From NCBI RefSeq assembly GCF_001402915.1, contig NZ_CP012945.1:3883501-3947500 (forward strand): DNA of 64,000 nucleotides, given 5' to 3'. Each line of letters opens with the position of its first letter. Position 1 is the first letter of the stretch. The DNA is from Devosia sp. A16. GTDB taxonomy: Bacteria > Pseudomonadota > Alphaproteobacteria > Rhizobiales > Devosiaceae. Made by a program: the position numbers and the translations under genes. The notes under the pieces are model-generated. The model was not told where the DNA came from. It searched no databases and saw only the letters and a list, made by a program, of their open reading frames with translations. Shown here piece after piece: positions 1-64,000 of this stretch.

Positions 1-1058
1 CGCGTCGCCGCAAGGACGGGGGCAGGGCGCTCATCGCCGCGGCCAGCGTTCTCTTTGTCGCCGTCGCCGTGCTGCAGGCGCTGAACTCGGCCGGCGTGCT
101 GCCGCTCGGGCTCAAGGACTGGCGGCCGACGCTTTACGCCTTCCTCGTCTGGTCGGTGGCACTGGGCGTCGGCATGGTGCTGGCGCGCGGCGAGGCGGGG
201 CTGAAGGCGCTGTTCATCCTGCCGGCGGCGCTGTTCACCGCGGCGATGGCGATTTTTCCGACCCTGTTCGGCCTCTCCATCGCCTTCACCGACTGGAACC
301 TCGCCTCGTTCACCGGGCAGAAGTTCAACGGCATCGACAACCTGCTGCAGCTGGTGCGCGACCCGTTCTACTGGAACGCCATGCGCAACATGGTGATCTA
401 CGTACTCTTCGTCTTCGTCGAGTATGCCATCGCCTTCGGCCTCGCACTGCTGCTCAACGCCGAGATCCGCGCCCGCAAATTCTGGCGCGTCGTCTTCCTC
501 ATCCCGCTGATGCTGTCGCCCGTCGCCGTCAGCTGGATGGTCGGCAAGTCGATGCTCGAATACCGCTTTGGCCCGGTGGCCCGCTTCGCCCGCTGGCTCG
601 GCGTCAATAACCCGAGCTTCTTCACCGACCCGTGGGTGGCGCGCCTGTGGATCGAGGCGATGGATGCCTGGGTGTCGATCCCGTTCGTGATGATCCTCCT
701 GCTGGCGGGCCTCCAGGCCATGCCCAAGGAGGTCATCGAGGCCGCCAAGGTCGACGGCGCTTCGCCCTGGCAGCGCTTCTGGCAGGTGATCTTCCCGCTG
801 ATGCTGCCGGTCTCGATCACTGCGATCGTGTTGCGCATCATCTTCAAGCTCAAGCTCGCCGACATCATCATCACCGTCACCTCGGGCGGCCCCGGCGGCG
901 CCACCGACAGCGTCTCGAGCTTCATCTACCGCGAGTATCGCGACCGCTCGAATGTCGGCTACGGCACCATGCTGGCGATGTTCTACCTGGTGGTGATCGT
1001 GATCTTCGTGACCCTGCTGCTGAAGTTCCTGCGCAAGCACATGCAGAGGATGACCTGA
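1..1058 (+). CDS. Sugar ABC transporter permease, MalF-like (5' end cut by window)
   Basis: Integral membrane subunit of a carbohydrate ABC importer. The reading frame is open from base 3 with no stop, so the true start lies outside the window; the internal GTG at 69 is not a convincing start. The visible part has several hydrophobic segments and the cytoplasmic EAA loop (EAAKVDGAS, bases about 739-765) that contacts the ATPase. At least two membrane segments precede the usual FILPA segment, giving a long MalF-type N-terminus. Its stop overlaps the next permease gene by one base (TGATG), so the two are co-translated. The binding protein and ATPase are probably to the left. The substrate is unknown. 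Confidence 0.9.
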   Translation, partial: RRRKDGGRALIAAASVLFVAVAVLQALNSAGVLPLGLKDWRPTLYAFLVWSVALGVGMVLARGEAGLKALFILPAALFTAAMAIFPTLFGLSIAFTDWNLASFTGQKFNGIDNLLQLVRDPFYWNAMRNMVIYVLFVFVEYAIAFGLALLLNAEIRARKFWRVVFLIPLMLSPVAVSWMVGKSMLEYRFGPVARFARWLGVNNPSFFTDPWVARLWIEAMDAWVSIPFVMILLLAGLQAMPKEVIEAAKVDGASPWQRFWQVIFPLMLPVSITAIVLRIIFKLKLADIIITVTSGGPGGATDSVSSFIYREYRDRSNVGYGTMLAMFYLVVIVIFVTLLLKFLRKHMQRMT

Positions 1059-1993
1059 TGGCTGCCGAAGCTACCCTCTCTGTTCCGGCCTCGGCCGATA
1101 CCGGCGCAGCCACCCGGCGGTTGAAGCATGTCGCCGGCAAGGTCGGCATCTATGCCGCCCTAGTCATCTGGGCCTTCGTCTCGCTGTTCCCGGTCTACTG
1201 GACCATCACCACCTCGATGAAGGTGGCCAAGGATGTGCAGCTCGGCCACCTGATCCCGTGGGTCGATTTCCAGCCCAACTGGCTCGGCTGGCGCTCGTTG
1301 GGGCTCTCACCCGACACCATCGGGCAGGTGTCGACGGTGCGCGACGAGTTCCTCGATCGCTTCCTCAATTCGATCTACACCGCCTTTGGCGCCTCGTTCC
1401 TCGCGGTGCTGATCGGCGCGCTCGCAGCCTATGGCCTCAGCCGCTTCCAGTACAAGTTCCTCTGGATGAGGAACCAGGACCTGAGCTTCTTCTTCCTGAG
1501 CCAGCTGATCCTGCCGCCGGTGGTGCTGGCGCTGCCGTTCCTCGTGCTCTACCGCGAGCTGGCATTGCTCGACAGCATCATCGGCCTTGTCCTCCTCTAC
1601 ACCCTCACCGTGCTGCCGATCGTCATCTGGATCATGAAGGACCAGTTCGACACCATCCCGATCGAGCTCGACGAGGCGGCGCAGGTCGATGGTCTGGGGC
1701 CCTGGGGCTCTTTCTTCCGCATCATCCTGCCGATGGCGCTGCCGGGGATGGTGGCGGCCTTCATCCTCAGCCTGATCCTCTGCTGGAACGAGTATTTCTT
1801 CGCCGCGCTGCTCACCGGCTCGGAGGCCAAGACCCTGCCGGTGATGGTCGCCAGCCAGACCGGCTCGCAAGGCATCAACTGGTGGAGCATGGCCGCGCTC
1901 TCCACCGCCGCCATCGCGCCGCTGGTGGTCGTCGGCGTGCTGCTCGAGCGCTACATCATTCGCGGCCTGACGGCGGGGTCGGTGAAGGGGTAG
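1058..1993 (+). CDS. Sugar ABC transporter permease, MalG-like
   Basis: Second membrane subunit of the importer, 311 residues, the normal size for this family. The ATG at 1058 overlaps the stop of the preceding permease. A long soluble loop follows the first membrane segment (about residues 20-45), and the EAA loop (DEAAQVDGLGPW) is near residue 210. An open frame extends upstream to 632, but that part is a shadow of the first permease. This is the last gene of its operon in the window; the palindromic repeat at 2026 follows within 35 bases. Confidence 0.92.
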   Translation: MAAEATLSVPASADTGAATRRLKHVAGKVGIYAALVIWAFVSLFPVYWTITTSMKVAKDVQLGHLIPWVDFQPNWLGWRSLGLSPDTIGQVSTVRDEFLDRFLNSIYTAFGASFLAVLIGALAAYGLSRFQYKFLWMRNQDLSFFFLSQLILPPVVLALPFLVLYRELALLDSIIGLVLLYTLTVLPIVIWIMKDQFDTIPIELDEAAQVDGLGPWGSFFRIILPMALPGMVAAFILSLILCWNEYFFAALLTGSEAKTLPVMVASQTGSQGINWWSMAALSTAAIAPLVVVGVLLERYIIRGLTAGSVKG

Positions 1994-2025
1994 GGGCCAG
2001 CACGCTGCCGGCCAAATACGCCGGC

Positions 2026-2101
2026 CCCATCTCCCCCTTGACGGGGGGAGGCAAGCGAAGCTTGGGAGCAAAGCGACCTAGCGTAGCTCGGAGGGGGTGC
2101 G
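2026..2101. repeat. GC-rich palindromic intergenic repeat
   Basis: A stem (CTCCCCC-TTGACG-GGGGGAG) followed by an AAGCGAAGCTTGG-like segment and a GGAGGGGG end. It belongs to the same general family of C/G-rich palindromes seen near 6405, 7717, 24665, 27006, 46743 and 50745. It lies directly after the permease operon and may also terminate it. Its right end abuts the remaining part of the higB remnant. Confidence 0.6.
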
Positions 2102-2104
2102 AGG

Positions 2105-2268
2105 GCGCCTCGATACCTGCGGCCGGTGCACCTGCCCAAGAGCTGCAGGGTCATCTCGCTGCTCTTCATTCCATCCGGGTCAACCCGCAATGGCGGTAGC
2201 TCTTCCGTTGGGACGCAGATCGAGGCGAGGCGGACGGTATCTACCTCGACGATCACAGCTACAGGTGA
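2105..2268 (+). pseudogene. HigB-type toxin remnant (N-terminus lost, in-frame stop)
   Basis: One frame reads a segment like the C-terminal half of HigB/RelE-type toxins: GHLAALHSIRVNPQWR, then a TAG stop at 2197-2199, then LFRWDADRGEADG and a second stop at 2266-2268, six bases before higA. Family members normally read QWR-(I/L)-CFRW without interruption here. The N-terminal half is missing and a palindromic repeat sits in its place. The frame, the position and the tight spacing to the antitoxin all agree. Called from motif memory; no alignment was run. Confidence 0.55.
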
Positions 2269-2273
2269 CGTGA

Positions 2274-2582
2274 ATGCTGACGACCAGGCGCAAGCCCGCG
2301 AGCGTAGGCGAAATCCTCGTCGAGGAGTTCATGCGGCCCCTGGGGCTCACCCAGGCCGCCCTCGCCGAGGCCATGGGCGTACAGCGCAACCACGTCAATG
2401 AACTGTGCAATAACCGCCGAACGGTGACTGCGCCTACGGCTCTTATCCTCGCGCGTGTCTTCGGAAACAGCGCCGACTTCTGGCTGAATGTGCAGCGCCG
2501 TACCGACTTGTGGCAGGCGATGCACGATCCTGAAGAGGTGAAGCGAATTACGCGGGCAAAGCCGCTCGCGGACGCCGCCTAG
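2274..2582 (+). CDS. higA: HigA-family antitoxin, XRE-type DNA-binding protein
   Basis: A 102-residue protein of typical HigA length. The helix-turn-helix lies at about residues 24-45 (LTQAALAEAMGVQRNHVNEL), followed by the family's conserved FWLNVQ segment near residue 70. In an intact module it would bind the toxin and repress the operon. The toxin gene upstream appears broken, so this is probably an orphan antitoxin and transcriptional regulator. The gene ends three bases before the convergent FGGY kinase gene ends, leaving no room for a terminator. Confidence 0.88.
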   Translation: MLTTRRKPASVGEILVEEFMRPLGLTQAALAEAMGVQRNHVNELCNNRRTVTAPTALILARVFGNSADFWLNVQRRTDLWQAMHDPEEVKRITRAKPLADAA

Positions 2583-2585
2583 AGC

Positions 2586-4076
2586 TCACAGCTCCCGCAT
2601 CAGATCCTTGTTCCGCTCGTAAAGCTCCCGGAACACTCGATAGCGCCGCGCGTAAAGCTCGCGCAGGTTCTCGTCCGGGGTGATCTCGTGGTCCACCGGG
2701 TTCCAGGTGCGGATGTCGTCCGGTTGCACGTCGCCGATCGCCAGGGCCGCGATGAACGCATCGCCGTACGAGGCCCCCACCGTCTTCTGCCGCACGATCT
2801 GCGTGCGGCCCGAAACGTCCGAGGTCGCTTGCGCCCACACCCTGTTCTTGGTGCCGCCGCCGGCCGCGAGGATCGCCCTCGGTGGCTGGCCGACATCTGC
2901 ATAGGTCTCGAACACGTGGTACGTGCCGAAGGCGATGCCTTCGAACAGCGCCCGATAGATGTCGCCGCGGCTATGCGTCAGGTTCATGCCGAACAGCACG
3001 CCCTTGGCCTCGGTGTCGTGGATCGGCGTCCGCTCGCCCGAGAAATAGGGCAGCATCACCAGCCCGTTGGCGCCGGGCGGCGAGCCCTCGGCCTCGAGCG
3101 CCAGCGCCATCACCGCGGTCGCCGGGTCGAGCTCTTTGCCGAACTGCTCGCGGAACCAGTGGCTGAGCGTCCCCGAGGTCGCGAGCCCCGACATCGCCGC
3201 GTGCTTGCCGGGGAAGAACCACGGCGCATACCAGAGCCTTGCATCAGGCACCCGCACCGGGGTGATCTCGATGATGAAGATGGTCGAGCCGTACATCAGC
3301 AGCATGTCGCCATCGTCGAGCACCCCGACGCTCAGCGCCTCGGCGCCGGCATCGATCGTGCCTGTGGTCACCGGCGTGCCCACTGCGAGCCCGGTCTCGG
3401 CGGCGGCTGCCGCCGTCACCGTGCCGGCGATATCGGTGGTCCAGATCGCCTCGGGGAGCTTGTCGAGCCCGATGATGTCGTCGGCCAGCTCGTCGGTCCA
3501 TTCGAGCTTTTCGACATCGTAGAGCGGCGAGAAATTGGCGGCCGAATAGTGGTCGATCACATAGCGGCCGGTGAGCTTGTGGACGATGTATGTGGTCGAG
3601 GTCAGGATCTTGGCGGTCCTGGCGTAGAGCTCCGGCCGGTTCCGCTTCAGCCACAGGATCTTCGGTCCGATCGACTGCGACGTCAGCGCGTTGCCGCAGC
3701 GGCTCAGCAGCACGTCCTCGCCGATCCGCGCCGTCAGGTCCTCGATCTCCTTTGCCGCCCGCGTGTCGACGCCATAGAGCACGCCGTTCATCAGCGGCTC
3801 GCCCTCGGCATCGACCGGCAGCATGCAGGGGCCGATGGCGCTCGCCGCCACGGCCTTGATATCGTTGGGGTCGACGCCGCTGTCGGCGATCAGCTTGCGG
3901 CTCAGAAAGCAGAAATCGCCCCACCAGTCCTCGCGGGGCCGGTGCTCGGCCCAGCCGGGCTGCGGCACCAGCATCTTGTGCGGCCGGGCGGCACTGGCGA
4001 CGATCCGCCCCTCCGCATCCACCAGCACGCCCTTCGATTCAAACGTCCCGATATCGATGCCGAGATAGTGCCTCAT
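2586..4076 (-). CDS. FGGY-family carbohydrate kinase
   Basis: A 496-residue sugar kinase with the two ribonuclease-H-like domains of the FGGY family. The N-terminal phosphate loop GIDIGT is at residues 6-11, and the likely catalytic aspartate is D242 in TIDAGAEAL. A glycine-rich adenosine-binding segment (AAGGGTKNRVW) is near residue 405. It resembles xylulokinase-like members, but the substrate cannot be read from sequence. The start codon overlaps the stop of the M42 gene by four bases (ATGA). It is the last gene of the btpA-like - M42 - kinase operon and probably phosphorylates a sugar, or a product, handled by those two enzymes. Confidence 0.9.
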   Translation of the reverse strand: MRHYLGIDIGTFESKGVLVDAEGRIVASAARPHKMLVPQPGWAEHRPREDWWGDFCFLSRKLIADSGVDPNDIKAVAASAIGPCMLPVDAEGEPLMNGVLYGVDTRAAKEIEDLTARIGEDVLLSRCGNALTSQSIGPKILWLKRNRPELYARTAKILTSTTYIVHKLTGRYVIDHYSAANFSPLYDVEKLEWTDELADDIIGLDKLPEAIWTTDIAGTVTAAAAAETGLAVGTPVTTGTIDAGAEALSVGVLDDGDMLLMYGSTIFIIEITPVRVPDARLWYAPWFFPGKHAAMSGLATSGTLSHWFREQFGKELDPATAVMALALEAEGSPPGANGLVMLPYFSGERTPIHDTEAKGVLFGMNLTHSRGDIYRALFEGIAFGTYHVFETYADVGQPPRAILAAGGGTKNRVWAQATSDVSGRTQIVRQKTVGASYGDAFIAALAIGDVQPDDIRTWNPVDHEITPDENLRELYARRYRVFRELYERNKDLMREL

Positions 4077-5170
4077 CCGATGTAATCGTCCCGGTCGAGG
4101 CTGAACTTGTTGTCGATCCGCGGCAGCGCCTCCACCAAGAGCGCCGTCAGCTGCTCGAGATCGGCCAGGTCGCAGACCTCCCGCGACGAGTGCGAATAGC
4201 GCATCGGAAAGCCCACATCGATCGAGGCGACGCCCTGGCCGACCAGTTGCACATAGCTGAGGTCGGTCAGCGCCCCGATATGGGCGCTCCGCTGCAGCGG
4301 CAGCTTTCTCGCCGCTGCGCTCTCTTCGAACAGCCGTACCATCGCCGGATGCGGCAGCGTGCCGTTGAGCGTGCCGCGCCCATGGAACGAGTAGAGTGAG
4401 ATCGCCGGCCCGCCGCCGAGCTTCACGTCGCCGCGCGCCGCCATGTCGGGCGTGTCGGTCGCAAGGATCAGGTCGAGCTGGATCGCCACATCGGGCATCA
4501 GCACCTGCGCCGCGGTCACGGCGCCACGGAGGTTGAATTCCTCCTGCACCGAGAACACGAAATGCACCGTCGGCCGCTTCTTGACCTCGACCAGCGCCTT
4601 CGCCACCTCGATCATCACCGCGCAGGCGGCGCGATCATCGACTGCCGTGCCGGCAATCCGCCCGTTGGCGAGCTCGGTCACCTTGGGCGCGTAGACGATC
4701 GGCGTTCCCACATCGATCCCCGCCGCCAGCACTTCGGCCGCCGACTTGAACCCGGCATCGACATAGAGCTCGGGGTAGGGCAGGACCTTGTATTTCTCGT
4801 CCTGCGATGTCGCGTGGTGGCTCTTGTGCGCGATCAGCCCAGGCACATCCTTGCCCTCGCCGATGCAGAACAGCACCTCCGTGGAGGGCAAGGCCCGCTC
4901 CGGCACGCCGCCCAGCCGCTCGACCCGAACCATGCCGTTGGCTTCGATCTTCCGCACGATCAGCCCGAGCTGATCCATATGCGCGAACAGCATGACGCTC
5001 GGCGCGCCCTTGTCGCCCGGAAGCGTCGCGATCAGGTTGCCCAGCCGGTCGGTGCTCGAGGTGATCCCCAGCCCCGCCATTGCCGCCTTCAGATACTTGC
5101 GGACCCGCCCCTCATAGCCGGCGAGCCCGGGGATGAGCATCAGGTCGATCACCCATTGCTTCAAACTCAT
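4073..5170 (-). CDS. M42-family metallopeptidase homologue (SgcX/FrvX-like)
   Basis: A 365-residue member of the M42 aminopeptidase/so-called endoglucanase family. All five expected metal-site positions are visible: H64 and D66 (HMDQLG), D178/D179 (DDRAA), E210/E211 (QEEFN), D239 (ATDTPD) and H327 (YSHSSR). It should therefore be an active dinuclear metal hydrolase that forms large tetrahedral complexes. Family members placed in sugar operons, such as E. coli SgcX and FrvX, have no proven substrate. It starts one base into the stop of the BtpA-like gene and overlaps the kinase by four bases, implying translational coupling. It may remove an N-acyl or peptide-like group from a sugar derivative (inference). 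Confidence 0.88.
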   Translation of the reverse strand: MSLKQWVIDLMLIPGLAGYEGRVRKYLKAAMAGLGITSSTDRLGNLIATLPGDKGAPSVMLFAHMDQLGLIVRKIEANGMVRVERLGGVPERALPSTEVLFCIGEGKDVPGLIAHKSHHATSQDEKYKVLPYPELYVDAGFKSAAEVLAAGIDVGTPIVYAPKVTELANGRIAGTAVDDRAACAVMIEVAKALVEVKKRPTVHFVFSVQEEFNLRGAVTAAQVLMPDVAIQLDLILATDTPDMAARGDVKLGGGPAISLYSFHGRGTLNGTLPHPAMVRLFEESAAARKLPLQRSAHIGALTDLSYVQLVGQGVASIDVGFPMRYSHSSREVCDLADLEQLTALLVEALPRIDNKFSLDRDDYIG

Positions 5171-5982
5171 CAGTACCCCCGCGCGGCGCGGACCAGCCGC
5201 ATGAATTCGGCAGCCCGATCGGCGTCGACCGCCTTCCAGGTGTCACCGTCGACCTTCAGCGACGAGCCGACGATGCAACCGTCGGCCACCTTGAGCACAT
5301 CCGCCACCGTCGCGTGCTTGACCCCGGTATTGGCCAGCACCGGGGTGGTCGGCAGCGCCTTCTTGACCGCCTCGAGGTCGACCATTTTCGCCGCTTCGCC
5401 GGTGATGGCGCCCGAAACGAGGATCGCATCGGGGATCGACGAGAACACCGCGCTGCGCGCCCGGTCGGCCAATGGTCGCTGGTCGAGCGAATAGGCGAAT
5501 TCGGCCGAGACGTTGTAGAGCAGCGCCAGGTCCTGCCGACCGAGCCGATCGCGATAGCGCATCGCCTTGCCGGCATCCGGCGTCCAGGGCCCCATATCCG
5601 AGGCGTAGGTGCCGGTGAAGATTTCGCGCACGAAGCGCGCGCCGGTCGCGGCGGCGAGCGCGATCGAGCTCTGCGGATCCCACAGCACGTTCACCCCGAA
5701 CGGCACGGTGATCTCTGAGCGGAGCCGCCCGATCACGTAACCCATCGTCGCCGTCGAGGCGGTATCGACCTGGAATTCGTACGGCCGGTCGTTCTCGTTG
5801 CCAAACATCACGGCATCGAACCCCGCGGCCTGCAGCGCCATCAGGTCCTTGCGGGCCCCCTCGATGATGGCCTCCACCCCTCCCTCATAGTCGTGCAGCG
5901 GCGAGCCCGGCAGGGCCCCCAGGTGCACCATGGCGATCACCGGCTTCTTGTCGCCGAACACCGTCTTGAATTTGCTTGTCAT
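5170..5982 (-). CDS. BtpA/SgcQ-family TIM-barrel protein
   Basis: A 270-residue protein of the BtpA family, recognisable by the N-terminal VIAMVHLGALPGSP segment, the GFDAVMFGNEND segment near residue 58, and the C-terminal VLANTGVK...GCIVGSSLK phosphate-site-like end. BtpA was named for a photosystem I role in cyanobacteria, while SgcQ lies in an E. coli sugar operon; the chemistry is unknown. It is the first gene of the operon. No Shine-Dalgarno sequence is visible before the ATG; an A-rich stretch and a LacI-type palindrome lie 10-23 bases upstream instead. Confidence 0.88.
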   Translation of the reverse strand: MTSKFKTVFGDKKPVIAMVHLGALPGSPLHDYEGGVEAIIEGARKDLMALQAAGFDAVMFGNENDRPYEFQVDTASTATMGYVIGRLRSEITVPFGVNVLWDPQSSIALAAATGARFVREIFTGTYASDMGPWTPDAGKAMRYRDRLGRQDLALLYNVSAEFAYSLDQRPLADRARSAVFSSIPDAILVSGAITGEAAKMVDLEAVKKALPTTPVLANTGVKHATVADVLKVADGCIVGSSLKVDGDTWKAVDADRAAEFMRLVRAARGY

Positions 5983-5991
5983 TGTTTTTTT

Positions 5992-6005
5992 GTAAACCGC
6001 TTTAC
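5992..6005. promoter_or_regulatory. Candidate LacI-family operator before the BtpA-like gene
   Basis: A 14-bp inverted repeat, GTAAA-GCGG-TTTAC on the minus strand, with the central CpG characteristic of LacI/GalR-family operators. It lies 10-23 bases upstream of the btpA-like start. The position would allow a repressor to block transcription or initiation of the whole three-gene operon. No LacI-family gene is in the window, so the regulator would be encoded elsewhere, possibly with the permeases that enter from the left edge. Confidence 0.5.
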
Positions 6006-6130
6006 TAGACGCCTATGCGTAGCAGCGGCGGAGCCCGGCGTCTATGGCTCCAACGAGCTGTGGCGCGCCCCACACCAATCCTTAACCACGATCGACTAGA
6101 GTGCGGAGTAATGAGTGCGAGGTTCCCAAG

Positions 6131-6388
6131 ATGGAACTGCTCTTTCTCCTCCTGCTGATCCCGGTGGCCTGGCTGCTGTTGCTGCCCAAACGGCTCGCGA
6201 GGCGCGCCCGCAAGTACCGCTTCACCGGCGCCGGCATTCTTCTGGGCGTGATGGTCGCGGGCTGGGTCGGCGTGCAGGCCCTGTCGAAGCCGCCTGCCGA
6301 GACTGTCGACTATGCCGCCGGCGACAGCGAACTGCGCGCCATCCTGCTGCGGCCCGACACCGCTCCGCGGTACAGCTTCCGGGACTAG
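6131..6388 (+). CDS. Small predicted membrane protein, unknown function
   Basis: An 85-residue protein with two hydrophobic stretches: residues 2-17 (LLFLLLLIPVAWLLLL) and about 33-50, separated by a basic arginine/lysine-rich loop that should face the cytoplasm. The ATG at 6131 is chosen because the membrane segment starts there; an upstream GTG at 6101 in frame would add ten polar residues. No family is recognised. It stands alone between two minus-strand operons and a palindromic repeat begins 17 bases after its stop. Confidence 0.6.
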   Translation: MELLFLLLLIPVAWLLLLPKRLARRARKYRFTGAGILLGVMVAGWVGVQALSKPPAETVDYAAGDSELRAILLRPDTAPRYSFRD

Positions 6389-6404
6389 TTTGCCGCAAGT
6401 TGCC

Positions 6405-6591
6405 CCACCGTCCCCTCTCCCCTCAGGGGAGAGGGCAAGCGTAGCTTGCGAGCGTCAGCGAGTTAGCGAAGCTAGGGTGAGGGGTTCAGCCTCTTAGCAT
6501 GCTGGTTTGTCCAGCTAGTGGCGCCGCTTCACCCCTCAACCGGCGCTACGCGCCACCTTCTCCCCTGAGGGGAGAAGGGAGTGGCTGCGCT
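6405..6591. repeat. Paired palindromic repeat, runs into nagA
   Basis: Two C/G-rich hairpins face each other. The left arm (6408-6486) contains CTCCCCTCAGGGGAGAG and an AGCGTAGCTTGCGAG stretch; the right arm (6530-6591) contains TCTCCCCTGAGGGGAGA. The right arm overlaps the 3' end of nagA, so the enzyme's last residues are encoded by the repeat. The element also lies where transcripts from both sides converge and may act as a bidirectional terminator. Confidence 0.6.
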
Positions 6592-7694
6592 CTCAGTCCT
6601 TCACCGAACCAGACGAAATCCCCTGCGTCCCCCGGTCGCAACCGCCCCAACCCCGCTGCCCCGATCGCCTCTGCCGGATAGAGCGATGCCATCTTCAGGC
6701 AGTCGCCGAGCTCCATGCCGAACACCTGGTGCATGTAGCGCACCGCCGCGTCGAGCGTCAGGTCGGCGCCTGCCAGGGTGCCGTCACCGAGGCGCAGCGC
6801 GCCGTCCTTGCGGTAGATCGTCCGCCCGTTGAGCATGAAGCTCGACATGTCGGTTCCGGCCTGCGACATCGAATCCGAGACGAGGAAGATCCGTCCCGGC
6901 CCGTTCTTGGCTCGGAGCGCCAGCCTCAGGGTCGCGGGGTTGACGTGGATACCGTCGGCGATCAGCCCTGCCCACACGCGGCCATGGTGCAGTGCCGCGC
7001 CGACCACGCCCGGGTCGCGATTGCCGATCTGGCTCATCGCGTTGAACAGGTGCGTCGCCATGCCGGCACCGGCCCTGATCGCCGCCGAGGTGATCTCGAA
7101 CGACGCATCCGAATGCCCGATGCTGACCACGACGCCGGCGCGCACCAGCCGGGCGATCTGCTCGGGCGCCACCGTCTCGGCCGCCACCGTCACCAGCAGG
7201 TGGGGCAGGGCGGCACGCGCGCGCTCCAGGCGCTGCAGGTCCGCCTCGTCCATCGGCCGGATCAGCGCCGGATCGTGCGCGCCCTTGCGCGCCAACGACA
7301 GATGCGGCCCCTCGAGGTGCAGCCCGAGAAAGCCCGGCACCCGGCGTCGTGCTGCCTCGGCACCGGCCGCCAGCACCGCATCGGTAACTTCGGCCGTGTC
7401 GGTGATCAGCGTCGGCAGCAGCCCGGTGACCCCGAACGCGCGGTGGGTGGCGCAGACCAGGGCAAGGTCGTCCGCCGTCGTCGCCGGCCCGACCAGGTGC
7501 CCGGCGCCGCCATTCACCTGCAGGTCGATCAGCCCGGGTGCCAGCACCCCGCTGTCGAGGGCGACGTGCGTGGCGTCAGCCGGTGCAACCCCGATGGAAT
7601 GCACGACGCCGTCGACGACGACCAGCGCAGCATCATCGTGCCAGGCCTCGCCATCGAAAATGCGGGCGCCGGAATAGGCAATGATATGGGACAT
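6546..7694 (-). CDS. nagA: N-acetylglucosamine-6-phosphate deacetylase
   Basis: A 382-residue amidohydrolase that removes acetate from GlcNAc-6-phosphate. Diagnostic motifs are the metal-ligand segment HLEGPH near residue 131, GHSDAS near 200, THLFNAMS near 220, and the catalytic aspartate segment VSDSM near 280 (TDAM in many homologues). The ATG at 7694 is chosen because the MSHIIAYSG start fits the family; the frame runs on upstream through the repeat. The last dozen residues come from a palindromic repeat rather than a normal NagA terminus. It is the last gene of the amino-sugar operon. Confidence 0.92.
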   Translation of the reverse strand: MSHIIAYSGARIFDGEAWHDDAALVVVDGVVHSIGVAPADATHVALDSGVLAPGLIDLQVNGGAGHLVGPATTADDLALVCATHRAFGVTGLLPTLITDTAEVTDAVLAAGAEAARRRVPGFLGLHLEGPHLSLARKGAHDPALIRPMDEADLQRLERARAALPHLLVTVAAETVAPEQIARLVRAGVVVSIGHSDASFEITSAAIRAGAGMATHLFNAMSQIGNRDPGVVGAALHHGRVWAGLIADGIHVNPATLRLALRAKNGPGRIFLVSDSMSQAGTDMSSFMLNGRTIYRKDGALRLGDGTLAGADLTLDAAVRYMHQVFGMELGDCLKMASLYPAEAIGAAGLGRLRPGDAGDFVWFGEGLRAQPLPSPLRGEGGA

Positions 7695-7716
7695 GGGGGG
7701 CTCGATGTCTCGGTGA

Positions 7717-7841
7717 TCCTCCCCCGCGTGGCGGGGGAGGGGGACCGCCGAAGGCGGTGGAGGGGGCGTAGGAGTCGCCGTGAGTCTGGCTTCCCCCTCC
7801 ACCAGCTTCGCTGGTCCCCCTCCCCGCTACGCGGGGGAGGA
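7717..7841. repeat. Large inverted palindromic repeat between SIS gene and nagA
   Basis: Left arm about 7717-7768 and right arm about 7789-7841 are near reverse complements (TCCTCCCCCGCGTGGCGGGGGA on one side, its counterpart GCTACGCGGGGGAGGA on the other), each arm also forming its own hairpin. The element sits inside the operon between the SIS-domain gene and nagA, where it could reduce or insulate expression of nagA. Confidence 0.65.
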
Positions 7842-7911
7842 CACGGCGAGGCCGGTGGCCCATGAAACGTGTCCCGGGCGTCAGGGTCAGCTTCCGCCCG
7901 GGACTTCGCCG

Positions 7912-8706
7912 TCAGCCTTCCTTGGCCATCGACTTCTTGAACTGCGGCAGGTGCTTCTGCTGCGCTTCCAGCATGCGCTCGCGGTACTGGCCGTAGATGA
8001 TGTCGGTGTCGTGCAGCGTCACACCCGGGATGGTCGGCGATGCGAACACCGGCAGCTCGATGCCGCGGTCGGCGAGCTTCTGGGCGCTCTCGGCGAGCAG
8101 CTCATGCATCATCATCATGGCGAGCACGGTCGACGAACCGGCCACCGGACGCGACCAGCCCTTGATGTCGACAATCGCGTCTTCCACCGGCGAGCCGGTG
8201 TCGATCACGATATCGGCGGCGTGCGGCAGGCGCTTGCCCGACGAGTGCGTCGCCGGCTTGCCGGCGTTGGATTTCGCCGTGATGGCGATCACCGTCAGCC
8301 CACGGGCCTTGGCATAGAGCGCGGTGTCGATGCCCGAGGCGTTTGAGCCCGAGTGGCCGAAGATCACGATGGTGTCGCCGGCGTTGAGCGGCTGGTGGTC
8401 GAGGAACTTGTCGGCATAGTTCTCGGTGCGCTCGAGCCACAGCAGCTCACGCACGCCGCCGGCGCCCAGAATGTTGTGCCACATGACGCGTGGGTCGGTC
8501 AGCGGGTTGAAGCCGACATACGAGCCGTAGCGCGGGTAGGTTTCCTGCACCGGCAGCACCGAGTGGCCCGAACCGTAGAGATGCACCAGGCCCTTGTTGG
8601 CGAGGGTTTCGGCAATGGCGGACGAAGCCTTGTCGAAGGCGTCGGCATTCGCGGCGGCCGCCGCCTCGGCGATCTTCACGAGCTTGCTGATATACAGGGT
8701 GGACAT
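7912..8706 (-). CDS. Single SIS-domain sugar-phosphate protein (UPF0309-like)
   Basis: A 264-residue protein with one sugar isomerase (SIS) domain. The N-terminal substrate-loop segment VHLYGSGHS is at about residues 40-48, and the second phosphate-loop segment IFGHSGSNASG is near 115-125. Length and motifs fit the UPF0309 group rather than the two-domain GlmS or NagB-II type. Its position between the GntR regulator and nagA suggests it acts on the same amino-sugar phosphate, perhaps supplying the deaminase/isomerase or an etherase step, since no NagB is present here. That role is inference; only the fold is supported by the sequence. Confidence 0.82.
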   Translation of the reverse strand: MSTLYISKLVKIAEAAAAANADAFDKASSAIAETLANKGLVHLYGSGHSVLPVQETYPRYGSYVGFNPLTDPRVMWHNILGAGGVRELLWLERTENYADKFLDHQPLNAGDTIVIFGHSGSNASGIDTALYAKARGLTVIAITAKSNAGKPATHSSGKRLPHAADIVIDTGSPVEDAIVDIKGWSRPVAGSSTVLAMMMMHELLAESAQKLADRGIELPVFASPTIPGVTLHDTDIIYGQYRERMLEAQQKHLPQFKKSMAKEG

Positions 8707-8730
8707 AGGTTTGCCTTTCAGAACAAAGCG

Positions 8731-9482
8731 TTACACGTAGAGTGTGGAGCGGATCTCGTAGCGGTCCGCGCGCATGGTGGAGAGGGCGTATTCGAACGGC
8801 CCCTCGAGTCGTAGGCGATGCGTTCGACCTCGAAGGCCGGCGTGCCCGCCGTAAGCTGGATCAGTTCGGCATCGGCGGCCGCGACGCTGCCGACGCGGTA
8901 GACTTCCTTGGCCTTCACCGGAGTGATGCCGCAGCGCTCCTTCAGCCAGCCATAGAGTGACTGGACGTTCGCCGCGTCCTCCAGCAGCCCGGGCACCCGC
9001 GCCTCGGGCAGGTGGCTGGTCTGGATGCCGATCGGCATGCCGTTCCCGAGCCTGAGGCGCTTGAGCTGCACGACGGGGTCGCCGATGGCGATCTCCAGCG
9101 CATCGGCCATCTCTTCGTCCGCGACGACCCGGTGCGCTTCGATCAACCGGGTTCCGGCCTGCAGCGACAGCGTCTTCATTTCGTCGGTGAAGCTGGTGAG
9201 GCCGCGCACACCGGCGACCACAGTCGCCGAGCGCACGAACGTGCCGCGCCCATGTTCGCGCCGCAACAGCCCCGCCTCTTCGAGGTTGCGGAGCGCATGG
9301 CGCAGCGTGATGCGCGAAATGCCGAGCATCTCGCCAAGCCGATCCTCGTTGGGGATCTGCATGCCCGAGCTCCATTCGCCGCGCTCGATCAACTCGCGCA
9401 GCGCCATCTCGGCCTGATGCCACAGCGGCTCCGGCCGCCGCCGATCGGGCTTTATGAGACCGTTTGGTTCATCCATGCCCAT
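8731..9482 (-). CDS. GntR-family regulator with UTRA domain, frameshifted near the C-terminus
   Basis: The N-terminal winged helix (residues about 15-80, with LGISRITLRHALRNLEEAGLL) and the UTRA effector domain are intact up to IAYDSRG. There the frame breaks at a run of four C on the plus strand (8800-8803). The other frame continues as the expected family ending (PFEYALSTMRADRYEI, stop at 8731). Without correction the protein reads out of frame and stops at 8718. One missing base in a G-run explains it. The start overlaps the kinase stop. It probably senses an amino-sugar phosphate and represses this operon. Confidence 0.82.
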
Positions 9483-10347
9483 TCCTCCAGTTCGGCCCAT
9501 AGGCGCCGGCGAAAGCCGCACCCACCAGTCCCGCCTTGGGCCCGAACTGCCCGGGGCGGATATCGATTGCTCGCAAGTGTGGCGGCAGCTGTCGCTGCAG
9601 CGCCGGCAAAATGAGCGGCTTCAGCACATCGAGCGACGCAGCGACGCCGCCGGCAAGAATGATCGCCTGCGGCGCCAGCAGCGCCACCGCTCCCGCCAAG
9701 GCGCTGCCGAGGGCCTGCATCGACGGGGCCAGCGCATCGATCGCGGCGGCATCCTGAGCCCTTGCCGCCCGCACCAGGCTTGCGCCATCCGGCAGGCCAA
9801 TGCCTTGCGCGGCGGCATCGAGCGCTCGTCCGGATGCCTGCCGCTCCAACCAGCCGCTGACATCTTCGCCCGGGTCGTCGACATCCGCCACCGCCCAGCC
9901 GAACGAGCATGCCGCGCCGCCGGCGCCGGTCACGATCCGCCCGCCGGCCAGCACCGACGAGCCGATCCCGGTGCCGATGGCGAGGAGGATCGCATCCTCG
10001 AGGCCCACCGCCGCGCCGGCCGACGCTTCGGCCAGCAACGCCAGTTGCGCGTCGTTGCCGAGCCCGATCGAGACCTCGGGCAGCGCCGCGGCCAGGTCGA
10101 GCCCGTCGAGGTAGGGGAGGTTCGGCACCCAGCGGCACACTGTGCCTTGCGCCAGCCCGGGTATGCCGAGCCCAAGCCGGGTTGCGCCATGCTCGGCCAG
10201 TTGCCGGCGCAGCAGGGCGAGAAAATCATCGCGGCTCTGCGGCGCCGCCCATTCCCCCACCGCGGCCACCGCTTCTGGTTTGTCCGCTTCGGCGAGGCCG
10301 GCGCGGAAGCGGGTGCCGCCGAGATCGATGGCGAGGATCGCACTCAT
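9469..10347 (-). CDS. ROK-family sugar kinase lacking the usual zinc motif
   Basis: A 292-residue actin-fold kinase. The phosphate-1 loop IDLGGTRFRAG is at about residues 6-16, with GLGIPG, NLPYLDG and the catalytic-aspartate segment GLGNDAQLAL, then AIGTGIGSS; together these are typical of ROK glucokinase/NagK-type enzymes. The canonical cysteine cluster CxCGxxGCxE after GAGGAAC is replaced by a sequence without that pattern. In context it probably phosphorylates an imported amino sugar, making the substrate for NagA. It overlaps the upstream permease by four bases and the downstream regulator by about 14. Confidence 0.85.
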   Translation of the reverse strand: MSAILAIDLGGTRFRAGLAEADKPEAVAAVGEWAAPQSRDDFLALLRRQLAEHGATRLGLGIPGLAQGTVCRWVPNLPYLDGLDLAAALPEVSIGLGNDAQLALLAEASAGAAVGLEDAILLAIGTGIGSSVLAGGRIVTGAGGAACSFGWAVADVDDPGEDVSGWLERQASGRALDAAAQGIGLPDGASLVRAARAQDAAAIDALAPSMQALGSALAGAVALLAPQAIILAGGVAASLDVLKPLILPALQRQLPPHLRAIDIRPGQFGPKAGLVGAAFAGAYGPNWRNGHG

Positions 10348-11219
10348 CCCTTCACCCCCGAACTCACCACCGAGTCAACGAAGAAGCGCTGCAGGATCAC
10401 GAACAGCAGCACCGGCGGCAGCACCGCCAGCGTGGCGCCGGCCATCACCAGGCCGGTGTTCATGGCGCCGCGGTTGTAGCTGAGGAGCCGTGAGAGCGAG
10501 ATGACGATGGGGTACTGGTCGGCGCTGCCCTGCAGCACGGTCAGCGGCCAGAGGTAGCTGTTCCAGTGATAGACGAAGGCGAACAGCACCAACGCCGCGA
10601 TGGCCGGCATCACCGCCGGAGCGACGATCTGGAACAGCACGCGCAACTCCGATGCACCATCGACCCGCGCCGCTTCGATCAGTTCGTCCGGCACGCCCTT
10701 GATGAACTGGCGCATCAGAAAGATGCCGAAAGCATTGGCGAGGTTGGGAACGATCACCCCGGCGAGGCTGGCGTTCAGCCCCAGATAGCCGGTGATCCGG
10801 TAGAGCGGGATCAGGGTGACGATCGGCGGCAGGAACATCGTTGCGATCAGCAGGGCAAACAGCGCTTCCTTGTAGCGGAACTCGTACTTGGCGAAGGCGT
10901 AGCCGGCCATCAGGCTGGTGACGATGATGGCGATGGTCGTCACCAGGGCGATCACCGCCGAGTTGAGGAACGAGCGCCCGAGGCTCACCACCTCGGCCAC
11001 CTGCGTATAGGCGTCAAGGTTCGGCGCACCCGGCAGCCAGACCGGGGGCACCTGCATGGTCTCCTGCGGCGTCTTGAGGCTGGTGAGGATCATCCAGGCC
11101 AGCGGAAACGCGGCGATGACTGCCACCACGATGATGGCGAGGGCCAGCAAGGCGCTCGCCGGCGTGGCCTTGAAGCGCGGACCCTCGAGCGGGCGGCGGT
11201 CTGCTGCTGCGGTGCTCAT
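10344..11219 (-). CDS. Sugar ABC transporter permease, MalG-like
   Basis: A 291-residue inner-membrane subunit with six predicted membrane segments. The EAA loop is near residue 190 (LIEAARVDGASELR). The ATG at 11219 overlaps the stop of the MalF-like gene (ATGA), and its own stop overlaps the kinase start in the same way. A longer open frame reaches upstream to 12233 but only shadows the other permease. It pairs with the binding protein at 12273-13568. No ATPase gene is in this operon, so a shared ATPase encoded elsewhere is likely. Confidence 0.92.
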   Translation of the reverse strand: MSTAAADRRPLEGPRFKATPASALLALAIIVVAVIAAFPLAWMILTSLKTPQETMQVPPVWLPGAPNLDAYTQVAEVVSLGRSFLNSAVIALVTTIAIIVTSLMAGYAFAKYEFRYKEALFALLIATMFLPPIVTLIPLYRITGYLGLNASLAGVIVPNLANAFGIFLMRQFIKGVPDELIEAARVDGASELRVLFQIVAPAVMPAIAALVLFAFVYHWNSYLWPLTVLQGSADQYPIVISLSRLLSYNRGAMNTGLVMAGATLAVLPPVLLFVILQRFFVDSVVSSGVKG

Positions 11220-12112
11220 GCGGACTTCGCCTCCCGCGAACGGGCAAAGGCGAACAGCAGCGCGATCGCCACGATCAGCGCCAGCATCAGCGTCACCGCC
11301 ATGGCGGAGCCCAGTCCGCCCTGCGCGCGTTCGATGCCGACGCGACGGATATGATAGGTGAGCACATTGGTGGCATTCACCGGGCCGCCCTGGGTGATCA
11401 GCGCCACCGGCTCGAACACCTGCACGGCGTTGATGATGGCGATCACCGAAGAGAACAGCAGCGTGTTGCCGAGCAGCGGCAGGGTGATCGAGAAGAAGCG
11501 CTGGATCGGGTTGGCGCCGTCGATCCTGGCCGCTTCGTAGAGCGAATCCGGAATCTGCGTCAGCCCTGCGACCACCAGCACGGTGAAATAGCCCACCTGT
11601 TGCCAGACGTTGAGCAGGATGATCGAGAACAGCGCCGTCTGCGGCGCGCTCAGCCAGGTCTGCGGCGGGATGCCGACCCAGCCGAGGATCTGGTTCAGCG
11701 GCCCCTCGGTGGGCGAATAGAGTTTTGAGAATACCAGCGCCACCGCAATCATCGGCACCATGTAGGTGGAGAACAGCACGGTGCGCAGGAACACCCCGCC
11801 CGGCGCGATCTTCTGGTGCACCAGCAGACCCAGCAGCACCGACAACGGCAGGATGATCGCCACTGAGCCCACGGTATAGAGCGCCGTGTTGACCAGCGCC
11901 GCCTTGAAGTCGCGACCCACCGAATTGTTGGCGAAGATATCGATGAAGTTCTGCACGCCGACAAACGTCGCGGTCTCGAACCCGGTCTGCGTCGACCAGT
12001 TCTGAAAGCTCAGCCAGATGGTCAGCAGCATCGGAATGATGATGAAGACCGCCAGCAGCCCGGTCGCGGGCGCCAGCATCACGATCGCCGATCGGTGTTG
12101 GGTTGAAGTCAT
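11216..12112 (-). CDS. Sugar ABC transporter permease, MalF-like
   Basis: A 298-residue inner-membrane subunit. The first membrane segment covers about residues 10-32, the periplasmic loop carries FVGVQNFIDIF, and the EAA loop (YEAARIDGANPIQRF) is near residue 205. It forms the translocation pore with the 10344-11219 permease. A palindromic repeat of about 108 bp separates it from the binding-protein gene upstream, the usual place for a feature that lets binding protein be made in excess. Confidence 0.92.
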   Translation of the reverse strand: MTSTQHRSAIVMLAPATGLLAVFIIIPMLLTIWLSFQNWSTQTGFETATFVGVQNFIDIFANNSVGRDFKAALVNTALYTVGSVAIILPLSVLLGLLVHQKIAPGGVFLRTVLFSTYMVPMIAVALVFSKLYSPTEGPLNQILGWVGIPPQTWLSAPQTALFSIILLNVWQQVGYFTVLVVAGLTQIPDSLYEAARIDGANPIQRFFSITLPLLGNTLLFSSVIAIINAVQVFEPVALITQGGPVNATNVLTYHIRRVGIERAQGGLGSAMAVTLMLALIVAIALLFAFARSREAKSA

Positions 12113-12128
12113 GGACTATCCCATCCAC

Positions 12129-12236
12129 CGGTGTCACCCCGGCGAAAGCCGGGGCCCAACCTGAGATCTCTCCATATCCGTTACCGGTCGTGAAGTCTCG
12201 GAGATGGATCCCGGCCTCACGCTGGGATGACACCGT
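12129..12236. repeat. VTPAKAGAQ-type palindromic repeat in ABC operon
   Basis: Imperfect inverted repeat with outer arms CGGTGTCACCCCGGCGAAAG and CTGGGATGACACCG, and inner arms GAGATCTCTCC and GGAGATGGATC. It is the common proteobacterial element whose translation gives VTPAKAGAQ. A related copy is at 20181. It lies between the binding-protein gene and the permeases and can form an mRNA hairpin there. Confidence 0.65.
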
Positions 12237-12272
12237 GGGTTGTTGGTCAGTCGGGGCATGGCCCCGACATTC

Positions 12273-13568
12273 TTACTTCGCGTTGCGCTCGAGGATTTCG
12301 GCCGCGTCGGCTTGCGCCGTTGCCTGCGCATCGGCGGCCGAGAGCTGGCCGAACTGGATGGCCTCCAGCGTCTTCTGCAGAGATTCCGAGAACTCCTGGC
12401 CGCCCAGCACCACCGGGAACGGCTTCGCGTTCGCGAGCGTCTCGGTATAGCCCTTGAGGAAGCTGTCGGCAGCGAGCTTGTCGGCAAACGCCGCGCCATC
12501 CGAGGTGCGCGACGGCAGGATGCCCATCGACATCAGGATATCACCCATGGCGGAGGCGCCGTTCGGACCCGATTCCGGCCCGTTGAGCCAGTTGAGGAAG
12601 TCCCAGGCGGCGGCCTGTTCCTCGGCCGAGGCCTTGGCGTTGACCACGGTCATCCACGAATAGGAGATCGAGCGGGCAGTGTCGCCGGACGGTCCGACCG
12701 GGATCGGAGCCGTGGCGATATCGGCGAAATTGTCGCCCATGCCGGCCTTGAGCGCCGATTCCCACCAGTTCGCCATGATGATCATGCCGGTCTTGCCCGA
12801 GACGAAACTGTCAAGGAACGGCCCGGTGGTGTTGGCGTCGGCAGTGGCCATCGCCGGGTCGGAATAGCCCGACTTGATCAGCTTCTCGTAGAGCTCGAAG
12901 GTCTGCTTGGCGGCTTCGCTATCGAGCGTCGGCTTGCCGTCGACCACCAGGTCGCCGCCATTCGAGACCAGCAGCGACGAGAACGGGTGCAGCACGCCCG
13001 CTGCCCACGAGTTGATCAGCCCAAAGCCCTGCTGGCCCTTGGCCTTGTCGGTCAGCTTCTCGGCCGCGGCGAGGAATTCGTCCCAGGTCTTAGGCGCCTC
13101 GGTGATGCCCGCTTCCGCGAACAGCTTCTTGTTGTAGTTGAGCGCGTAGACGTCGATCTCGTTGGGAATGCCGTAGAGCACCCCACTGATCGAGGCCGCG
13201 CCGATCACGCCGGCCGGCCAGTTGGCCTTGGTGTCGGCCGCGATCGCATCGGGGACCGCTGCCACCAGCTGGTCCTTGGCGAGGTCCGGCAGCCATGCAT
13301 CGTAGATGCCGGCAATCGTCGCGCCGCCAGCGCCGCCGCCCGACGTGCGCAGCGTCGTCAACAGGTCGCCGAACGGAACGGCGCGAACGGTGATCTTGGT
13401 GTCCGGGTGGGCCTGGGTATAGGTCGCGGCGGCCGCCTCCAGCTTGGCCACCGTGTCCGGTGCCCAGTGGGTGAGGAACGACACATCCGCGGCCTGGACC
13501 AGCGCGGTGCTCGAAAGCAGGACCGCGACCGCCCCCGCGGAGCGCGTGAAAGCCTGGAACAGCTGCAT
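12273..13568 (-). CDS. Extracellular sugar-binding protein of ABC transporter
   Basis: A 431-residue family 1 solute-binding protein. A signal peptide is at residues 1-26 (charged start, hydrophobic core, ending LVQAA). The mature part has the type signature FLTHW...GDLLTTLRTSG and the conserved FVSGKTGMIIMANWW and WAAGVLHPF stretches. It captures a sugar, probably an amino sugar given nagA, kinase and SIS genes downstream, and delivers it to the two permeases. Shine-Dalgarno GGGAGAAA precedes the ATG. It is the first gene of the operon, read from the promoter at about 13625-13652. Confidence 0.92.
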   Translation of the reverse strand: MQLFQAFTRSAGAVAVLLSSTALVQAADVSFLTHWAPDTVAKLEAAAATYTQAHPDTKITVRAVPFGDLLTTLRTSGGGAGGATIAGIYDAWLPDLAKDQLVAAVPDAIAADTKANWPAGVIGAASISGVLYGIPNEIDVYALNYNKKLFAEAGITEAPKTWDEFLAAAEKLTDKAKGQQGFGLINSWAAGVLHPFSSLLVSNGGDLVVDGKPTLDSEAAKQTFELYEKLIKSGYSDPAMATADANTTGPFLDSFVSGKTGMIIMANWWESALKAGMGDNFADIATAPIPVGPSGDTARSISYSWMTVVNAKASAEEQAAAWDFLNWLNGPESGPNGASAMGDILMSMGILPSRTSDGAAFADKLAADSFLKGYTETLANAKPFPVVLGGQEFSESLQKTLEAIQFGQLSAADAQATAQADAAEILERNAK

Positions 13569-13624
13569 GTTGAATTTCTCCCTGTGCGCGCCAGCCGGAC
13601 TCCGTGCCCGTCTGACGCCAGAGA

Positions 13625-13652
13625 GTTATGACGTTATAACGACATTGGTCAA
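13625..13652 (-). promoter_or_regulatory. Promoter with internal palindrome for the amino-sugar operon
   Basis: On the minus strand, a -35-like TTGACC (13647-13652) is followed after 16 bases by a -10-like CATAAC (13625-13630), about 55 bases upstream of the binding-protein ATG. The spacer holds the perfect 8-bp palindrome GTTATAAC (13633-13640), and a wider GTTAT-N6-ATAAC inverted repeat spans 13625-13640. A repressor bound here would block polymerase directly; the operon's own GntR-family protein is the obvious candidate. Confidence 0.5.
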
Positions 13653-13806
13653 GAGGGAGTCCGGGGTGACCCACGGCCAGAGGGAACTGCGGCGCTCTGA
13701 GGGCCCAGCGGCTCGACCGGACGGAGTGGCGCATCGAGCTTTGCGTCAGGCCGCCGACACTCGAAGAACGACAGGCCGGACGGACCGGCCTGTCGCAGCG
13801 TCTCAC

Positions 13807-14346
13807 TCAGTCGGCAAGCAGGGAGTCGATATAGGCCTTCACCGCCGGATCGGTGGATTTGCTGATGGCGGCCAACGCCGCATCCCGCTCACCGACGGCC
13901 TCGTCGAGAGCTTGCTGGGCCTCGGCAAGGGCGATCCCCTCGGGGCTCGCGAGCGCTGCCGCCTGCTCCTCGGCCGTGAGCGTATCGAAATCCGGATAGG
14001 CCTCGTCAAACGCCGTCTGGGCATGGGTCACGGCCTGTTGCAGCTCGCCCGACTGCACCGCGGCGTCCAATGCGGCATAGGCGCGAATCTTGCCGACCAT
14101 CGACTTGTCGCTGGCATGCGCCAATCCTTGCTCCGACGCATGCGCCGCGTTGCCGCCACCGGCCTGCGAGGCGAGACTGCCATTGCCATTGCCATTGCCG
14201 TTGCCGCCGCCCGCATTCTCATGGGCGGATTCCGACTTGCCGGGGCTATCGGGACGGCCGCCGGCGACGGCGCCGCTCAGACTTCCTGCGACCATTGGCG
14301 CCAGGGCGAGCAGGCCGACAAGGGCGAATTTCGATAGAGCTTTCAT
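13807..14346 (-). CDS. Secreted or periplasmic hypothetical protein with Gly-Asn repeat
   Basis: 179 residues from the ATG at 14346, which begins a good signal peptide (MKALSKFALVGLLALAPMV, cleavage near residue 28). A low-complexity linker rich in Gly, Asn, Ser and Ala follows, including a GNGNGNGN run encoded by a six-base tandem repeat (14181-14204). The C-terminal 100 residues are acidic, alanine-rich and probably helical. No enzyme motif is seen and no family is recognised. It has its own transcription unit between the sugar operon and a small DUF6894 gene. Confidence 0.7.
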   Translation of the reverse strand: MKALSKFALVGLLALAPMVAGSLSGAVAGGRPDSPGKSESAHENAGGGNGNGNGNGSLASQAGGGNAAHASEQGLAHASDKSMVGKIRAYAALDAAVQSGELQQAVTHAQTAFDEAYPDFDTLTAEEQAAALASPEGIALAEAQQALDEAVGERDAALAAISKSTDPAVKAYIDSLLAD

Positions 14347-14597
14347 GATCGTGGCCTCTTTGATGGAGAATGCCCGTTCAGCGGGCGCCACGTGGGTAGC
14401 AAAGGCGCGCTGAGTTCCGGCTGAGGCGTCATGTCAGCCAAATCACAGGAACCGAAACACGGGTGGTGGATCGACATCCCTGCGGCCAATCAAGTTCGTA
14501 ACGGCAACCGACCTTCGCCGCCGCTCCGGAAGCGGTAGCGAAATCAGCGCGATAGGTCTGTCACGACGCCGTTTTGAGGGCTGGTCGTTGAGCTGTG

Positions 14598-14888
14598 TCA
14601 ATCGCCTTGCAGATGGCCCATTGGCTGCTGATCCGCAATGGACGGGTCGCTCAACGCTGGTCCCGCCGAGGTCTCGAAAAACAGACCGACGGTGAATGCC
14701 ACCCGCGCTCCCCGTCTCACCCTGACCTTCAGGTCCATCGAGGGGCCATCACCCGGTAGAAATTCCCGAGCCATCTCTGTCAGCGCAAGGACAGCCTGGA
14801 AGCGAGCGCGGCCATCGTTCGCGCACTCCAGGCCGGCGTCGTCACGCGTCCAGTGATCCCCCTCGAAAATGTCGAAGTAGTACCGCAT
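14598..14888 (-). CDS. DUF6894-like small protein
   Basis: A 96-residue protein starting MRYYFDIFEGDHWTRDDAG, the opening pattern of small rhizobial DUF6894 proteins (tyrosine/phenylalanine-rich start, acidic GxE segment, then a helical region with repeated alanines). The ATG at 14888 is chosen because that motif starts there; upstream in-frame sequence to 15086 is unlike the family. No signal peptide, no known function. The spaces on both sides (14347-14597 and 14889-15182) hold no gene that I can support. Confidence 0.6.
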   Translation of the reverse strand: MRYYFDIFEGDHWTRDDAGLECANDGRARFQAVLALTEMAREFLPGDGPSMDLKVRVRRGARVAFTVGLFFETSAGPALSDPSIADQQPMGHLQGD

Positions 14889-15182
14889 GTTACCTCTCCA
14901 GGACGATCTTAATACGCCGGTCTCGGAACTTGGTTGCACCCGTGCTTCGCGGCAGGCGCATCGGCTTGCAGTCGTGTCGAGCGGCATCTTCGCCTCGATG
15001 TTCGCAGGTCGGGGCAGAAGCGGAAGGACATAGGCCCGAGAGTGCAGCACCATGCTCAGAGGCCGGCACGGCGCCTGGGTGGGCAATTGTCATCGCTCTA
15101 TTGGGTGTCGCATGGTGGGGAGCCTGGCCCATATGACACCTCAACACAGTGGCGGCACGACCGGTACGCACACCCTCTCACT

Positions 15183-16148
15183 TTATGCGCCGCCATAGCC
15201 GCCGACGATCGGCAGAATCTCGCCGGTGATGTAGCTCGACATCTGCGGGCTGGCGAGAAAGACATAGGCTGGCGCGATTTCCTCCGGTTGCGCCGGGCGC
15301 TTCATTGGCACCTTCGAACCGAACTTGCTGACGTCGTCGGCCTCCTTGTCCGAGGGATTGAGTGGGGTCCACACCGGTCCTGGCGCAACGCAGTTGACCC
15401 GAATATGCCGCTTCAACAGTTGACCCGCCAGCGATCGGGTGAAGGCGTGGATGCCGCCCTTGGTCATGGAATAATCCAATAGTGCCGGGCTGCCCTCGAT
15501 GCCGGTGACCGAGCCGGTGTTGATGATGGCTGAACCTGGCTTCATCACCCGCGCTGCGGCCTGCGCCATGAAGAAATAGCCGTAGAGGTTAGTCTTCAAC
15601 GTTTCGTCGAAATGCTCTTCGCTCAGGTCCTCGATGCGCTTGGTGTGGACCTGAAAAGCAGCGTTGTTGACCAGGACGTCGAGATGGCCGAAAGCGGCGA
15701 TCGTCTGCTCGACCGCGGCTTCGCAGAAGCTGCGGCTGCGCACATCTCCCTTGATCACGATAGCGCTGCGGCCTTCATTTTCGACAGCGGCCTTGGTCTC
15801 CGTCGCGTCTCGGTCTTCCGAGAGGTGCGCAATCGCCACGTCGGCGCCCTCACGAGCAAATAGCACCGCAACCGCCCGACCGATGCCGGAGTCGCCGCCG
15901 GTGATCAACGCTACCTTTCCAGCGAGCTTCTTCGAGCCAAGATAGAACGGCGCGTCATATAGCGGAGCGGGGTCCAGCTTGAACTCCGCGCCGGGCTTGG
16001 ATTGATGCTGCTTGGGAAATGGCGGCTCGGGATAGCGGCGGGCACCCGCCTGCATGGCCACCTCGCGCTTTTTGGGAGTAGCGGCGTCGGCCGCAGCGAC
16101 CTCCGCCTGGATTTCCCGCTGTCGCCCAACCGTGGGTTTGGATGCCAT
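15183..16148 (-). CDS. SDR-family oxidoreductase, YghA/Gsp39-like
   Basis: A 321-residue classical-type short-chain dehydrogenase with an N-terminal extension of about 65 residues. The extension has the PEPPFPKQHQ segment found in the general-stress-protein-39/YghA group. The NAD(P) motif TGGDSGIGRA, then NNAA, then catalytic Tyr/Lys in YSMTKGG and a serine before it are all visible. The ATG at 16148 follows a good ribosome site (AAGGAGAT). Members often accompany stress and desiccation genes. The substrate is unknown. Confidence 0.88.
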   Translation of the reverse strand: MASKPTVGRQREIQAEVAAADAATPKKREVAMQAGARRYPEPPFPKQHQSKPGAEFKLDPAPLYDAPFYLGSKKLAGKVALITGGDSGIGRAVAVLFAREGADVAIAHLSEDRDATETKAAVENEGRSAIVIKGDVRSRSFCEAAVEQTIAAFGHLDVLVNNAAFQVHTKRIEDLSEEHFDETLKTNLYGYFFMAQAAARVMKPGSAIINTGSVTGIEGSPALLDYSMTKGGIHAFTRSLAGQLLKRHIRVNCVAPGPVWTPLNPSDKEADDVSKFGSKVPMKRPAQPEEIAPAYVFLASPQMSSYITGEILPIVGGYGGA

Positions 16149-16324
16149 TGTGATCTCCTTGATGCTGATGGCCTCAACTTCGGCGAGTGGGGCAAGGTTG
16201 CGCCCGGCACGAACCTGACGTCTTCGCGTCAGTGCGCCGGTGCTTACCGGCAATTCGCGCTGTGCTGATTGGTCAACGCTGGGAGCCGCATCCAAATCCG
16301 GTCAGGGACGTTATCGATGCCACC

Positions 16325-16729
16325 ATGAAGCAAGTACCTTCCGGTCGCATCAGTGGACTGATTTACCGCTTCGCCGACTTCCTCGCGGACTGGCGGGGAT
16401 TCGTTGCCACGTTCATGGCCTTGATGCTGGGTGTCGGAATTGGCGCCGCCTTGCAGTTCAATGAAGGCTTCATGTTCGCCTTCAATATCTTCCTGTCGGT
16501 TGCAGCTATTGTGATCAGCGGCGTTATCCTTGTCGCTGGCGCGCGCAGCGAGGCGGCGTTGCACGTCAAGCTCGACTACCTCATCGAACATTCGCCCGCC
16601 ACGAACAAGATCGTCGGACTCGAGCACCTCGATGCGCGCGAGATCGAGGAAGAGCGAAAGCGCGTCGAGCGAGAAGCTGCGGAAGCCGTCGAGGACGCGA
16701 TGGAAGGCGCTGGCCTGACGCAACGCTGA
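16325..16729 (+). CDS. Low-affinity iron permease-like small membrane protein
   Basis: 134 residues with two predicted membrane segments (about residues 23-42 and 48-72), then a cytoplasmic acidic/basic helix. The segment KLDYLIEHSPATNKIVGLEHLDAREIEE closely follows the pattern of the low-affinity iron permease family (usually ALQLKLDELI ... LxDLxxxELE). The family's function in bacteria is poorly supported, so the name gives kinship rather than activity. The ATG at 16325 is preferred; an upstream in-frame start at 16187 would add a non-conserved tail. Confidence 0.6.
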   Translation: MKQVPSGRISGLIYRFADFLADWRGFVATFMALMLGVGIGAALQFNEGFMFAFNIFLSVAAIVISGVILVAGARSEAALHVKLDYLIEHSPATNKIVGLEHLDAREIEEERKRVEREAAEAVEDAMEGAGLTQR

Positions 16730-16777
16730 GTCTCCCCTGATGCCGGGACAACATGCCCAATCGAAAGACCCTCGGTC

Positions 16778-17560
16778 ATGACTACGCTCGCCACCTTCAA
16801 CGTTAATGGCGTCAATGGACGCTTGCCCGTGCTGCTGAGGTGGTTGGCCGCAACCGACAGTGATGTGGTGTGCCTGCAGGAGTTGAAGACCTCCGACGAG
16901 AAGTTTCCCGAGGCTGCCATCGCGGAGGCCGGGTTCCGATCGATCTGGCATGGACAAAAATCCTACAACGGCGTCGCCATCCTGGCTCGCGGGACCGTGC
17001 CGATCGAGCGTCGCCGCGGTCTGCCCGGAGATCCAGATGATAGTCACAGCCGCTACCTCGAGGCCCAGGTCGGCAATCTCGTCGTGGGATGCCTTTATCT
17101 CCCCAATGGCAACCCCGCGCCCGGACCCAAATTCCAGTACAAGATGCGCTGGTTCGAACGCCTGCTCGATCATGCGCGGGCGCTGCTGGCCGCCGGCGCA
17201 CCCACAGTGCTTTGTGGTGACTTCAACGTGGTGCCGACGGACCTGGATGCAGTCGTGCCTGGCCGATGGGTTTGGGACGCGGTGATGTTCCCGGAAGCGC
17301 GAACAGCTTATGCGAGGCTGCTCGATCAGGGCTGGATCGACGCTCTCAGGGTGATCCACCCCGACAAGGGCATCTACACTTACTGGAACTTCTCATACCG
17401 CGGTGGCCACGACCGAAGCTCGGGCTTGCGCATGGATCACATCCTGATCAGCCCCACGCTCTCCAATTCATTGCTGGACGCCGGCGTCGATGTCGAGACT
17501 CGCAGTTGGCAAAAACCGAGCGACCACGCACCGGCGTGGATCAAGCTGGCCAGTCAGTGA
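16778..17560 (+). CDS. xth: Exodeoxyribonuclease III / AP endonuclease
   Basis: A 260-residue member of the exonuclease III family, acting in base excision repair at abasic sites. The family's metal and catalytic residues are visible: N8 (FNVNG), E34 (LQELKT), YNGVAIL, the GDFNVVPTDLD segment, RMDHIL, and the C-terminal SDHAP histidine pair. Length is normal. It starts 48 bases after the iron-permease-like gene on the same strand and might be co-transcribed with it. Confidence 0.92.
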   Translation: MTTLATFNVNGVNGRLPVLLRWLAATDSDVVCLQELKTSDEKFPEAAIAEAGFRSIWHGQKSYNGVAILARGTVPIERRRGLPGDPDDSHSRYLEAQVGNLVVGCLYLPNGNPAPGPKFQYKMRWFERLLDHARALLAAGAPTVLCGDFNVVPTDLDAVVPGRWVWDAVMFPEARTAYARLLDQGWIDALRVIHPDKGIYTYWNFSYRGGHDRSSGLRMDHILISPTLSNSLLDAGVDVETRSWQKPSDHAPAWIKLASQ

Positions 17561-17887
17561 GCCTGACGTTCCGCGGGCTCAAGGTTGCCTGAAGAGGGAA
17601 CTGGCGGGTCGCGAACCGTCCTCTGAACCATTGCTCTGGTCGGCGCCGATCAAAACCCCCGACCTTGCCTGCTGTTTCACGGCCGCTTGAGATAAACATC
17701 TTGGCCGCTGGCGCGACCTCAGCCGATGATCTTCTCGCGTACCAAAGCTGTGCCACGGAGCCGCCGACCCCCTGGAGAAACATTCAGAAACGCACCGAAA
17801 TCGGCGGCCCACGCTCGGCACACGCCAGGGCTCTCGACCTGCAGTAGCGGCGACCGCTAAATAGCTGATACTTCACAAGGAGAGGGC
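17561..17887. other. Intergenic region without a recognisable gene
   Basis: About 330 bases between xth and the tRNA gene. Short open frames exist on both strands, but none has a ribosome site, a family motif or plausible composition. I see no repeat or clear terminator here. Confidence 0.5.
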
Positions 17888-17961
17888 TGGCTGGGGAACC
17901 TGGATTCGAACCAAGATTGACGGAGTCAGAGTCCGCAGTTCTACCATTGAACTATTCCCCA
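17888..17961 (-). tRNA. tRNA-Gln (anticodon CUG)
   Basis: The minus strand folds as a complete tRNA. The 7-bp acceptor stem is TGGGGAA pairing with TTCCCCA, discriminator G, with the CCA encoded at 17888-17890. The D-loop is AGTTCAATGGTAGAA, the anticodon stem GCGGA/TCCGT holds loop CTCTGAC (anticodon CUG, reading CAG), and the T-arm is TGGTTCGAATCCA. The encoded CCA and intact stems indicate a functional gene. Confidence 0.95.
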
Positions 17962-18161
17962 AGCGCTTAGCCTGGATGCCGTCGGCGTGGCCGTCAGCAT
18001 TTGGTGCGCGCCTTCTAGCGATAATCGATCGTCTGATCAACACCCCTTTTGCGGCATTCTGCAGCGACCTCGATCCGCTCACGCACCGTTCAAGTTTGCG
18101 GCAGATTCAGGGCGTTGCGTTGGCTCCGATCATCCTCTACCCTCATTGGCGACACTGAAAT

Positions 18162-19409
18162 ATGCCCGCGTCGGGCGCCCACGGCTTCGGCCGGCAGTCG
18201 GCGACCGCACGGGGAAATGGAGCAAGGTTGACCGATCAAGATCGGTCCGCCGCCGCAGCCGGGACGGAGCGCCCGGAGCGGCACCGTGACGGGCAGGGCC
18301 GAGGCCCGAGTCCGAGCACCGCGAATCCCGGGGGGCAACCTGGAGCTGGCGGAGCGGAGCGGCGGACGCACCCTGCAGGCAATCCCTCGTCGCGCCGGTC
18401 GCGAGGCCCGCTCTATGCGGCGCTGGATCTCGGCACCAATAACTGCCGCCTGCTCATCGCCCGCCCGCACGAGAACAGCTTTCGCGTGCTTGACGGCTTT
18501 ACCCGCATCGTCCGGCTCGGCGAGGGCCTCTCGACCACCGGCCGGCTGTCGGATGCCGCCATGGAGCGGACCATGGAGGCGCTGCGGCTCTGTCGCAACA
18601 AGCTGCGCGAACACGAACCGACACGCATGCGCCTGATCGCCACCGAGGCGTGTCGTTCCGCCGCAAACGGCGCCGAGTTCATCGCTCGGGTCGAACGCGA
18701 ACTCGGTCTCGTGCTCGAGGTCGTCGACCGGCAGACCGAGGCCTCGCTGGCCGTCACCGGCTGCGCCGACCTGATCGAGGAAGCCTCGTCAGGCGCGCTG
18801 ATGTTCGATATCGGCGGTGGGTCGTCCGAGTTGGCATGGCTCGATTTCCGCGGTGGTCGCCCGCGCCGCCAGGGCCGAATGTCGTCGTCGATCCGTTCCT
18901 GGCAGTCCCTGCCGGTGGGTGTGGTGTCGATCGCCGAGAAGTTCGGCGGGGTGAACGTCACCCCCGACACCTTCGAGGAGATGGTGGGTTTCGTCGCCGG
19001 CCAGCTTCGCCAGTTCCGCGGGCGCGAAAAACTGCGCCAGATGATTGCCGAGCACCCGGTGCATCTGATCGGTACCTCCGGTACCGTCACCACGCTGGCC
19101 GGGCTGCATCTGGGCCTCGAGCGCTACGAGCGCCAGAAGGTCGACGGGCTGTGGATGACCCGTGCCGATGTCGACGCCACCATGAGCGCGCTGCTCGGCA
19201 TGAGCTTTGACCGCCGTGTTGCTCATCCCTGCATCGGCAAGGATCGCGCCGACCTGGTGCTGCCAGGCTGCGCCATCTTCGAGGCGATCCGCCGCGAGTG
19301 GCCGACCGATCGGGTGCGGGTCGCCGATCGCGGACTGCGTGAGGGCATCCTCATTTCACTGATCGACGCCGACCGGGCCGGTCGCGCCAACAATCGCAGG
19401 AGCCGCTGA
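18162..19409 (+). CDS. ppx: Exopolyphosphatase / pppGpp phosphohydrolase family
   Basis: A Ppx/GppA-family phosphatase of the actin-like fold. The phosphate-1 motif [13 protein letters not shown] is near residue 88 and phosphate-2 [13 protein letters not shown] near 210, with [11 protein letters not shown] near 305. The first 80 residues are low-complexity (G, S, R, A) and the start is uncertain: ATG at 18162 or TTG at 18228 with AAGG just before it. It degrades polyphosphate or pppGpp. The stop overlaps the rlmE ATG by one base; this ppx-rlmE pair is widespread in alphaproteobacteria. Confidence 0.88.
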
Positions 19410-20122
19410 TGCCGAAGGGAACAGGGCAGGGGACCGGCCGCCGCTCGGCCACCGATCTCAAGGTGCGGGTGAAGACCGCCAAGGGCCGCAAGATCGGCTC
19501 GACCCTGTGGTTGCAGCGCCAGCTCAACGATCCCTACGTGGCGCGCGCCAAGGCCGAAGGCTATCGCTCGCGCGCCGCCTTCAAGATCAAGGAACTCGAC
19601 GAGCGCTACCACCTGTTCAAGAAGGGCCAGCGCATCGTCGATCTCGGCGCGGCCCCCGGCGGCTGGTGCCAGGTCGCCGCGCCGATCGTCGGCTCGACCG
19701 AGGAAAAGCCGCTGATCGTCGGCATCGACTATCTTGAGATGGACCCGATTCCCGGCGTGATCCTGTTGCAGAAGGATTTCAACGACGAGGATGCCCCGGC
19801 TGCGTTGATCGCGGCGCTCGGCGGGCACAAGGCCGACATCGTCATGTCCGACATGGCAGCGCCGACGACGGGACATCGCGCCACCGATCACCTGCGTATC
19901 ATCGCCCTGGTCGAGCTCGCCGCCGATTTCGCCATCCGCGTACTGGCGCCGGGCGGCACCTTCATCGCCAAGGTGTTCCAGGGCGGCACCGAGCACGAAC
20001 TGCTGCATCTGTTGAAGCAGCATTTCACCACCACGATCCACGCCAAGCCCAAGGCCAGCCGCGCCGATTCTGCCGAGACGTATCTCCTGGCTCGGGGTTT
20101 CAAGGGCAACGCGCCGGAGTGA
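19409..20122 (+). CDS. rlmE: 23S rRNA (uridine-2552-2'-O)-methyltransferase
   Basis: A 237-residue RrmJ/FtsJ-type enzyme that methylates U2552 in the A-loop. A basic N-terminal extension is followed by [14 protein letters not shown] with the first catalytic lysine. Then come the SAM motif [12 protein letters not shown] near residue 75, catalytic Asp in [15 protein letters not shown] near 150, and the third-motif lysine in FIAKVFQGG. Start overlaps the ppx stop. The 20-bp duplication at 20112 includes its stop codon. Confidence 0.93.
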
Positions 20123-20151
20123 GGGGGTACACGCCGGAGTGAGGGGGTACA
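20112..20151. repeat. 20-bp perfect tandem duplication at the rlmE stop
   Basis: Two adjacent identical units (CGCCGGAGTGAGGGGGTACA) at 20112-20131 and 20132-20151. The first contains the last codons and TGA of rlmE, the second is noncoding. This looks like a recent slip duplication with no effect on the protein. Confidence 0.8.
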
Positions 20152-20180
20152 CGACCGAGGCTTTGCAGGTCCCACAAACT

Positions 20181-20273
20181 CGGTGTCATCCCCGCGAAAG
20201 CGGGGAACTCCGTTTTGCGATCGTGCAAACGGCCAGAAAAACAGAGGTTCCCGCTTTCGCGGGAATGACCCGG
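20181..20273. repeat. VTPAKAGAQ-type palindromic repeat
   Basis: Inverted arms TGTCATCCCCGCGAAAGCGG and CCCGCTTTCGCGGGAATGAC with a central AACTCCGTTTT/AAAACAGAGGTT pairing. It lies between the convergent ends of rlmE and the MFS gene and probably works as a bidirectional terminator. Same family as 12129-12236. Confidence 0.7.
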
Positions 20274-20335
20274 TGGGTGGGGAGGTCTAGGACCGAGCCC
20301 CACTAATTGCGCTCACGCAGACCATGGTCCCTCGC

Positions 20336-21733
20336 TCACTCCGCCGCCGCGCCGCTCTCGGCCTGGTGGCTATGCATGCTCGCCGTCCTTGGCACTCTGA
20401 GGAAGATCAGGGCGGCGATCAGTGTCACCGTCGCCATGACCCAGAATGCCACGTGGAAATCGTTCAGAGCAGGGGCGCCGCCATGCAGCAGGTGGACGCC
20501 CTCGAAAATGCCGCCACCGACTGCGACACCGAAGGCCAGCGACAACTGCACGCTGACCTGGCTCAGCACGTTGGCCTGCCCGGCATCCTTGTCGGAGACA
20601 TCGGCGAAGATGAAGGCGTTGGTCGTCGTCCAGAACAGCGACTGGAAGAAGCCGGTGACCACCAGCAGCCCGAGCATCAGTGGCGTCGGGGTGTCCGGCG
20701 TGTAGAGTCCCATGGCCAGCACGCCGCCGGCGGTGACGGTGCAGGCGATCACCAGCGCCTTGCGAAAACCCCAGCGCGCGATGAAACGCTCGGCCATGAA
20801 CTTCATGGTGAAGGCGCCGACCGCCGAAGCAAAGGTCACCATGCCGCTCTCGAACGGGTTCAGGCCGAACGCAAGCTGCAGCATCAGCGGGAACAGGAAC
20901 GGCATGGCGCCGGTGCCGAGCCGGAAGATGGTGCCGCCGATCATGGTCAGGCGGAACAGCGGCTGGCGGAAGATCCTGAGGTCGAGCAGCGGATACTCGG
21001 TGCGGCGGAAGTGGAACCAGTAGGCGATTGCCGCCACCACGCCGAGGAACAGCGAGCCATAGCCGAAGCTGGCAGGAAGCGCCGGCAGCGTCAGCACCGA
21101 GATGCCGAACACGAGGCCGGCGAAGCAGAGCCCGGCGAGCAGGAAGCCGGTGAAATCCATCTTCCTCGGCTCGTTCCGGTGCCATTCGGGCAGGTACTTG
21201 TTGACGAGGATGATGCCGACGATGCCGATCGGCACGTTGATCAGGAAGATCCAGTGCCAGCTGGCGAAGGTGGTGATGAAGCCGCCGATCGGCGGCCCGA
21301 CGATCGGGCCGACGAGGCCGGGAATCGACAGCCACGCCATGGCGTCGACCAGTTGTTGCCGCGGCGTCACCCGCACCAGCACCAGCCGCGCCACCGGCGT
21401 CATCATCGCCCCGCCCATGCCCTGCAGGAAACGCGACAGGACGAACGTCAGCAGCGAATCCGAGATGGCGCAGCACACCGAGCCGAGCATGAACACCACG
21501 ATGGCCCAGGCGAACACCCGCTTGGCGCCGAACCTGTCGGCCATCCAGCTCGAGATCGGGATGAAGATGGCCAGCGCCACCATATAGGTGGTGAGCGCCA
21601 GCTTCAGCGCGATCGGCTCGGTCTGGATGTCGTGCGCAATGGCTGCCAGCGAAGTCGCGATGACCGTCGAGTCCATGTTCTCCATGAACAGCGCCACGGC
21701 GAGGATCAGCGGGGTCAGGCGGAGCGCGGACAT
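20336..21733 (-). CDS. DHA2-family MFS drug exporter
   Basis: A 465-residue proton-coupled exporter of the EmrB/QacA type. It has many hydrophobic segments, the early membrane motif MENMDSTVIATSL, and the SSWMADRFGAKRVF loop after the second segment (MFS motif A). An internal proline/glycine-rich motif (GPIVGPPIGGF) near residue 145 is the antiporter motif C. It is the second of two related exporter genes, starting 11 bases after the first one ends, so the pair is an operon. Probably exports drugs or toxic metabolites; the substrate is unknown. Confidence 0.9.
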   Translation of the reverse strand: MSALRLTPLILAVALFMENMDSTVIATSLAAIAHDIQTEPIALKLALTTYMVALAIFIPISSWMADRFGAKRVFAWAIVVFMLGSVCCAISDSLLTFVLSRFLQGMGGAMMTPVARLVLVRVTPRQQLVDAMAWLSIPGLVGPIVGPPIGGFITTFASWHWIFLINVPIGIVGIILVNKYLPEWHRNEPRKMDFTGFLLAGLCFAGLVFGISVLTLPALPASFGYGSLFLGVVAAIAYWFHFRRTEYPLLDLRIFRQPLFRLTMIGGTIFRLGTGAMPFLFPLMLQLAFGLNPFESGMVTFASAVGAFTMKFMAERFIARWGFRKALVIACTVTAGGVLAMGLYTPDTPTPLMLGLLVVTGFFQSLFWTTTNAFIFADVSDKDAGQANVLSQVSVQLSLAFGVAVGGGIFEGVHLLHGGAPALNDFHVAFWVMATVTLIAALIFLRVPRTASMHSHQAESGAAAE

Positions 21734-21744
21734 ATCGAACCTGG

Positions 21745-23151
21745 CTAGAGTGTCGCCGGAACCGGCTTGGCGATGGGCTTTGCCTTGTGACCCGACACGT
21801 CGCTGCCCGCGTCGGGCGGCAGCCGCATGAAAGGGATGGCGCTGCAGATGGCGACTGCCGCGACCACGAACCAGGCAATGTGGAAATCGGCCAGCACCAA
21901 TCCTCCGCCATGCAGCTTCGACGTCACCTCGAGCGCACCGCCCGCTACCGCAACGCCCGCGGCGACGCTCAGTTGCTGGCTCACCGCGTTGATGGCGGTC
22001 GCCTGGCTGGCGTGCTCCTCATCGACATCGGCGAAGACCAGCGCATTGACGCCGGTAAAGAAGAACGAACGGGTGAGCCCGCCGAACAGCAGCGCCCCCA
22101 TCAGCACCCAATGCGGGACCTGCGGAGTGAACAAGCCGTTGACCGCGAGGAAGGTGCAGCCGAGCACGGCCGTCACCATCAGCGTCCGGGGGAAGCCGAA
22201 GGCGGCATAGAGCCTTTCGGCCCCGAACTTGGAGAGGATCGCCCCGATCGCAGCAACGAAGGTGGTGAGGCCGGATTCGAATGGCGTCAACCCGAAGGTC
22301 AGCTGCAGCATCAGCGGCATCAGGAACGGGAAGGCGCCGATGCCGATGCGAAACAGCGAGCCGCCGATGATGGCGTTGCGGAACAGCGGCAACCGGAACA
22401 TTTTCGGATCGAGGATCGGGAACGCCGTGCGCCTGGCGTGTCGCAGGTAGAGCAGCCCGGCGATCACGCCGACCACGATCGAGGCATAGCCGGTGATGGT
22501 CGGGATGGCCGGCAGGCTGATCACCGAGAATCCGAACATGATGCCGGCGAAGGTGATGGCCGACAGGATCAGTCCGGGCACGTCCACCGGCCGTTCGTTG
22601 CGGCTGTCGGCGGCATGCAGGTACCTGGTGACGAGGATCAGCCCGATGATGCCGATCGGCACATTGATCCAGAAAATCCAGTGCCAGCTGAGATAGGTGG
22701 TGAGGAAGCCGCCGAGCGGCGGACCGGTGATCGGCCCGATCAGCGCCGGGATGGTGAGCCAGGCCATGGCCGAGACCAGCTCGTTGCGAGGTGTCGCGCG
22801 CACCAGCACCAGGCGCGCCACCGGCGTCATCATCGAGCCGCCGATTCCCTGCAGGAACCGCGACAGGACGAACGTCAGCAGCGAATCCGAGAAGGCGCAG
22901 CAGATCGAGCCGGCCATGAACACCACGATGGCGACGCGGAAGATGTTCTTGGCGCCGAAGCGATCGGCCATCCAGCCTGACAGCGGGATGAAGATGGCGA
23001 GCGCCACGAAATACGCGGTAAGCGCCAGTTTCAGCGAGATCGGCTCGGCCCCGATATCCGCCGCGATCGCCGGCAGCGAGGTCGCAATGACGGTCGAGTC
23101 CATGTTTTCCATGAACAGCGCGACCGCAAGGACGAGGGGGATGATGCGCAC
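21745..23151 (-). CDS. DHA2-family MFS drug exporter (paralogue)
   Basis: About 468 residues from the GTG at 23151, chosen so that its start matches the neighbouring paralogue (VRIIPLVLAVALF versus MSALRLTPLILAVALF). The frame is open up to 23232, so a longer start is possible; neither has a good ribosome site. It shares VALFMENMDSTVIATSL, SGWMADRFGAKNIF (motif A) and GPITGPPLGGF (motif C) with the downstream gene. The two probably arose by tandem duplication and then diverged. A separate duty or a paired complex is possible. Confidence 0.88.
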   Translation of the reverse strand: MRIIPLVLAVALFMENMDSTVIATSLPAIAADIGAEPISLKLALTAYFVALAIFIPLSGWMADRFGAKNIFRVAIVVFMAGSICCAFSDSLLTFVLSRFLQGIGGSMMTPVARLVLVRATPRNELVSAMAWLTIPALIGPITGPPLGGFLTTYLSWHWIFWINVPIGIIGLILVTRYLHAADSRNERPVDVPGLILSAITFAGIMFGFSVISLPAIPTITGYASIVVGVIAGLLYLRHARRTAFPILDPKMFRLPLFRNAIIGGSLFRIGIGAFPFLMPLMLQLTFGLTPFESGLTTFVAAIGAILSKFGAERLYAAFGFPRTLMVTAVLGCTFLAVNGLFTPQVPHWVLMGALLFGGLTRSFFFTGVNALVFADVDEEHASQATAINAVSQQLSVAAGVAVAGGALEVTSKLHGGGLVLADFHIAWFVVAAVAICSAIPFMRLPPDAGSDVSGHKAKPIAKPVPATL

Positions 23152-23324
23152 GGGGGGAGCCTCGAACGAGGCAATGTTAGGATTGAAACTATCGATGTGA
23201 GCTTTAAGGTGCGTGGCGCCGCAACGCAACACGTTGCCGGCCCATTAATCGCGCTGGGCCTCGGCGATTGACCCGTTTGGCCAACACGTGGCTTATAGTG
23301 GCCACATTTTGTTCGGGTTGAACC

Positions 23325-24641
23325 ATGAAGAGCTTTTCGTCGTCGAGCTTTGCCAGCAATCATGCCGAGGCGCTCGACCTCGCCTTTGCAGCAGTGCAGA
23401 AGAACCCACAGGCGCTGTTCACCAATTTCCAGTGGTTTCTCTACGCCGGCAAGGACACGATCTTCTTCACCGCCTTTTCGAAGGAGCGGTTCGACAAGGC
23501 GAAGCTGAAGGAACTGGTGGCGCAGGTGGTGGCGCTGGCGCCGCAACTGACGCACGGCTTCGTCGGTGCCCGGCCGGGGCATCCGTTTACCGACACCCAG
23601 CTTGAGGCCATCACTTCGGTCGAGCTGGTCGACAGCTTCGAGGGCTATCCGGACAAGTGGCTGTCCAAGAGCGCCGACATCTTCGATCACCCGGACCTGC
23701 CGCTGTTCCGCTTCATGGCGGCAACCCTCAAGAACGGTCCCGATGCCGAGGGCCGTATCTCGGTGATCCAAGTGCGGGCCGCGCACTGTGTGCTCGAGGG
23801 CTCGGACTCGGCGCTGCTGTCGCGCTCGCAGACCGCCGGGCACGGCATCCAGTCCAACAAGGACAACAAGGTCAGCTTCGGCGATCGGTTCAAAGGGGCG
23901 TTGCAGGCCGGCATCGGCGTGTCGCTGCACCTGTTCTTCGCCCACATCCTGTCGCCGCCCGACAAGCCGTTCGGCTTCAAGACCCTGCCGCTGCGCCGTG
24001 ATCGGCTGCGCCGGCTGGCGAGCCGGCTCGGTGTGCGGCAGCGTTCGCTCTACTTCGCCATCGTCACGCACGCGCTGCATTCCGATACCGATCGTCGCCT
24101 CAACGAGGCGGTGATCGCGGCTGCCTACACCATGCTCGACACCCGCCGCACCGATGCCGACGACGATTTCTTTCGCGTTCGGGCGCTGCAGGCGAAGTTC
24201 CCCTACAAGGAGGATTTCGTCGAGTACGTGCGCTCGGTCGACGACGTGGTGAGCCAGATCGAGAACAAGGACATCACCTCGTTCCAGACCCAGATACTGG
24301 CGCTGTTCGCCATGCACAGGAAGCTCCACAGCTGGTTCCCGTTCCTCTACGGGCCACGCTTCTGGCGCTTCTCGGGGCGTGTCGACACCGTGCTGACCCT
24401 GGTCCCGCCGCACCGCACGCTGGGCCCGGTCACCCAATGGATGATGGAGCCGATCTATTGCGGCGCCTATCACCCCGCCTCCAACATCGCCACCTTCTGC
24501 CCCGGCCGCGAGTTCATGACGGTCAACTTCGTAATGGAGCAGCGTCACATCGATGCGGTCGAGCGGATCGAGCCGCTGATCGCGAAGGTGGAGGCGCTGG
24601 ACCTGCCGGAGCCGACGAAAGCCGCGGCTGTCGAGGCTTAA
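23325..24641 (+). CDS. Condensation / wax-ester-synthase-like acyltransferase-fold protein
   Basis: 438 residues, no signal peptide. The segment AAHCVLEGSDSALL around H154 fits the HHxxxDG-type active site of condensation-domain and WS/DGAT acyltransferases, with the second His replaced by Ala and Asp by Glu. The C-terminal third (GPVTQWMMEPIYCGAYHPASN...VNFVMEQRHID) follows their shape, where a strand pair precedes the final helices. Inferred role: transfer of an acyl group from CoA or a carrier to an alcohol or amine. Oriented away from the exporter operon with about 170 bases between starts. No closer family is recognised. Confidence 0.5.
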   Translation: MKSFSSSSFASNHAEALDLAFAAVQKNPQALFTNFQWFLYAGKDTIFFTAFSKERFDKAKLKELVAQVVALAPQLTHGFVGARPGHPFTDTQLEAITSVELVDSFEGYPDKWLSKSADIFDHPDLPLFRFMAATLKNGPDAEGRISVIQVRAAHCVLEGSDSALLSRSQTAGHGIQSNKDNKVSFGDRFKGALQAGIGVSLHLFFAHILSPPDKPFGFKTLPLRRDRLRRLASRLGVRQRSLYFAIVTHALHSDTDRRLNEAVIAAAYTMLDTRRTDADDDFFRVRALQAKFPYKEDFVEYVRSVDDVVSQIENKDITSFQTQILALFAMHRKLHSWFPFLYGPRFWRFSGRVDTVLTLVPPHRTLGPVTQWMMEPIYCGAYHPASNIATFCPGREFMTVNFVMEQRHIDAVERIEPLIAKVEALDLPEPTKAAAVEA

Positions 24642-24664
24642 CGCTATTGCCAGTGCGTGGGGCA

Positions 24665-24768
24665 CCCCCCCACTCATTCCCTCCCCACAAGGGAAGGGAG
24701 GCGATAGTTCTTCGTTCTCGGTTCAAACGTCTCCCTCCCCCTTGTGGGGAGGGATCAAGGGTAGGGGG
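24665..24768. repeat. Paired C/G palindromic repeat
   Basis: Left arm 24665-24701 and right arm 24731-24768 are near reverse complements (CTCCCCACAAGGG; CCCTTGTGGGGAG), each forming its own hairpin as well. It sits between convergent gene ends. Same type as 27006-27110 and 46743-46872. Confidence 0.7.
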
Positions 24769-24792
24769 CCGCGCGCTCCGACCGCTGGGCCC

Positions 24793-26844
24793 CTAAGCCA
24801 CCTGCCTCCCGTATTTGCTCGCCACTTCCTCGGCCAGGCGGCCGCCGATCTCGGCCAGGTGGTCGAATTCCTGCTCGAAGCTGCCGACCCCGGCCGTCGC
24901 TGACCGAAGCTCGACGATGAGATCCTGCATCTCCGAAGCCGGAACATAGGCGCGGACATCGTCCCAGCCGTCCCAGCCGTCGCGGGTGTCGGAGCCGACG
25001 ATCTGGCCGCGGCGCCGGGGCAGGATGGCGTTGATCCGCGCCGTCGCCTCGCTCGGGCAGTGCACCGTCACCTCCATTACCGGCTCCAGCAGCACCGGCT
25101 CGCATTGCGGCATGCCTTCGCGCATGCCGATCTGCGCCGCCTGGCGGAACGCCATGTCGGACGAGTCGACCGTATGGTACGAGCCGTCGGTCAGCGTTAC
25201 CGCCACATCGACCACCGGGAAGCCGAGCGGGCCGCCCATACCGAAATACTCGCGCACCCCCGCCTCCACCGAGCTGATATATTGTCGGGGCACCACGCCG
25301 CCGGTGATCTTCTCGTCAAAGCCGAGCCCACCGCCGCGCGGCAAGGGCTTGATGGTCAGCACCACATCGCCGAACTGCCCGTGTCCGCCCGACTGCTTCT
25401 TGTGCCGGCCGCGCACATTGGCGGATTTGCGGATCGTTTCCCGGTAGGCGATGCGCGGCACCGAAGTGGTGACGGGGACGCCATAGCGTCCGGTGAGCCG
25501 TTCGATGACGACGCGCAGGTGCATCTCGCCATGCCCTTCCAGCACCGTTTCGCCGGTTTCCGGCACCTGGGTCAGGTGCAACGACGGATCCTCCTCGAGG
25601 ATGCGCTGCAGCGCCGTCGACAAGCGGACGTCGTCCTTGCGCTCCCGCGGCGCAACCGCGATAGCCATCATCGGCATGCTCGGAGGCAGTGGCATCAGGT
25701 CAGGCACCATGCGGCCGGCAGCAAGCGTATCGCCGGTGCGGGCCGCCTCGACCTTGCCGAGCGCCACAGTTTCCCCCTCCCGTGCAGCGTCACGCTTCTG
25801 CGTCTCCTGGCCCGTCACCCGGAAGAGCCCCGAGACCTTGCTTTCGCGTCCATCGGAGGAGCGGAGCGTCGCCCCGTCGGCGACGCTGCCGCTGAGTACG
25901 CGCGCCACGCACATCTTGCCGCTGCGGGCCGTCTGCATGGTCTTCATGATCTGCACCACCGCACCGGGCCCGTCGGCGAGCCCGAGGCGGGCGCGGGTCT
26001 CCTTCACGGTCGGCGCTTCATGGCGGATCGCCTTCAGCAAGCGCGTGATGCCGTTGCCATGCTCGGCCGAGCCGATGAACACCGGACAGATCTTGCCGGC
26101 CCGCATTTCCTCGACCAGATCCTTGAAGATCAGGTCCTTTTCCGGCTGCACGTCTTCGAGCAACTGCTCCATCAGCACGTCGTCGAAATCGGCGATCTGC
26201 TCGAGCATGGCGGTGCGCGCTGCAATCTCGTCGGCCTTTTCGCCATCGGGCAGTGCGACGATCTCGCTCTGTTCGGCCTCGTGGTAGACATGCGCCCGCT
26301 CGAGCGCCAGGTCGATGCACCCGGTCACCACGCCGCCTTTGGTCATCGGCAGTTGCCGTAGCACCAGCGGCACGCGGCTTGCCGGCTGCAGCATCGTCAG
26401 GATGTCGCGGACCTGGCCCGAGAGCTTGTCGATCTTGTTGAGGAAGATGAGGTGCGGGAGCTTGCGCGCTTCGAGGTCCCTGAGGATCAGCTGCAGCGCC
26501 GCCACCTTCTTGGGGTCGGCCTCGGCCACCACCACCGCCATGTCGCAGCCGGCCAGCACCGGCAGCGACTCGTACTGGAACTCGACCGAACCGGGGCAGT
26601 CGATGAAGGTGTAACGGTCGCCCATGAACTCGGTGTCGGCAACGTTGACCTCGACGCTCATGCCGTTCGACCGGGCTTCCGGCGAGGCATCGCCCACCAT
26701 GTTGCCGTCCCTGGCGTGGCCTTGTCGGGTAATGGCCCCAGTGCGCATGAGGATTGCTTCGAGCAGTGAAGTCTTGCCGCTCGCGAACGGCCCCACCAGC
26801 GCAATGCACCGGGGCCCGGCTTGTCTGCCGTTGTCGTTTGCCAT
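24793..26844 (-). CDS. Elongation factor G-like GTPase with altered switch II motif
   Basis: 683 residues with EF-G domains I-V. The P-loop GPFASGKTS is at residues 18-26 and NKIDK at 136-140. Domain II, the domain III segment (EDPSLHLTQVPETGE), the domain IV RGRHKKQSGGHGQFGDV segment and a domain V YVPASEM end are all present. The usual DTPGH of switch II reads DCPGS at 82-86, so the catalytic histidine is a serine. This is a paralogue of the EF-G-like group, not the housekeeping fusA. Its role is unknown, perhaps ribosome rescue or binding without efficient hydrolysis. Confidence 0.85.
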   Translation of the reverse strand: MANDNGRQAGPRCIALVGPFASGKTSLLEAILMRTGAITRQGHARDGNMVGDASPEARSNGMSVEVNVADTEFMGDRYTFIDCPGSVEFQYESLPVLAGCDMAVVVAEADPKKVAALQLILRDLEARKLPHLIFLNKIDKLSGQVRDILTMLQPASRVPLVLRQLPMTKGGVVTGCIDLALERAHVYHEAEQSEIVALPDGEKADEIAARTAMLEQIADFDDVLMEQLLEDVQPEKDLIFKDLVEEMRAGKICPVFIGSAEHGNGITRLLKAIRHEAPTVKETRARLGLADGPGAVVQIMKTMQTARSGKMCVARVLSGSVADGATLRSSDGRESKVSGLFRVTGQETQKRDAAREGETVALGKVEAARTGDTLAAGRMVPDLMPLPPSMPMMAIAVAPRERKDDVRLSTALQRILEEDPSLHLTQVPETGETVLEGHGEMHLRVVIERLTGRYGVPVTTSVPRIAYRETIRKSANVRGRHKKQSGGHGQFGDVVLTIKPLPRGGGLGFDEKITGGVVPRQYISSVEAGVREYFGMGGPLGFPVVDVAVTLTDGSYHTVDSSDMAFRQAAQIGMREGMPQCEPVLLEPVMEVTVHCPSEATARINAILPRRRGQIVGSDTRDGWDGWDDVRAYVPASEMQDLIVELRSATAGVGSFEQEFDHLAEIGGRLAEEVASKYGRQVA

Positions 26845-27179
26845 CTACTCCTCCTCGTTCGTGATTTGTTCCTCTGGCGACGTCCTCCCCGGTGCGTGTT
26901 CATCGCACCGTCGAGGCGCGTCCGCGAGGATACTGTAGCGCTCCGAGAGGGCGGAGCCAATTGGGCGTAGACGCCTGTGGACGGTGCGGACGCCGGTGGC
27001 TGCGGCCCCCCACCCCTGTCCCCTCCCCGCAAGGGGGAGGGAGACCCTCACACTGACATCGTAGTCTGCGTCTCCCTCCCCCTTGCGGGGAGGGATCAAG
27101 GGTGGGGGTCAGCGCGCACCAGCCCTGCAGATAACCACCCTTCCCATTCCCCCGCCTCGGTGGTAATCACCCTCGCCAA
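26845..27179. other. Divergent intergenic region between the EF-G-like gene and guaB
   Basis: This space must hold the promoters for the two divergent genes. It contains the palindromic repeat described at 27006-27110 and no supported gene. A hairpin with a T-run follows at 27180. Confidence 0.5.
27006..27110. repeat. Paired C/G palindromic repeat
   Basis: Left arm from about 27006 to 27044 and right arm from 27071 to 27110 are close reverse complements (CCCCTCCCCGCAAGGGGGAG; CTCCCCCTTGCGGGGAGGGA). The copy lies upstream of guaB and could form a very stable hairpin in either transcript. It is the cleanest copy of this repeat type in the window. Confidence 0.75.
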
Positions 27180-28758
<1,579 letters not shown>

Positions 28759-28767
28759 GGCGTCGCA

Positions 28768-29184
28768 ATGGCGCCCTGGCTGATTGCCGCCATCCTTACC
28801 CAGGGCGCACTCGCCCTGGGGCTGCTCTGGTATCTCGGCACCATCCGCATCCCGATGGTGATGCGGGGCGAGGTGCGGATCGATGACATCGCGCTCGAGC
28901 GCAAGGGATGGCCGAAGCGCGAATGGCAGGCCTCGAACGCCTTCGACAATCAGTTCCAGTTGCCGGTGCTGTTCTATGTCGGGGCCGGGCTGGCGCTGTA
29001 CTTCGGCCCAACCAGCCTGGAGGTTGCGCTGGCCTGGCTGTTCGTCGTGACGCGCTATGCGCATGCCTTCGTGCATATCACCGACAACCATGTGATCCGG
29101 CGCTTCGCCGCCTATTTTGCCGGGCTGCTGCTGCTCTGTCTGTTCTGGCTCGACCTCGCGGTGCGGCTGGTCCTGTCGCTGTAG
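28768..29184 (+). CDS. MAPEG-family membrane protein
   Basis: 138 residues with four predicted membrane helices. The family pattern is visible in RKGWPKREWQASNAFDNQFQ (the polar loop after helix 1) and in VVTRYAHAFVHITDN before helix 3. Eukaryotic MAPEG proteins use glutathione or eicosanoids; bacterial members are mostly uncharacterised. It begins nine bases after guaB ends and is probably co-transcribed with it, an order I recall from other Hyphomicrobiales. Confidence 0.85.
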   Translation: MAPWLIAAILTQGALALGLLWYLGTIRIPMVMRGEVRIDDIALERKGWPKREWQASNAFDNQFQLPVLFYVGAGLALYFGPTSLEVALAWLFVVTRYAHAFVHITDNHVIRRFAAYFAGLLLLCLFWLDLAVRLVLSL

Positions 29185-29242
29185 CGCCCTTGATCCGCGT
29201 GCCGCATCGTGTCACGGACGCGGCTGAACTGAGGATCTTCCC

Positions 29243-30538
29243 ATGAGACTGCCCGGCCGGATCGCCGCCGCCATCGATGTGCTTGCCGATATCGATGCGC
29301 ATAAGCGCCCGGTGGCCGAGGCGCTGAAGGCCTGGGGGCTCAACAACCGCTTCGCCGGCGCCGGCGATCGGGCCGCCATCGGCAACCTCGTCTATGACGC
29401 GCTGCGCCGGAAAAGCTCGCACGCCTGGGCCATGGGCTCGGACGCGCCGCGGGCGCTGGTGCTGAGCGTCGTGGTGCGCGAATGGGGTGAAAACACCGAC
29501 GAGCTCAACGCGAGTTTCGGCAGCGACCGCTTTGCGCCGGCTCCGATCGATGCCGCTGAGGCGGCAAAGCTCACTGCTGCCGATCCGCTTGCCGGGGCGC
29601 CCGACAATGTGCGGGGCGACGTCCCCGAATGGGTGGCCCCGCACCTCGCCGAGAGCTTTGGCGCCGATTGGGTAGCCGAAGCGCACGATCTCTCCGGGCG
29701 GCCACCGCTCGACCTGCGCGTCAACACGCTGAAGGCCAACCGCGACAAGGCGCTGCGCGCCCTCAGTCGTTTCGCGCCCGATACCGCAGCGATCATTCCC
29801 GAGGGCATCCGCTTTCCCGCCGGCGCGCGCGACAGCCGCACGCCCAACGTGCAGAGCGAGGAGGGCTACATCAAGGGCTGGTTCGAGGTGCAGGATTTCG
29901 GCAGCCAGATGGTCGCGGCGCTGGCCGGCGTGCGCGGGGGCGAACAGGTGCTGGACCTGTGTGCCGGAGCCGGCGGCAAGACCCTCGCCATGGCCGCCGC
30001 GATGCAGAATCGCGGCCAGATCTTCGCCTATGACAGCGACCGCACCCGGCTTGCTCCCATCTACGACCGTCTGAAGCGCGCCGGCGTCCGCAACGTGCAG
30101 GTGCGCCCACCGGGTGAGGGCGTGCTCGACGACCTCGCCGGCAAGCTCGATCGGGTGGTGGTCGATGCTCCCTGTACCGGCTCGGGCACCTGGCGCCGCC
30201 AGCCGACCGCCAAATGGAAACTGACCCCGGAACAACTCGCCGTCCGCGTCGAGGAACAGCGCGCCATCCTCATCGACGCTGCCAGGTACCTCAAGCCCGG
30301 CGGCACGCTGGTCTACATCACCTGCTCGGTGCTACCCGAGGAGAACGGCCGGCAGGCTGCGGCCTTCCTTGCAAGCAACCCCGACTTCACCGCGATCGCC
30401 GGCAACAAGCTCTGGATGAGCCAGTTCTCCGGCGCCAAGGTCCGCGCCCGCTTCTCGCCGGAGGGCGGGGTGGCGCTGACGCCGCATCTCACCGGCACCG
30501 ACGGTTTCTACGTCATGGCGATGGAGAGGCGGCGGTGA
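29243..30538 (+). CDS. RsmB/NOP-type rRNA cytosine-C5 methyltransferase
   Basis: 431 residues. The first 140 are a helical NusB-like/PUA-type region and the rest a SAM methyltransferase. Visible are the SAM motif LDLCAGAGGKTLAM near residue 235, the DAPCTGSGTWRRQP segment with one conserved cysteine, and TCSVLPEEN with the other, the pair used by m5C methylases. It most likely methylates 16S or 23S rRNA; the exact site is uncertain. It lies between guaB and guaA. Confidence 0.9.
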   Translation: MRLPGRIAAAIDVLADIDAHKRPVAEALKAWGLNNRFAGAGDRAAIGNLVYDALRRKSSHAWAMGSDAPRALVLSVVVREWGENTDELNASFGSDRFAPAPIDAAEAAKLTAADPLAGAPDNVRGDVPEWVAPHLAESFGADWVAEAHDLSGRPPLDLRVNTLKANRDKALRALSRFAPDTAAIIPEGIRFPAGARDSRTPNVQSEEGYIKGWFEVQDFGSQMVAALAGVRGGEQVLDLCAGAGGKTLAMAAAMQNRGQIFAYDSDRTRLAPIYDRLKRAGVRNVQVRPPGEGVLDDLAGKLDRVVVDAPCTGSGTWRRQPTAKWKLTPEQLAVRVEEQRAILIDAARYLKPGGTLVYITCSVLPEENGRQAAAFLASNPDFTAIAGNKLWMSQFSGAKVRARFSPEGGVALTPHLTGTDGFYVMAMERRR

Positions 30539-30939
30539 GCCGCGACGATGCCGCCGGCTTATCGCCGATGCTGGTTTTCGTGCTTGGCTCGATCGCCTTT
30601 GTGCTGATCGTCGGCGCGGTGATCTGGTTTGCCCTGCCGGGCGCCGCCGCCCGCCACCATTTCGTTTCGCCATCGGGACGCGTCGCGCTCGACATCGGCG
30701 AGCAGTGCGGCGAAACGGCCTGCGAGCGCAGCATCGTGGCCGAGACCACGGCAGCGGACGGCAGCAAGTCGCGCCGTGCCTGTCGGGTCGATCTTACCGA
30801 GGCTCATGCCGTTCTGCCCAATGCCTATCCGCTATGGGCCGCCGACGAACGAAGTGTCGAGATCGTCTACGCCGACGCCGGAGGGCAGGGCGGCAAGTAC
30901 CCGCTGGATTTAATGGCGGATTGCCCGCAGGCCGAGTGA
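30535..30939 (+). CDS. Membrane-anchored hypothetical protein
   Basis: 134 residues from the GTG at 30535, which overlaps the stop of the methyltransferase gene (GTGA) and so implies coupling. One membrane segment covers about residues 12-34 (MLVFVLGSIAFVLIVGAVIW), followed by a periplasmic domain with several cysteines (EQCGETACE ... RRAC ... MADC) that may form disulfides. No family is recognised. Confidence 0.65.
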   Translation: MSRDDAAGLSPMLVFVLGSIAFVLIVGAVIWFALPGAAARHHFVSPSGRVALDIGEQCGETACERSIVAETTAADGSKSRRACRVDLTEAHAVLPNAYPLWAADERSVEIVYADAGGQGGKYPLDLMADCPQAE

Positions 30940-30972
30940 AACTTGCTGCTGCCCCCGCACGTTACTGGCGGC

Positions 30973-31458
30973 ATGAGCACCCTCACGATATCCGACCTCA
31001 AGACCCCGCGCGCCTTGCTGCTGCTGGCGGTTTTCCTCGTTGTGGTGATTGGCGTCGGCGCCGTCATCGGCATTTCGACGGCGCCCGGTGACTGGTATGC
31101 CGGCCTCGCCAAGCCGCCCTTCAATCCGCCCAACTGGGTGTTCGGTCCGGTCTGGTTTGCGCTTTATGTGTTGATCGCCATTGCCGGCTGGCGGACTTTC
31201 CTCAGCGAGCCAGGCGGCACCGGGATGAAGCTCTGGTATGCCCAGATGGGGCTCAACTGGCTATGGTCACCGGTATGGTTCTCTCTGCATCTGCTGTGGC
31301 CGGCTTTCGCCGTGATCATTGCCATCCTGGCGCTGATCCTCGCTTTCATCGCCAACCGCTGGACTCGCGACCGCGTTTCGGCGTTGCTGTTCGTGCCCTA
31401 CGCTGCCTGGGTCGGCTTCGCCAGCCTGCTGAACCTCGCCATCGCGACCCTCAACTGA
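30973..31458 (+). CDS. tspO: TspO/MBR-family tryptophan-rich sensory protein
   Basis: 161 residues with five membrane helices. The family signature is clear: WYAGLAKPPFNPPNWVFGPVW after helix 1, then QMGLNWLWSPVWF with the second tryptophan cluster. TspO proteins bind tetrapyrroles and cholesterol-like ligands and modulate stress or porphyrin handling. The ATG at 30973 is chosen because it starts MSTLTISDLK; an in-frame upstream start would only add ten residues. Confidence 0.92.
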   Translation: MSTLTISDLKTPRALLLLAVFLVVVIGVGAVIGISTAPGDWYAGLAKPPFNPPNWVFGPVWFALYVLIAIAGWRTFLSEPGGTGMKLWYAQMGLNWLWSPVWFSLHLLWPAFAVIIAILALILAFIANRWTRDRVSALLFVPYAAWVGFASLLNLAIATLN

Positions 31459-31465
31459 CCTGGGT

Positions 31466-32041
31466 TCAGTGCAGGTCGCGGGCGATCGGCTCGTTCAGTT
31501 CCAGCCGGGTGAAGCTCACCTCGAGGCCCTCGCCGGTGGGCGAGCAGGTCATCGGGCCGAGCTCGACCGTCTCTGCCATGCGGAGGAAACAGAGCCGCAC
31601 CAGCTGCCAGCTGCCGTCCGGCTGCTGCAACTGCACCCGCAGCGCCTCGGCATGGCGGGTGAGCCGCAGCGTCACCGCATGCTCCACCGGCCGATCGAGT
31701 TTCAGTACCGACCAGTCCGATTGATCGTCGCGCGTCACCACCACCGAGAAGTGCATGGCGCCGTCGGTGAACTCGACGCCGCACTTCATCCAGTTCTCGC
31801 CATCGACGAAGAGCATCGCGCCGGCCTGGTCGTAGAGCCGTTGATAGTTGGCACGGAAGCTCACCTCGAAGCTGAAATCGCCGCTGACCTCGGTCGCGCG
31901 AAAGTGCCCGTTCGCATGCTTGAAGCCGTAGAACGTATTGTTCCAGTAGTCGGTCTCCGGCCCGGTCCGCACCGCGAGGGTGCCGCCACGCTCCTCGTAA
32001 AAGGGGGGCTGGTTGCGCCAGAAGGTCTTGCCGATCTTCAT
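31466..32041 (-). CDS. DUF1349 (YoaQ-like) beta-sandwich protein
   Basis: 191 residues. The motifs TDYWNNTFYGFKHANGHF, DQAGAMLFVDGENWMKCGVEF and DGAMHFSVVVTRDDQSDWS are typical of the DUF1349 concanavalin-like family. No signal peptide, so probably cytoplasmic. Function unknown. The ATG at 32041 fits the family start (MKIGKTFWRNQPP). It lies 4 bases after the acyltransferase stop on the same strand, so the two are an operon, and converges with tspO. Confidence 0.82.
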   Translation of the reverse strand: MKIGKTFWRNQPPFYEERGGTLAVRTGPETDYWNNTFYGFKHANGHFRATEVSGDFSFEVSFRANYQRLYDQAGAMLFVDGENWMKCGVEFTDGAMHFSVVVTRDDQSDWSVLKLDRPVEHAVTLRLTRHAEALRVQLQQPDGSWQLVRLCFLRMAETVELGPMTCSPTGEGLEVSFTRLELNEPIARDLH

Positions 32042-32045
32042 CAGG

Positions 32046-33272
32046 TCATTCCGCTGCAGCTGCGAGTGTCGCCGAACCGGCATGGCGCTGTTCCCTGCGG
32101 CGCGCCCACTGAATCACCGGGTTCTCGACCAGATGATACGACAGGTGCGCCACGGCGAAAGTGATGATCGCGATGAGGCTCGAGGTCACGACGAAGCGGG
32201 TTGGATCGGACGCCTGGCCGTGGTCGATCTGGGGATCCCAATAGACCCGTACCAGTTCCAGCACGACATAGTGCCAGATGTAGATGCCGAAGGAGACTCG
32301 GGCGATATAGCGGGTCAGCCCATTGTCGAGCAGCCGCCCGAGCAGCACGCTCGACGGCGAGGACGCGAGGAACAGCGCCACCGCCAGCACGAACCATGGG
32401 AAGCCGTAGGGCACCCCGAGCCAGCCCCAGCCGTCCGGCGTCTCGGCCGAAAGCTGCTGCCGCATCAGCCAGATGCCCCAGGCGAGGCAAGCAAGCGCTA
32501 TAGCGTCGAACACTGCGTGCCGATACTTTGCCCAGCGCACCTGCAGCCCGCCCGCCAGCGCCCCGATGGCGAACATGGCGAAAAAGCCGAACGGGTTGAA
32601 GCGCGGCATCCAGGTCTTGGCGCCGCCGATCAACCCATAGTCCCAGCCGCGCTGATAGGTGTCGACGCGGTAGTATTGAGTGAACAGCCAGTGCGCGACG
32701 AGCGCCAGGCCGATCACCCCCAGCCACAGCGCTCGCAATTGCCAGCCCCCACCGGTCCAGCGGGCCATGAAGAAGAGTGCGGTAAAGCCGAGCGGCAGCA
32801 GCAGGTATGAGGTCACCTCGAAGCTAATCGACCACAGCGGTCCGTTCACCTCGACCGGAAACAGCGTCACCCAGTGCCAGTCCGCGACCGCGAACATGCC
32901 GGCGAACAACCGCAGCCACAATTGGCCATCGAGCCTCGCCCCGAACACCGTGATGCTGAGGACGAAGGTAACGATGAGCGCCAGCCAGAACCCCGGCAGG
33001 ATGCGCGCCGCGCGGCGCATGGCGTAGATGCGCAGTGACGGCGCCGCCTCGCCGCGATCGAGCGCCTGCCAGAACGGTCGCGACAGCAGGAAGCCCGAGA
33101 GCACGAAGAACATCGCCACGCCGAATGTGCCGATCTGGGCGAACACCCGGAACCACTCGACGCCGGCCAGTTGGTTCTGCCAGCTCATCCGTTGCGCCAG
33201 GTGATGAAACAGCACCGTGAGGCACGCGGCCGCACGCAAGAAATCCGCGCCGGGCAGCCGGTTGTCGGTCAT
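32046..33272 (-). CDS. Acyltransferase family 3 (OafA-like) membrane O-acyltransferase
   Basis: 408 residues with about ten membrane helices. The start motif LPGADFLRAAACLTVLFHH carries the conserved arginine and histidine of family-3 acyltransferases, followed by FFVLSGFLLSRPFW near residue 60 and the FGIYIWHYVVLE segment near the end. It transfers acyl groups to exopolysaccharide, O-antigen or similar surface sugars. The ATG at 33272 is used; upstream sequence to 33410 is in frame but unlike the family. Confidence 0.9.
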   Translation of the reverse strand: MTDNRLPGADFLRAAACLTVLFHHLAQRMSWQNQLAGVEWFRVFAQIGTFGVAMFFVLSGFLLSRPFWQALDRGEAAPSLRIYAMRRAARILPGFWLALIVTFVLSITVFGARLDGQLWLRLFAGMFAVADWHWVTLFPVEVNGPLWSISFEVTSYLLLPLGFTALFFMARWTGGGWQLRALWLGVIGLALVAHWLFTQYYRVDTYQRGWDYGLIGGAKTWMPRFNPFGFFAMFAIGALAGGLQVRWAKYRHAVFDAIALACLAWGIWLMRQQLSAETPDGWGWLGVPYGFPWFVLAVALFLASSPSSVLLGRLLDNGLTRYIARVSFGIYIWHYVVLELVRVYWDPQIDHGQASDPTRFVVTSSLIAIITFAVAHLSYHLVENPVIQWARRREQRHAGSATLAAAAE

Positions 33273-33469
33273 TGGTCCCCCTCGTATCGCACCGCCGCAT
33301 CTGCCGCGCGGTCCCGTGCAATCGATTTCATGGCATCGAGAGCGTTGCCTGCGCAAGCCCCAAGCTTTTCGGCGATGCCGCCAGACCTCGCTCTTGCGAG
33401 CTTCGTCCATAGTTGACGACAGCCGCCATGTCCGTCCTACTGCGTAGATACTTGTCTCGTAGAGGCCAT

Positions 33470-34171
33470 ATGATTTTTGAGGACTTTATGGCTCGGATGA
33501 TGGATCCGAGTCATCTGCTGACTCATCTGCCATATGCCCTGCTGGTCATCTCGATGTTGATGAACGACATGGGGTGGCTGCGCGCCATTGCCATCGCCGC
33601 AGGCGTAATACGTATTATCAATCGAGCGTTCTTCGAGATCGACCCGATCATCGTGTTCTGGGAAGTGATCTTCGTCGGCGTCAATGTCGTTCAACTGTTG
33701 ATCCTCTGGTACTACGCCAAGCGCCATCGCTTCTCGGAGGATGAGCAGCGTTTCGCTGCGCTCATGCCGCCCGGTGTCGATCGGCGCACCATTCGCCGGC
33801 TGCTGCGGCTCGCCAGGCTTCGCCACGCCGCTGAAGGGGAGCGGCTGACCCACGAGGGCAAGCCAGTCACCGAACTGATGTTCATCGCCGATGGGGTGAT
33901 GCAGATCGAGCAGGGCGGCAGCATCGTCGCCGTCTGTGGTCCGGGAGACTTCGTCGGAGAGATGAGCTTTGTCACCGGCGCGCCGGCGTCGGCCACCGCC
34001 ATAGCCGCCAAACCGACGCGCTATCTGGCCTTTGAGCAGGACAGGCTGCACGCCGCCATCGAGGCCGACAACGATCTCCGGCAGGCGCTCGATGCGAGCC
34101 TCAATCACAATCTCGTCGGCAAGTTGGCCAAGGCGAACGCCGCGCGTTCGGAGCAGGCGGTCGGGGGCTAG
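33470..34171 (+). CDS. Membrane protein with cyclic-nucleotide-binding-fold domain
   Basis: 233 residues. About three membrane segments (residues 15-90) are followed by a cAMP-receptor-type beta-roll (about residues 125-205: GKPVTELMFIADGVM ... GDFVGEMSFVTG). The phosphate-binding cassette has the GE pair, but the arginine expected after it (P-R-S/T-A) reads PASATA, so cNMP binding is doubtful. The start at 33470 has AGAGG four bases before it; ATG 33428 and TTG 33413 are alternatives. Popeye-like layout (membrane plus one binding domain). Ligand and partner unknown. Confidence 0.75.
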   Translation: MIFEDFMARMMDPSHLLTHLPYALLVISMLMNDMGWLRAIAIAAGVIRIINRAFFEIDPIIVFWEVIFVGVNVVQLLILWYYAKRHRFSEDEQRFAALMPPGVDRRTIRRLLRLARLRHAAEGERLTHEGKPVTELMFIADGVMQIEQGGSIVAVCGPGDFVGEMSFVTGAPASATAIAAKPTRYLAFEQDRLHAAIEADNDLRQALDASLNHNLVGKLAKANAARSEQAVGG

Positions 34172-34366
34172 GGCGTTGCCCGGGGCGCATCGGCGACGAT
34201 CCGGCGAAATAGATGTCTCGACAGTGGGCCAGTCGCGCGGGCCTTGCGACCAGACGGTCGGCAAGCTGGTGCGGTCCAACACCGTCAAGATCGCGCCCCT
34301 CTCGACATAGGTCCCTTGCCCGGCAGGAGGCTTGCACATTCCCCGGCTGGGCTTTATTTCCCGCGC

Positions 34367-35935
<1,569 letters not shown>

Positions 35936-36032
35936 TCTTTGTCCCCCCCGACGGTGTCGGTGGGCCGAGATCGGCCTTGCTGCCGTCGGCGGTCTGTCGG
36001 CCGCAGCCATGAACGCAGCCGCCTGACGGCCT

Positions 36033-36590
36033 TCAGCCGGGCTCGCCTTGGAGACCCTCGAGCATCAGGGTGAGCAGGCGGCGTCGCTGGCTTGGCGACA
36101 GCTCCCCTTGATCGGCCAACCACGCGATGGATGCGCAGACAGCAGGGTTTCGGCTGACTGCCGCATCTGGGCGCATGAGGCATAGAGCGACGAGGACGGG
36201 TCCCTGATCCTTGCCACGAATGGCGCAGTCAGGTCCTGCCGCGCCGAAGTCTTCTCGACAAAGGCGTCGATCCATTTCTGCAAGGCTTCGAACGGGCCGT
36301 GGGCATGATCAGCGCGCGTCTCGTCTGGCCCATGAGCGCGATCAGGTCTGGATGTGGAGTGTCAGGCGGGACGGCTGCGCGTTTGCAGGAAAGCCGACCG
36401 CCGGCCTGAATGACACCGCATGACAATGCGTGATATGGCTGCGGTCGCGTAGTGGTCTGCGGGGCGCTCGAAACCGATGGCGAGAGTCTTGCCGGGCGAC
36501 AGGCGTCGCCTCTGGCCTCGATGCAACGGCATCAGCTGCTCATCACCGCATTTTGTACAGGTTTTTCAATGACGTATCAGGGGCGGTCAG
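36033..36590 (-). pseudogene. Decayed TetR-family regulator
   Basis: Degenerate minus-strand coding pieces in different frames. Near 36546-36590 is TSLKNLYK, resembling the recognition helix end of TetR proteins. Near 36130-36310 is the string GPFEALQKWIDAFVEKTSAR followed by DLTAPFVARIRDPSSSLYA, a good match in form to TetR C-terminal domains. Frame changes and stops separate them, and the N-terminus is cut off at the right 17-bp repeat. The gene is dead; it is most likely cargo of a former insertion. Confidence 0.45.
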
Positions 36591-36607
36591 TCGAGTGGGA
36601 GTGATCT
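36591..36607 (+). repeat. 17-bp direct repeat, right copy (att-like)
   Basis: Identical to 35922-35938. It contains the GTG start codon proposed for the alpha-L-fucosidase gene and the GTGGGA that could serve as its ribosome site. Beyond it the surroundings switch from decayed DNA to an intact gene. Confidence 0.65.
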
Positions 36608-38001
36608 CGGCCAGCCGGCTCGCCGAGGCCTCCGCTGTCCGGCCGACGCCGCGGCAACTGGCTTGGCAGCGGCTGGAGTTCTATGGGTTCATCCATTTCG
36701 GCATGAACACCATGACCGAGCGGGAATGGGGGCTCGGGCATGAGGATCCCGCTCTGTTCGATCCCGCCGGTCTCGATGCGGATCAATGGGTCGAGAGCCT
36801 CGCCTCCGCCGGCATGCGCGGCCTGATCCTTACCTGCAAACATCATGACGGCTTTTGCCTGTGGCCCAGTGCGGTGACCCGGCATTCGGTGGCGTCCAGT
36901 CCGTGGCGCGCCGGCCGCGGAGATCTGGTGGCCGAGGTTTCGGCGGCCTGCGCGCGTCGCGGCATGAAGTTCGGCGTCTACCTTTCTCCCTGGGATCGCA
37001 CCGAGCCGTCCTATGGGACGGGGAGCGACTACGATGGGTTCTTCGTCGCACAACTGCGCGAACTGCTCTCGGGCTACGGTCCGATCTTTTCGGTCTGGTT
37101 CGATGGCGCCAATGGCGAAGGCGCGGGTGGCAGGAAGCAATATTACGACTGGGATCGCTACTTTGCGGTGGTCCGCGAGCTGCAGCCCGGAGCGGTGATC
37201 AGCGTCTGCGGCCCCGACGTGCGCTGGTGCGGCAATGAGGCCGGGCAAGCCCGGCCCAATGAATGGAGCGTGGTGCCGGCCTCGCTGCGCGACGCCGAGC
37301 GCACCGCCTCCAACTCGCAGCAGGTCGATGACGGCAAGTTCTCGCGCCAGGTGCGCTCGGATGAGCAGGATCTGGGGAGCCGGGCGGCCATTGCCGCCTC
37401 GAACGATGAACTGGTCTGGTATCCCGCCGAAGTGAACACCTCGATCCGCCCCGGCTGGTTTCATCACCCGAGGGAGGACGCCGAGGTCAGATCCGCCGAG
37501 GAACTGTTCGACATCTACTGCGGTTCGGTCGGCGGCAATGCGACCTTCCTGCTCAACGTCCCGCCCGATCGATCGGGTCGCGTCGCCACGCCGGATCGGC
37601 TGGTCCTGGCGCAACTGGGACAGCGCATCGCCGATTTCTACGCAGCCGATATCTCCCCACAGGCCATTGTGTCGCCCTCCGATGCCCTGGACCAGCAGGG
37701 CGCATGGATTGTCGACGGCGCCGGCTCCAGTATCGTCCTCACCTGGCCGGAGCCGCGCCAAGTCGGCGCTGCGGTCTTCGAGGAGGACATTTCGCTGGGT
37801 CAGCAGGTCGAGCGGCTATTGGTGGAAACCAGAACCGCGGAGGGCCAGTGGCTTGCTGTGGCGGAAACCTCGTCGGTCGGCTATCGGCGGATCGTGTCGT
37901 TCTCGCCGATAGAGACCGGTGCTGTAAGGTTTTCGGTGACTGGCACTCGCGGCCGGGCGCGGCTGCGTTTCCGGATAATCGCGGCCGAGGCGGCCAGGTG
38001 A
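36601..38001 (+). CDS. Alpha-L-fucosidase (glycoside hydrolase family 29)
   Basis: 466 residues from the GTG at 36601. The GH29 barrel is shown by WQRLEFYGFIHFGMNTMTEREW, LTCKHHDGFCLWPS and FGVYLSPWDR. The likely catalytic nucleophile is D168 in SVWFDGANGEG. A C-terminal beta-sandwich begins near residue 365. No signal peptide is seen, so it acts on imported fucosides. The frame is open back to 36430, but the extra residues come from decayed DNA. An ATG-less start inside the direct repeat is unusual. The next gene follows by five bases. Confidence 0.88.
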   Translation: MISASRLAEASAVRPTPRQLAWQRLEFYGFIHFGMNTMTEREWGLGHEDPALFDPAGLDADQWVESLASAGMRGLILTCKHHDGFCLWPSAVTRHSVASSPWRAGRGDLVAEVSAACARRGMKFGVYLSPWDRTEPSYGTGSDYDGFFVAQLRELLSGYGPIFSVWFDGANGEGAGGRKQYYDWDRYFAVVRELQPGAVISVCGPDVRWCGNEAGQARPNEWSVVPASLRDAERTASNSQQVDDGKFSRQVRSDEQDLGSRAAIAASNDELVWYPAEVNTSIRPGWFHHPREDAEVRSAEELFDIYCGSVGGNATFLLNVPPDRSGRVATPDRLVLAQLGQRIADFYAADISPQAIVSPSDALDQQGAWIVDGAGSSIVLTWPEPRQVGAAVFEEDISLGQQVERLLVETRTAEGQWLAVAETSSVGYRRIVSFSPIETGAVRFSVTGTRGRARLRFRIIAAEAAR

Positions 38002-38005
38002 GCCG

Positions 38006-38404
38006 ATGAAGCAGGATCGCCCGGATGCTGTCTCGGCCCGCATGGTGCGCTTCGGTTATCTCGTCGCCGGCTTCACCCTCCTGGCGCTGGGCATCATCGG
38101 CGCCTTCCTGCCGCTGATGCCGACCACCATTTTCGTCATTCTCGCCGCCGGCTGTTTTGCCCGCTCCAATCGGCGGGTCGAAGCCTGGCTGCTCAACCAC
38201 AGGAGCTTCGGTCCCACCATCAAGGCCTGGCGGGCCGAAGGCGCCATCTCGCGGCGTGGCAAGACGCTGGCCTGCAGCGGTATGGTGCTTGGTTACGTGC
38301 TGTTCCTGATCGGCGCTCGCCCCGACCTGCCGCTGGCGCTGTTCGTCCTCGCCGTCTTCGGCGCCTGTGCCTGGTACGTGCTGTCGCGGCCGGAGCCCTC
38401 CTGA
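38006..38404 (+). CDS. YbaN-family (DUF454) inner membrane protein
   Basis: 132 residues with three or four membrane helices. The family signature is seen in GIIGAFLPLMPTTIFVILAAGCFARSN followed by WLLNHRSFGPTIKAWR. Function unknown; members often lie near heme or metal genes. It follows the fucosidase gene by four bases and may be co-transcribed with it. Confidence 0.88.
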   Translation: MKQDRPDAVSARMVRFGYLVAGFTLLALGIIGAFLPLMPTTIFVILAAGCFARSNRRVEAWLLNHRSFGPTIKAWRAEGAISRRGKTLACSGMVLGYVLFLIGARPDLPLALFVLAVFGACAWYVLSRPEPS

Positions 38405-38485
38405 TCGGTCGGTCCTGAAATCCCGCGGACGCTGGTGGGAGCCACCGCCTTGGTGTGCAGTGACTATCGGGCCGGCGTCCGCAGA

Positions 38486-39235
38486 TCAGTCATCGAGCTC
38501 CGCGACGTCAGCCAGCCGCACGAACCGATAGCCGCGTGACAGCAGATCTTCGACCCCGAGCGCTACACCCGCGCCGGCGGCCCGCTTGGGCTGGTTGACA
38601 TGGGCGATGATCACGTCGCCGTCCTTGGCGCCGTCGATCCGAGCCGCCGCCACTTTCGCGGAGACGCTGGCGCCCAGATCGGCGTTCAGCGAGAAGCCGG
38701 CGGTGCGGAAGCCGAGCGCGGGGATCAGCTGCAGCGCGTCCCGGCTGTAGAGCGCTGTGGCGCCCCGATACCAATGCGGGGTGGGGCCACCGGCCCTGCC
38801 GATGCTCGACGCGCCATTCTCGATCTCCGCCGCTACCGCTGCGGCGGTGCCGGCCGGCCGGAGTCCATAGGGCTTCTGCGTGCCGATCACCGCCGGCAGG
38901 TGGTTCTCGCCATGGTCCTCGAGTTCGAACAGCTCGGGGTGCCCGAGCAGCAGTTTGACCGTCTCCGGATTGCGGTGCAGCCAGCGGCCGGTGACGAAGA
39001 TCGTGGCCGGGATTGCCCTGGCGATCAGGGTGTCGAGGATACGATGGTCGATGCCGCCCGAGCAGGCGTCGAGCGTCAGCGCCACCTGGGGCGACTGGGC
39101 TCCGCCCGGGACGATGTGGAGGTGTGGCTCGACCAGCGTATCGGCCTGGGCGGGCAGGGTGGAGAGCAGGGCGGCAAAGACTGCAAGGCATAGGACTCGG
39201 TGAAGCACGGCAATCCCCATTGATGAGGGAGCCAT
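38486..39235 (-). CDS. Polysaccharide deacetylase-like (NodB-fold) secreted protein
   Basis: 249 residues with a signal peptide (VLCLAVFAALLSTLPAQA). The NodB-fold first motif reads VALTLDACSGGIDHRI, where TFDDG is usual, and the metal-ligand segment reads ELEDHGENH. A later VIIAHVNQP provides a histidine. It probably removes N-acetyl groups from a polysaccharide or peptidoglycan fragment in the periplasm. The start at 39235 or the ATG at 39220 are both possible; no strong ribosome site decides. Confidence 0.8.
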   Translation of the reverse strand: MAPSSMGIAVLHRVLCLAVFAALLSTLPAQADTLVEPHLHIVPGGAQSPQVALTLDACSGGIDHRILDTLIARAIPATIFVTGRWLHRNPETVKLLLGHPELFELEDHGENHLPAVIGTQKPYGLRPAGTAAAVAAEIENGASSIGRAGGPTPHWYRGATALYSRDALQLIPALGFRTAGFSLNADLGASVSAKVAAARIDGAKDGDVIIAHVNQPKRAAGAGVALGVEDLLSRGYRFVRLADVAELDD

Positions 39236-39292
39236 GCGCGGCGTCTGTGGCGCAAGTTGGGGCGCTGCGGAACAAGCTCCAGGCGGAGTGCT

Positions 39293-39712
39293 CTAGGCCT
39301 TTACCCGGATGCTGACATTGCCGCTGCCGTGCTGCAGCACCAGGTTGTAGAGCCGGCGGGCATTCTCCGGGGAGAGGCGTACGCAGCCATGCGAGGCGAT
39401 GCGGCCGAGGCGCTTGGTGTCGTAGGTGCCATGGATGGCGTAGCCGCCGCGAAAGAAGATCGCGTGCGGCATGGGCGCCCAATCGTACTTCCTGGAATAG
39501 TACTCCGTGTACATCCGCTGCACACCATAGGTTCCCTTGGGCGTGGCATAGCCTTTGCGGCCGGTCGAGACGTCGAAGCTGTATTTTGGCGCGCCACCCA
39601 CCGACACCCGCATCTGCTGGTCCGACAGATCGATGACGATGGAAACGTTGGCGGCGGCGGCAGGCGTTGCAATGGCGAGAAACGCAACAAGAAGTAAAAC
39701 GCGGTTGAACAT
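39293..39712 (-). CDS. L,D-transpeptidase (YkuD domain)
   Basis: 139 residues with a signal peptide (MFNRVLLLVAFLAIATPAAA). The YkuD catalytic motif is IHGTYDTK ... ASHGCVRLSPENA with the nucleophile C110 and preceding H108. It forms 3-3 crosslinks in peptidoglycan or attaches outer-membrane proteins to it. It is a short, single-domain form. The gene lies upstream of the deacetylase on the same strand with about 60 bases between them. Confidence 0.93.
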   Translation of the reverse strand: MFNRVLLLVAFLAIATPAAAANVSIVIDLSDQQMRVSVGGAPKYSFDVSTGRKGYATPKGTYGVQRMYTEYYSRKYDWAPMPHAIFFRGGYAIHGTYDTKRLGRIASHGCVRLSPENARRLYNLVLQHGSGNVSIRVKA

Positions 39713-39969
39713 CTTGATTGACTCGAGCTGGCCCTGAACAAAGCTTCGCGCAGCCCCGTTGCAGACAGATTAATTTAGTTCTTCGCATCTGCCAGTTCAC
39801 GCGGTCGTTACCCCCCGGCGAGCGCAGCTCGTCCGGCCCCGGCGGGCACCATCCACCCCGCCCGCCGCAGTAGTAACTCGCCCTTTGAGAGCCGCGCCTA
39901 CGGGTTTGCATTCGAGCGGTCCCATCACTATGGTGCGGCCGAATTCGACCCCCGTTTCACTTGAGCTTC

Positions 39970-40866
39970 ATGTCCAACGAAAACATCATCCGCGAGATCG
40001 ACGAGGAACTGCGCAGCGACCGCGCGCGCAACCTGTGGCGCCGCTTCGGCCCCTATGTCATCGGCGCGGCCGTCGCCATCGTGCTGATCGTGGCGGTGAA
40101 AGAGGGCTGGGACTGGTGGCAGAACTCCAATTCGGCGCAATCGTCGGACCAGTTCTATGCCGCGTTGCAGCTGGCTGACGGCACTGATGCCGAAGCGGCC
40201 AAGAAGGCGCTGGACGCGGTGATCGCCGCCAACCACGGCGGCTATCCGACCCTGGCGCGTTTCCGCGAGGCGGCGCTGCTCGCCTCGCAAGGCAAGACGG
40301 CCGAAGCGGTTGCTGCCTATGATGCGCTCTCGACTGGCCAGTCCAATGCACACCTGCGCGAACTGGCGCTGGTCCTTGCCGCCAACCTGCTGGTCGATGG
40401 CGGCGATGTGGCCCAGGTCGAGCAACGCGTCGGCGGCCTGGTCACTCCCAGCAGTGCGATGCGCAATGCGGCGCGTGAAGCCATCGGCCTCGTCAAGTAC
40501 AAGGCCGGCGATCTCGCCGGCGCTCGCCAGAGTTTCGAGGACGCGGCCAACGATCCGCAGGCCAGCCAGGAGCTGCGCAGCCGCATCAACATCTACCTTG
40601 CGCAACTGACTGCCGAAGGTGTCGCCGCGCCGGCAGCCGAAGCCGCGGCCGAAACGCCCGCTGTCGTCGATCCCGCCACCGCGGCACCGGCCGAGACTTC
40701 GGTCGGCGATGCGCCGGCGCTCGATACCACGCCGGCCGCCCCGGCGATGGAAGCGCCCGCGATGCAGGCGCCAGCCATGGAGGCGGCTCCGGCGATGGAA
40801 GCCGCTCCGGCGCCTGCCACCGACGCTCCCGCATCCTCCGATGCACCGGCCGCGCCCGCGAACTGA
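39970..40866 (+). CDS. TPR-containing membrane protein (YfgM-like), with Ala/Pro tail
   Basis: 298 residues from ATG 39970 (TTG 39961 is in frame). A single membrane anchor (about residues 27-45, GPYVIGAAVAIVLIVAVKEG) is followed by a periplasmic TPR-like helical domain (about 55-205) with repeated A-x-x-A patterns. The last 90 residues are Ala/Pro/Glu-rich with repeats of PAMEAPAMQ. YfgM-type proteins assist outer-membrane and periplasmic chaperones. In relatives a BamB gene usually sits between it and der; here der follows after 93 bases with none. Confidence 0.82.
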   Translation: MSNENIIREIDEELRSDRARNLWRRFGPYVIGAAVAIVLIVAVKEGWDWWQNSNSAQSSDQFYAALQLADGTDAEAAKKALDAVIAANHGGYPTLARFREAALLASQGKTAEAVAAYDALSTGQSNAHLRELALVLAANLLVDGGDVAQVEQRVGGLVTPSSAMRNAAREAIGLVKYKAGDLAGARQSFEDAANDPQASQELRSRINIYLAQLTAEGVAAPAAEAAAETPAVVDPATAAPAETSVGDAPALDTTPAAPAMEAPAMQAPAMEAAPAMEAAPAPATDAPASSDAPAAPAN

Positions 40867-40959
40867 GTTCGCGGGCCCCGGGCCTGATTTCGTCGCGCTT
40901 TCGAACAGGAAGGGATCTCGCGACCTCTTCCTGAAGCGCCTTAAATACTGGGGTCCCGA

Positions 40960-42390
40960 TTGACCGTTACCGTCGCCATTGTCGGCCGTCCGAATGTCGG
41001 CAAGTCGACGCTGTTCAACCGGCTCGTCGGCAGGAGGATCGCCCTCGTCGACGATACGCCGGGCGTGACGCGTGACCGCCGCGAGGCCGAGGGCCGCATC
41101 GGTGACCTGCGCTTCAAGGTGCTCGATACCGCCGGCTATGAAGACAAGACCGACGGCTCGCTCGAAGACCGGATGCGCCAGCAGACCGAGATCGCCATCC
41201 GTGATGCCGACGTCATCCTGTTCATGATCGACGCCAAGGCCGGCGTCACGCCGCTGGACGAGCGCTTTGCCCAGGTGCTGCGCCGCGCCGGCAAGGATGT
41301 GCACCTGATCGGCAACAAGGCCGAAGGCAAAGCCGCCGATCCCGGCCTGCTCGAGGCCTACAACCTCGGCTTCGGGGAACCCGTCGCGCTCTCGGCCGAG
41401 CACGGACTGGGCCTCGCCGATCTCCACGCCATCGTTTCGAAGGCGGTGGATGCTGCAGCAGAGAAGGCGGAGGCCGAGGCGCCCTCGCTCGACCAGATGC
41501 CTGAGGTCGATGTCGACCTCCCCGAGGATGACGGTTCCACCGAAGAGGGGCCGGTCAAGCGCTGGGACCCCAAGCGTCACCTCAATGTCGCGATCATCGG
41601 GCGCCCCAATGCCGGCAAGTCCACGCTGATCAATCGCATGGTGGGCGAGGAGCGGCTGCTCACCGGCCCCGAGGCCGGCATCACCCGCGATTCCATCCTC
41701 GTGCCCTGGGAGTATGACGGGCGGACCATCAACCTCGTCGACACTGCCGGCATGCGCCGCAAGGCGCGTATCGAGGCCAAGCTCGAAAAGCTGGCGGTGA
41801 GCGATTCCCTGCGCTCGATCCAATATGCCGAAGTGGTCGTGTTGCTGCTCGACGCGCAAATTCCGTTCGAGAAGCAGGACCTGACGCTCGCCGATCTCGT
41901 CGAACGCGAAGGCAGGGCGATGGTCATCGCCGTCAACAAGTGGGACACCGTCGAAGACAAGAACGCCAAGCTGGCGGAACTGCGCGAGCAGTGCGAACGC
42001 TTCCTGCCGCAGCTCAAGGGCATCCCGCTGGTCACCATTTCGGGCCTCCAGGGCCGCAATATCGACAAGCTGATGCAGGCGATCTTCGCCATCGAGCGCA
42101 AGTGGAACAGCCATGTCTCGACCGCGCGGCTCAACCGCTGGCTGAGCGGCATGACCGAGAGCCATCCGCCTCCGGCCGTCTCCGGCCGCCGCCTGAAGCT
42201 GCGCTACATGACGCAGGCCAAGATCCGGCCGCCGAGTTTCATCTTGTTCGCGTCGCGCCCCGAGGCGCTGCCGCACGCCTACCAGCGCTACCTGATCAAC
42301 GGCCTGCGCGACGCCTTCGACATGCCCGGCACGCCGATCCGGCTCTGGGTGCGCGGCGGCAAGAACCCGTTCGACAAGAGCGACAAGTAG
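40960..42390 (+). CDS. der: Ribosome biogenesis GTPase Der (EngA)
   Basis: 476 residues with two GTPase domains in tandem. The first P-loop is GRPNVGKST at about residues 9-17 and the second GRPNAGKST near 213-221, with DTAG and NKWD/NKAE-type motifs in each. A C-terminal KH-like domain (MTQAKIRPPSFILF) ends the protein. It is needed for 50S subunit maturation. The start is TTG at 40960, as no ATG fits. Normal length. Confidence 0.95.
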   Translation: MTVTVAIVGRPNVGKSTLFNRLVGRRIALVDDTPGVTRDRREAEGRIGDLRFKVLDTAGYEDKTDGSLEDRMRQQTEIAIRDADVILFMIDAKAGVTPLDERFAQVLRRAGKDVHLIGNKAEGKAADPGLLEAYNLGFGEPVALSAEHGLGLADLHAIVSKAVDAAAEKAEAEAPSLDQMPEVDVDLPEDDGSTEEGPVKRWDPKRHLNVAIIGRPNAGKSTLINRMVGEERLLTGPEAGITRDSILVPWEYDGRTINLVDTAGMRRKARIEAKLEKLAVSDSLRSIQYAEVVVLLLDAQIPFEKQDLTLADLVEREGRAMVIAVNKWDTVEDKNAKLAELREQCERFLPQLKGIPLVTISGLQGRNIDKLMQAIFAIERKWNSHVSTARLNRWLSGMTESHPPPAVSGRRLKLRYMTQAKIRPPSFILFASRPEALPHAYQRYLINGLRDAFDMPGTPIRLWVRGGKNPFDKSDK

Positions 42391-42459
42391 TCGAGGCTGC
42401 GGCGGCCCCGGCCGTTGCCCAAGGCGGGGCAGCGGCTGTGACCGCCGCCCATGACTCGC

Positions 42460-43551
<1,092 letters not shown>

Positions 43552-43553
43552 TC

Positions 43554-44435
43554 ATGACAGAACTCGCTGCCCTGCGCGCCGCGGCGTTGAAGCATGCCGG
43601 AGCGACAAATCCGGAACTGCCGCGCCTCCGCGTCTACCGGCTCGACCGGCCGACCGAGCCGGCGGCGCTGGTCTACGATCCAATGGTCTGCCTCGTGCTG
43701 CAGGGCGCCAAGCGCACCTTCATCGGCAACCAGGTGCTGGAGTACGGTGCCGGCGCCTGCATCGTCATTGCCGCCGAACTGACTGCCATGGGACAGATCA
43801 GCGAGGCCTCGCCAGCCGAGCCGTACCTCGCGGTCAACCTCAACCTGGACCCCGCCGTGATCTCATCCCTGCTGCTCGACATGGGCGGCATGGCGGAACC
43901 GAACCCCGCCCGGGGGTTTGGCGTCAGCGAAGCCAGTCCGGCATTGCTCGATACCTGGCGGCGCCTCTGTGAGCTGCTCGATCGGCCCGAGGAGATCCGG
44001 GTGATGGGACCGAACCTCGAGCACGAGCTGATGTTCCGCCTGCTGACGGGACCGCAGGGCGCGTTGCTGCGCCAGATCGCCGGGTGGGACTCGCGCCTCT
44101 CCCGCATCCGCCGCTCGATGGCCTGGATGCGGCAGCATTTCGCCGAGCACCTGAGTGTGGAGGCGATGGCGACGGTGGCAGGGATGAGCGTTTCGGTATT
44201 CCACCGCCGCTTCAAGGCGGTGACCGGGCTCAGTCCGCTGCAATACCAGAAACATATTCGCCTGCACGAGGCCCGCCGGCGGCTCGTCGTCGAGCGCGCC
44301 GAGGCCGGCTCGGTGGGCTATGCCGTCGGATACGAAAGCGCCTCGCAGTTCAGCCGTGAGTACAAGCGCCTGTTCGGCGCGCCACCCCGGCGCGACGCCG
44401 ATGCGCTGCAGACCGTCGTCGACGCCAATCCGTAG
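43554..44435 (+). CDS. AraC-family transcriptional regulator (AraC_N type)
   Basis: 293 residues. The N-terminal ligand/cupin domain (about 15-170) has VYDPMVCLVLQGAKRTF, the family's typical opening. Two helix-turn-helix motifs are at the C-terminus (LSVEAMATVAGMSVSVFHRRF and VGYAVGYESASQFSREYKR). Its gene is divergent from the aldo/keto reductase with about 130 bases between starts, so it likely controls that gene in response to an aldehyde or related toxic compound. Confidence 0.92.
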   Translation: MTELAALRAAALKHAGATNPELPRLRVYRLDRPTEPAALVYDPMVCLVLQGAKRTFIGNQVLEYGAGACIVIAAELTAMGQISEASPAEPYLAVNLNLDPAVISSLLLDMGGMAEPNPARGFGVSEASPALLDTWRRLCELLDRPEEIRVMGPNLEHELMFRLLTGPQGALLRQIAGWDSRLSRIRRSMAWMRQHFAEHLSVEAMATVAGMSVSVFHRRFKAVTGLSPLQYQKHIRLHEARRRLVVERAEAGSVGYAVGYESASQFSREYKRLFGAPPRRDADALQTVVDANP

Positions 44436-44517
44436 TAGAACCGGCGCAACAGAACATCGCATTGCGCCCAACCTGAACGCCGCTATACTCCCCGCCTTCC
44501 AAGCGACCCGATGCTGA

Positions 44518-45822
44518 GTGCGGGGCCGTAACCTTGAAACGACATTGTTCCTCGAAATCCTGATTGTCGCCGTCCTGACGCTGGTCAACGGCTTGCTCGC
44601 AATGAGCGAACTGGCGGTGGTTTCTTCCCGCCCCGCGCGACTCAAAGTCCTGGCCGCCGAAGGCAAGCGCGGTGCCACCGTGGCGTTGAAGCTGCAGGAA
44701 GACCCGGGCAAGTTCCTGTCGTCGGTGCAGATCGGCATCACCCTGGTCGGCGTTCTCTCCGGCGCCTTTTCCGGCGCCACGCTGGGTGAGCGCCTGGGCG
44801 ATGCCCTCATCGGAGCGGGTATCAGCCCATCCGTCGCAGCGCCGCTCGGCGTCGGCATCGTCGTGATCATCATCACCTATCTGTCGCTGATCATCGGCGA
44901 ACTGGTGCCCAAGCAGATCGCGCTGCGCGATGCCGAAGGGGTGGCAACGCGGGTCGCGCCGCTGATGGCCTTCATCGCCTCGATCGCTGCACCGCTGGTC
45001 TGGCTGCTCGACGTCTCCGGCAAGCTGGTGCTGGCGCTGCTCGGCCAGAGTGGCGAGGCCGAGGAGCGGGTGACCGACGAGGAGGTGAAGACGCTGATCG
45101 CCGAGGCCGAGCACGCCGGCGTGCTCGAGACCGAGGAGCGGCACATGATCTCGGGCGTCATGCGCCTCGCGGACCGTTCGGCGCGCGGGCTGATGACGCC
45201 GCGCCTCGACGTCGAACTGCTCGATCTGAGCGAGACGCAGGAGGAAATGATCGAGAAGCTTCGCGCCACCCGCCACTCGGTGCTGCCGGTGCAGGACGGC
45301 GCTGTGGATTCGATCGTCGGGGTGATCGTGCGCAAGGATCTGGTCGAGAACGTTCTGGCCCGCGAGCCGCTCGACATGCGAGCGCTGGTCAAGCAGGCGC
45401 CCGTGGTGATGGATCGCTCGAGCGCGCTCGACGTGCTCAAGGCCATCCGCGGCTCGCTGGTGCATATGGCACTGGTGTTCGACGAGTATGGCCACTTCGA
45501 AGGCATCGTCACCCCTGGCGACATCCTCGAGGCGATTACCGGCGCGTTCCAGGAAGAAGAGGGCGACGAGAAGGCCTACATCACCCGCGAGGACGGTTCA
45601 TACCTCGTTTCGGGCTGGATGCAGGTCGACGAGTTCCAGGCGCATCTGGGCGTGCCCGTTCCCAAGGACGCCAAGTTCGAGACCGTCGCCGGATATGTGC
45701 TCGCCGAGCTCAATCATCTGCCGGCGGTGGGCGAAACCTTCGAACGCGGCCATTGGCGCTTCGAAGTGCTCGACCTCGACGGCCGCCGTATCGACAAGAT
45801 CCTGGTGACCCGGCTGAACTAG
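44518..45822 (+). CDS. CNNM/CorC-type hemolysin-family membrane protein
   Basis: 434 residues. An N-terminal DUF21 domain has three or four membrane helices (VNGLLAMSELAVVSSRPARL, GEL(V)PKQIAL), followed by a CBS-domain pair (about 195-320) and a C-terminal CorC_HlyC domain (about 335-430). Proteins of this class handle magnesium or cobalt, exporting or adjusting transport. The start at GTG 44518 is uncertain; TTG 44545 directly before the first helix is an alternative. Confidence 0.9.
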   Translation: MRGRNLETTLFLEILIVAVLTLVNGLLAMSELAVVSSRPARLKVLAAEGKRGATVALKLQEDPGKFLSSVQIGITLVGVLSGAFSGATLGERLGDALIGAGISPSVAAPLGVGIVVIIITYLSLIIGELVPKQIALRDAEGVATRVAPLMAFIASIAAPLVWLLDVSGKLVLALLGQSGEAEERVTDEEVKTLIAEAEHAGVLETEERHMISGVMRLADRSARGLMTPRLDVELLDLSETQEEMIEKLRATRHSVLPVQDGAVDSIVGVIVRKDLVENVLAREPLDMRALVKQAPVVMDRSSALDVLKAIRGSLVHMALVFDEYGHFEGIVTPGDILEAITGAFQEEEGDEKAYITREDGSYLVSGWMQVDEFQAHLGVPVPKDAKFETVAGYVLAELNHLPAVGETFERGHWRFEVLDLDGRRIDKILVTRLN

Positions 45823-45842
45823 CTGCGGGCTCGACCCGAGCG

Positions 45843-45869
45843 CTCCCCTCCCCCTTTAGGGAGGGGGTC
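45843..45869. terminator. C/G hairpin between convergent genes
   Basis: CTCCCCTCCCCCTTTAGGG pairs with the following GGGGT. It lies between the convergent CNNM gene and SDR gene ends. Probable bidirectional terminator; the stem is short. Confidence 0.45.
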
Positions 45870-45908
45870 GGGGCCATCGGTGATCACCCCCGCCCCTCCA
45901 AGCAGAGC

Positions 45909-46640
45909 CTAAAGCGCCCGGAGCTCCGACTTTTCCCAGTCGAACACCATGCGGTTGTCGGTGAACTCGGGCGCGACCATGTCGATCAGCTTGGGCGCCA
46001 GTACCACGGGGCGGGGCAGGGTGTCGGGGTTCTCGCCCGGCATGGCCCTGGCGCGCATGGCGGTCCGCACGGCGCCCGGATAGAAGGCGTTGACCCGGAT
46101 CGGGGTGATGCCGCCCACTTCGGCGGCATAGCTCTTGGCCAGCGCCTCGACGGCGGCCTTGCTGGCCGCATATGGCCCCCAGTTGGCGCGCGCCGAATGG
46201 GCCGACGAGGACGAGACGAAGACCACGCGGCCCGCCACCGACTGGCGCAGCAGCAGGTCGAGCGAGCGGACCAGCCGATAATTGGCGGTCACGTTGAGGC
46301 CCATCAGCTTGTCGAACTCCTTGGGCTCGACATGCGCCAGCGGCCGCAACTCGCTCAGCATCGCCGCGTTGGCCACCAAGCCGTCCAGGTGCCCCCAACG
46401 CTCGAAGATCGCCAGACCCAGCCGGTCGATGGCCTCGAAGTCCAGTAGGTCCATCGGCACCAGCGTGGCGCTACTGCCGGCTTTCTGGATTTCGTCGTCG
46501 AGCTCCTCGAGCCCACCGATGGTGCGTGCCACGGCAATCACATGCGCACCGCGCCGCCCGGCCTCAAGCGCCGCCTGATAGCCGATGCCGCGCGACGCGC
46601 CGGTAACGAGGACGATCTTGCCGGCAAGGGAGGGTGTCAT
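45909..46640 (-). CDS. SDR-family NAD(P)-dependent oxidoreductase
   Basis: 243 residues with the classical SDR motifs: TGASRGIGYQ at residues 14-23, NAAM near 92, the catalytic SSSSAHS with serine, then YAASKAAVE with Tyr and Lys. Normal length. Substrate unknown. It is separated from purF by a palindromic repeat. Confidence 0.88.
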   Translation of the reverse strand: MTPSLAGKIVLVTGASRGIGYQAALEAGRRGAHVIAVARTIGGLEELDDEIQKAGSSATLVPMDLLDFEAIDRLGLAIFERWGHLDGLVANAAMLSELRPLAHVEPKEFDKLMGLNVTANYRLVRSLDLLLRQSVAGRVVFVSSSSAHSARANWGPYAASKAAVEALAKSYAAEVGGITPIRVNAFYPGAVRTAMRARAMPGENPDTLPRPVVLAPKLIDMVAPEFTDNRMVFDWEKSELRAL

Positions 46641-46742
46641 GCAGTGAGGTTCCGTGAGGTTTACGCGCGGGTTCTAGCGAGGGAGACGAGGATGGGGAAG
46701 GGCGAAGGTGTCCCAGCCGTGACCGATGGGCCGGTGGCTGTG

Positions 46743-46872
46743 GACCCCCACCCTGATCCCTCCGCGCAAGGGGGAGGGAGATGCGGGAACCGCGGTGCTG
46801 GTGTTTTGGTCTCCCTCCCCCCGGGGCGACATCTTGTCGTCCCCCTTGCGGGGAGGGGACAGGGGTGGGGGT
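46743..46872. repeat. Paired C/G palindromic repeat with a nested palindrome in its right arm
   Basis: Left arm 46743-46781 is complementary to the right arm, which is interrupted (46821-46843) by a small palindrome with arms GGGGCGACA and TGTCGTCCCC. Removing the insert restores an arm like 27071-27110. The copy sits between the convergent SDR/purF neighbourhood and its upstream space. Confidence 0.65.
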
Positions 46873-46909
46873 CAGCGCACGCCGGATTTCCGGATTGCGC
46901 CAGACCTTC

Positions 46910-48400
46910 TCAGCTCGCTTCCTTCATCAGCGACAGCGTCTTGGGATCGTTCTTGCTGCGGCCGTTGAGGTCGGTGAGCTTGGTCGGGTAGTCGCCGGTG
47001 AAATGATGGTCGGTGAATTGCGGGCTGAGCGGGTTGCGCTTGATGCCGCCGACGGCGTCGTAGAGCCCGTCGATGGAAAGGAAGGCTAGCGAATCCGCGC
47101 CGATGAACCTGCACATCGACTCGAGATCGGGATGCTGGTTGGCCAGCAGGTTCTCCGGATCGGGGGTGTCGATGCCATAATAGTCCGAGTGGAAGATCAT
47201 CGGCGAGGCGACGCGGATATGCACCTCGCTGGCGCCGGCGTCGCGGATCATCTGCACGATCTTGACCGAGGTAGTGCCGCGCACGATGGAGTCGTCGATC
47301 AGTACCACCCGCTTGCCTTCGATCTCGGCCCGGTTGGCGGAGTGCTTCAGCTTGACGCCAAAGGCCCGGATCGACTGGGTCGGCTCGATGAAGGTGCGGC
47401 CCACATAGTGGTTGCGGATGATGCCGAGCTCGAACGGGATACCGCTGGCCTGGGCGTAGCCGATCGCCGCCGGCGTGCCGCCATCGGGCACCGGCACCAC
47501 CACGTCGGCTTCGACCGGCGCTTCGCGAGCGAGGTTGATACCCATGCGCTTGCGGGCCGAATAGACCGGGCGACCGGCGACCACCGAGTCCGGGCGGGCG
47601 AAATACACATACTCGAACAGGCAGATGCGCTCCGGCCGCGGCGCAAATGGCTTCACCGACTCGATGGTGATCGTGCCGTCGGGTTGCGTCTCGCAGATCA
47701 CCACCTCGCCATTCTCGACATCGCGCACGAACTTGGCGCCGATGATGTCGAGTGCGCAGGTCTCCGAGGCAAAGATCGGCTTGCCGTCGAGATCGCCCAG
47801 GACCAGCGGGCGGATGCCGTTGGCGTCGCGCGCTCCGATCAGCTTGGTGCGGGTCATCGCCACCAGCGCGAAGGCGCCCTCGAGATGCATCAGCGCGTCG
47901 ATGAAGCGGTCGGAGGAGGCTACCTTCTTGGAGCGGGCGATCAGGTGCAGCACCACCTCGGTATCCGAGGTCGACTGGCAGATCGCGCCCTGCGAGATCA
48001 GTTGCTTCCTCAGCGTCAGTCCGTTGGTGAAGTTGCCGTTATGGGCAATGGCGATGCCGCCGACTTCCAGCTCGGCAAACAGCGGCTGCACGTTGCGGAG
48101 GATCGTTTCCCCGGTGGTCGAGTAGCGCACATGGCCCATGGCGAGATGGCCGGGCAGGCGGCCGACAGTGGCGGGATCGGTGAAGTGGTCGCCGACCAGG
48201 CCGAGCTGACGTTCGGAATGGAACTGCTTGCCGTCGAAACTGACGATGCCGGCCGCTTCCTGGCCGCGGTGCTGCAGCGCATGCAGCCCCAGTGCGGTCA
48301 GGGTCGCCGCCTCGGGATGGCCGAGGATGCCGAACACGCCGCACTCCTCGCGCAGCGTGTCATGGTCCCACTCCGCGATCGGTTTGGCGCTTTGGGTCAT
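46910..48400 (-). CDS. purF: Amidophosphoribosyltransferase
   Basis: 496 residues. It catalyses the first committed step of purine synthesis, PRPP plus glutamine to phosphoribosylamine. A 19-residue propeptide precedes C20 (REECGVFG), the nucleophile exposed by self-cleavage. The N-terminal glutaminase domain has HRGQEAAGIV and GHVRYST. The PRTase domain has the PRPP-loop segment VVLIDDSIVRGTTS. The ATG at 48400 fits the expected propeptide. A hairpin lies between cvpA and this start, so transcription may be adjusted there. Confidence 0.95.
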   Translation of the reverse strand: MTQSAKPIAEWDHDTLREECGVFGILGHPEAATLTALGLHALQHRGQEAAGIVSFDGKQFHSERQLGLVGDHFTDPATVGRLPGHLAMGHVRYSTTGETILRNVQPLFAELEVGGIAIAHNGNFTNGLTLRKQLISQGAICQSTSDTEVVLHLIARSKKVASSDRFIDALMHLEGAFALVAMTRTKLIGARDANGIRPLVLGDLDGKPIFASETCALDIIGAKFVRDVENGEVVICETQPDGTITIESVKPFAPRPERICLFEYVYFARPDSVVAGRPVYSARKRMGINLAREAPVEADVVVPVPDGGTPAAIGYAQASGIPFELGIIRNHYVGRTFIEPTQSIRAFGVKLKHSANRAEIEGKRVVLIDDSIVRGTTSVKIVQMIRDAGASEVHIRVASPMIFHSDYYGIDTPDPENLLANQHPDLESMCRFIGADSLAFLSIDGLYDAVGGIKRNPLSPQFTDHHFTGDYPTKLTDLNGRSKNDPKTLSLMKEAS

Positions 48401-48435
48401 GCGGGCACCTTTGGCTTCAGAACGGTCCAAACAAG

Positions 48436-48460
48436 ACGGGACCGCAAATGCGGTCCCGGT
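48436..48460 (-). terminator. Hairpin with T-rich tail between cvpA and purF
   Basis: GGGACCGC (48438-48445) pairs perfectly with GCGGTCCC (48450-48457) around a four-base loop. On the minus strand the sequence after it is T-rich (GTCTTGTTT). It lies 30 to 60 bases upstream of the purF ATG and could terminate or attenuate transcription between the two genes. Confidence 0.55.
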
Positions 48461-48492
48461 CATCAATATGCAATGCGCTCACCCGAATTTCA

Positions 48493-49140
48493 TCAGGTGC
48501 GAGCCGCCGCTCCGTCGGCCGGCGGCTCCAGCGGCGCGTCGTTCTCCAACTGATCCGTACCCTCTTCACTGGGCACATCGGCGTCGGGCGACGGCACGTC
48601 GTCAGGCGAGGCATCTTCGCCCGTGCCGCCGGCGCCGCGATGCAGTAGATCGGTAACCTGCTTCTCGAGGTCCGGGGGCAGCAAGGCAATCAGGCTGTCG
48701 CCGAAATTTCTGAGGATCGGCAGCGAGCGCGACTCGGCCGCCCAGGAGGGCAGGTTCGCCGGCATCAGCCACAGCCCGAATACCACCACGATCACCGAGA
48801 TCAGCACGCCGCGGGCGACGCCGAAGATGAAACCGAGCGTGCGGTCGAGTGGACCGATGCGGCTGTCGACGACGAAATCGGCGATCCGCATGGTGATCAG
48901 GTGCAGGATGATCAGCGCCACGATGAAGGTGCCGAGCACCGTCACGATGTCCGCCACGATCGGCTCGTTGATGTAGCCGCGCGCGATTTCCTTGTGGTTG
49001 AAATAGGCATAGGCGGCGATCGCCGCGGAGCCCGCCCAGGTCGCCAACGACAGGATTTCACGAGTGAATCCGCGGGCCGTAGCCAGGATCGCCGAGATCA
49101 GGACGAGAACGCCGATGCCGACGTCGAATGCAGTCAACAT
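48493..49140 (-). CDS. cvpA: CvpA-family membrane protein
   Basis: 215 residues with four predicted helices in the first 130 residues (FDVGIGVLVLISAILATARG ... LSLATWAGSAAIAAYAYF ...), followed by an acidic, Pro-rich C-terminal tail of about 60 residues. CvpA-family proteins are linked to colicin V secretion and stress survival; the gene is often upstream of purF. The start ATG at 49140 fits the family. Normal length apart from the tail. Confidence 0.9.
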   Translation of the reverse strand: MLTAFDVGIGVLVLISAILATARGFTREILSLATWAGSAAIAAYAYFNHKEIARGYINEPIVADIVTVLGTFIVALIILHLITMRIADFVVDSRIGPLDRTLGFIFGVARGVLISVIVVVFGLWLMPANLPSWAAESRSLPILRNFGDSLIALLPPDLEKQVTDLLHRGAGGTGEDASPDDVPSPDADVPSEEGTDQLENDAPLEPPADGAAART

Positions 49141-49264
49141 ATAGAAAATCCGCCCCTGGGACCTGCTTCAAAGTCCCGTGTAACCATTAATCGTGGCAAA
49201 GCCAAGCACGGAGGACGGGCCGCATGGCCGATGTTCACGGAAAGCAGGAAGCGTGGCCAAAGCG

Positions 49265-50653
49265 CTACTCTGCTGCCTGTCGTTGACCGCGCGCCGCGAT
49301 GCGTCCGATGAGTTCGGCGACCTCGGCATACTCGCCCACGGCAATGCCGTTCGGCACGTCGCCCTTGCCCAGCCGGCCGGTCACCGCGCCCTGAAAGCCG
49401 AGCTTCTGTGCCTCGCGCAGGCGTTGCACCGCATGCGCCACCGGACGCACCCCGCCCGCCAGCGAGATCTCGCCGAAATAGACGTTGGTCGAGGGCAACG
49501 GCGAACCGGTGAGCGATGAAATCAGCGCCGCCGCCACGGCGAGATCCGCCGCCGGCTCGTTGATCTTCAGCCCGCCGGCGACATTGAGGTAGATGTCGTT
49601 GGCGCCGATCCGCACCCCGCAGCGCGTCTCCAGCACCGCCAGCACCATCGAGAGCCGCGACGAATCCCAGCCGATCACCGCGCGTCGCGGCGTGCCGAGC
49701 GGCGAGGGCGAGACCAGCGCCTGCACCTCGCACAGCATCGGGCGGGTGCCCTCCATGCCGGCGAACACGGCGGAGCCGGCGGCGTCCTTGTCGCGCTGGT
49801 CGAGGAACAGCGCCGAGGGATTGGCCACCTCGCGCAGCCCCAGTGTCGACATCTCGAACACGCCGATCTCGTCGGTGGCGCCGTAGCGATTCTTCACCCC
49901 GCGCAGGATGCGGAAGGTGTGGCTGGCGTCGCCCTCGAAATACAGCACCGCATCGACGAGGTGCTCGACCACGCGCGGCCCGGCGATCTGCCCGTCCTTG
50001 GTCACATGGCCGACCAGCACCACCGCAGCGCCGGATTTCTTGGCGAAGCGGGTCAGGGCCTGGGCCGAGGTGCGCACCTGCGTGACGGTTCCGGGCGCGC
50101 TCTCGACCCGGTCGGTCCACAGCGTCTGGATCGAATCGATGATCACCAGGTCCGGGGCAGGGCCGTTCTGCAGCGTGGCGAGGATGATCTCGACATTGGT
50201 CTCCGACGCCAGCAGCACGGCGCGATCGCCCAAACCCAGCCGCTGCGCCCTCAGCCGGATCTGCGCAATCGCCTCTTCGCCCGAGACATAGACAATGCGC
50301 CGGCCGCGTTCGGCGAGCGCCGCGGCGGCCTGTAACAGCAGGGTGGATTTGCCGATGCCCGGATCGCCGCCGATCAGCACCGCCGAACCCATAACGAAGC
50401 CGCCGCCGGTCACCCGGTCGAGCTCGCCGATGCCGGTCTCGACCCGTGCCGCGGTTTCCGTTTCACCGGCCAGCGGCTGCAACTCGATCGGCCGTCCGCC
50501 TGCCACGGCGGCCTTCGGCCCGGCGCCGACGCCCGAATCCACGATCTCTTCGACGATGGTGTTCCACTCGCCGCAGGCCTCGCACCGTCCCTGCCACTTG
50601 CTGGTCGCCGCACCGCAGGCCTGACAGACATAGGAGGTTTTGGTACGCGCCAT
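49265..50653 (-). CDS. radA: DNA repair protein RadA (Sms)
   Basis: 462 residues. An N-terminal C4 zinc finger (CQACG ... CEACG) is followed by a RecA-like ATPase with Walker A GGDPGIGKST near residue 95. The RadA-specific motif KNRYG (usually KNRFG) appears near 245. A Lon-protease-like C-terminal domain is last. It processes recombination intermediates. The ATG at 50653 starts MARTKTSYVCQ; the in-frame extension to 50740 is unlike the family. Confidence 0.94.
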   Translation of the reverse strand: MARTKTSYVCQACGAATSKWQGRCEACGEWNTIVEEIVDSGVGAGPKAAVAGGRPIELQPLAGETETAARVETGIGELDRVTGGGFVMGSAVLIGGDPGIGKSTLLLQAAAALAERGRRIVYVSGEEAIAQIRLRAQRLGLGDRAVLLASETNVEIILATLQNGPAPDLVIIDSIQTLWTDRVESAPGTVTQVRTSAQALTRFAKKSGAAVVLVGHVTKDGQIAGPRVVEHLVDAVLYFEGDASHTFRILRGVKNRYGATDEIGVFEMSTLGLREVANPSALFLDQRDKDAAGSAVFAGMEGTRPMLCEVQALVSPSPLGTPRRAVIGWDSSRLSMVLAVLETRCGVRIGANDIYLNVAGGLKINEPAADLAVAAALISSLTGSPLPSTNVYFGEISLAGGVRPVAHAVQRLREAQKLGFQGAVTGRLGKGDVPNGIAVGEYAEVAELIGRIAARGQRQAAE

Positions 50654-50744
50654 GAGGATGCCCCTGGAAGTCGACGACAGGTAGCCGAGAATAGGGGTAA
50701 AGACAAGAACGAAGAGTGAACAGGCGCCGACCACGGGCACCGGC

Positions 50745-50930
50745 CCCGTCTCCCCCTTTGCGGGGGAGAAAGCGAAAACTTGGGCTTAGCGCAGCTAAGT
50801 CCTTAGTTTTCGCAAGAGGGGGACGTTTGAGCCACCGTGCCCTCCACGTCCCCCCTCTTGGAATTTCTAAGGCTTCGCCAAGAAGCTAAGCCCAAGAAAT
50901 TCCATTCTCCCCCGCAAAGGGGGAGAGGGG
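50745..50930. repeat. Large inverted palindromic repeat
   Basis: Left arm about 50745-50825 and right arm about 50847-50930 are partial reverse complements over about 80 bases (CTCCCCCTTTGCGGGGGAG ... and CTCCCCCGCAAAGGGGGAG). Inside each arm are AGCGAAAACTTGGGCTTAGC and GCTAAGCCCAAG segments. It separates radA from the 2H phosphoesterase gene and is the largest such element in the window. Confidence 0.7.
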
Positions 50931-50956
50931 GGTGGTGGTTTTTGCCGCGATCGTGC

Positions 50957-51571
50957 CTACCGCCGCGGCCATTCCCCGATCACTTCATAGCGTCCCTGGC
51001 CATAGAAGCTGCGGACCAGCGCAAATCCCTCGACCCGAAGTGTGGGCGGTCGCGCCAGCACCACCTCGGGCGCGTTGACCCGGTCATAGCAGAGCGTCAG
51101 GTGGAACGCTTCGCTCGGCGACGAATGCACCTCGAAGCCGCGCTCCAGCATGCCCCAGCGCAGGAGGCGCGCCAACTCGACCAGCGGCGTGTCCGACCCC
51201 GGACGCAGCACCAGGGGTGGCGAGCCGACCTTGCGGCGGAAGCTGCCGAGCCGGGTGAGGGTGATATCGAACGGTTGGAAGCCGATGGCATCGCCGGTCG
51301 CCATGGCCAGAGCGAGGTCGTTGCCGCTCAGTTCCTGGTAGAAGCCGACGCCCACCAGGGAGATGTGGAGCGTCGTCGCCGGCAGCAGTTGCGCGGTGAT
51401 GCCATTGAGGCGCCGCTGCTCATCGACCAACTCCTGCAGGGCGGGCCGGATTCCGCCGCCGACCGGCACGGCGAAGAACACCGGATCACGCCCCTGGCGC
51501 GGCGGCACCCGGATGGACTTGAGCGGCCGCGTGTCCTCAGCGAACATCGACAGCTGTGGCAGTTCGGTCAT
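50957..51571 (-). CDS. 2H phosphoesterase / 2'-5' RNA ligase family protein
   Basis: 204 residues with both HxT/S motifs of the 2H superfamily: LHISLVG near residue 70 and FHLTLCY near 158. These active sites cleave cyclic or 2',5' phosphodiester bonds, in tRNA or cyclic nucleotide processing. The ATG at 51571 is used; longer in-frame sequence upstream to 51838 has no family character. Substrate unknown. Confidence 0.82.
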   Translation of the reverse strand: MTELPQLSMFAEDTRPLKSIRVPPRQGRDPVFFAVPVGGGIRPALQELVDEQRRLNGITAQLLPATTLHISLVGVGFYQELSGNDLALAMATGDAIGFQPFDITLTRLGSFRRKVGSPPLVLRPGSDTPLVELARLLRWGMLERGFEVHSSPSEAFHLTLCYDRVNAPEVVLARPPTLRVEGFALVRSFYGQGRYEVIGEWPRR

Positions 51572-51773
51572 CTCTTTGGTCCTCCGTCGTCTCAGGGACA
51601 AACAAGGAACCAGTGAGGCTGAGCGATAGTCAAGAACAAAAAGAGAACAAGCCGCACGGGAAGCGGTGCGCTCGACCTTCGCCCAACTTGCCTCCGGCAC
51701 CGCCGGTTGCGAAGCTCGACTTCCCACTCCGAACGGCCCGACAGTGGCCGGCAAAAGCTCACATAGGGAAGAG

Positions 51774-52988
51774 ATGACCAAGATCACCGGGATCGAGACG
51801 ATCCGCACGCGCGCCGACGGCACCTGGCTGTTCGTCAAGGTCCTGACCGACCAACCGGGCCTCTACGGCATCGGCTCGGCCTCCGACCACTATCGCGCCA
51901 AGGTGGTAGAGGCGGCGATCGAGAACGTTACGCCGCTGCTGATCGGGCGCGATGTGAGCCGGATCGAGGACATCTGGCAATCGGTCTACACCCAGAGCTA
52001 CTGGCGCAACGAGGCCATCGGCAACACCGCCCAGGCCGGCATCGACATGGCGCTGTGGGATATCAAGGGCAAGGAGGCCGGCATGCCGGTCTACCAATTG
52101 CTCGGCGGCAAGACCCGCAGCGCGGTTGCCGCCTATGCGCACGCGCAGGGCAATTCGCTGACCGAACTCGAGGACGACGTGCGCCGCTACTGGGAGGAGG
52201 GCTATACCGTCATCCGCTGCCAGCTCGGCAATTACGGCGGCGGTGGCTTCCTCGATCGCGCCAACGCCCGCGGGCCGAAGGGCCACTGGCCGCAGGACAA
52301 GGCCTTCGACGACGACGCGTACCTGCAGGCTATCCCCGAGATGTTCGCGCATCTGCGCGACAAGCTCGGCTGGGGGCCGAAATTCACCCATGACGTGCAC
52401 GAGCACCTGGCGCCGACCAATGCGGTGCAACTGGCCAAGCTCCTGGAGCCCTACCGGCTGTATTTCCTCGAGGATCTGCTCTCGCCCGAACAGGTCGGCT
52501 GGTATCGCCAGGTGCGCCAGCAATGCGCCACGCCGCAGGCGATGGGCGAACTGTTCGTCAACCCCCATGAATACCTGCCCCTGATCACCGAGCGGCTCAT
52601 CGATTTCGTCCGCGTCCGCATCTCGAAGGGCGGGGGCATCACCCAGGCGCGCAAGATCGCGACGCTCTGCGAATGGTTCGGCGTGCAGACCGCCTGGCAG
52701 GAGGGGGGCGACAATGACCCGGTCAACCAGATGGCCGCCATGCATGTCGACCTCGCTTCCACCGCCTTCGGCATCCAGGAGGAGAATCACTTCAAGCCCG
52801 AGGAGTATGAACTCTTCCCCGGCCACGCCATCCTCGAGGGGGGCTACCTCTACGGCAACGAGCAGCCCGGCCTCGGGATCGACATCGATGTGAAGAAGGC
52901 CGAGGCGCTGCTCGATCCGGACAAGGCGGCGAAATCGCACTACATGGCCGAGGATCGCCGGCGGGACGGTGGCATCGTGCGGCCCTGA
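51774..52988 (+). CDS. Enolase-superfamily protein, mannonate dehydratase/RspA-like
   Basis: 404 residues. The enolase-superfamily N-terminal capping domain is followed by a barrel. Metal ligands fit HDVHEHL (D, H), FLEDL (E) and GELFVNPHEY (E), as in ManD/RspA. Where ManD has a catalytic histidine in AWHGP, this reads TAWQEGGDN (Q309). It could thus be a low-activity or non-mannonate subgroup, or a sensor. RBS AGGGAAGAG precedes the ATG. No sugar-acid neighbours confirm a substrate. Confidence 0.8.
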   Translation: MTKITGIETIRTRADGTWLFVKVLTDQPGLYGIGSASDHYRAKVVEAAIENVTPLLIGRDVSRIEDIWQSVYTQSYWRNEAIGNTAQAGIDMALWDIKGKEAGMPVYQLLGGKTRSAVAAYAHAQGNSLTELEDDVRRYWEEGYTVIRCQLGNYGGGGFLDRANARGPKGHWPQDKAFDDDAYLQAIPEMFAHLRDKLGWGPKFTHDVHEHLAPTNAVQLAKLLEPYRLYFLEDLLSPEQVGWYRQVRQQCATPQAMGELFVNPHEYLPLITERLIDFVRVRISKGGGITQARKIATLCEWFGVQTAWQEGGDNDPVNQMAAMHVDLASTAFGIQEENHFKPEEYELFPGHAILEGGYLYGNEQPGLGIDIDVKKAEALLDPDKAAKSHYMAEDRRRDGGIVRP

Positions 52989-53039
52989 TCGCCGAGCCCA
53001 GGGGCAGCCGCGCTGCCCCTGCTTCGATCGGCCCGCGCG

Positions 53040-53711
53040 TCAGGCGTAGGCCACCCAGCCGCGAAAGCTTAGCCCGGCGTAGAACAGCGCCACGTTTGAA
53101 AATCCTGCTTCGCGCAGCATGGCTTCCTCGTCCTCCGGGGCAAGGATCGAAAGCCGCGTGCCGATCGCTTCGCGCGAACTCTGCAACTGTACCGGGTCGG
53201 TTCCGTCGGGCGCGCCGAACGCCACATGCCGTGCGATCCACATCGAACGCTCGGGCTCGGTCTGGGCGAAGCTGATATGGGCCAGCACCAGGGGTGCGCC
53301 CGGTTTCAGCCGGCGATGCAGTTGCCGCAGCGTCGCCAACCGCTGCGGGCGCGGGATGAAGTGAAATGTCAGGATCGCAGTCGCCCCGTCGAACGGGCCG
53401 GCCGGCGCGTCATCGACATAACCCTCGTGCAGCAGGATTCGCTCGGCGTAGAGAGCGGTCATCTCGGCGGCGAGCCGCAGCATGTCCGCCGACGGATCGA
53501 CGCCGTCGAACGACCAGCCGGGCTGTGCCTCGGCAAACGCCCTCAGCTCCAGTCCGCCGCCCGCACCCAGCACCAGCACCCGGCCATCGGCCGGGACCCG
53601 CTCGGACAGCAGCATGCGCGCCATCCGGTGCAGGCCGTGAAAGCCGGGGACCTGCCGCGGCGGCCCGTCGGCATAGGAGTGGACGGCGGAACCGGAAAAT
53701 GGCGGGGTCAT
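53040..53711 (-). CDS. Class I SAM-dependent methyltransferase
   Basis: 223 residues. Motif I reads VLVLGAGGGLELRAFAE near residue 44, and an acidic D/E position follows (GVDPSADM). The rest fits the Rossmann methyltransferase pattern with TAILTFHFIP. A small molecule is the likely substrate; nothing in the window indicates which. It faces the ManD-like gene end to end. Confidence 0.82.
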   Translation of the reverse strand: MTPPFSGSAVHSYADGPPRQVPGFHGLHRMARMLLSERVPADGRVLVLGAGGGLELRAFAEAQPGWSFDGVDPSADMLRLAAEMTALYAERILLHEGYVDDAPAGPFDGATAILTFHFIPRPQRLATLRQLHRRLKPGAPLVLAHISFAQTEPERSMWIARHVAFGAPDGTDPVQLQSSREAIGTRLSILAPEDEEAMLREAGFSNVALFYAGLSFRGWVAYA

Positions 53712-54024
53712 GGGCCTACCTGCGTTGTGCTCAGACGCCGCAGATGAGCACCGGACCCAGGAACGTCAAGGCGGAGCAGACCTTTGCAAGCGCCATCGAT
53801 CGGCAGGCGGACGTTGCACGGGCCCCGACGGGACCGCGATCGGCCATCGCATCCGTTTCACTTCATATCGCGAGCGGCGTTCAAGCGGCAGGTCGCCGAG
53901 TTTGCCCGGCGCGTGCCCGAGCCTCATGGTGAAACTCCATCGCACCCTCTAGAGTGCCCCTTTGGTGAGGTTGCGGCAGCTTCGCGCCTCGAAGACGCGA
54001 CAGATCAATGGCTTGGAGTGTTGC
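53712..54024. other. Intergenic region, no gene supported
   Basis: About 310 bases between divergent genes. It should hold the promoters of the methyltransferase and the SDR. No repeat or motif stands out. Confidence 0.5.
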
Positions 54025-54798
54025 ATGCGGTTCGAAGGGCAGGCGATCTACGTCACCGGAGCAGGGCACGGCATCGGCCGGGCCACCGCATTGCGCCTCG
54101 CGGCCGAAGGCGCTGCGATCGCGGTGTCCGATATCGACGGACCGGCGGCCGAGGCCGTGGCGGCTGAGCTTGCCGCGATGGGCTACAGCGCCTTCGCAAC
54201 CGCGTGCGATCTCACCGATCGTGCGGCTGTCGATGCTTCGATTGCTGCCGCAGTCGACCGCTTCGGCAAGCTGAACGTCCTCGTCAATACCGCGGGCGGT
54301 GATTGGGACGAGCCCGCCCTCGGTGAAATTCCCGACGAGTTGTTCGAGCGCAAACTGAACGTCAACCTCACCAGCGTGTTCCGCTGCGTCCGCGCCGCAC
54401 TTCCGGCCCTCATTGCTGCCGGGCCCGGCAGCAATGTCGTCAGCATCGGCTCGATCAATGGCGAGTGGGCTTTTGGCGGCTACGCCTATTCCGCAGCCAA
54501 GGCCGGCCTCGAGATCCTGACCAAGAACCTGGCGGCCCGCTACGGCAGCCGTGGGATACGGTTCAACCTGATCAGCCCTGGGACCATTCGCACTCGCAAC
54601 TGGACCGTGCGCCCTGACGATGGCGGCAAGCGCGCCCGCAAGTACCCTCTGGGACGCATCGGTGAGCCTGAAGACATCGCCGCCGCCGTCGCCTTCCTGG
54701 CTTCGTCCGACGCGTCCTGGATCACCGGCATCAACCTCCCCGTCGAAGGCGGCATCATGACCGGCGGCCTGCATGACCTGATCATCGACGAGCAATAG
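54025..54798 (+). CDS. SDR-family oxidoreductase (3-oxoacyl-ACP/glucose-DH-like)
   Basis: 257 residues with TGAGHGIGRATAL at about 11-23, NTAGG near 90, a serine in VVSIGSINGEW, and YSAAKAGLEILT carrying Tyr and Lys. C-terminal LPVEGGIMTGG is typical of the family. Sugar-alcohol or oxo-acid dehydrogenase is plausible. It is convergent with the cytochrome b gene. Confidence 0.88.
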   Translation: MRFEGQAIYVTGAGHGIGRATALRLAAEGAAIAVSDIDGPAAEAVAAELAAMGYSAFATACDLTDRAAVDASIAAAVDRFGKLNVLVNTAGGDWDEPALGEIPDELFERKLNVNLTSVFRCVRAALPALIAAGPGSNVVSIGSINGEWAFGGYAYSAAKAGLEILTKNLAARYGSRGIRFNLISPGTIRTRNWTVRPDDGGKRARKYPLGRIGEPEDIAAAVAFLASSDASWITGINLPVEGGIMTGGLHDLIIDEQ

Positions 54799-54809
54799 GG
54801 CGCCATCGC

Positions 54810-55367
54810 TCACGCCACGTCGTCGCCCTCGGCCTCCCGCTTGTGACCGGTGATCATCGCCAGCGGCAGGTTCTCGCGGTGACGCAGGCTGGCGATCAGC
54901 ACCCCGGCCAGATGCAGCGCCACCAGCACGAGGATTTGCCGCGCCAGCGCCGCATGCAGCACTTCGATCCATTCGACGCCCCAGAACGTGTCAGTGGTCT
55001 GTAGCCAGCCCACCGTCACCTGCGCGGCCACCGTCGCGATCAGCGCCACGACCATCGCACCACCGGCCGGGTTGTGCCCAATATGCCGCCGCTCGGCACC
55101 GCGCGCGATATCGCGCAGATAGCCCAACGTGACCTCGGGCCCGCGCACGAAGCTGAGGAACCGGGCATGCCCCGGGCCGAACAGGCCCCAACCGATCCGG
55201 ATGAGGATCAGAGCGCCCGCCACGTACCCTGCCCATTGATGCAGCCCCTTCGGGTGCCCGGACGTCAGCCAGGCGACTCCGATGCTGGCTGCCAGCCCCC
55301 AGTGAAAGACCCGCACCAGCGGGTCCCACACCAGGATCTTGCCGGCCGGCTCAGTCGGCTTCGACAT
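54810..55367 (-). CDS. Cytochrome b561-like membrane protein
   Basis: 185 residues with four membrane helices. Heme-ligand histidines are suggested by VFHWGLA near residue 22, GLHQWAGYVAG near 43, and VLHAALARQIL and ALHLAG in the later helices. It carries electrons across the membrane, possibly for a ferric reductase or PepSY-linked system. The start overlaps the PepSY gene stop by 17 bases, so both are one operon. Confidence 0.88.
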   Translation of the reverse strand: MSKPTEPAGKILVWDPLVRVFHWGLAASIGVAWLTSGHPKGLHQWAGYVAGALILIRIGWGLFGPGHARFLSFVRGPEVTLGYLRDIARGAERRHIGHNPAGGAMVVALIATVAAQVTVGWLQTTDTFWGVEWIEVLHAALARQILVLVALHLAGVLIASLRHRENLPLAMITGHKREAEGDDVA

Positions 55368-55614
55368 CGAGCATCTTCAGGGTTTCGGGGTCGAACAGGT
55401 TCTCCATCCGCTTGCCGTCGGCCTTGGTCGCATAGGCTTCGTAGCAGCCCTTGTCGTCCTTGATCTGCTTGACGGTCCAGCCGTCCTTCTCGAGCTGGGC
55501 CTTCAGCGCATCCTTGGGCTGAGCCTTTTCGGCGGGGACATTGCAGACGTCGGCGGCGAAGGCCGGGGCGACCAGCGTTGCGGCGACGAGCGCCAGGGCG
55601 AGCATCTTCTTCAT
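55351..55614 (-). CDS. Periplasmic PepSY-domain protein
   Basis: 87 residues with a signal peptide (MKKMLALALVAATLVAPAFA). The rest is one PepSY-type domain: LKAQLEKDGWTVKQIKDDKG and YEAYATKADGKRME. Two cysteines (VCNV, GCYE) could form a disulfide. Such small proteins typically lie beside cytochrome b and two-component genes. It is divergent from the response regulator gene. Confidence 0.85.
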   Translation of the reverse strand: MKKMLALALVAATLVAPAFAADVCNVPAEKAQPKDALKAQLEKDGWTVKQIKDDKGCYEAYATKADGKRMENLFDPETLKMLDVEAD

Positions 55615-55757
55615 TCAGGCTTCCTTTCGTGGCCGGCCCTTCGCCGGCTGCACTGGTCTGCCGTGGTCGGCTTACGCTGTGCTGACGCTGGGAGTGGCCG
55701 GGCGTAAGGTTGGTGTCAGGATGTCGTGGCATGCGGGCCCGGATTCGGAGATGCGCG

Positions 55758-56417
55758 ATGCGCCTGCTGCTGGTGGAGGACGACGACATGCTGGGCCAGG
55801 CGGTTCGCGACCATCTGGTCGCCAACGGCCACGCGACCGATTGGGTCCGCCGCCTCGACGCGGCGGAAGCCGCCCGTTTCTCGACGCCCTATGACGTGCT
55901 TCTGCTCGATCTCAACCTGCCGGATGGGCGCGGGCTCGAGTTCCTGCGGGCGCTGCGACGCCAGGGCGACACCACGCCGGTGATCATCACCACGGCAATG
56001 GACCAGCTCAGCATGCGCATCGATGGGCTGAATGCCGGCGCCGATGACTACCTGATCAAGCCGTTCGATCTGGGCGAACTGCTGGCCCGGCTCGGCGCCG
56101 TCGGCCGCCGCTATGCCGGCAATCCCAACCCGCTGCTGGTCATCGGCCCGCTCGAGGTCGATGCGCCGCGCCGCGTCGTCACGGTGTCGGGCAGGCCGAT
56201 CGAGCTTTCGGCCCGGGAATGGGCCGTGCTCGAACGGCTGGCGCAGCATCCGGGAACGCTGGTCTCCAAGGCGCAACTGGAGGATGCGCTGTTCGGCTTC
56301 GGCGATGAGGTCGAAAGCAACGCGGTCGAGGTCTATGTCAGCCGCCTGCGCAGGAAGCTGGAGGCCGGCGTGATCCATACGGTGCGTGGTCTCGGCTATC
56401 GGCTGGCGCCGCCGTGA
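55758..56417 (+). CDS. OmpR-family response regulator
   Basis: 219 residues. The receiver has phosphoacceptor D51 (LLLDLNLPDG), acidic pocket VEDDD at 7-11 and K101 (IKPFD). A winged-helix DNA-binding domain follows (SAREWAVLERLAQHPGTLVS ... NAVEVYVSRLRRKLE). The ATG at 55758 begins MRLLLVE; the open frame upstream is noncoding. It overlaps the kinase start by four bases and probably controls the divergent PepSY/cytochrome b operon. Confidence 0.93.
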   Translation: MRLLLVEDDDMLGQAVRDHLVANGHATDWVRRLDAAEAARFSTPYDVLLLDLNLPDGRGLEFLRALRRQGDTTPVIITTAMDQLSMRIDGLNAGADDYLIKPFDLGELLARLGAVGRRYAGNPNPLLVIGPLEVDAPRRVVTVSGRPIELSAREWAVLERLAQHPGTLVSKAQLEDALFGFGDEVESNAVEVYVSRLRRKLEAGVIHTVRGLGYRLAPP

Positions 56418-57742
56418 GCCGGCCCAGCATCACCCGTCATCTCGTGCTGGTGCTGACCATCGGCGCGACGACCCTGTGGCTGCTTGGCGGCCTCGTCACC
56501 ATCCTCATTGTCCGCAGCGAACTGGAGCGCACGCTGGACGGCGGGTTGCGTGAAACCGCCGAACGCGTCCTGCCGCTGGCCATTGACGGTCTGACCGACG
56601 ACACCGATGGCGACGATGATCCGGGCGGTTCGCATCCGGGCCTGCCGGAGTCGGGGCGGGGGGAGTACGTGGTCTACCAGGTGCGTGATGCGCACGGACT
56701 GCGCATGCGGTCGCACGACGCACCGGAGGTACCTTTTGCTGCGCCGCTCGTCGAGGGCTTCGTCACGGCCCCGCCATGGCGGATCTACACCACCGGCGAT
56801 CCGCGCTCCGGCCTGTACATCCAGGTCGCCGAGTCCGAGGAACGGCGGAACGCCGCGCTCTGGGGCAGCGCCGCGGCGCTGCTATTGCCGCTGCTTCTGC
56901 TGATCCCCGCATCGATCCTCGGGATTCGCTGGGCGGTCGAGCGCGGCATGCGGCCGTTGCGCCGGCTGGGAAACGAGGTGGCGCGCCGCGACGTCGCCAA
57001 CCTCGAGCCGGTGGGCGACGCGACCGCGCCGCAGGAACTGCGTCCCATCTCCAGCGCGATCGACGGGCTGCTGCTCAGGTTGCGTGCCGCCTTCGACGCC
57101 GAGCGCGCCCTTGCCGCCAACAGCGCGCATGAGTTGCGCACCCCGATCGCCGGCAGCCTGGCCCAGGTCCAGCGGCTGGTCGATGAACTGGCGGGACACC
57201 AGGCGCTGGGCCGTGCTCGCCGCGTCGAGGAGTCGCTGCACCGGCTCTCGACCCTCGCCGACAAACTTCTTGAACTGTCGCGCGCCGAGGCCGGGGTGGC
57301 ACGCCTCGCCGAGCCGATCGACCTGCTGCCGGCTTTGCGGCTGATCGCCGACGAAGCGCAACGCGCGCTCGGGTCGCGGTTCCGCCTAGAGCTCAAGCCC
57401 GACGCGCGTCTCATCGCCCGACTCGACCTCGACGCCTTCGGCATCGTCATGCGCAACCTGCTCGAAAACGCCCAGGTGCACGGGCCATCCGGCGGCCCGG
57501 TCGAGGTTGCAGTCGGCGCTGGCTTTGTCGAGGTGAGCAATGCCGGGCCGGCCGTTCCCGCTGATCGCCTCGCCGTGCTGGCGCGCCGCTTCGAGCGGGG
57601 CAGCGCCGAAACCCCCGGCTCAGGCCTCGGCCTCGCCATTGTCGAGAGCATCACCCGGCAGGTCGGCGGCCGACTCGAGCTGCAGTCACCGCGCTTCGGC
57701 CACGCCGACGGGTTCACGGCCCGGATCGTGCTGGGCGGCTAG
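56414..57742 (+). CDS. Sensor histidine kinase
   Basis: 442 residues. Two membrane helices (about 10-33 and 150-172) flank a periplasmic sensor of about 115 residues rich in Asp and Gly (DDTDGDDDPGG), which might bind metal. A HAMP-like linker is next, then the phosphoacceptor H239 in NSAHELRTP, N-box NLLENAQVH and G-box GSGLGLAIV. Partner of the preceding regulator. Confidence 0.93.
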   Translation: MSRPSITRHLVLVLTIGATTLWLLGGLVTILIVRSELERTLDGGLRETAERVLPLAIDGLTDDTDGDDDPGGSHPGLPESGRGEYVVYQVRDAHGLRMRSHDAPEVPFAAPLVEGFVTAPPWRIYTTGDPRSGLYIQVAESEERRNAALWGSAAALLLPLLLLIPASILGIRWAVERGMRPLRRLGNEVARRDVANLEPVGDATAPQELRPISSAIDGLLLRLRAAFDAERALAANSAHELRTPIAGSLAQVQRLVDELAGHQALGRARRVEESLHRLSTLADKLLELSRAEAGVARLAEPIDLLPALRLIADEAQRALGSRFRLELKPDARLIARLDLDAFGIVMRNLLENAQVHGPSGGPVEVAVGAGFVEVSNAGPAVPADRLAVLARRFERGSAETPGSGLGLAIVESITRQVGGRLELQSPRFGHADGFTARIVLGG

Positions 57743-57843
57743 GGCGCTTCAGGGAAACTGCAGAGGTTTCCGGTTCGAGAACGCCGCCAAGCCACCGACT
57801 TGGAGCATGGCACCGATGCAAGGAGCCGGTGAAATGCTCGGGG

Positions 57844-58332
57844 TCAGCGGTGCAGCACGTTCTCATCCAGCTCGCCGCGGCTGCGCAAGATCCGCTTGGC
57901 GCCGCCGAAACCATCCCACAGGCGCTGGTGCGCCTCTCGGGAATTCGCGTTCTGCCGATTGGGATACTCGGCTGCCCAGGCGAGCAGAGCCGCAAACGCC
58001 TGGTCGTCCGCCCCCTGGCCACCGCGACGACGGACATTGTCGAGGCATTCTTCGAGCGGCAGGTCGAGGAAGATGAACTCGGTGGTGCGTGGCAGGGCGG
58101 CCGGCAGCAGCCAGCCATAGACGCCTTCCATCACCCAGGCACTCTGCATGGAGCGTTCGACCACCTCGTCGAACACCAGCCGCTTGTCGCGCTGCTTTCC
58201 GCCATAGGCGCCATCCCAATTGAGATCGTCGAGCTGCACCAGCGGCACATTCAGGCGTTCCGCCAGCCGCTCGCCCAGCCAGGTCTTGCCCGAACCGCTG
58301 TTCCCGGTGATCAGGATGCGCACTTCAGCCAT
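57844..58332 (-). CDS. P-loop nucleoside/adenylate-kinase-like protein
   Basis: 162 residues. Walker A GNSGSGKTW is near residues 10-18, then the LDDLNWDG segment and a lid-like RRGGQG. This is the small topology-modulation (FlaR-like) kinase type, with a cytosolic P-loop fold. Substrate unknown. It is downstream of the alanine racemase gene on the same strand. Confidence 0.82.
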   Translation of the reverse strand: MAEVRILITGNSGSGKTWLGERLAERLNVPLVQLDDLNWDGAYGGKQRDKRLVFDEVVERSMQSAWVMEGVYGWLLPAALPRTTEFIFLDLPLEECLDNVRRRGGQGADDQAFAALLAWAAEYPNRQNANSREAHQRLWDGFGGAKRILRSRGELDENVLHR

Positions 58333-58353
58333 CGAGCCTCGATGCCCCCGGGT

Positions 58354-59493
58354 TCACGCCGCCGGTGGGGCTGCGCTTTCGATGTAGTTGCGCGAGTAGC
58401 GGCCCTTGAGGCTGGTCAGCACTTCGTAGCCGATGGTGTTGGCGATATCGGCATGGTCGTCGACGGTGATCTGCTTGCCGATGATCTCGGCCATTTCGCC
58501 CGGCACCGGGGGCCGCGGCAGGTCGGTGACGTCGACCCCGATCATGTCCATCGATACCCGGCCGACCACCGGGCAGGGCTGGCCCTGGATCACCACATGC
58601 GTGCCGCGGTGGTTGTTGGACGAACTGAGCGAGCGGAAAAAGCCGTCGGCATAGCCGATGGCGACGATGGCGAGGCGGCTGTCGCGCGACATCGTCTGCA
58701 GCGCGCCATAACCGACGGTCTCGCCGGTCTTGACGTCCTTGGTCATCAGCACCGGTGCTTCGAGCGTCACCACCGGCGCCATCGGGTTGCGTCGGCCGGC
58801 GACGGCCCGCCCGCCGTAGAGCGCGATGCCCGGGCGGACCATCTGGAAATGGTTCTCGCGGTTGCTCATCAGCCCGGCCGAGTTGCTGAGCGACGCCGGG
58901 ATGCCCGGGAACTGCGCCATCACCGAGGTGAACAGCGCCAGCTGCGTGCGGTTCTTCTCATGCGCCGGGGTATCGGCGCAGGCGAGATGGCTCATGATCA
59001 TCTGTGGCGCATAGCCGATCGAGTCGATCAGCCGCTTGACGATCGAGGTCTCGTTGAGCCGGAAGCCGAGCCGGTTGATACCGGTGTCGAAATGCAGCGC
59101 CGCCGGCAGCGCCTGGTTTGACGCGGCACAGGCCGTGAGCCATTCCTCCAGCATCGGGATCGAGGCGAGGCAGGGCATCAGCCGCTCGCCGACATAGAGC
59201 GGTGCGGAGCCCGGATAGAGGCCCGACAGGATGAAGATGTGGCTGTCCTCGGGCAGCGCCGCCCGCACGGCGATGCCCTCGTCGGGCGTTGCCGCGAAGA
59301 AGAACCGGGCGCCCGCCTCGTAGAAGGCGTGCGAGGCCTGGGCAATGCCGGTACCATAGGCATCGGCTTTGACCACCGCGCCGGTCAGGGCGCCGCGGCT
59401 CACCTTGTCGAGCGCCTGCCAGTTGCGCTTCAACGCGCCCAGGTCGACGGTCAGCCGCCCGCCGTAACCGGTCGCAATGGCCGGTGCCGCCAT
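58354..59493 (-). CDS. alr: Alanine racemase
   Basis: 379 residues. The PLP lysine is K42 in VVKADAYGTG, and the second catalytic Tyr is in GYGALQTMS near residue 255. It makes D-alanine for peptidoglycan. The ATG at 59493 is the family-like start; the frame upstream runs into dnaB. The gene begins two bases after the dnaB stop and is transcribed with it. Confidence 0.93.
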   Translation of the reverse strand: MAAPAIATGYGGRLTVDLGALKRNWQALDKVSRGALTGAVVKADAYGTGIAQASHAFYEAGARFFFAATPDEGIAVRAALPEDSHIFILSGLYPGSAPLYVGERLMPCLASIPMLEEWLTACAASNQALPAALHFDTGINRLGFRLNETSIVKRLIDSIGYAPQMIMSHLACADTPAHEKNRTQLALFTSVMAQFPGIPASLSNSAGLMSNRENHFQMVRPGIALYGGRAVAGRRNPMAPVVTLEAPVLMTKDVKTGETVGYGALQTMSRDSRLAIVAIGYADGFFRSLSSSNNHRGTHVVIQGQPCPVVGRVSMDMIGVDVTDLPRPPVPGEMAEIIGKQITVDDHADIANTIGYEVLTSLKGRYSRNYIESAAPPAA

Positions 59494-59495
59494 CA

Positions 59496-60986
59496 CTATT
59501 CCATCCTTTCGGGCAGATACTCGGCACGCGCCAGATTGCCGAAGCGCGTGTACTGCGCCTCGAAGCTCAGCTGCACCGTGCCCGTCGGGCCGTGACGCTG
59601 CTTGCCGATGATGACTTCGGCCTTGCCGTGCACCTGTTCCATCTCGCCCTGCCACGCCAGGTGTTCCGGCGTACCCTCCTTGGGCTCCTTGTTCTTGAGG
59701 TAGTATTCCTCGCGATAGACGAAGAGCACCACGTCGGCGTCCTGTTCGATGGAGCCGGATTCGCGCAGATCCGCAAGCTGGGGATGCTTGTCGTCGCGGT
59801 TTTCGACCTGTCGGCTGAGCTGGGAGAGCGCGATGATCGGCACTTCCAGTTCCTTGGCCAGTGCCTTGAGCGTGGTGGTGATCTCGGTCAGTTCCTGCAC
59901 GCGGTTCTCGCTCGCCTTTTTTGACGAGCCACTCAGCAGTTGCAGGTAGTCGACGATCAGCAGGTCGAGGCCCTTCTGGCGCTTCAGCCGCCGGGCCCGG
60001 GCGGCAAGCTGCGCCACCGAAATACCGCCGGTATCGTCGATATAGAGCGGCACCTGGGCCATCAGGTTCGAGGTGTCGACCAGTTTCGAAAACTGGCTCT
60101 CGTGGATATTGCCGCGCCGGATGTCGGACGACGAGATCTCCGCCTGCTCGGCGAGAATACGCGTCGCCAGCTGTTCGGCGCTCATTTCGAGGCTGAAAAA
60201 ACCGACATGGCCGCCATCGACGGTCTTCATGTGTCCATCGGCCTGCACTTCGCCGCGAAAGCTCTTGGCGACGTGGAAGGCGATATTCGTGGCCAGCGAC
60301 GTCTTGCCCATGGCGGGGCGCGCCGCGAGGATGATCAGGTCCGAGCGCTGCAGCCCGCCCATCAGCCGGTCGAGATCGGTGAGCCCGGTGGCGGTGCCTG
60401 AAAGCGTGCCGTCGCGGCCGTAGGCCTCGCCGGCCATCTTGATGGCTTCGGTCAGCGCCTGGCTGAAGCTCTGGAAGCCTCCGTCATAGCGGCCCTTTTC
60501 GGCGAGATCGAACAGCGCCTTCTCGGCCTCTTCGATCTGCTTGTTCGCCGTCGCCTCGACATCGGAGTCATAGGCGACCTGCACCATCTCCTCGCCGATC
60601 TGGATCAGGTTGCGGCGGATCGCGAGGTCATAGATGGTCTGGCCGTAGTCGGCCGCGTTCAGCACGGTCGTTGCTTCCGCCGCCAGCCGCGCCAGGTATT
60701 GCGGCATGGTCATTTCGGCGGTCAGGGCGTCGGCCAGATAGGTCTTGGCGGTGATCGGGGTCGCCGTCTTGCCGGCGCGGATGATCTTGGCCAGCACCTC
60801 GTAGATGGTGCGGTGAATGGGCTCGTAGAAATGCTCGGGCACGAGGAAGTCGCTGACCCGATAGAACGCCTCGTTGTTGACGAGGATCGCTCCGAGCAAG
60901 GCCTGCTCCGCCTCCACGTTGTGGGGCGCAAGGCGGAAGCCCTTTTCGTCTTCCGGACGCAGGCGATGCACGTTGTTGTCGGCCAT
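59496..60986 (-). CDS. dnaB: Replicative DNA helicase
   Basis: 496 residues. The N-terminal helical domain (PHNVEAEQALLGAILVN) is followed by a RecA-like motor with Walker A ARPAMGKTS near residue 225 and Walker B LLIVDYLQL near 345. It unwinds DNA at the replication fork. Normal length, no intein. It leads the dnaB - alr pair, and the accessory block 60987-63942 separates it from the probable rplI. Confidence 0.96.
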   Translation of the reverse strand: MADNNVHRLRPEDEKGFRLAPHNVEAEQALLGAILVNNEAFYRVSDFLVPEHFYEPIHRTIYEVLAKIIRAGKTATPITAKTYLADALTAEMTMPQYLARLAAEATTVLNAADYGQTIYDLAIRRNLIQIGEEMVQVAYDSDVEATANKQIEEAEKALFDLAEKGRYDGGFQSFSQALTEAIKMAGEAYGRDGTLSGTATGLTDLDRLMGGLQRSDLIILAARPAMGKTSLATNIAFHVAKSFRGEVQADGHMKTVDGGHVGFFSLEMSAEQLATRILAEQAEISSSDIRRGNIHESQFSKLVDTSNLMAQVPLYIDDTGGISVAQLAARARRLKRQKGLDLLIVDYLQLLSGSSKKASENRVQELTEITTTLKALAKELEVPIIALSQLSRQVENRDDKHPQLADLRESGSIEQDADVVLFVYREEYYLKNKEPKEGTPEHLAWQGEMEQVHGKAEVIIGKQRHGPTGTVQLSFEAQYTRFGNLARAEYLPERME

Positions 60987-61180
60987 GGCGACTCGATACT
61001 CCCCCGCTCGTTAAGGTCTGCTTTACCAGCGGCCGTCCCGCCGACGGTCAAAAAATGTGGCGCCGGGGCGACCGAATCGGGCCCTCGTTGCGACGCCTGT
61101 GGTTAGTGTTGAAAGCGGGGGAAACCAAGGCGGCACATTTGCAATCGTGCCGTCGTTCGCTCCCCGATTCGCATCGGTCG

Positions 61181-61621
61181 TCATGCGCCGGCGTCACGCT
61201 CCAGCGCGCCGATGATCCGGCGCAGCATGTCGTAGAACAGCTCGCGCTCGGCGGGCTGCAGCGCGTCGGTGGCGATGCTGTTGACCTCAATGGCTGACGC
61301 GAAAGCCGCCCGGGCGCGCTCGAGCCCCAGCGGTGTCAGCGACACTTGGGCGCTGCGCCGGTCGTTCGGGTCAGGCGTGCGCAGCACCAGGCCGTCGCGC
61401 TCCATGCGGCCGAGCGTGTTCGCCATGGTCGGCTGCTCCACCGCCGCCAGTTGCGCCAGCGCCTTCTGCGTCATCGCTCCGCCGTCCTGCAGGGCGAAGA
61501 ACACCGGCATGGGCCCGGAATTTCCACCTGCCAGGCGCCGTTCGATGGCGCGCGCAAACAGCCGCGCCGCCCAGTTGGTGAGATAACCGGCCGAGGTCTC
61601 GCGAACGTAGCTCATATGCAT
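61181..61621 (-). CDS. MarR-family transcriptional regulator
   Basis: 146 residues with a winged helix at about 45-105 (TQKALAQLAAVEQPTMANTLGRMERDGLV and DRRSAQVSLT). Two near-identical 12-bp palindromes overlap its start codon (61620-61651), indicating autoregulation. The divergent cytochrome b561 gene lies 67 bases away and is probably the target. The effector is unknown. Confidence 0.9.
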   Translation of the reverse strand: MHMSYVRETSAGYLTNWAARLFARAIERRLAGGNSGPMPVFFALQDGGAMTQKALAQLAAVEQPTMANTLGRMERDGLVLRTPDPNDRRSAQVSLTPLGLERARAAFASAIEVNSIATDALQPAERELFYDMLRRIIGALERDAGA

Positions 61622-61651
61622 AGCTTGCTATCTAAATCCATAGTGTGCTAT
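61620..61651. promoter_or_regulatory. Twin MarR-type operators
   Basis: Two palindromes of the form ATAGNNNGCTAT (ATAGCTTGCTAT at 61620-61631, ATAGTGTGCTAT at 61640-61651), spaced 20 bases centre to centre and so on the same helix face. Each is followed by TAAATCC. The left one overlaps the marR start. Confidence 0.65.
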
Positions 61652-61688
61652 GTAAATCCGAACACGAGCGAAACGCAAGGAGGCCTCG

Positions 61689-62222
61689 ATGTCTGCGAAA
61701 AGCACCGCGACGCGCTATGGCAGCGTCGCCATCGCCATTCACTGGCTCAGCGCCTTGCTGATCGTCGCGCTGTTTGCCACCGGCCTGCTGGCGGCAGCGC
61801 AGGTCGACCCGGCCGCCAAGCTGGCTTTGCTGCGCGCCCACCTGCCGTTCGGGGCAGGCGCCCTGCTGCTGACGCTGCTGAGGATCGTCTGGTGGCTCGC
61901 GATCGACCGGCGCCCGGCTCTCCCGGCCGACCAGCCGGGCTGGCAGCGAGCCATGGCCAAGGTCGTGCACTTGCTGCTCTACGGCATCGTCCTCGTCACT
62001 GCTGCGAGCGGTATCGCCACCGTCATCCTGTCGGGTGCGCTGCCCGCCATCCTCGGGTCGGCCACGCTTCCCGACCTCGAAACTGTTCTGCCTCGCGCCG
62101 TCCACGGCCTCGCCGCACGGGTGCTGCTGGTGCTGCTGGCGCTGCATATCGGCGCCGCCTTCTATCACCAGTTCATCCGCAAGGATCGGCTGCTGGGTCG
62201 GATGGGCATTGGCGCCGCTTAG
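61689..62222 (+). CDS. Cytochrome b561-family membrane protein
   Basis: 177 residues with four membrane helices. Conserved histidine positions appear in AIAIHWLSALL (helix 1), LRAHLPFG, VVHLLLYG and LALHIGAAFYHQF. It should carry b-type hemes and pass electrons, for example from superoxide or quinol. It is divergent from the MarR gene and appears controlled by the twin operators. Confidence 0.88.
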   Translation: MSAKSTATRYGSVAIAIHWLSALLIVALFATGLLAAAQVDPAAKLALLRAHLPFGAGALLLTLLRIVWWLAIDRRPALPADQPGWQRAMAKVVHLLLYGIVLVTAASGIATVILSGALPAILGSATLPDLETVLPRAVHGLAARVLLVLLALHIGAAFYHQFIRKDRLLGRMGIGAA

Positions 62223-62335
62223 GCGAGGCGGCCCTGCTGCGGACAAGCCACGACTGCCCGACGCCCCACAGAAGCGCCAAGGCACTTTCCATCGAAGCGA
62301 TGGACGTTCTAGGCTGCCGCGAGGCAGGGGGGCGC

Positions 62336-63025
62336 ATGGCAGCAAGGGCATTGGTCGCATCGTTTCCGAAGTCCGGGCGGACCTGGCTGCGCGTCATGCT
62401 GGATGCCGCCGGGATCGATGCTACCTACTCGCATCTGGGTTGGGGACACCAAGGGGGCCGGCCCGCATCGGCGCTGCGGATCGAACTGGATGCCCGCTTT
62501 TCCCGAACCGTCGCGTTGTTCCGCGACCCTCGGGATACGGTGGTATCTGGATACTATCAGACGACCCAGCGATTGAAGAACTACGAGGGGTCGATCTCGG
62601 CGTTCATCCGCGAACCCGGACATGGCATCGAGAAAGTCATGGCGTTCAATCTCGGCCTCGCCGGCCTTTGCGTCGGCCGGACCGATTGCCTGATGCTCAG
62701 CTACGAGCAACTGCTCGCCGATACCGCGGGCCAGTTATTCCGCGTCGCGGGCTTCCTCGGCCGTGAGCTCGACCCGGCGCTCGCCACCCGGATCGCTGCC
62801 GACAATGCTTTCGACAAGATGCAGGCGCGCGAGCGGGCAGGGGAGTATGAGGAGTACGGCCCGGCCTTCGCCCGTCGCGCCGACGCTCCGCCCTCGGCCA
62901 TGAAGGTGCGGCGGGGGATTGCCGGCGGCTATCGTGACGAACTCTCCGCGCCCGACATCGCCTATGTCGATGCTTTGCTTGCCCGCGAACGGTACTTCGA
63001 ACGCATGGCTGGGTATCTGGGTTAG
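62336..63025 (+). CDS. Sulfotransferase-domain protein
   Basis: 229 residues. The PAPS 5'-phosphosulfate loop SFPKSGRTWLRV is near residues 9-20, and the 3'-phosphate motif RDPRDTVVSGYY near 65-76. A C-terminal KVRRGIAGGYRDEL is family-like. The ATG at 62336 has GGGGGG ahead of it; an upstream in-frame ATG at 62300 is possible. It probably sulfates a small alcohol or carbohydrate. The hairpin at 63039 follows. Confidence 0.85.
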   Translation: MAARALVASFPKSGRTWLRVMLDAAGIDATYSHLGWGHQGGRPASALRIELDARFSRTVALFRDPRDTVVSGYYQTTQRLKNYEGSISAFIREPGHGIEKVMAFNLGLAGLCVGRTDCLMLSYEQLLADTAGQLFRVAGFLGRELDPALATRIAADNAFDKMQARERAGEYEEYGPAFARRADAPPSAMKVRRGIAGGYRDELSAPDIAYVDALLARERYFERMAGYLG

Positions 63026-63038
63026 TCGCGCACACGAA

Positions 63039-63062
63039 AAGGCCGGGATCGCTCCCGGCCTT
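63039..63062. terminator. Bidirectional hairpin terminator (copy 1)
   Basis: A 24-base perfect stem-loop (AAGGCCGGGA...TCCCGGCCTT) lying between the convergent sulfotransferase and outer-membrane genes. A and T runs flank it, so it can terminate from either side. The same sequence is found at 63897-63920. Confidence 0.7.
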
Positions 63063-63084
63063 GGTTCAACTACGTCTCGTTGGC

Positions 63085-63768
63085 TCAGAAGCCGAAGGTA
63101 ACGCCAGCCTGGACGATGTGGTTGACCGCATCGGTGGTCACGCTCACGCCCGGCGGTATCATCAGGCCGTCAGATTCGGTATCCGCATCGGACAGCACGC
63201 GATAGCGGTAGCCGACATCCAGCGCGATGTTATCCGCCACATCGACCTTCACGCCCGCGCCAAGCTGATACAGCAGGCCGCTGGCGGTGATTTCGCCCGG
63301 TTGGTCATCGCTGCTCACCACGGTCTTGCCGAAGCCGACGCCACCGCCGATGTACGGCGTGAAGCCGCTGTCGTTGGAGAAATCGTACCAGAGATTGGCG
63401 AGCAGGTTGTAGCCGGTGCTCGTGAGCGAAACATCATCCGGCACAGGGTTGCCGCCGACGCTATCTACGTCAGCTTGGATATAGGAAAACTCCACTTCAC
63501 CACGAAGGTTCTGATGCAGCGTCGTTCCGATAGCGCCACCGAGGATGAAGCCGCCGTCGAGGTCGGTCTCCACAGTGAAGCCAACGCCAGGGGCCACCTC
63601 GACGGTCGTATCACCCGAAGCAAACGAGCCGCCGGCAAAGAAAGTGGCATAAAAGCCGTTAGGAACTGCGACATCGGCCACCGGCTCGTTGACCACGAGG
63701 TCCGCAGCCATTGCCGAGGTGCCTGAAAGCAGGGCAGCACCGAGCGCAGCAAGAACGAATCTTTTCAA
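63085..63768 (-). CDS. Outer-membrane beta-barrel protein (Omp25/porin-like)
   Basis: 227 residues. A signal peptide (LKRFVLAALGAALLSGTSAMA) starts at TTG 63768 with GGGGGA upstream. The mature part has alternating hydrophobic residues in strands, ending with AVNHIVQAGVTFGF, the typical C-terminal phenylalanine of BAM substrates. It resembles small eight-stranded Omp25/31 proteins of Hyphomicrobiales. It lies between two identical hairpins. Confidence 0.88.
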   Translation of the reverse strand: MKRFVLAALGAALLSGTSAMAADLVVNEPVADVAVPNGFYATFFAGGSFASGDTTVEVAPGVGFTVETDLDGGFILGGAIGTTLHQNLRGEVEFSYIQADVDSVGGNPVPDDVSLTSTGYNLLANLWYDFSNDSGFTPYIGGGVGFGKTVVSSDDQPGEITASGLLYQLGAGVKVDVADNIALDVGYRYRVLSDADTESDGLMIPPGVSVTTDAVNHIVQAGVTFGF

Positions 63769-63896
63769 TTTATCCCCCAAAAAAAGTGACGGCACAGTGC
63801 CAGCACTTCTCGCGACCTGCCAGCCCATTTCGCCGAGTTACAACAGACGCGTCTGTCCTGTGTCCGAAATGCAATATTCGGAACCCAGACAAAAAG

Positions 63897-63920
63897 AAGG
63901 CCGGGATCGCTCCCGGCCTT
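63897..63920. terminator. Bidirectional hairpin terminator (copy 2)
   Basis: The same 24-base perfect palindrome as at 63039-63062. Here it lies just downstream of the partial minus-strand gene at the window's right edge and upstream of the porin-like gene. It probably ends the rplI transcript. Confidence 0.7.
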
Positions 63921-63942
63921 CAGCATTGGAGATGCGAGCGGC

Positions 63943-64000
63943 TTATTCTTCGTCGCCGAAGGCCTCGGCTGCGGCCGAGCCGGCCTCCGCCTGGCCGGCC
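63943..64000 (-). CDS. Probable 50S ribosomal protein L9 C-terminus (cut by window)
   Basis: Only the last 19 residues are seen (AGQAEAGSAAAEAFGDEE then TAA). The acidic, alanine-rich tail matches the usual L9 C-terminus in Hyphomicrobiales. In relatives rplI lies directly upstream of dnaB, which is about 2.9 kb away here. The identification rests on context and composition, so it is tentative. Confidence 0.4.
   Translation of the reverse strand, partial: AGQAEAGSAAAEAFGDEE

What the first reader, a model, noticed from the sequence alone, without database searches (positions are those of the whole stretch)
2586..5982. BtpA-like + M42 peptidase-like + FGGY kinase operon: an sgc-like pathway of unknown chemistry
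The three genes overlap tightly. E. coli sgc has a BtpA-type (SgcQ) and an M42-type (SgcX) protein together with PTS genes; here a kinase takes the place of PTS phosphorylation, with ABC permeases close by. All five M42 metal positions are kept. The substrate is unknown in both systems, so the pairing hints at a shared pathway acting on a sugar derivative, phosphorylated by the kinase. This is the best candidate for an undescribed system in the window.
Basis: partly seen in the sequence, partly recalled or inferred. Interest (0 to 1): 0.78.

Follow-up and report, generated by a model that had tools for sequence, protein, structure and literature searches.

The report
Conserved sgc-like sugar-phosphate gene module
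Three overlapping bacterial genes (a barrel-shaped enzyme, a metal-dependent hydrolase and a sugar kinase) belong to a conserved nutrient-use module that shares its core with an E. coli operon of unknown purpose, which gives a new way to find out what both of them break down.

Summary
In detail: BtpA, M42 and FGGY genes overlap in one operon. It is not peculiar to this genome. In the 80 closest named M42 relatives (of 404 found), BtpA lies just upstream on the same strand in 76 and FGGY is present in 70; two permeases like those at window 69-1993, and their large binding protein, recur in 62-65. The M42 groups with E. coli SgcX, apart from YpdE and FrvX. In the order sample, SgcX-type M42s neighbour BtpA in 12 of 17 genomes, ordinary M42s in 0 of 32 (only 3 of those 32 have a BtpA over the cut-off). 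The five exceptions all carry BtpA elsewhere. Sgc PTS and SgcE relatives are absent from 99 class-1 stretches, FGGY from 4 sgc loci, so kinase and PTS look like alternatives. BtpA models as a TIM barrel close to phosphate-binding ones. Best reading: a breakdown module for a sugar conjugate; M42 cuts an amide-like bond, FGGY phosphorylates a ketose, BtpA acts on the phosphate. Substrate and reaction order are inferred, not shown. New variant of a known kind (sgc).

The parts
5170..5982 (-). BtpA/SgcQ-family protein, first gene of the operon; TIM barrel by model
   Evidence: Pfam PF03437 257 bits, NCBIfam TIGR00259 256 bits; AlphaFold model pLDDT 89 and fold matches
4073..5170 (-). M42-family metallohydrolase of the SgcX group; metal and catalytic positions kept; group motifs EEFNLRG (residues 210-216) and HGRGTLNG (263-270)
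2586..4076 (-). FGGY carbohydrate kinase; its group is separate from class-2 kinases and not among seven E. coli FGGY kinases; aligned catalytic Asp D242 kept (role recalled)
   Evidence: PF00370/PF02782; best NCBIfam xylulokinase 300 bits, under its 380 cut-off; tree
1..1058 (+). MalF-type ABC permease of the linked transporter (gene begins about 111 bases left of the window)
   Evidence: PF00528; longer frame L112:9889-11058; recurs in 63 of 80 M42 loci
1058..1993 (+). MalG-type ABC permease of the linked transporter (start placed by me at an ATG overlapping the previous stop)
   Evidence: open frame 632-1993; recurs in 65 of 80 M42 loci

Best explanation
A conserved catabolic module that shares its core (SgcX-type M42 plus SgcQ-type BtpA) with the E. 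coli sgc operon. A CUT1-type ABC transporter with a large, possibly Tat-exported binding protein brings in a carbohydrate conjugate (inferred from transporter type). The SgcX-type M42 hydrolase, with an intact two-metal site but a changed pocket, cuts an amide or amide-like bond in it (inferred). The FGGY kinase phosphorylates the keto-sugar part, doing what the PTS does in sgc (inferred from mutual replacement). BtpA, a TIM barrel closest in fold to phosphate-binding ones, then epimerises, isomerises or cleaves the phosphosugar (inferred from fold and from its company with phosphorylating partners). Accessory genes that come and go (FucU-type mutarotase, aldo-keto reductase, fuconolactonase-like lactonase, AP_endonuc_2 isomerase, PfkB kinase, PHI-type SIS isomerase) feed the products into central metabolism (inferred). 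Shown: the genes, their linkage, the grouping with SgcX and SgcQ, and the folds (by model). The module as a conserved unit I hold at about 0.95; the full reaction scheme at the confidence given here.
For: Linkage in the 80 closest named M42 relatives (M42 present by construction): BtpA 76, same strand in 76 of 76, gap between match ends 100 bases or less in 74 of 76; FGGY 70; permeases 65 and 63, binding protein 62, ATPase 42, FucU 41, AKR 33, AP_endonuc_2 23, PHI 20, PfkB 17, lactonase 15, creatininase-like 11. In the BtpA-seeded sample, M42 and FGGY accompany 11 of 12 class-1 BtpAs, the twelfth being cut by a contig end. Specificity: 12 of 17 SgcX-type versus 0 of 32 ordinary M42s beside BtpA in 297 genomes of the order. 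Dependence: the clusters without local BtpA (5 in the order sample; L155 and L166 among the 80) all lie in genomes with BtpA elsewhere. Shared ancestry with sgc: M42 group support 98/95 and common motifs; BtpA of classes 1, 2 and SgcQ together against class 3 and Halobellus, 100/100; sgc genes in Salmonella and in G526. Phosphorylating partner in the same stretch: FGGY with 11 of 12 class-1 and 36 of 42 class-2 BtpAs, PfkB with 16 of 26 class-3, PTS in sgc, FGGY on a Thermus plasmid, a carbohydrate kinase in Halobellus. Sgc genes are induced 16-25-fold on nitrogen-containing carbon sources in E. coli (PMC13343008, section 8 in full and passages).
Confidence: 0.42

Rival explanations
1. A pathway for an ordinary pentulose or polyol: FGGY makes a known ketose phosphate, BtpA is a sugar-phosphate epimerase or isomerase, and M42 is a peripheral peptidase that happens to travel along.
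For: Class-2 relatives have SDR (35 of 42), FGGY (36), DeoR (32) and HAD (24) with BtpA and no M42, which looks like polyol oxidation then phosphorylation; likewise on Thermus and Shinella plasmids. The best curated kinase match is xylulokinase.
Against: M42 is kept in 8 loci that lack FGGY and belongs to a group of its own with SgcX. The kinase stays under the cut-off of each of the 12 NCBIfam families it matched and groups with none of XylB, LyxK, RhaB, FucK, GlpK or LsrK; AraB falls beside it only weakly, on a long branch that the program flags.
Confidence: 0.22
2. A pathway for an L-fucose, L-galactose or D-arabinose type sugar and its conjugates, with mutarotase, aldose dehydrogenase and lactonase as the main route and the three genes handling a side group.
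For: FucU-like mutarotase in 41 of 80 and left of the window in the own genome; L-galactose-dehydrogenase-like AKR in 33; fuconolactonase-like enzyme in 15.
Against: FucU (85 bits, cut-off 141) and lactonase (222, cut-off 400) are below their curated cut-offs, the AKR is a distant relative. In the own genome, the window and 10 kb to its left hold no lactonase match and only a 25% AKR match far away at 42562-43404.
Confidence: 0.2
3. BtpA is not an enzyme here but a stabilising or regulatory partner of another protein, as reported for cyanobacterial BtpA with glutamyl-tRNA reductase.
For: A review's passage on Skotnicova et al. 2024 (PMC11449065, passages read; the original was not read).
Against: 24 positions, among them H20, R119, R142, R169 and K243, are invariant across 12 BtpAs of classes 1-3 and SgcQ, and the usual neighbours are sugar-catabolic genes.
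Confidence: 0.08

Closest known systems
E. coli/Salmonella sgc operon (sgcXBCQAER)
   Same: SgcX-group M42 and SgcQ-branch BtpA; sugar-type transport; unknown substrate
   Different: PTS genes and the SgcE epimerase are in all 4 sgc loci and in none of 99 class-1 stretches; FGGY is in 87 of 99 and none of the 4; ABC transporter here
Class-2 BtpA loci (DeoR, SDR, BtpA, FGGY, HAD; Rhizobiales-order genomes, Thermus plasmid)
   Same: BtpA 52-60% identical in the order sample (67% in Thermus), FGGY in 36 of 42
   Different: No M42 in 42 stretches; SDR and HAD instead; the FGGY beside BtpA 31-36% identical and in another group
Class-3 BtpA loci (ribose-type ABC, PTE, glutamine-amidotransferase-like, ribokinase-like, M20 carbamoylase)
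   Same: BtpA with a sugar kinase in 16 of 26 and an amide-cutting metallohydrolase in 11 of 26
   Different: BtpA 27-35% identical; PfkB instead of FGGY; M20 instead of M42
frv and ypd operons of E. coli
   Same: M42 gene next to PTS genes
   Different: No BtpA in the 7-10 kb stretches annotated; FrvX and YpdE fall outside the SgcX group and lack its motifs

Membership tests
sgc-type system | M42 protein of the SgcX group | tested here: met
   98/95 with SgcX of E. coli, Salmonella and G526; shared motifs
sgc-type system | BtpA protein of the SgcQ branch | tested here: met
   46% identical to SgcQ; one branch with SgcQ and class 2, 100/100, against class 3 and Halobellus
sgc-type system | PTS IIA/IIB/IIC genes in the cluster | tested here: not met
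   SgcA, SgcB, SgcC: 0 of 99 class-1 stretches (window included), 4 of 4 sgc loci, tblastn E 1e-5
sgc-type system | SgcE-type epimerase in the cluster | tested here: not met
   0 of 99 versus 4 of 4
sgc-type system | DeoR-type regulator SgcR in the cluster | tested here: not met
   matches in 5 of 99 (L039, L131, L133, L134, L141), none in the window or L112
Peptidase family M42 | Family profile, fold, and two-metal plus catalytic residues | tested here: met
Peptidase family M42 | Aminopeptidase activity | not testable with these tools
   needs purified enzyme
FGGY kinases | Both FGGY domains and the catalytic aspartate | tested here: met
Xylulokinase (TIGR01312) | Score over the curated cut-off | tested here: not met
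   300 bits, cut-off 380
BtpA/SgcQ family (TIGR00259) | Score over the curated cut-off | tested here: met
   256 bits, cut-off 153
Photosystem I BtpA (NF045918) | Score over the curated cut-off | tested here: not met
   168 bits, cut-off 400
3-hexulose-6-phosphate synthase-like barrels | Closer by fold than other phosphate-binding barrels | tested here: inconclusive

The most novel reading that the evidence does not exclude
The SgcX group is not a peptidase lineage but hydrolyses the amide bond of a phosphorylated sugar conjugate (its conserved HGRGTL[NA]G stretch holding the phosphate), and BtpA is the lyase or epimerase that follows. Then sgc, this module, and class 3 with its carbamoylase would be variants of one general route for N-substituted sugar phosphates, and BtpA a phosphosugar enzyme family whose cyanobacterial role is derived.
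Probability: 0.22. Interest if true: 0.85.

Novelty: new variant of a known kind. Interest (0 to 1): 0.56.

Why it matters
Three E. coli operons pair an M42 protein with putative PTS genes; as far as I recall none has a known substrate. Finding the sgc pair in a second, PTS-free setting with its own ABC binding protein and a kinase gives separate handles (ligand screening, kinase assays, mutants) on a question that E. coli mutants have not answered. It also suggests that the BtpA family, known mainly from cyanobacterial photosystem and chlorophyll work, acts on sugar phosphates.

Tried and rejected
Considered and set aside: (1) the amino-sugar genes at 6546-13568 (NagA, SIS, GntR, ROK, ABC) as part of the system: the NagA cluster holds 5 of the 81 stretches clustered (80 loci plus the own genome), namely four Devosia loci and the own genome. 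(2) PHI-type isomerase as an essential step: 20 of 80 loci have it, but the own genome has no match at E 1e-15, while 60 of 297 genomes do, most of them not beside BtpA. (3) A universal amidase beside BtpA: M42 in 11 of 12 class-1 stretches, a dimethylformamidase-like pair in 7 of 42 and a gamma-glutamyltransferase in 1 of 42 class-2, M20 in 11 of 26 class-3 (8 directly beside BtpA); too patchy. (4) Spread of class 1 to other phyla: L136 is titled Chloroflexi, L154 Mycobacterium, L186 Solirubrobacterales. The phylum sample around the genome of L186 (G297) returned, apart from that genome itself, matches with the same coordinates and scores as three of those around the window's genome, so I do not claim Actinomycetota or Chloroflexota; the tree output labels L186 Actinomycetota from its title. 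(5) The HGRGTL stretch as wholly unique: in the alignment to M. jannaschii MJ0555 (an ordinary M42) an SGRGL piece stands there, and Deinococcus has GAGG. (6) Literature: no paper on the trio seen (open-licence PubMed Central only; part listings in 40 and 105).

Limits and errors of mine: the 80 named loci are the best 80 of 404, so counts lean to close relatives. The 80 BtpA stretches are a part of the matches, some genomes giving several. The simple gene caller missed or misplaced genes (for example BtpA in the Inquilinus loci, M42 in L195), so counts rest on tblastn. In one search one BtpA row (L085) was translated in a wrong frame, with X at stops; the tree was rebuilt without it and without a duplicate genome. 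The 99 stretches hold some genomes twice (at least L031/L143, L034/L172, L046/L192, L077/L167, L112/window). The P values (7e-8 and 5e-4) ignore relatedness; three of the five trans cases share a genus.
Full report
WHAT IS THERE. The minus strand carries BtpA (5170-5982), M42 (4073-5170) and FGGY kinase (2586-4076) in that order of transcription, with overlaps of one and four bases. All three are far over their Pfam cut-offs. The own genome (5.03 Mb, one contig) has a single BtpA match, this one. The operon converges with two ABC permease genes (ending at 1058 and 1993, plus strand); a 543-residue binding protein, with a Tat-signal match just under its cut-off, and a FucU-like mutarotase lie left of the window (L112:8240-9871 and 7476-7943). 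The nearest named relatives of the M42 are Devosia proteins, 96% identical.

HOW WIDESPREAD. In 297 genomes of the order, 89 have a BtpA match, 77 over the cut-off. I fetched 80 BtpA neighbourhoods, a part of those matches, and sorted them by BtpA identity to the window: class 1 (12 stretches, BtpA 75-83%, with M42 63-71% and FGGY 62-74% in 11; the twelfth is cut by a contig end), class 2 (42; BtpA 52-60%, FGGY in 36, no M42) and class 3 (26; BtpA 27-35%, no M42, no FGGY). A scan of genome contigs with an M42 alignment found 404 relatives and kept the best 80, among them Devosia, Mesorhizobium, Rhizobium, Inquilinus, Dongia, Tateyamaria and Ruegeria. In these 80, tblastn finds BtpA in 76, on the same strand each time and within 100 bases in 74; FGGY in 70; the two permeases in 65 and 63; the binding protein in 62; ATPase 42; FucU 41; AKR 33; AP_endonuc_2 isomerase 23; PHI 20; PfkB 17; fuconolactonase-like 15; creatininase-like 11. 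Many loci end at contig ends, so the accessory counts are lower bounds. Of the four without BtpA, two are cut by contig ends (L120, L173) and two are real absences (L155, L166; for L166). Across the phylum the SgcX-type M42 is rare: 4 of 299 genomes at E 1e-75, the own genome included.

SPECIFICITY. At E 1e-30 the M42 search of the order falls into two sets: 17 genomes at 528-666 bits and 32 at 171-201 bits. Of the 17, 12 have BtpA on the same contig, 11-32 bases away (match ends) in ten, 474 and 1043 bases in two; of the 32, none has it near. That control is thin, as only 3 of the 32 genomes have a BtpA over the cut-off and 9 a weak match. The five exceptions (G068, G135, G183, G208, G010) keep M42 and the transporter, four of them FGGY as well, and each has a BtpA over the cut-off on another contig; the two losses among the named loci also have BtpA elsewhere. 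This fits BtpA being needed and supplied from another locus, though three of the five share a genus.

LINK TO SGC. In a tree of 16 M42 proteins the class-1 proteins and SgcX (E. coli, Salmonella, and G526, whose locus holds relatives of all seven sgc genes in order) form one group, 98/95, apart from YpdE, FrvX, Enterococcus, Sulfitobacter and an ordinary member from the order; Deinococcus sits next outside on a long branch. The group shares EEFN[LI]RG where the six others have EEVGLRG or EEVGLKG, and a stretch HGRGTL[NA]G that five others lack; Deinococcus has GAGG there and MJ0555 an SGRGL. The BtpA tree puts class 1, class 2, the Thermus, Shinella and Rhizobium plasmid proteins and SgcQ together against class 3 and Halobellus, 100/100. 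SgcA, SgcB, SgcC and SgcE relatives are absent from 99 class-1 stretches and present in 4 of 4 sgc loci; SgcR-type regulators match in 5 of 99; FGGY is in 87 of 99 and 0 of 4. So two different transport-and-phosphorylation devices accompany the same M42-BtpA core. Against a strict bond, BtpAs 73% (Shinella) and 67% (Thermus) identical to this one stand without M42 in class-2-like surroundings.

PUBLISHED CONTEXT. A 2026 E. coli study (PMC13343008; section 8 read in full, other passages) reports 16-25-fold induction of the sgc genes on nitrogen-containing carbon sources, no growth defect of delta-sgc on 190 carbon sources, and an unknown substrate. PMC5797941 (passages) describes sgc as a PTS for an unknown sugar, SlyA-repressed. 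A review (PMC11449065, passages) says cyanobacterial BtpA interacts with and stabilises glutamyl-tRNA reductase. A D-ribulose pathway with FGGY and a KpsF-like isomerase does not mention BtpA or SgcQ in its main text (PMC12307932, passages).

VERDICT. The trio is real and conserved, and its core is related to sgc. The amide reading rests on the M42 fold, on the creatininase-like gene in 11 of 80 loci, on the M20 carbamoylase in 11 of 26 class-3 stretches and on the nitrogen response of sgc; it is weakened by the 34 of 42 class-2 stretches with no amidase found.

Noticed in passing
window 2274-2582 (+): HigA-type antitoxin gene (TIGR02607, 108 bits, cut-off 48) wedged between the permease and kinase genes; the listed frames just before it were not searched for a toxin partner.
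   Followed up: partly
window 6546-13568 (-): Amino-sugar operon: NagA, SIS protein, GntR/UTRA regulator, ROK kinase, two permeases, binding protein; NagA seen near the trio in four Devosia loci and the own genome.
   Followed up: partly
window 6101-6388 (+): Small open frame of 95 residues between BtpA and NagA, conserved in four Devosia loci and the own genome; no family search made.
   Followed up: no
L043, L044 and other class-3 loci; L233:3298-11045: BtpA in an operon with ribose-type ABC genes, phosphotriesterase-like, glutamine-amidotransferase-like, ribokinase-like and M20 carbamoylase genes: looks like breakdown of an N-riboside or ureide.
   Followed up: partly
L040, L058, L068, L075, L079, L084, L089: Class-2 BtpA loci with a two-gene N,N-dimethylformamidase-like unit (large subunit PF20254).
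   Followed up: partly
L231:8268-16784: Thermus thermophilus plasmid with DeoR, BtpA (67% identical to the window), FGGY, SDR, ABC transporter and a sugar-phosphate isomerase in a row.
   Followed up: partly
L136, L154, L186: Record titles (Chloroflexi, Mycobacterium, Solirubrobacterales) sit oddly with M42 genes 66-73% identical to the alphaproteobacterial one; possibly misnamed or misbinned.
   Followed up: partly
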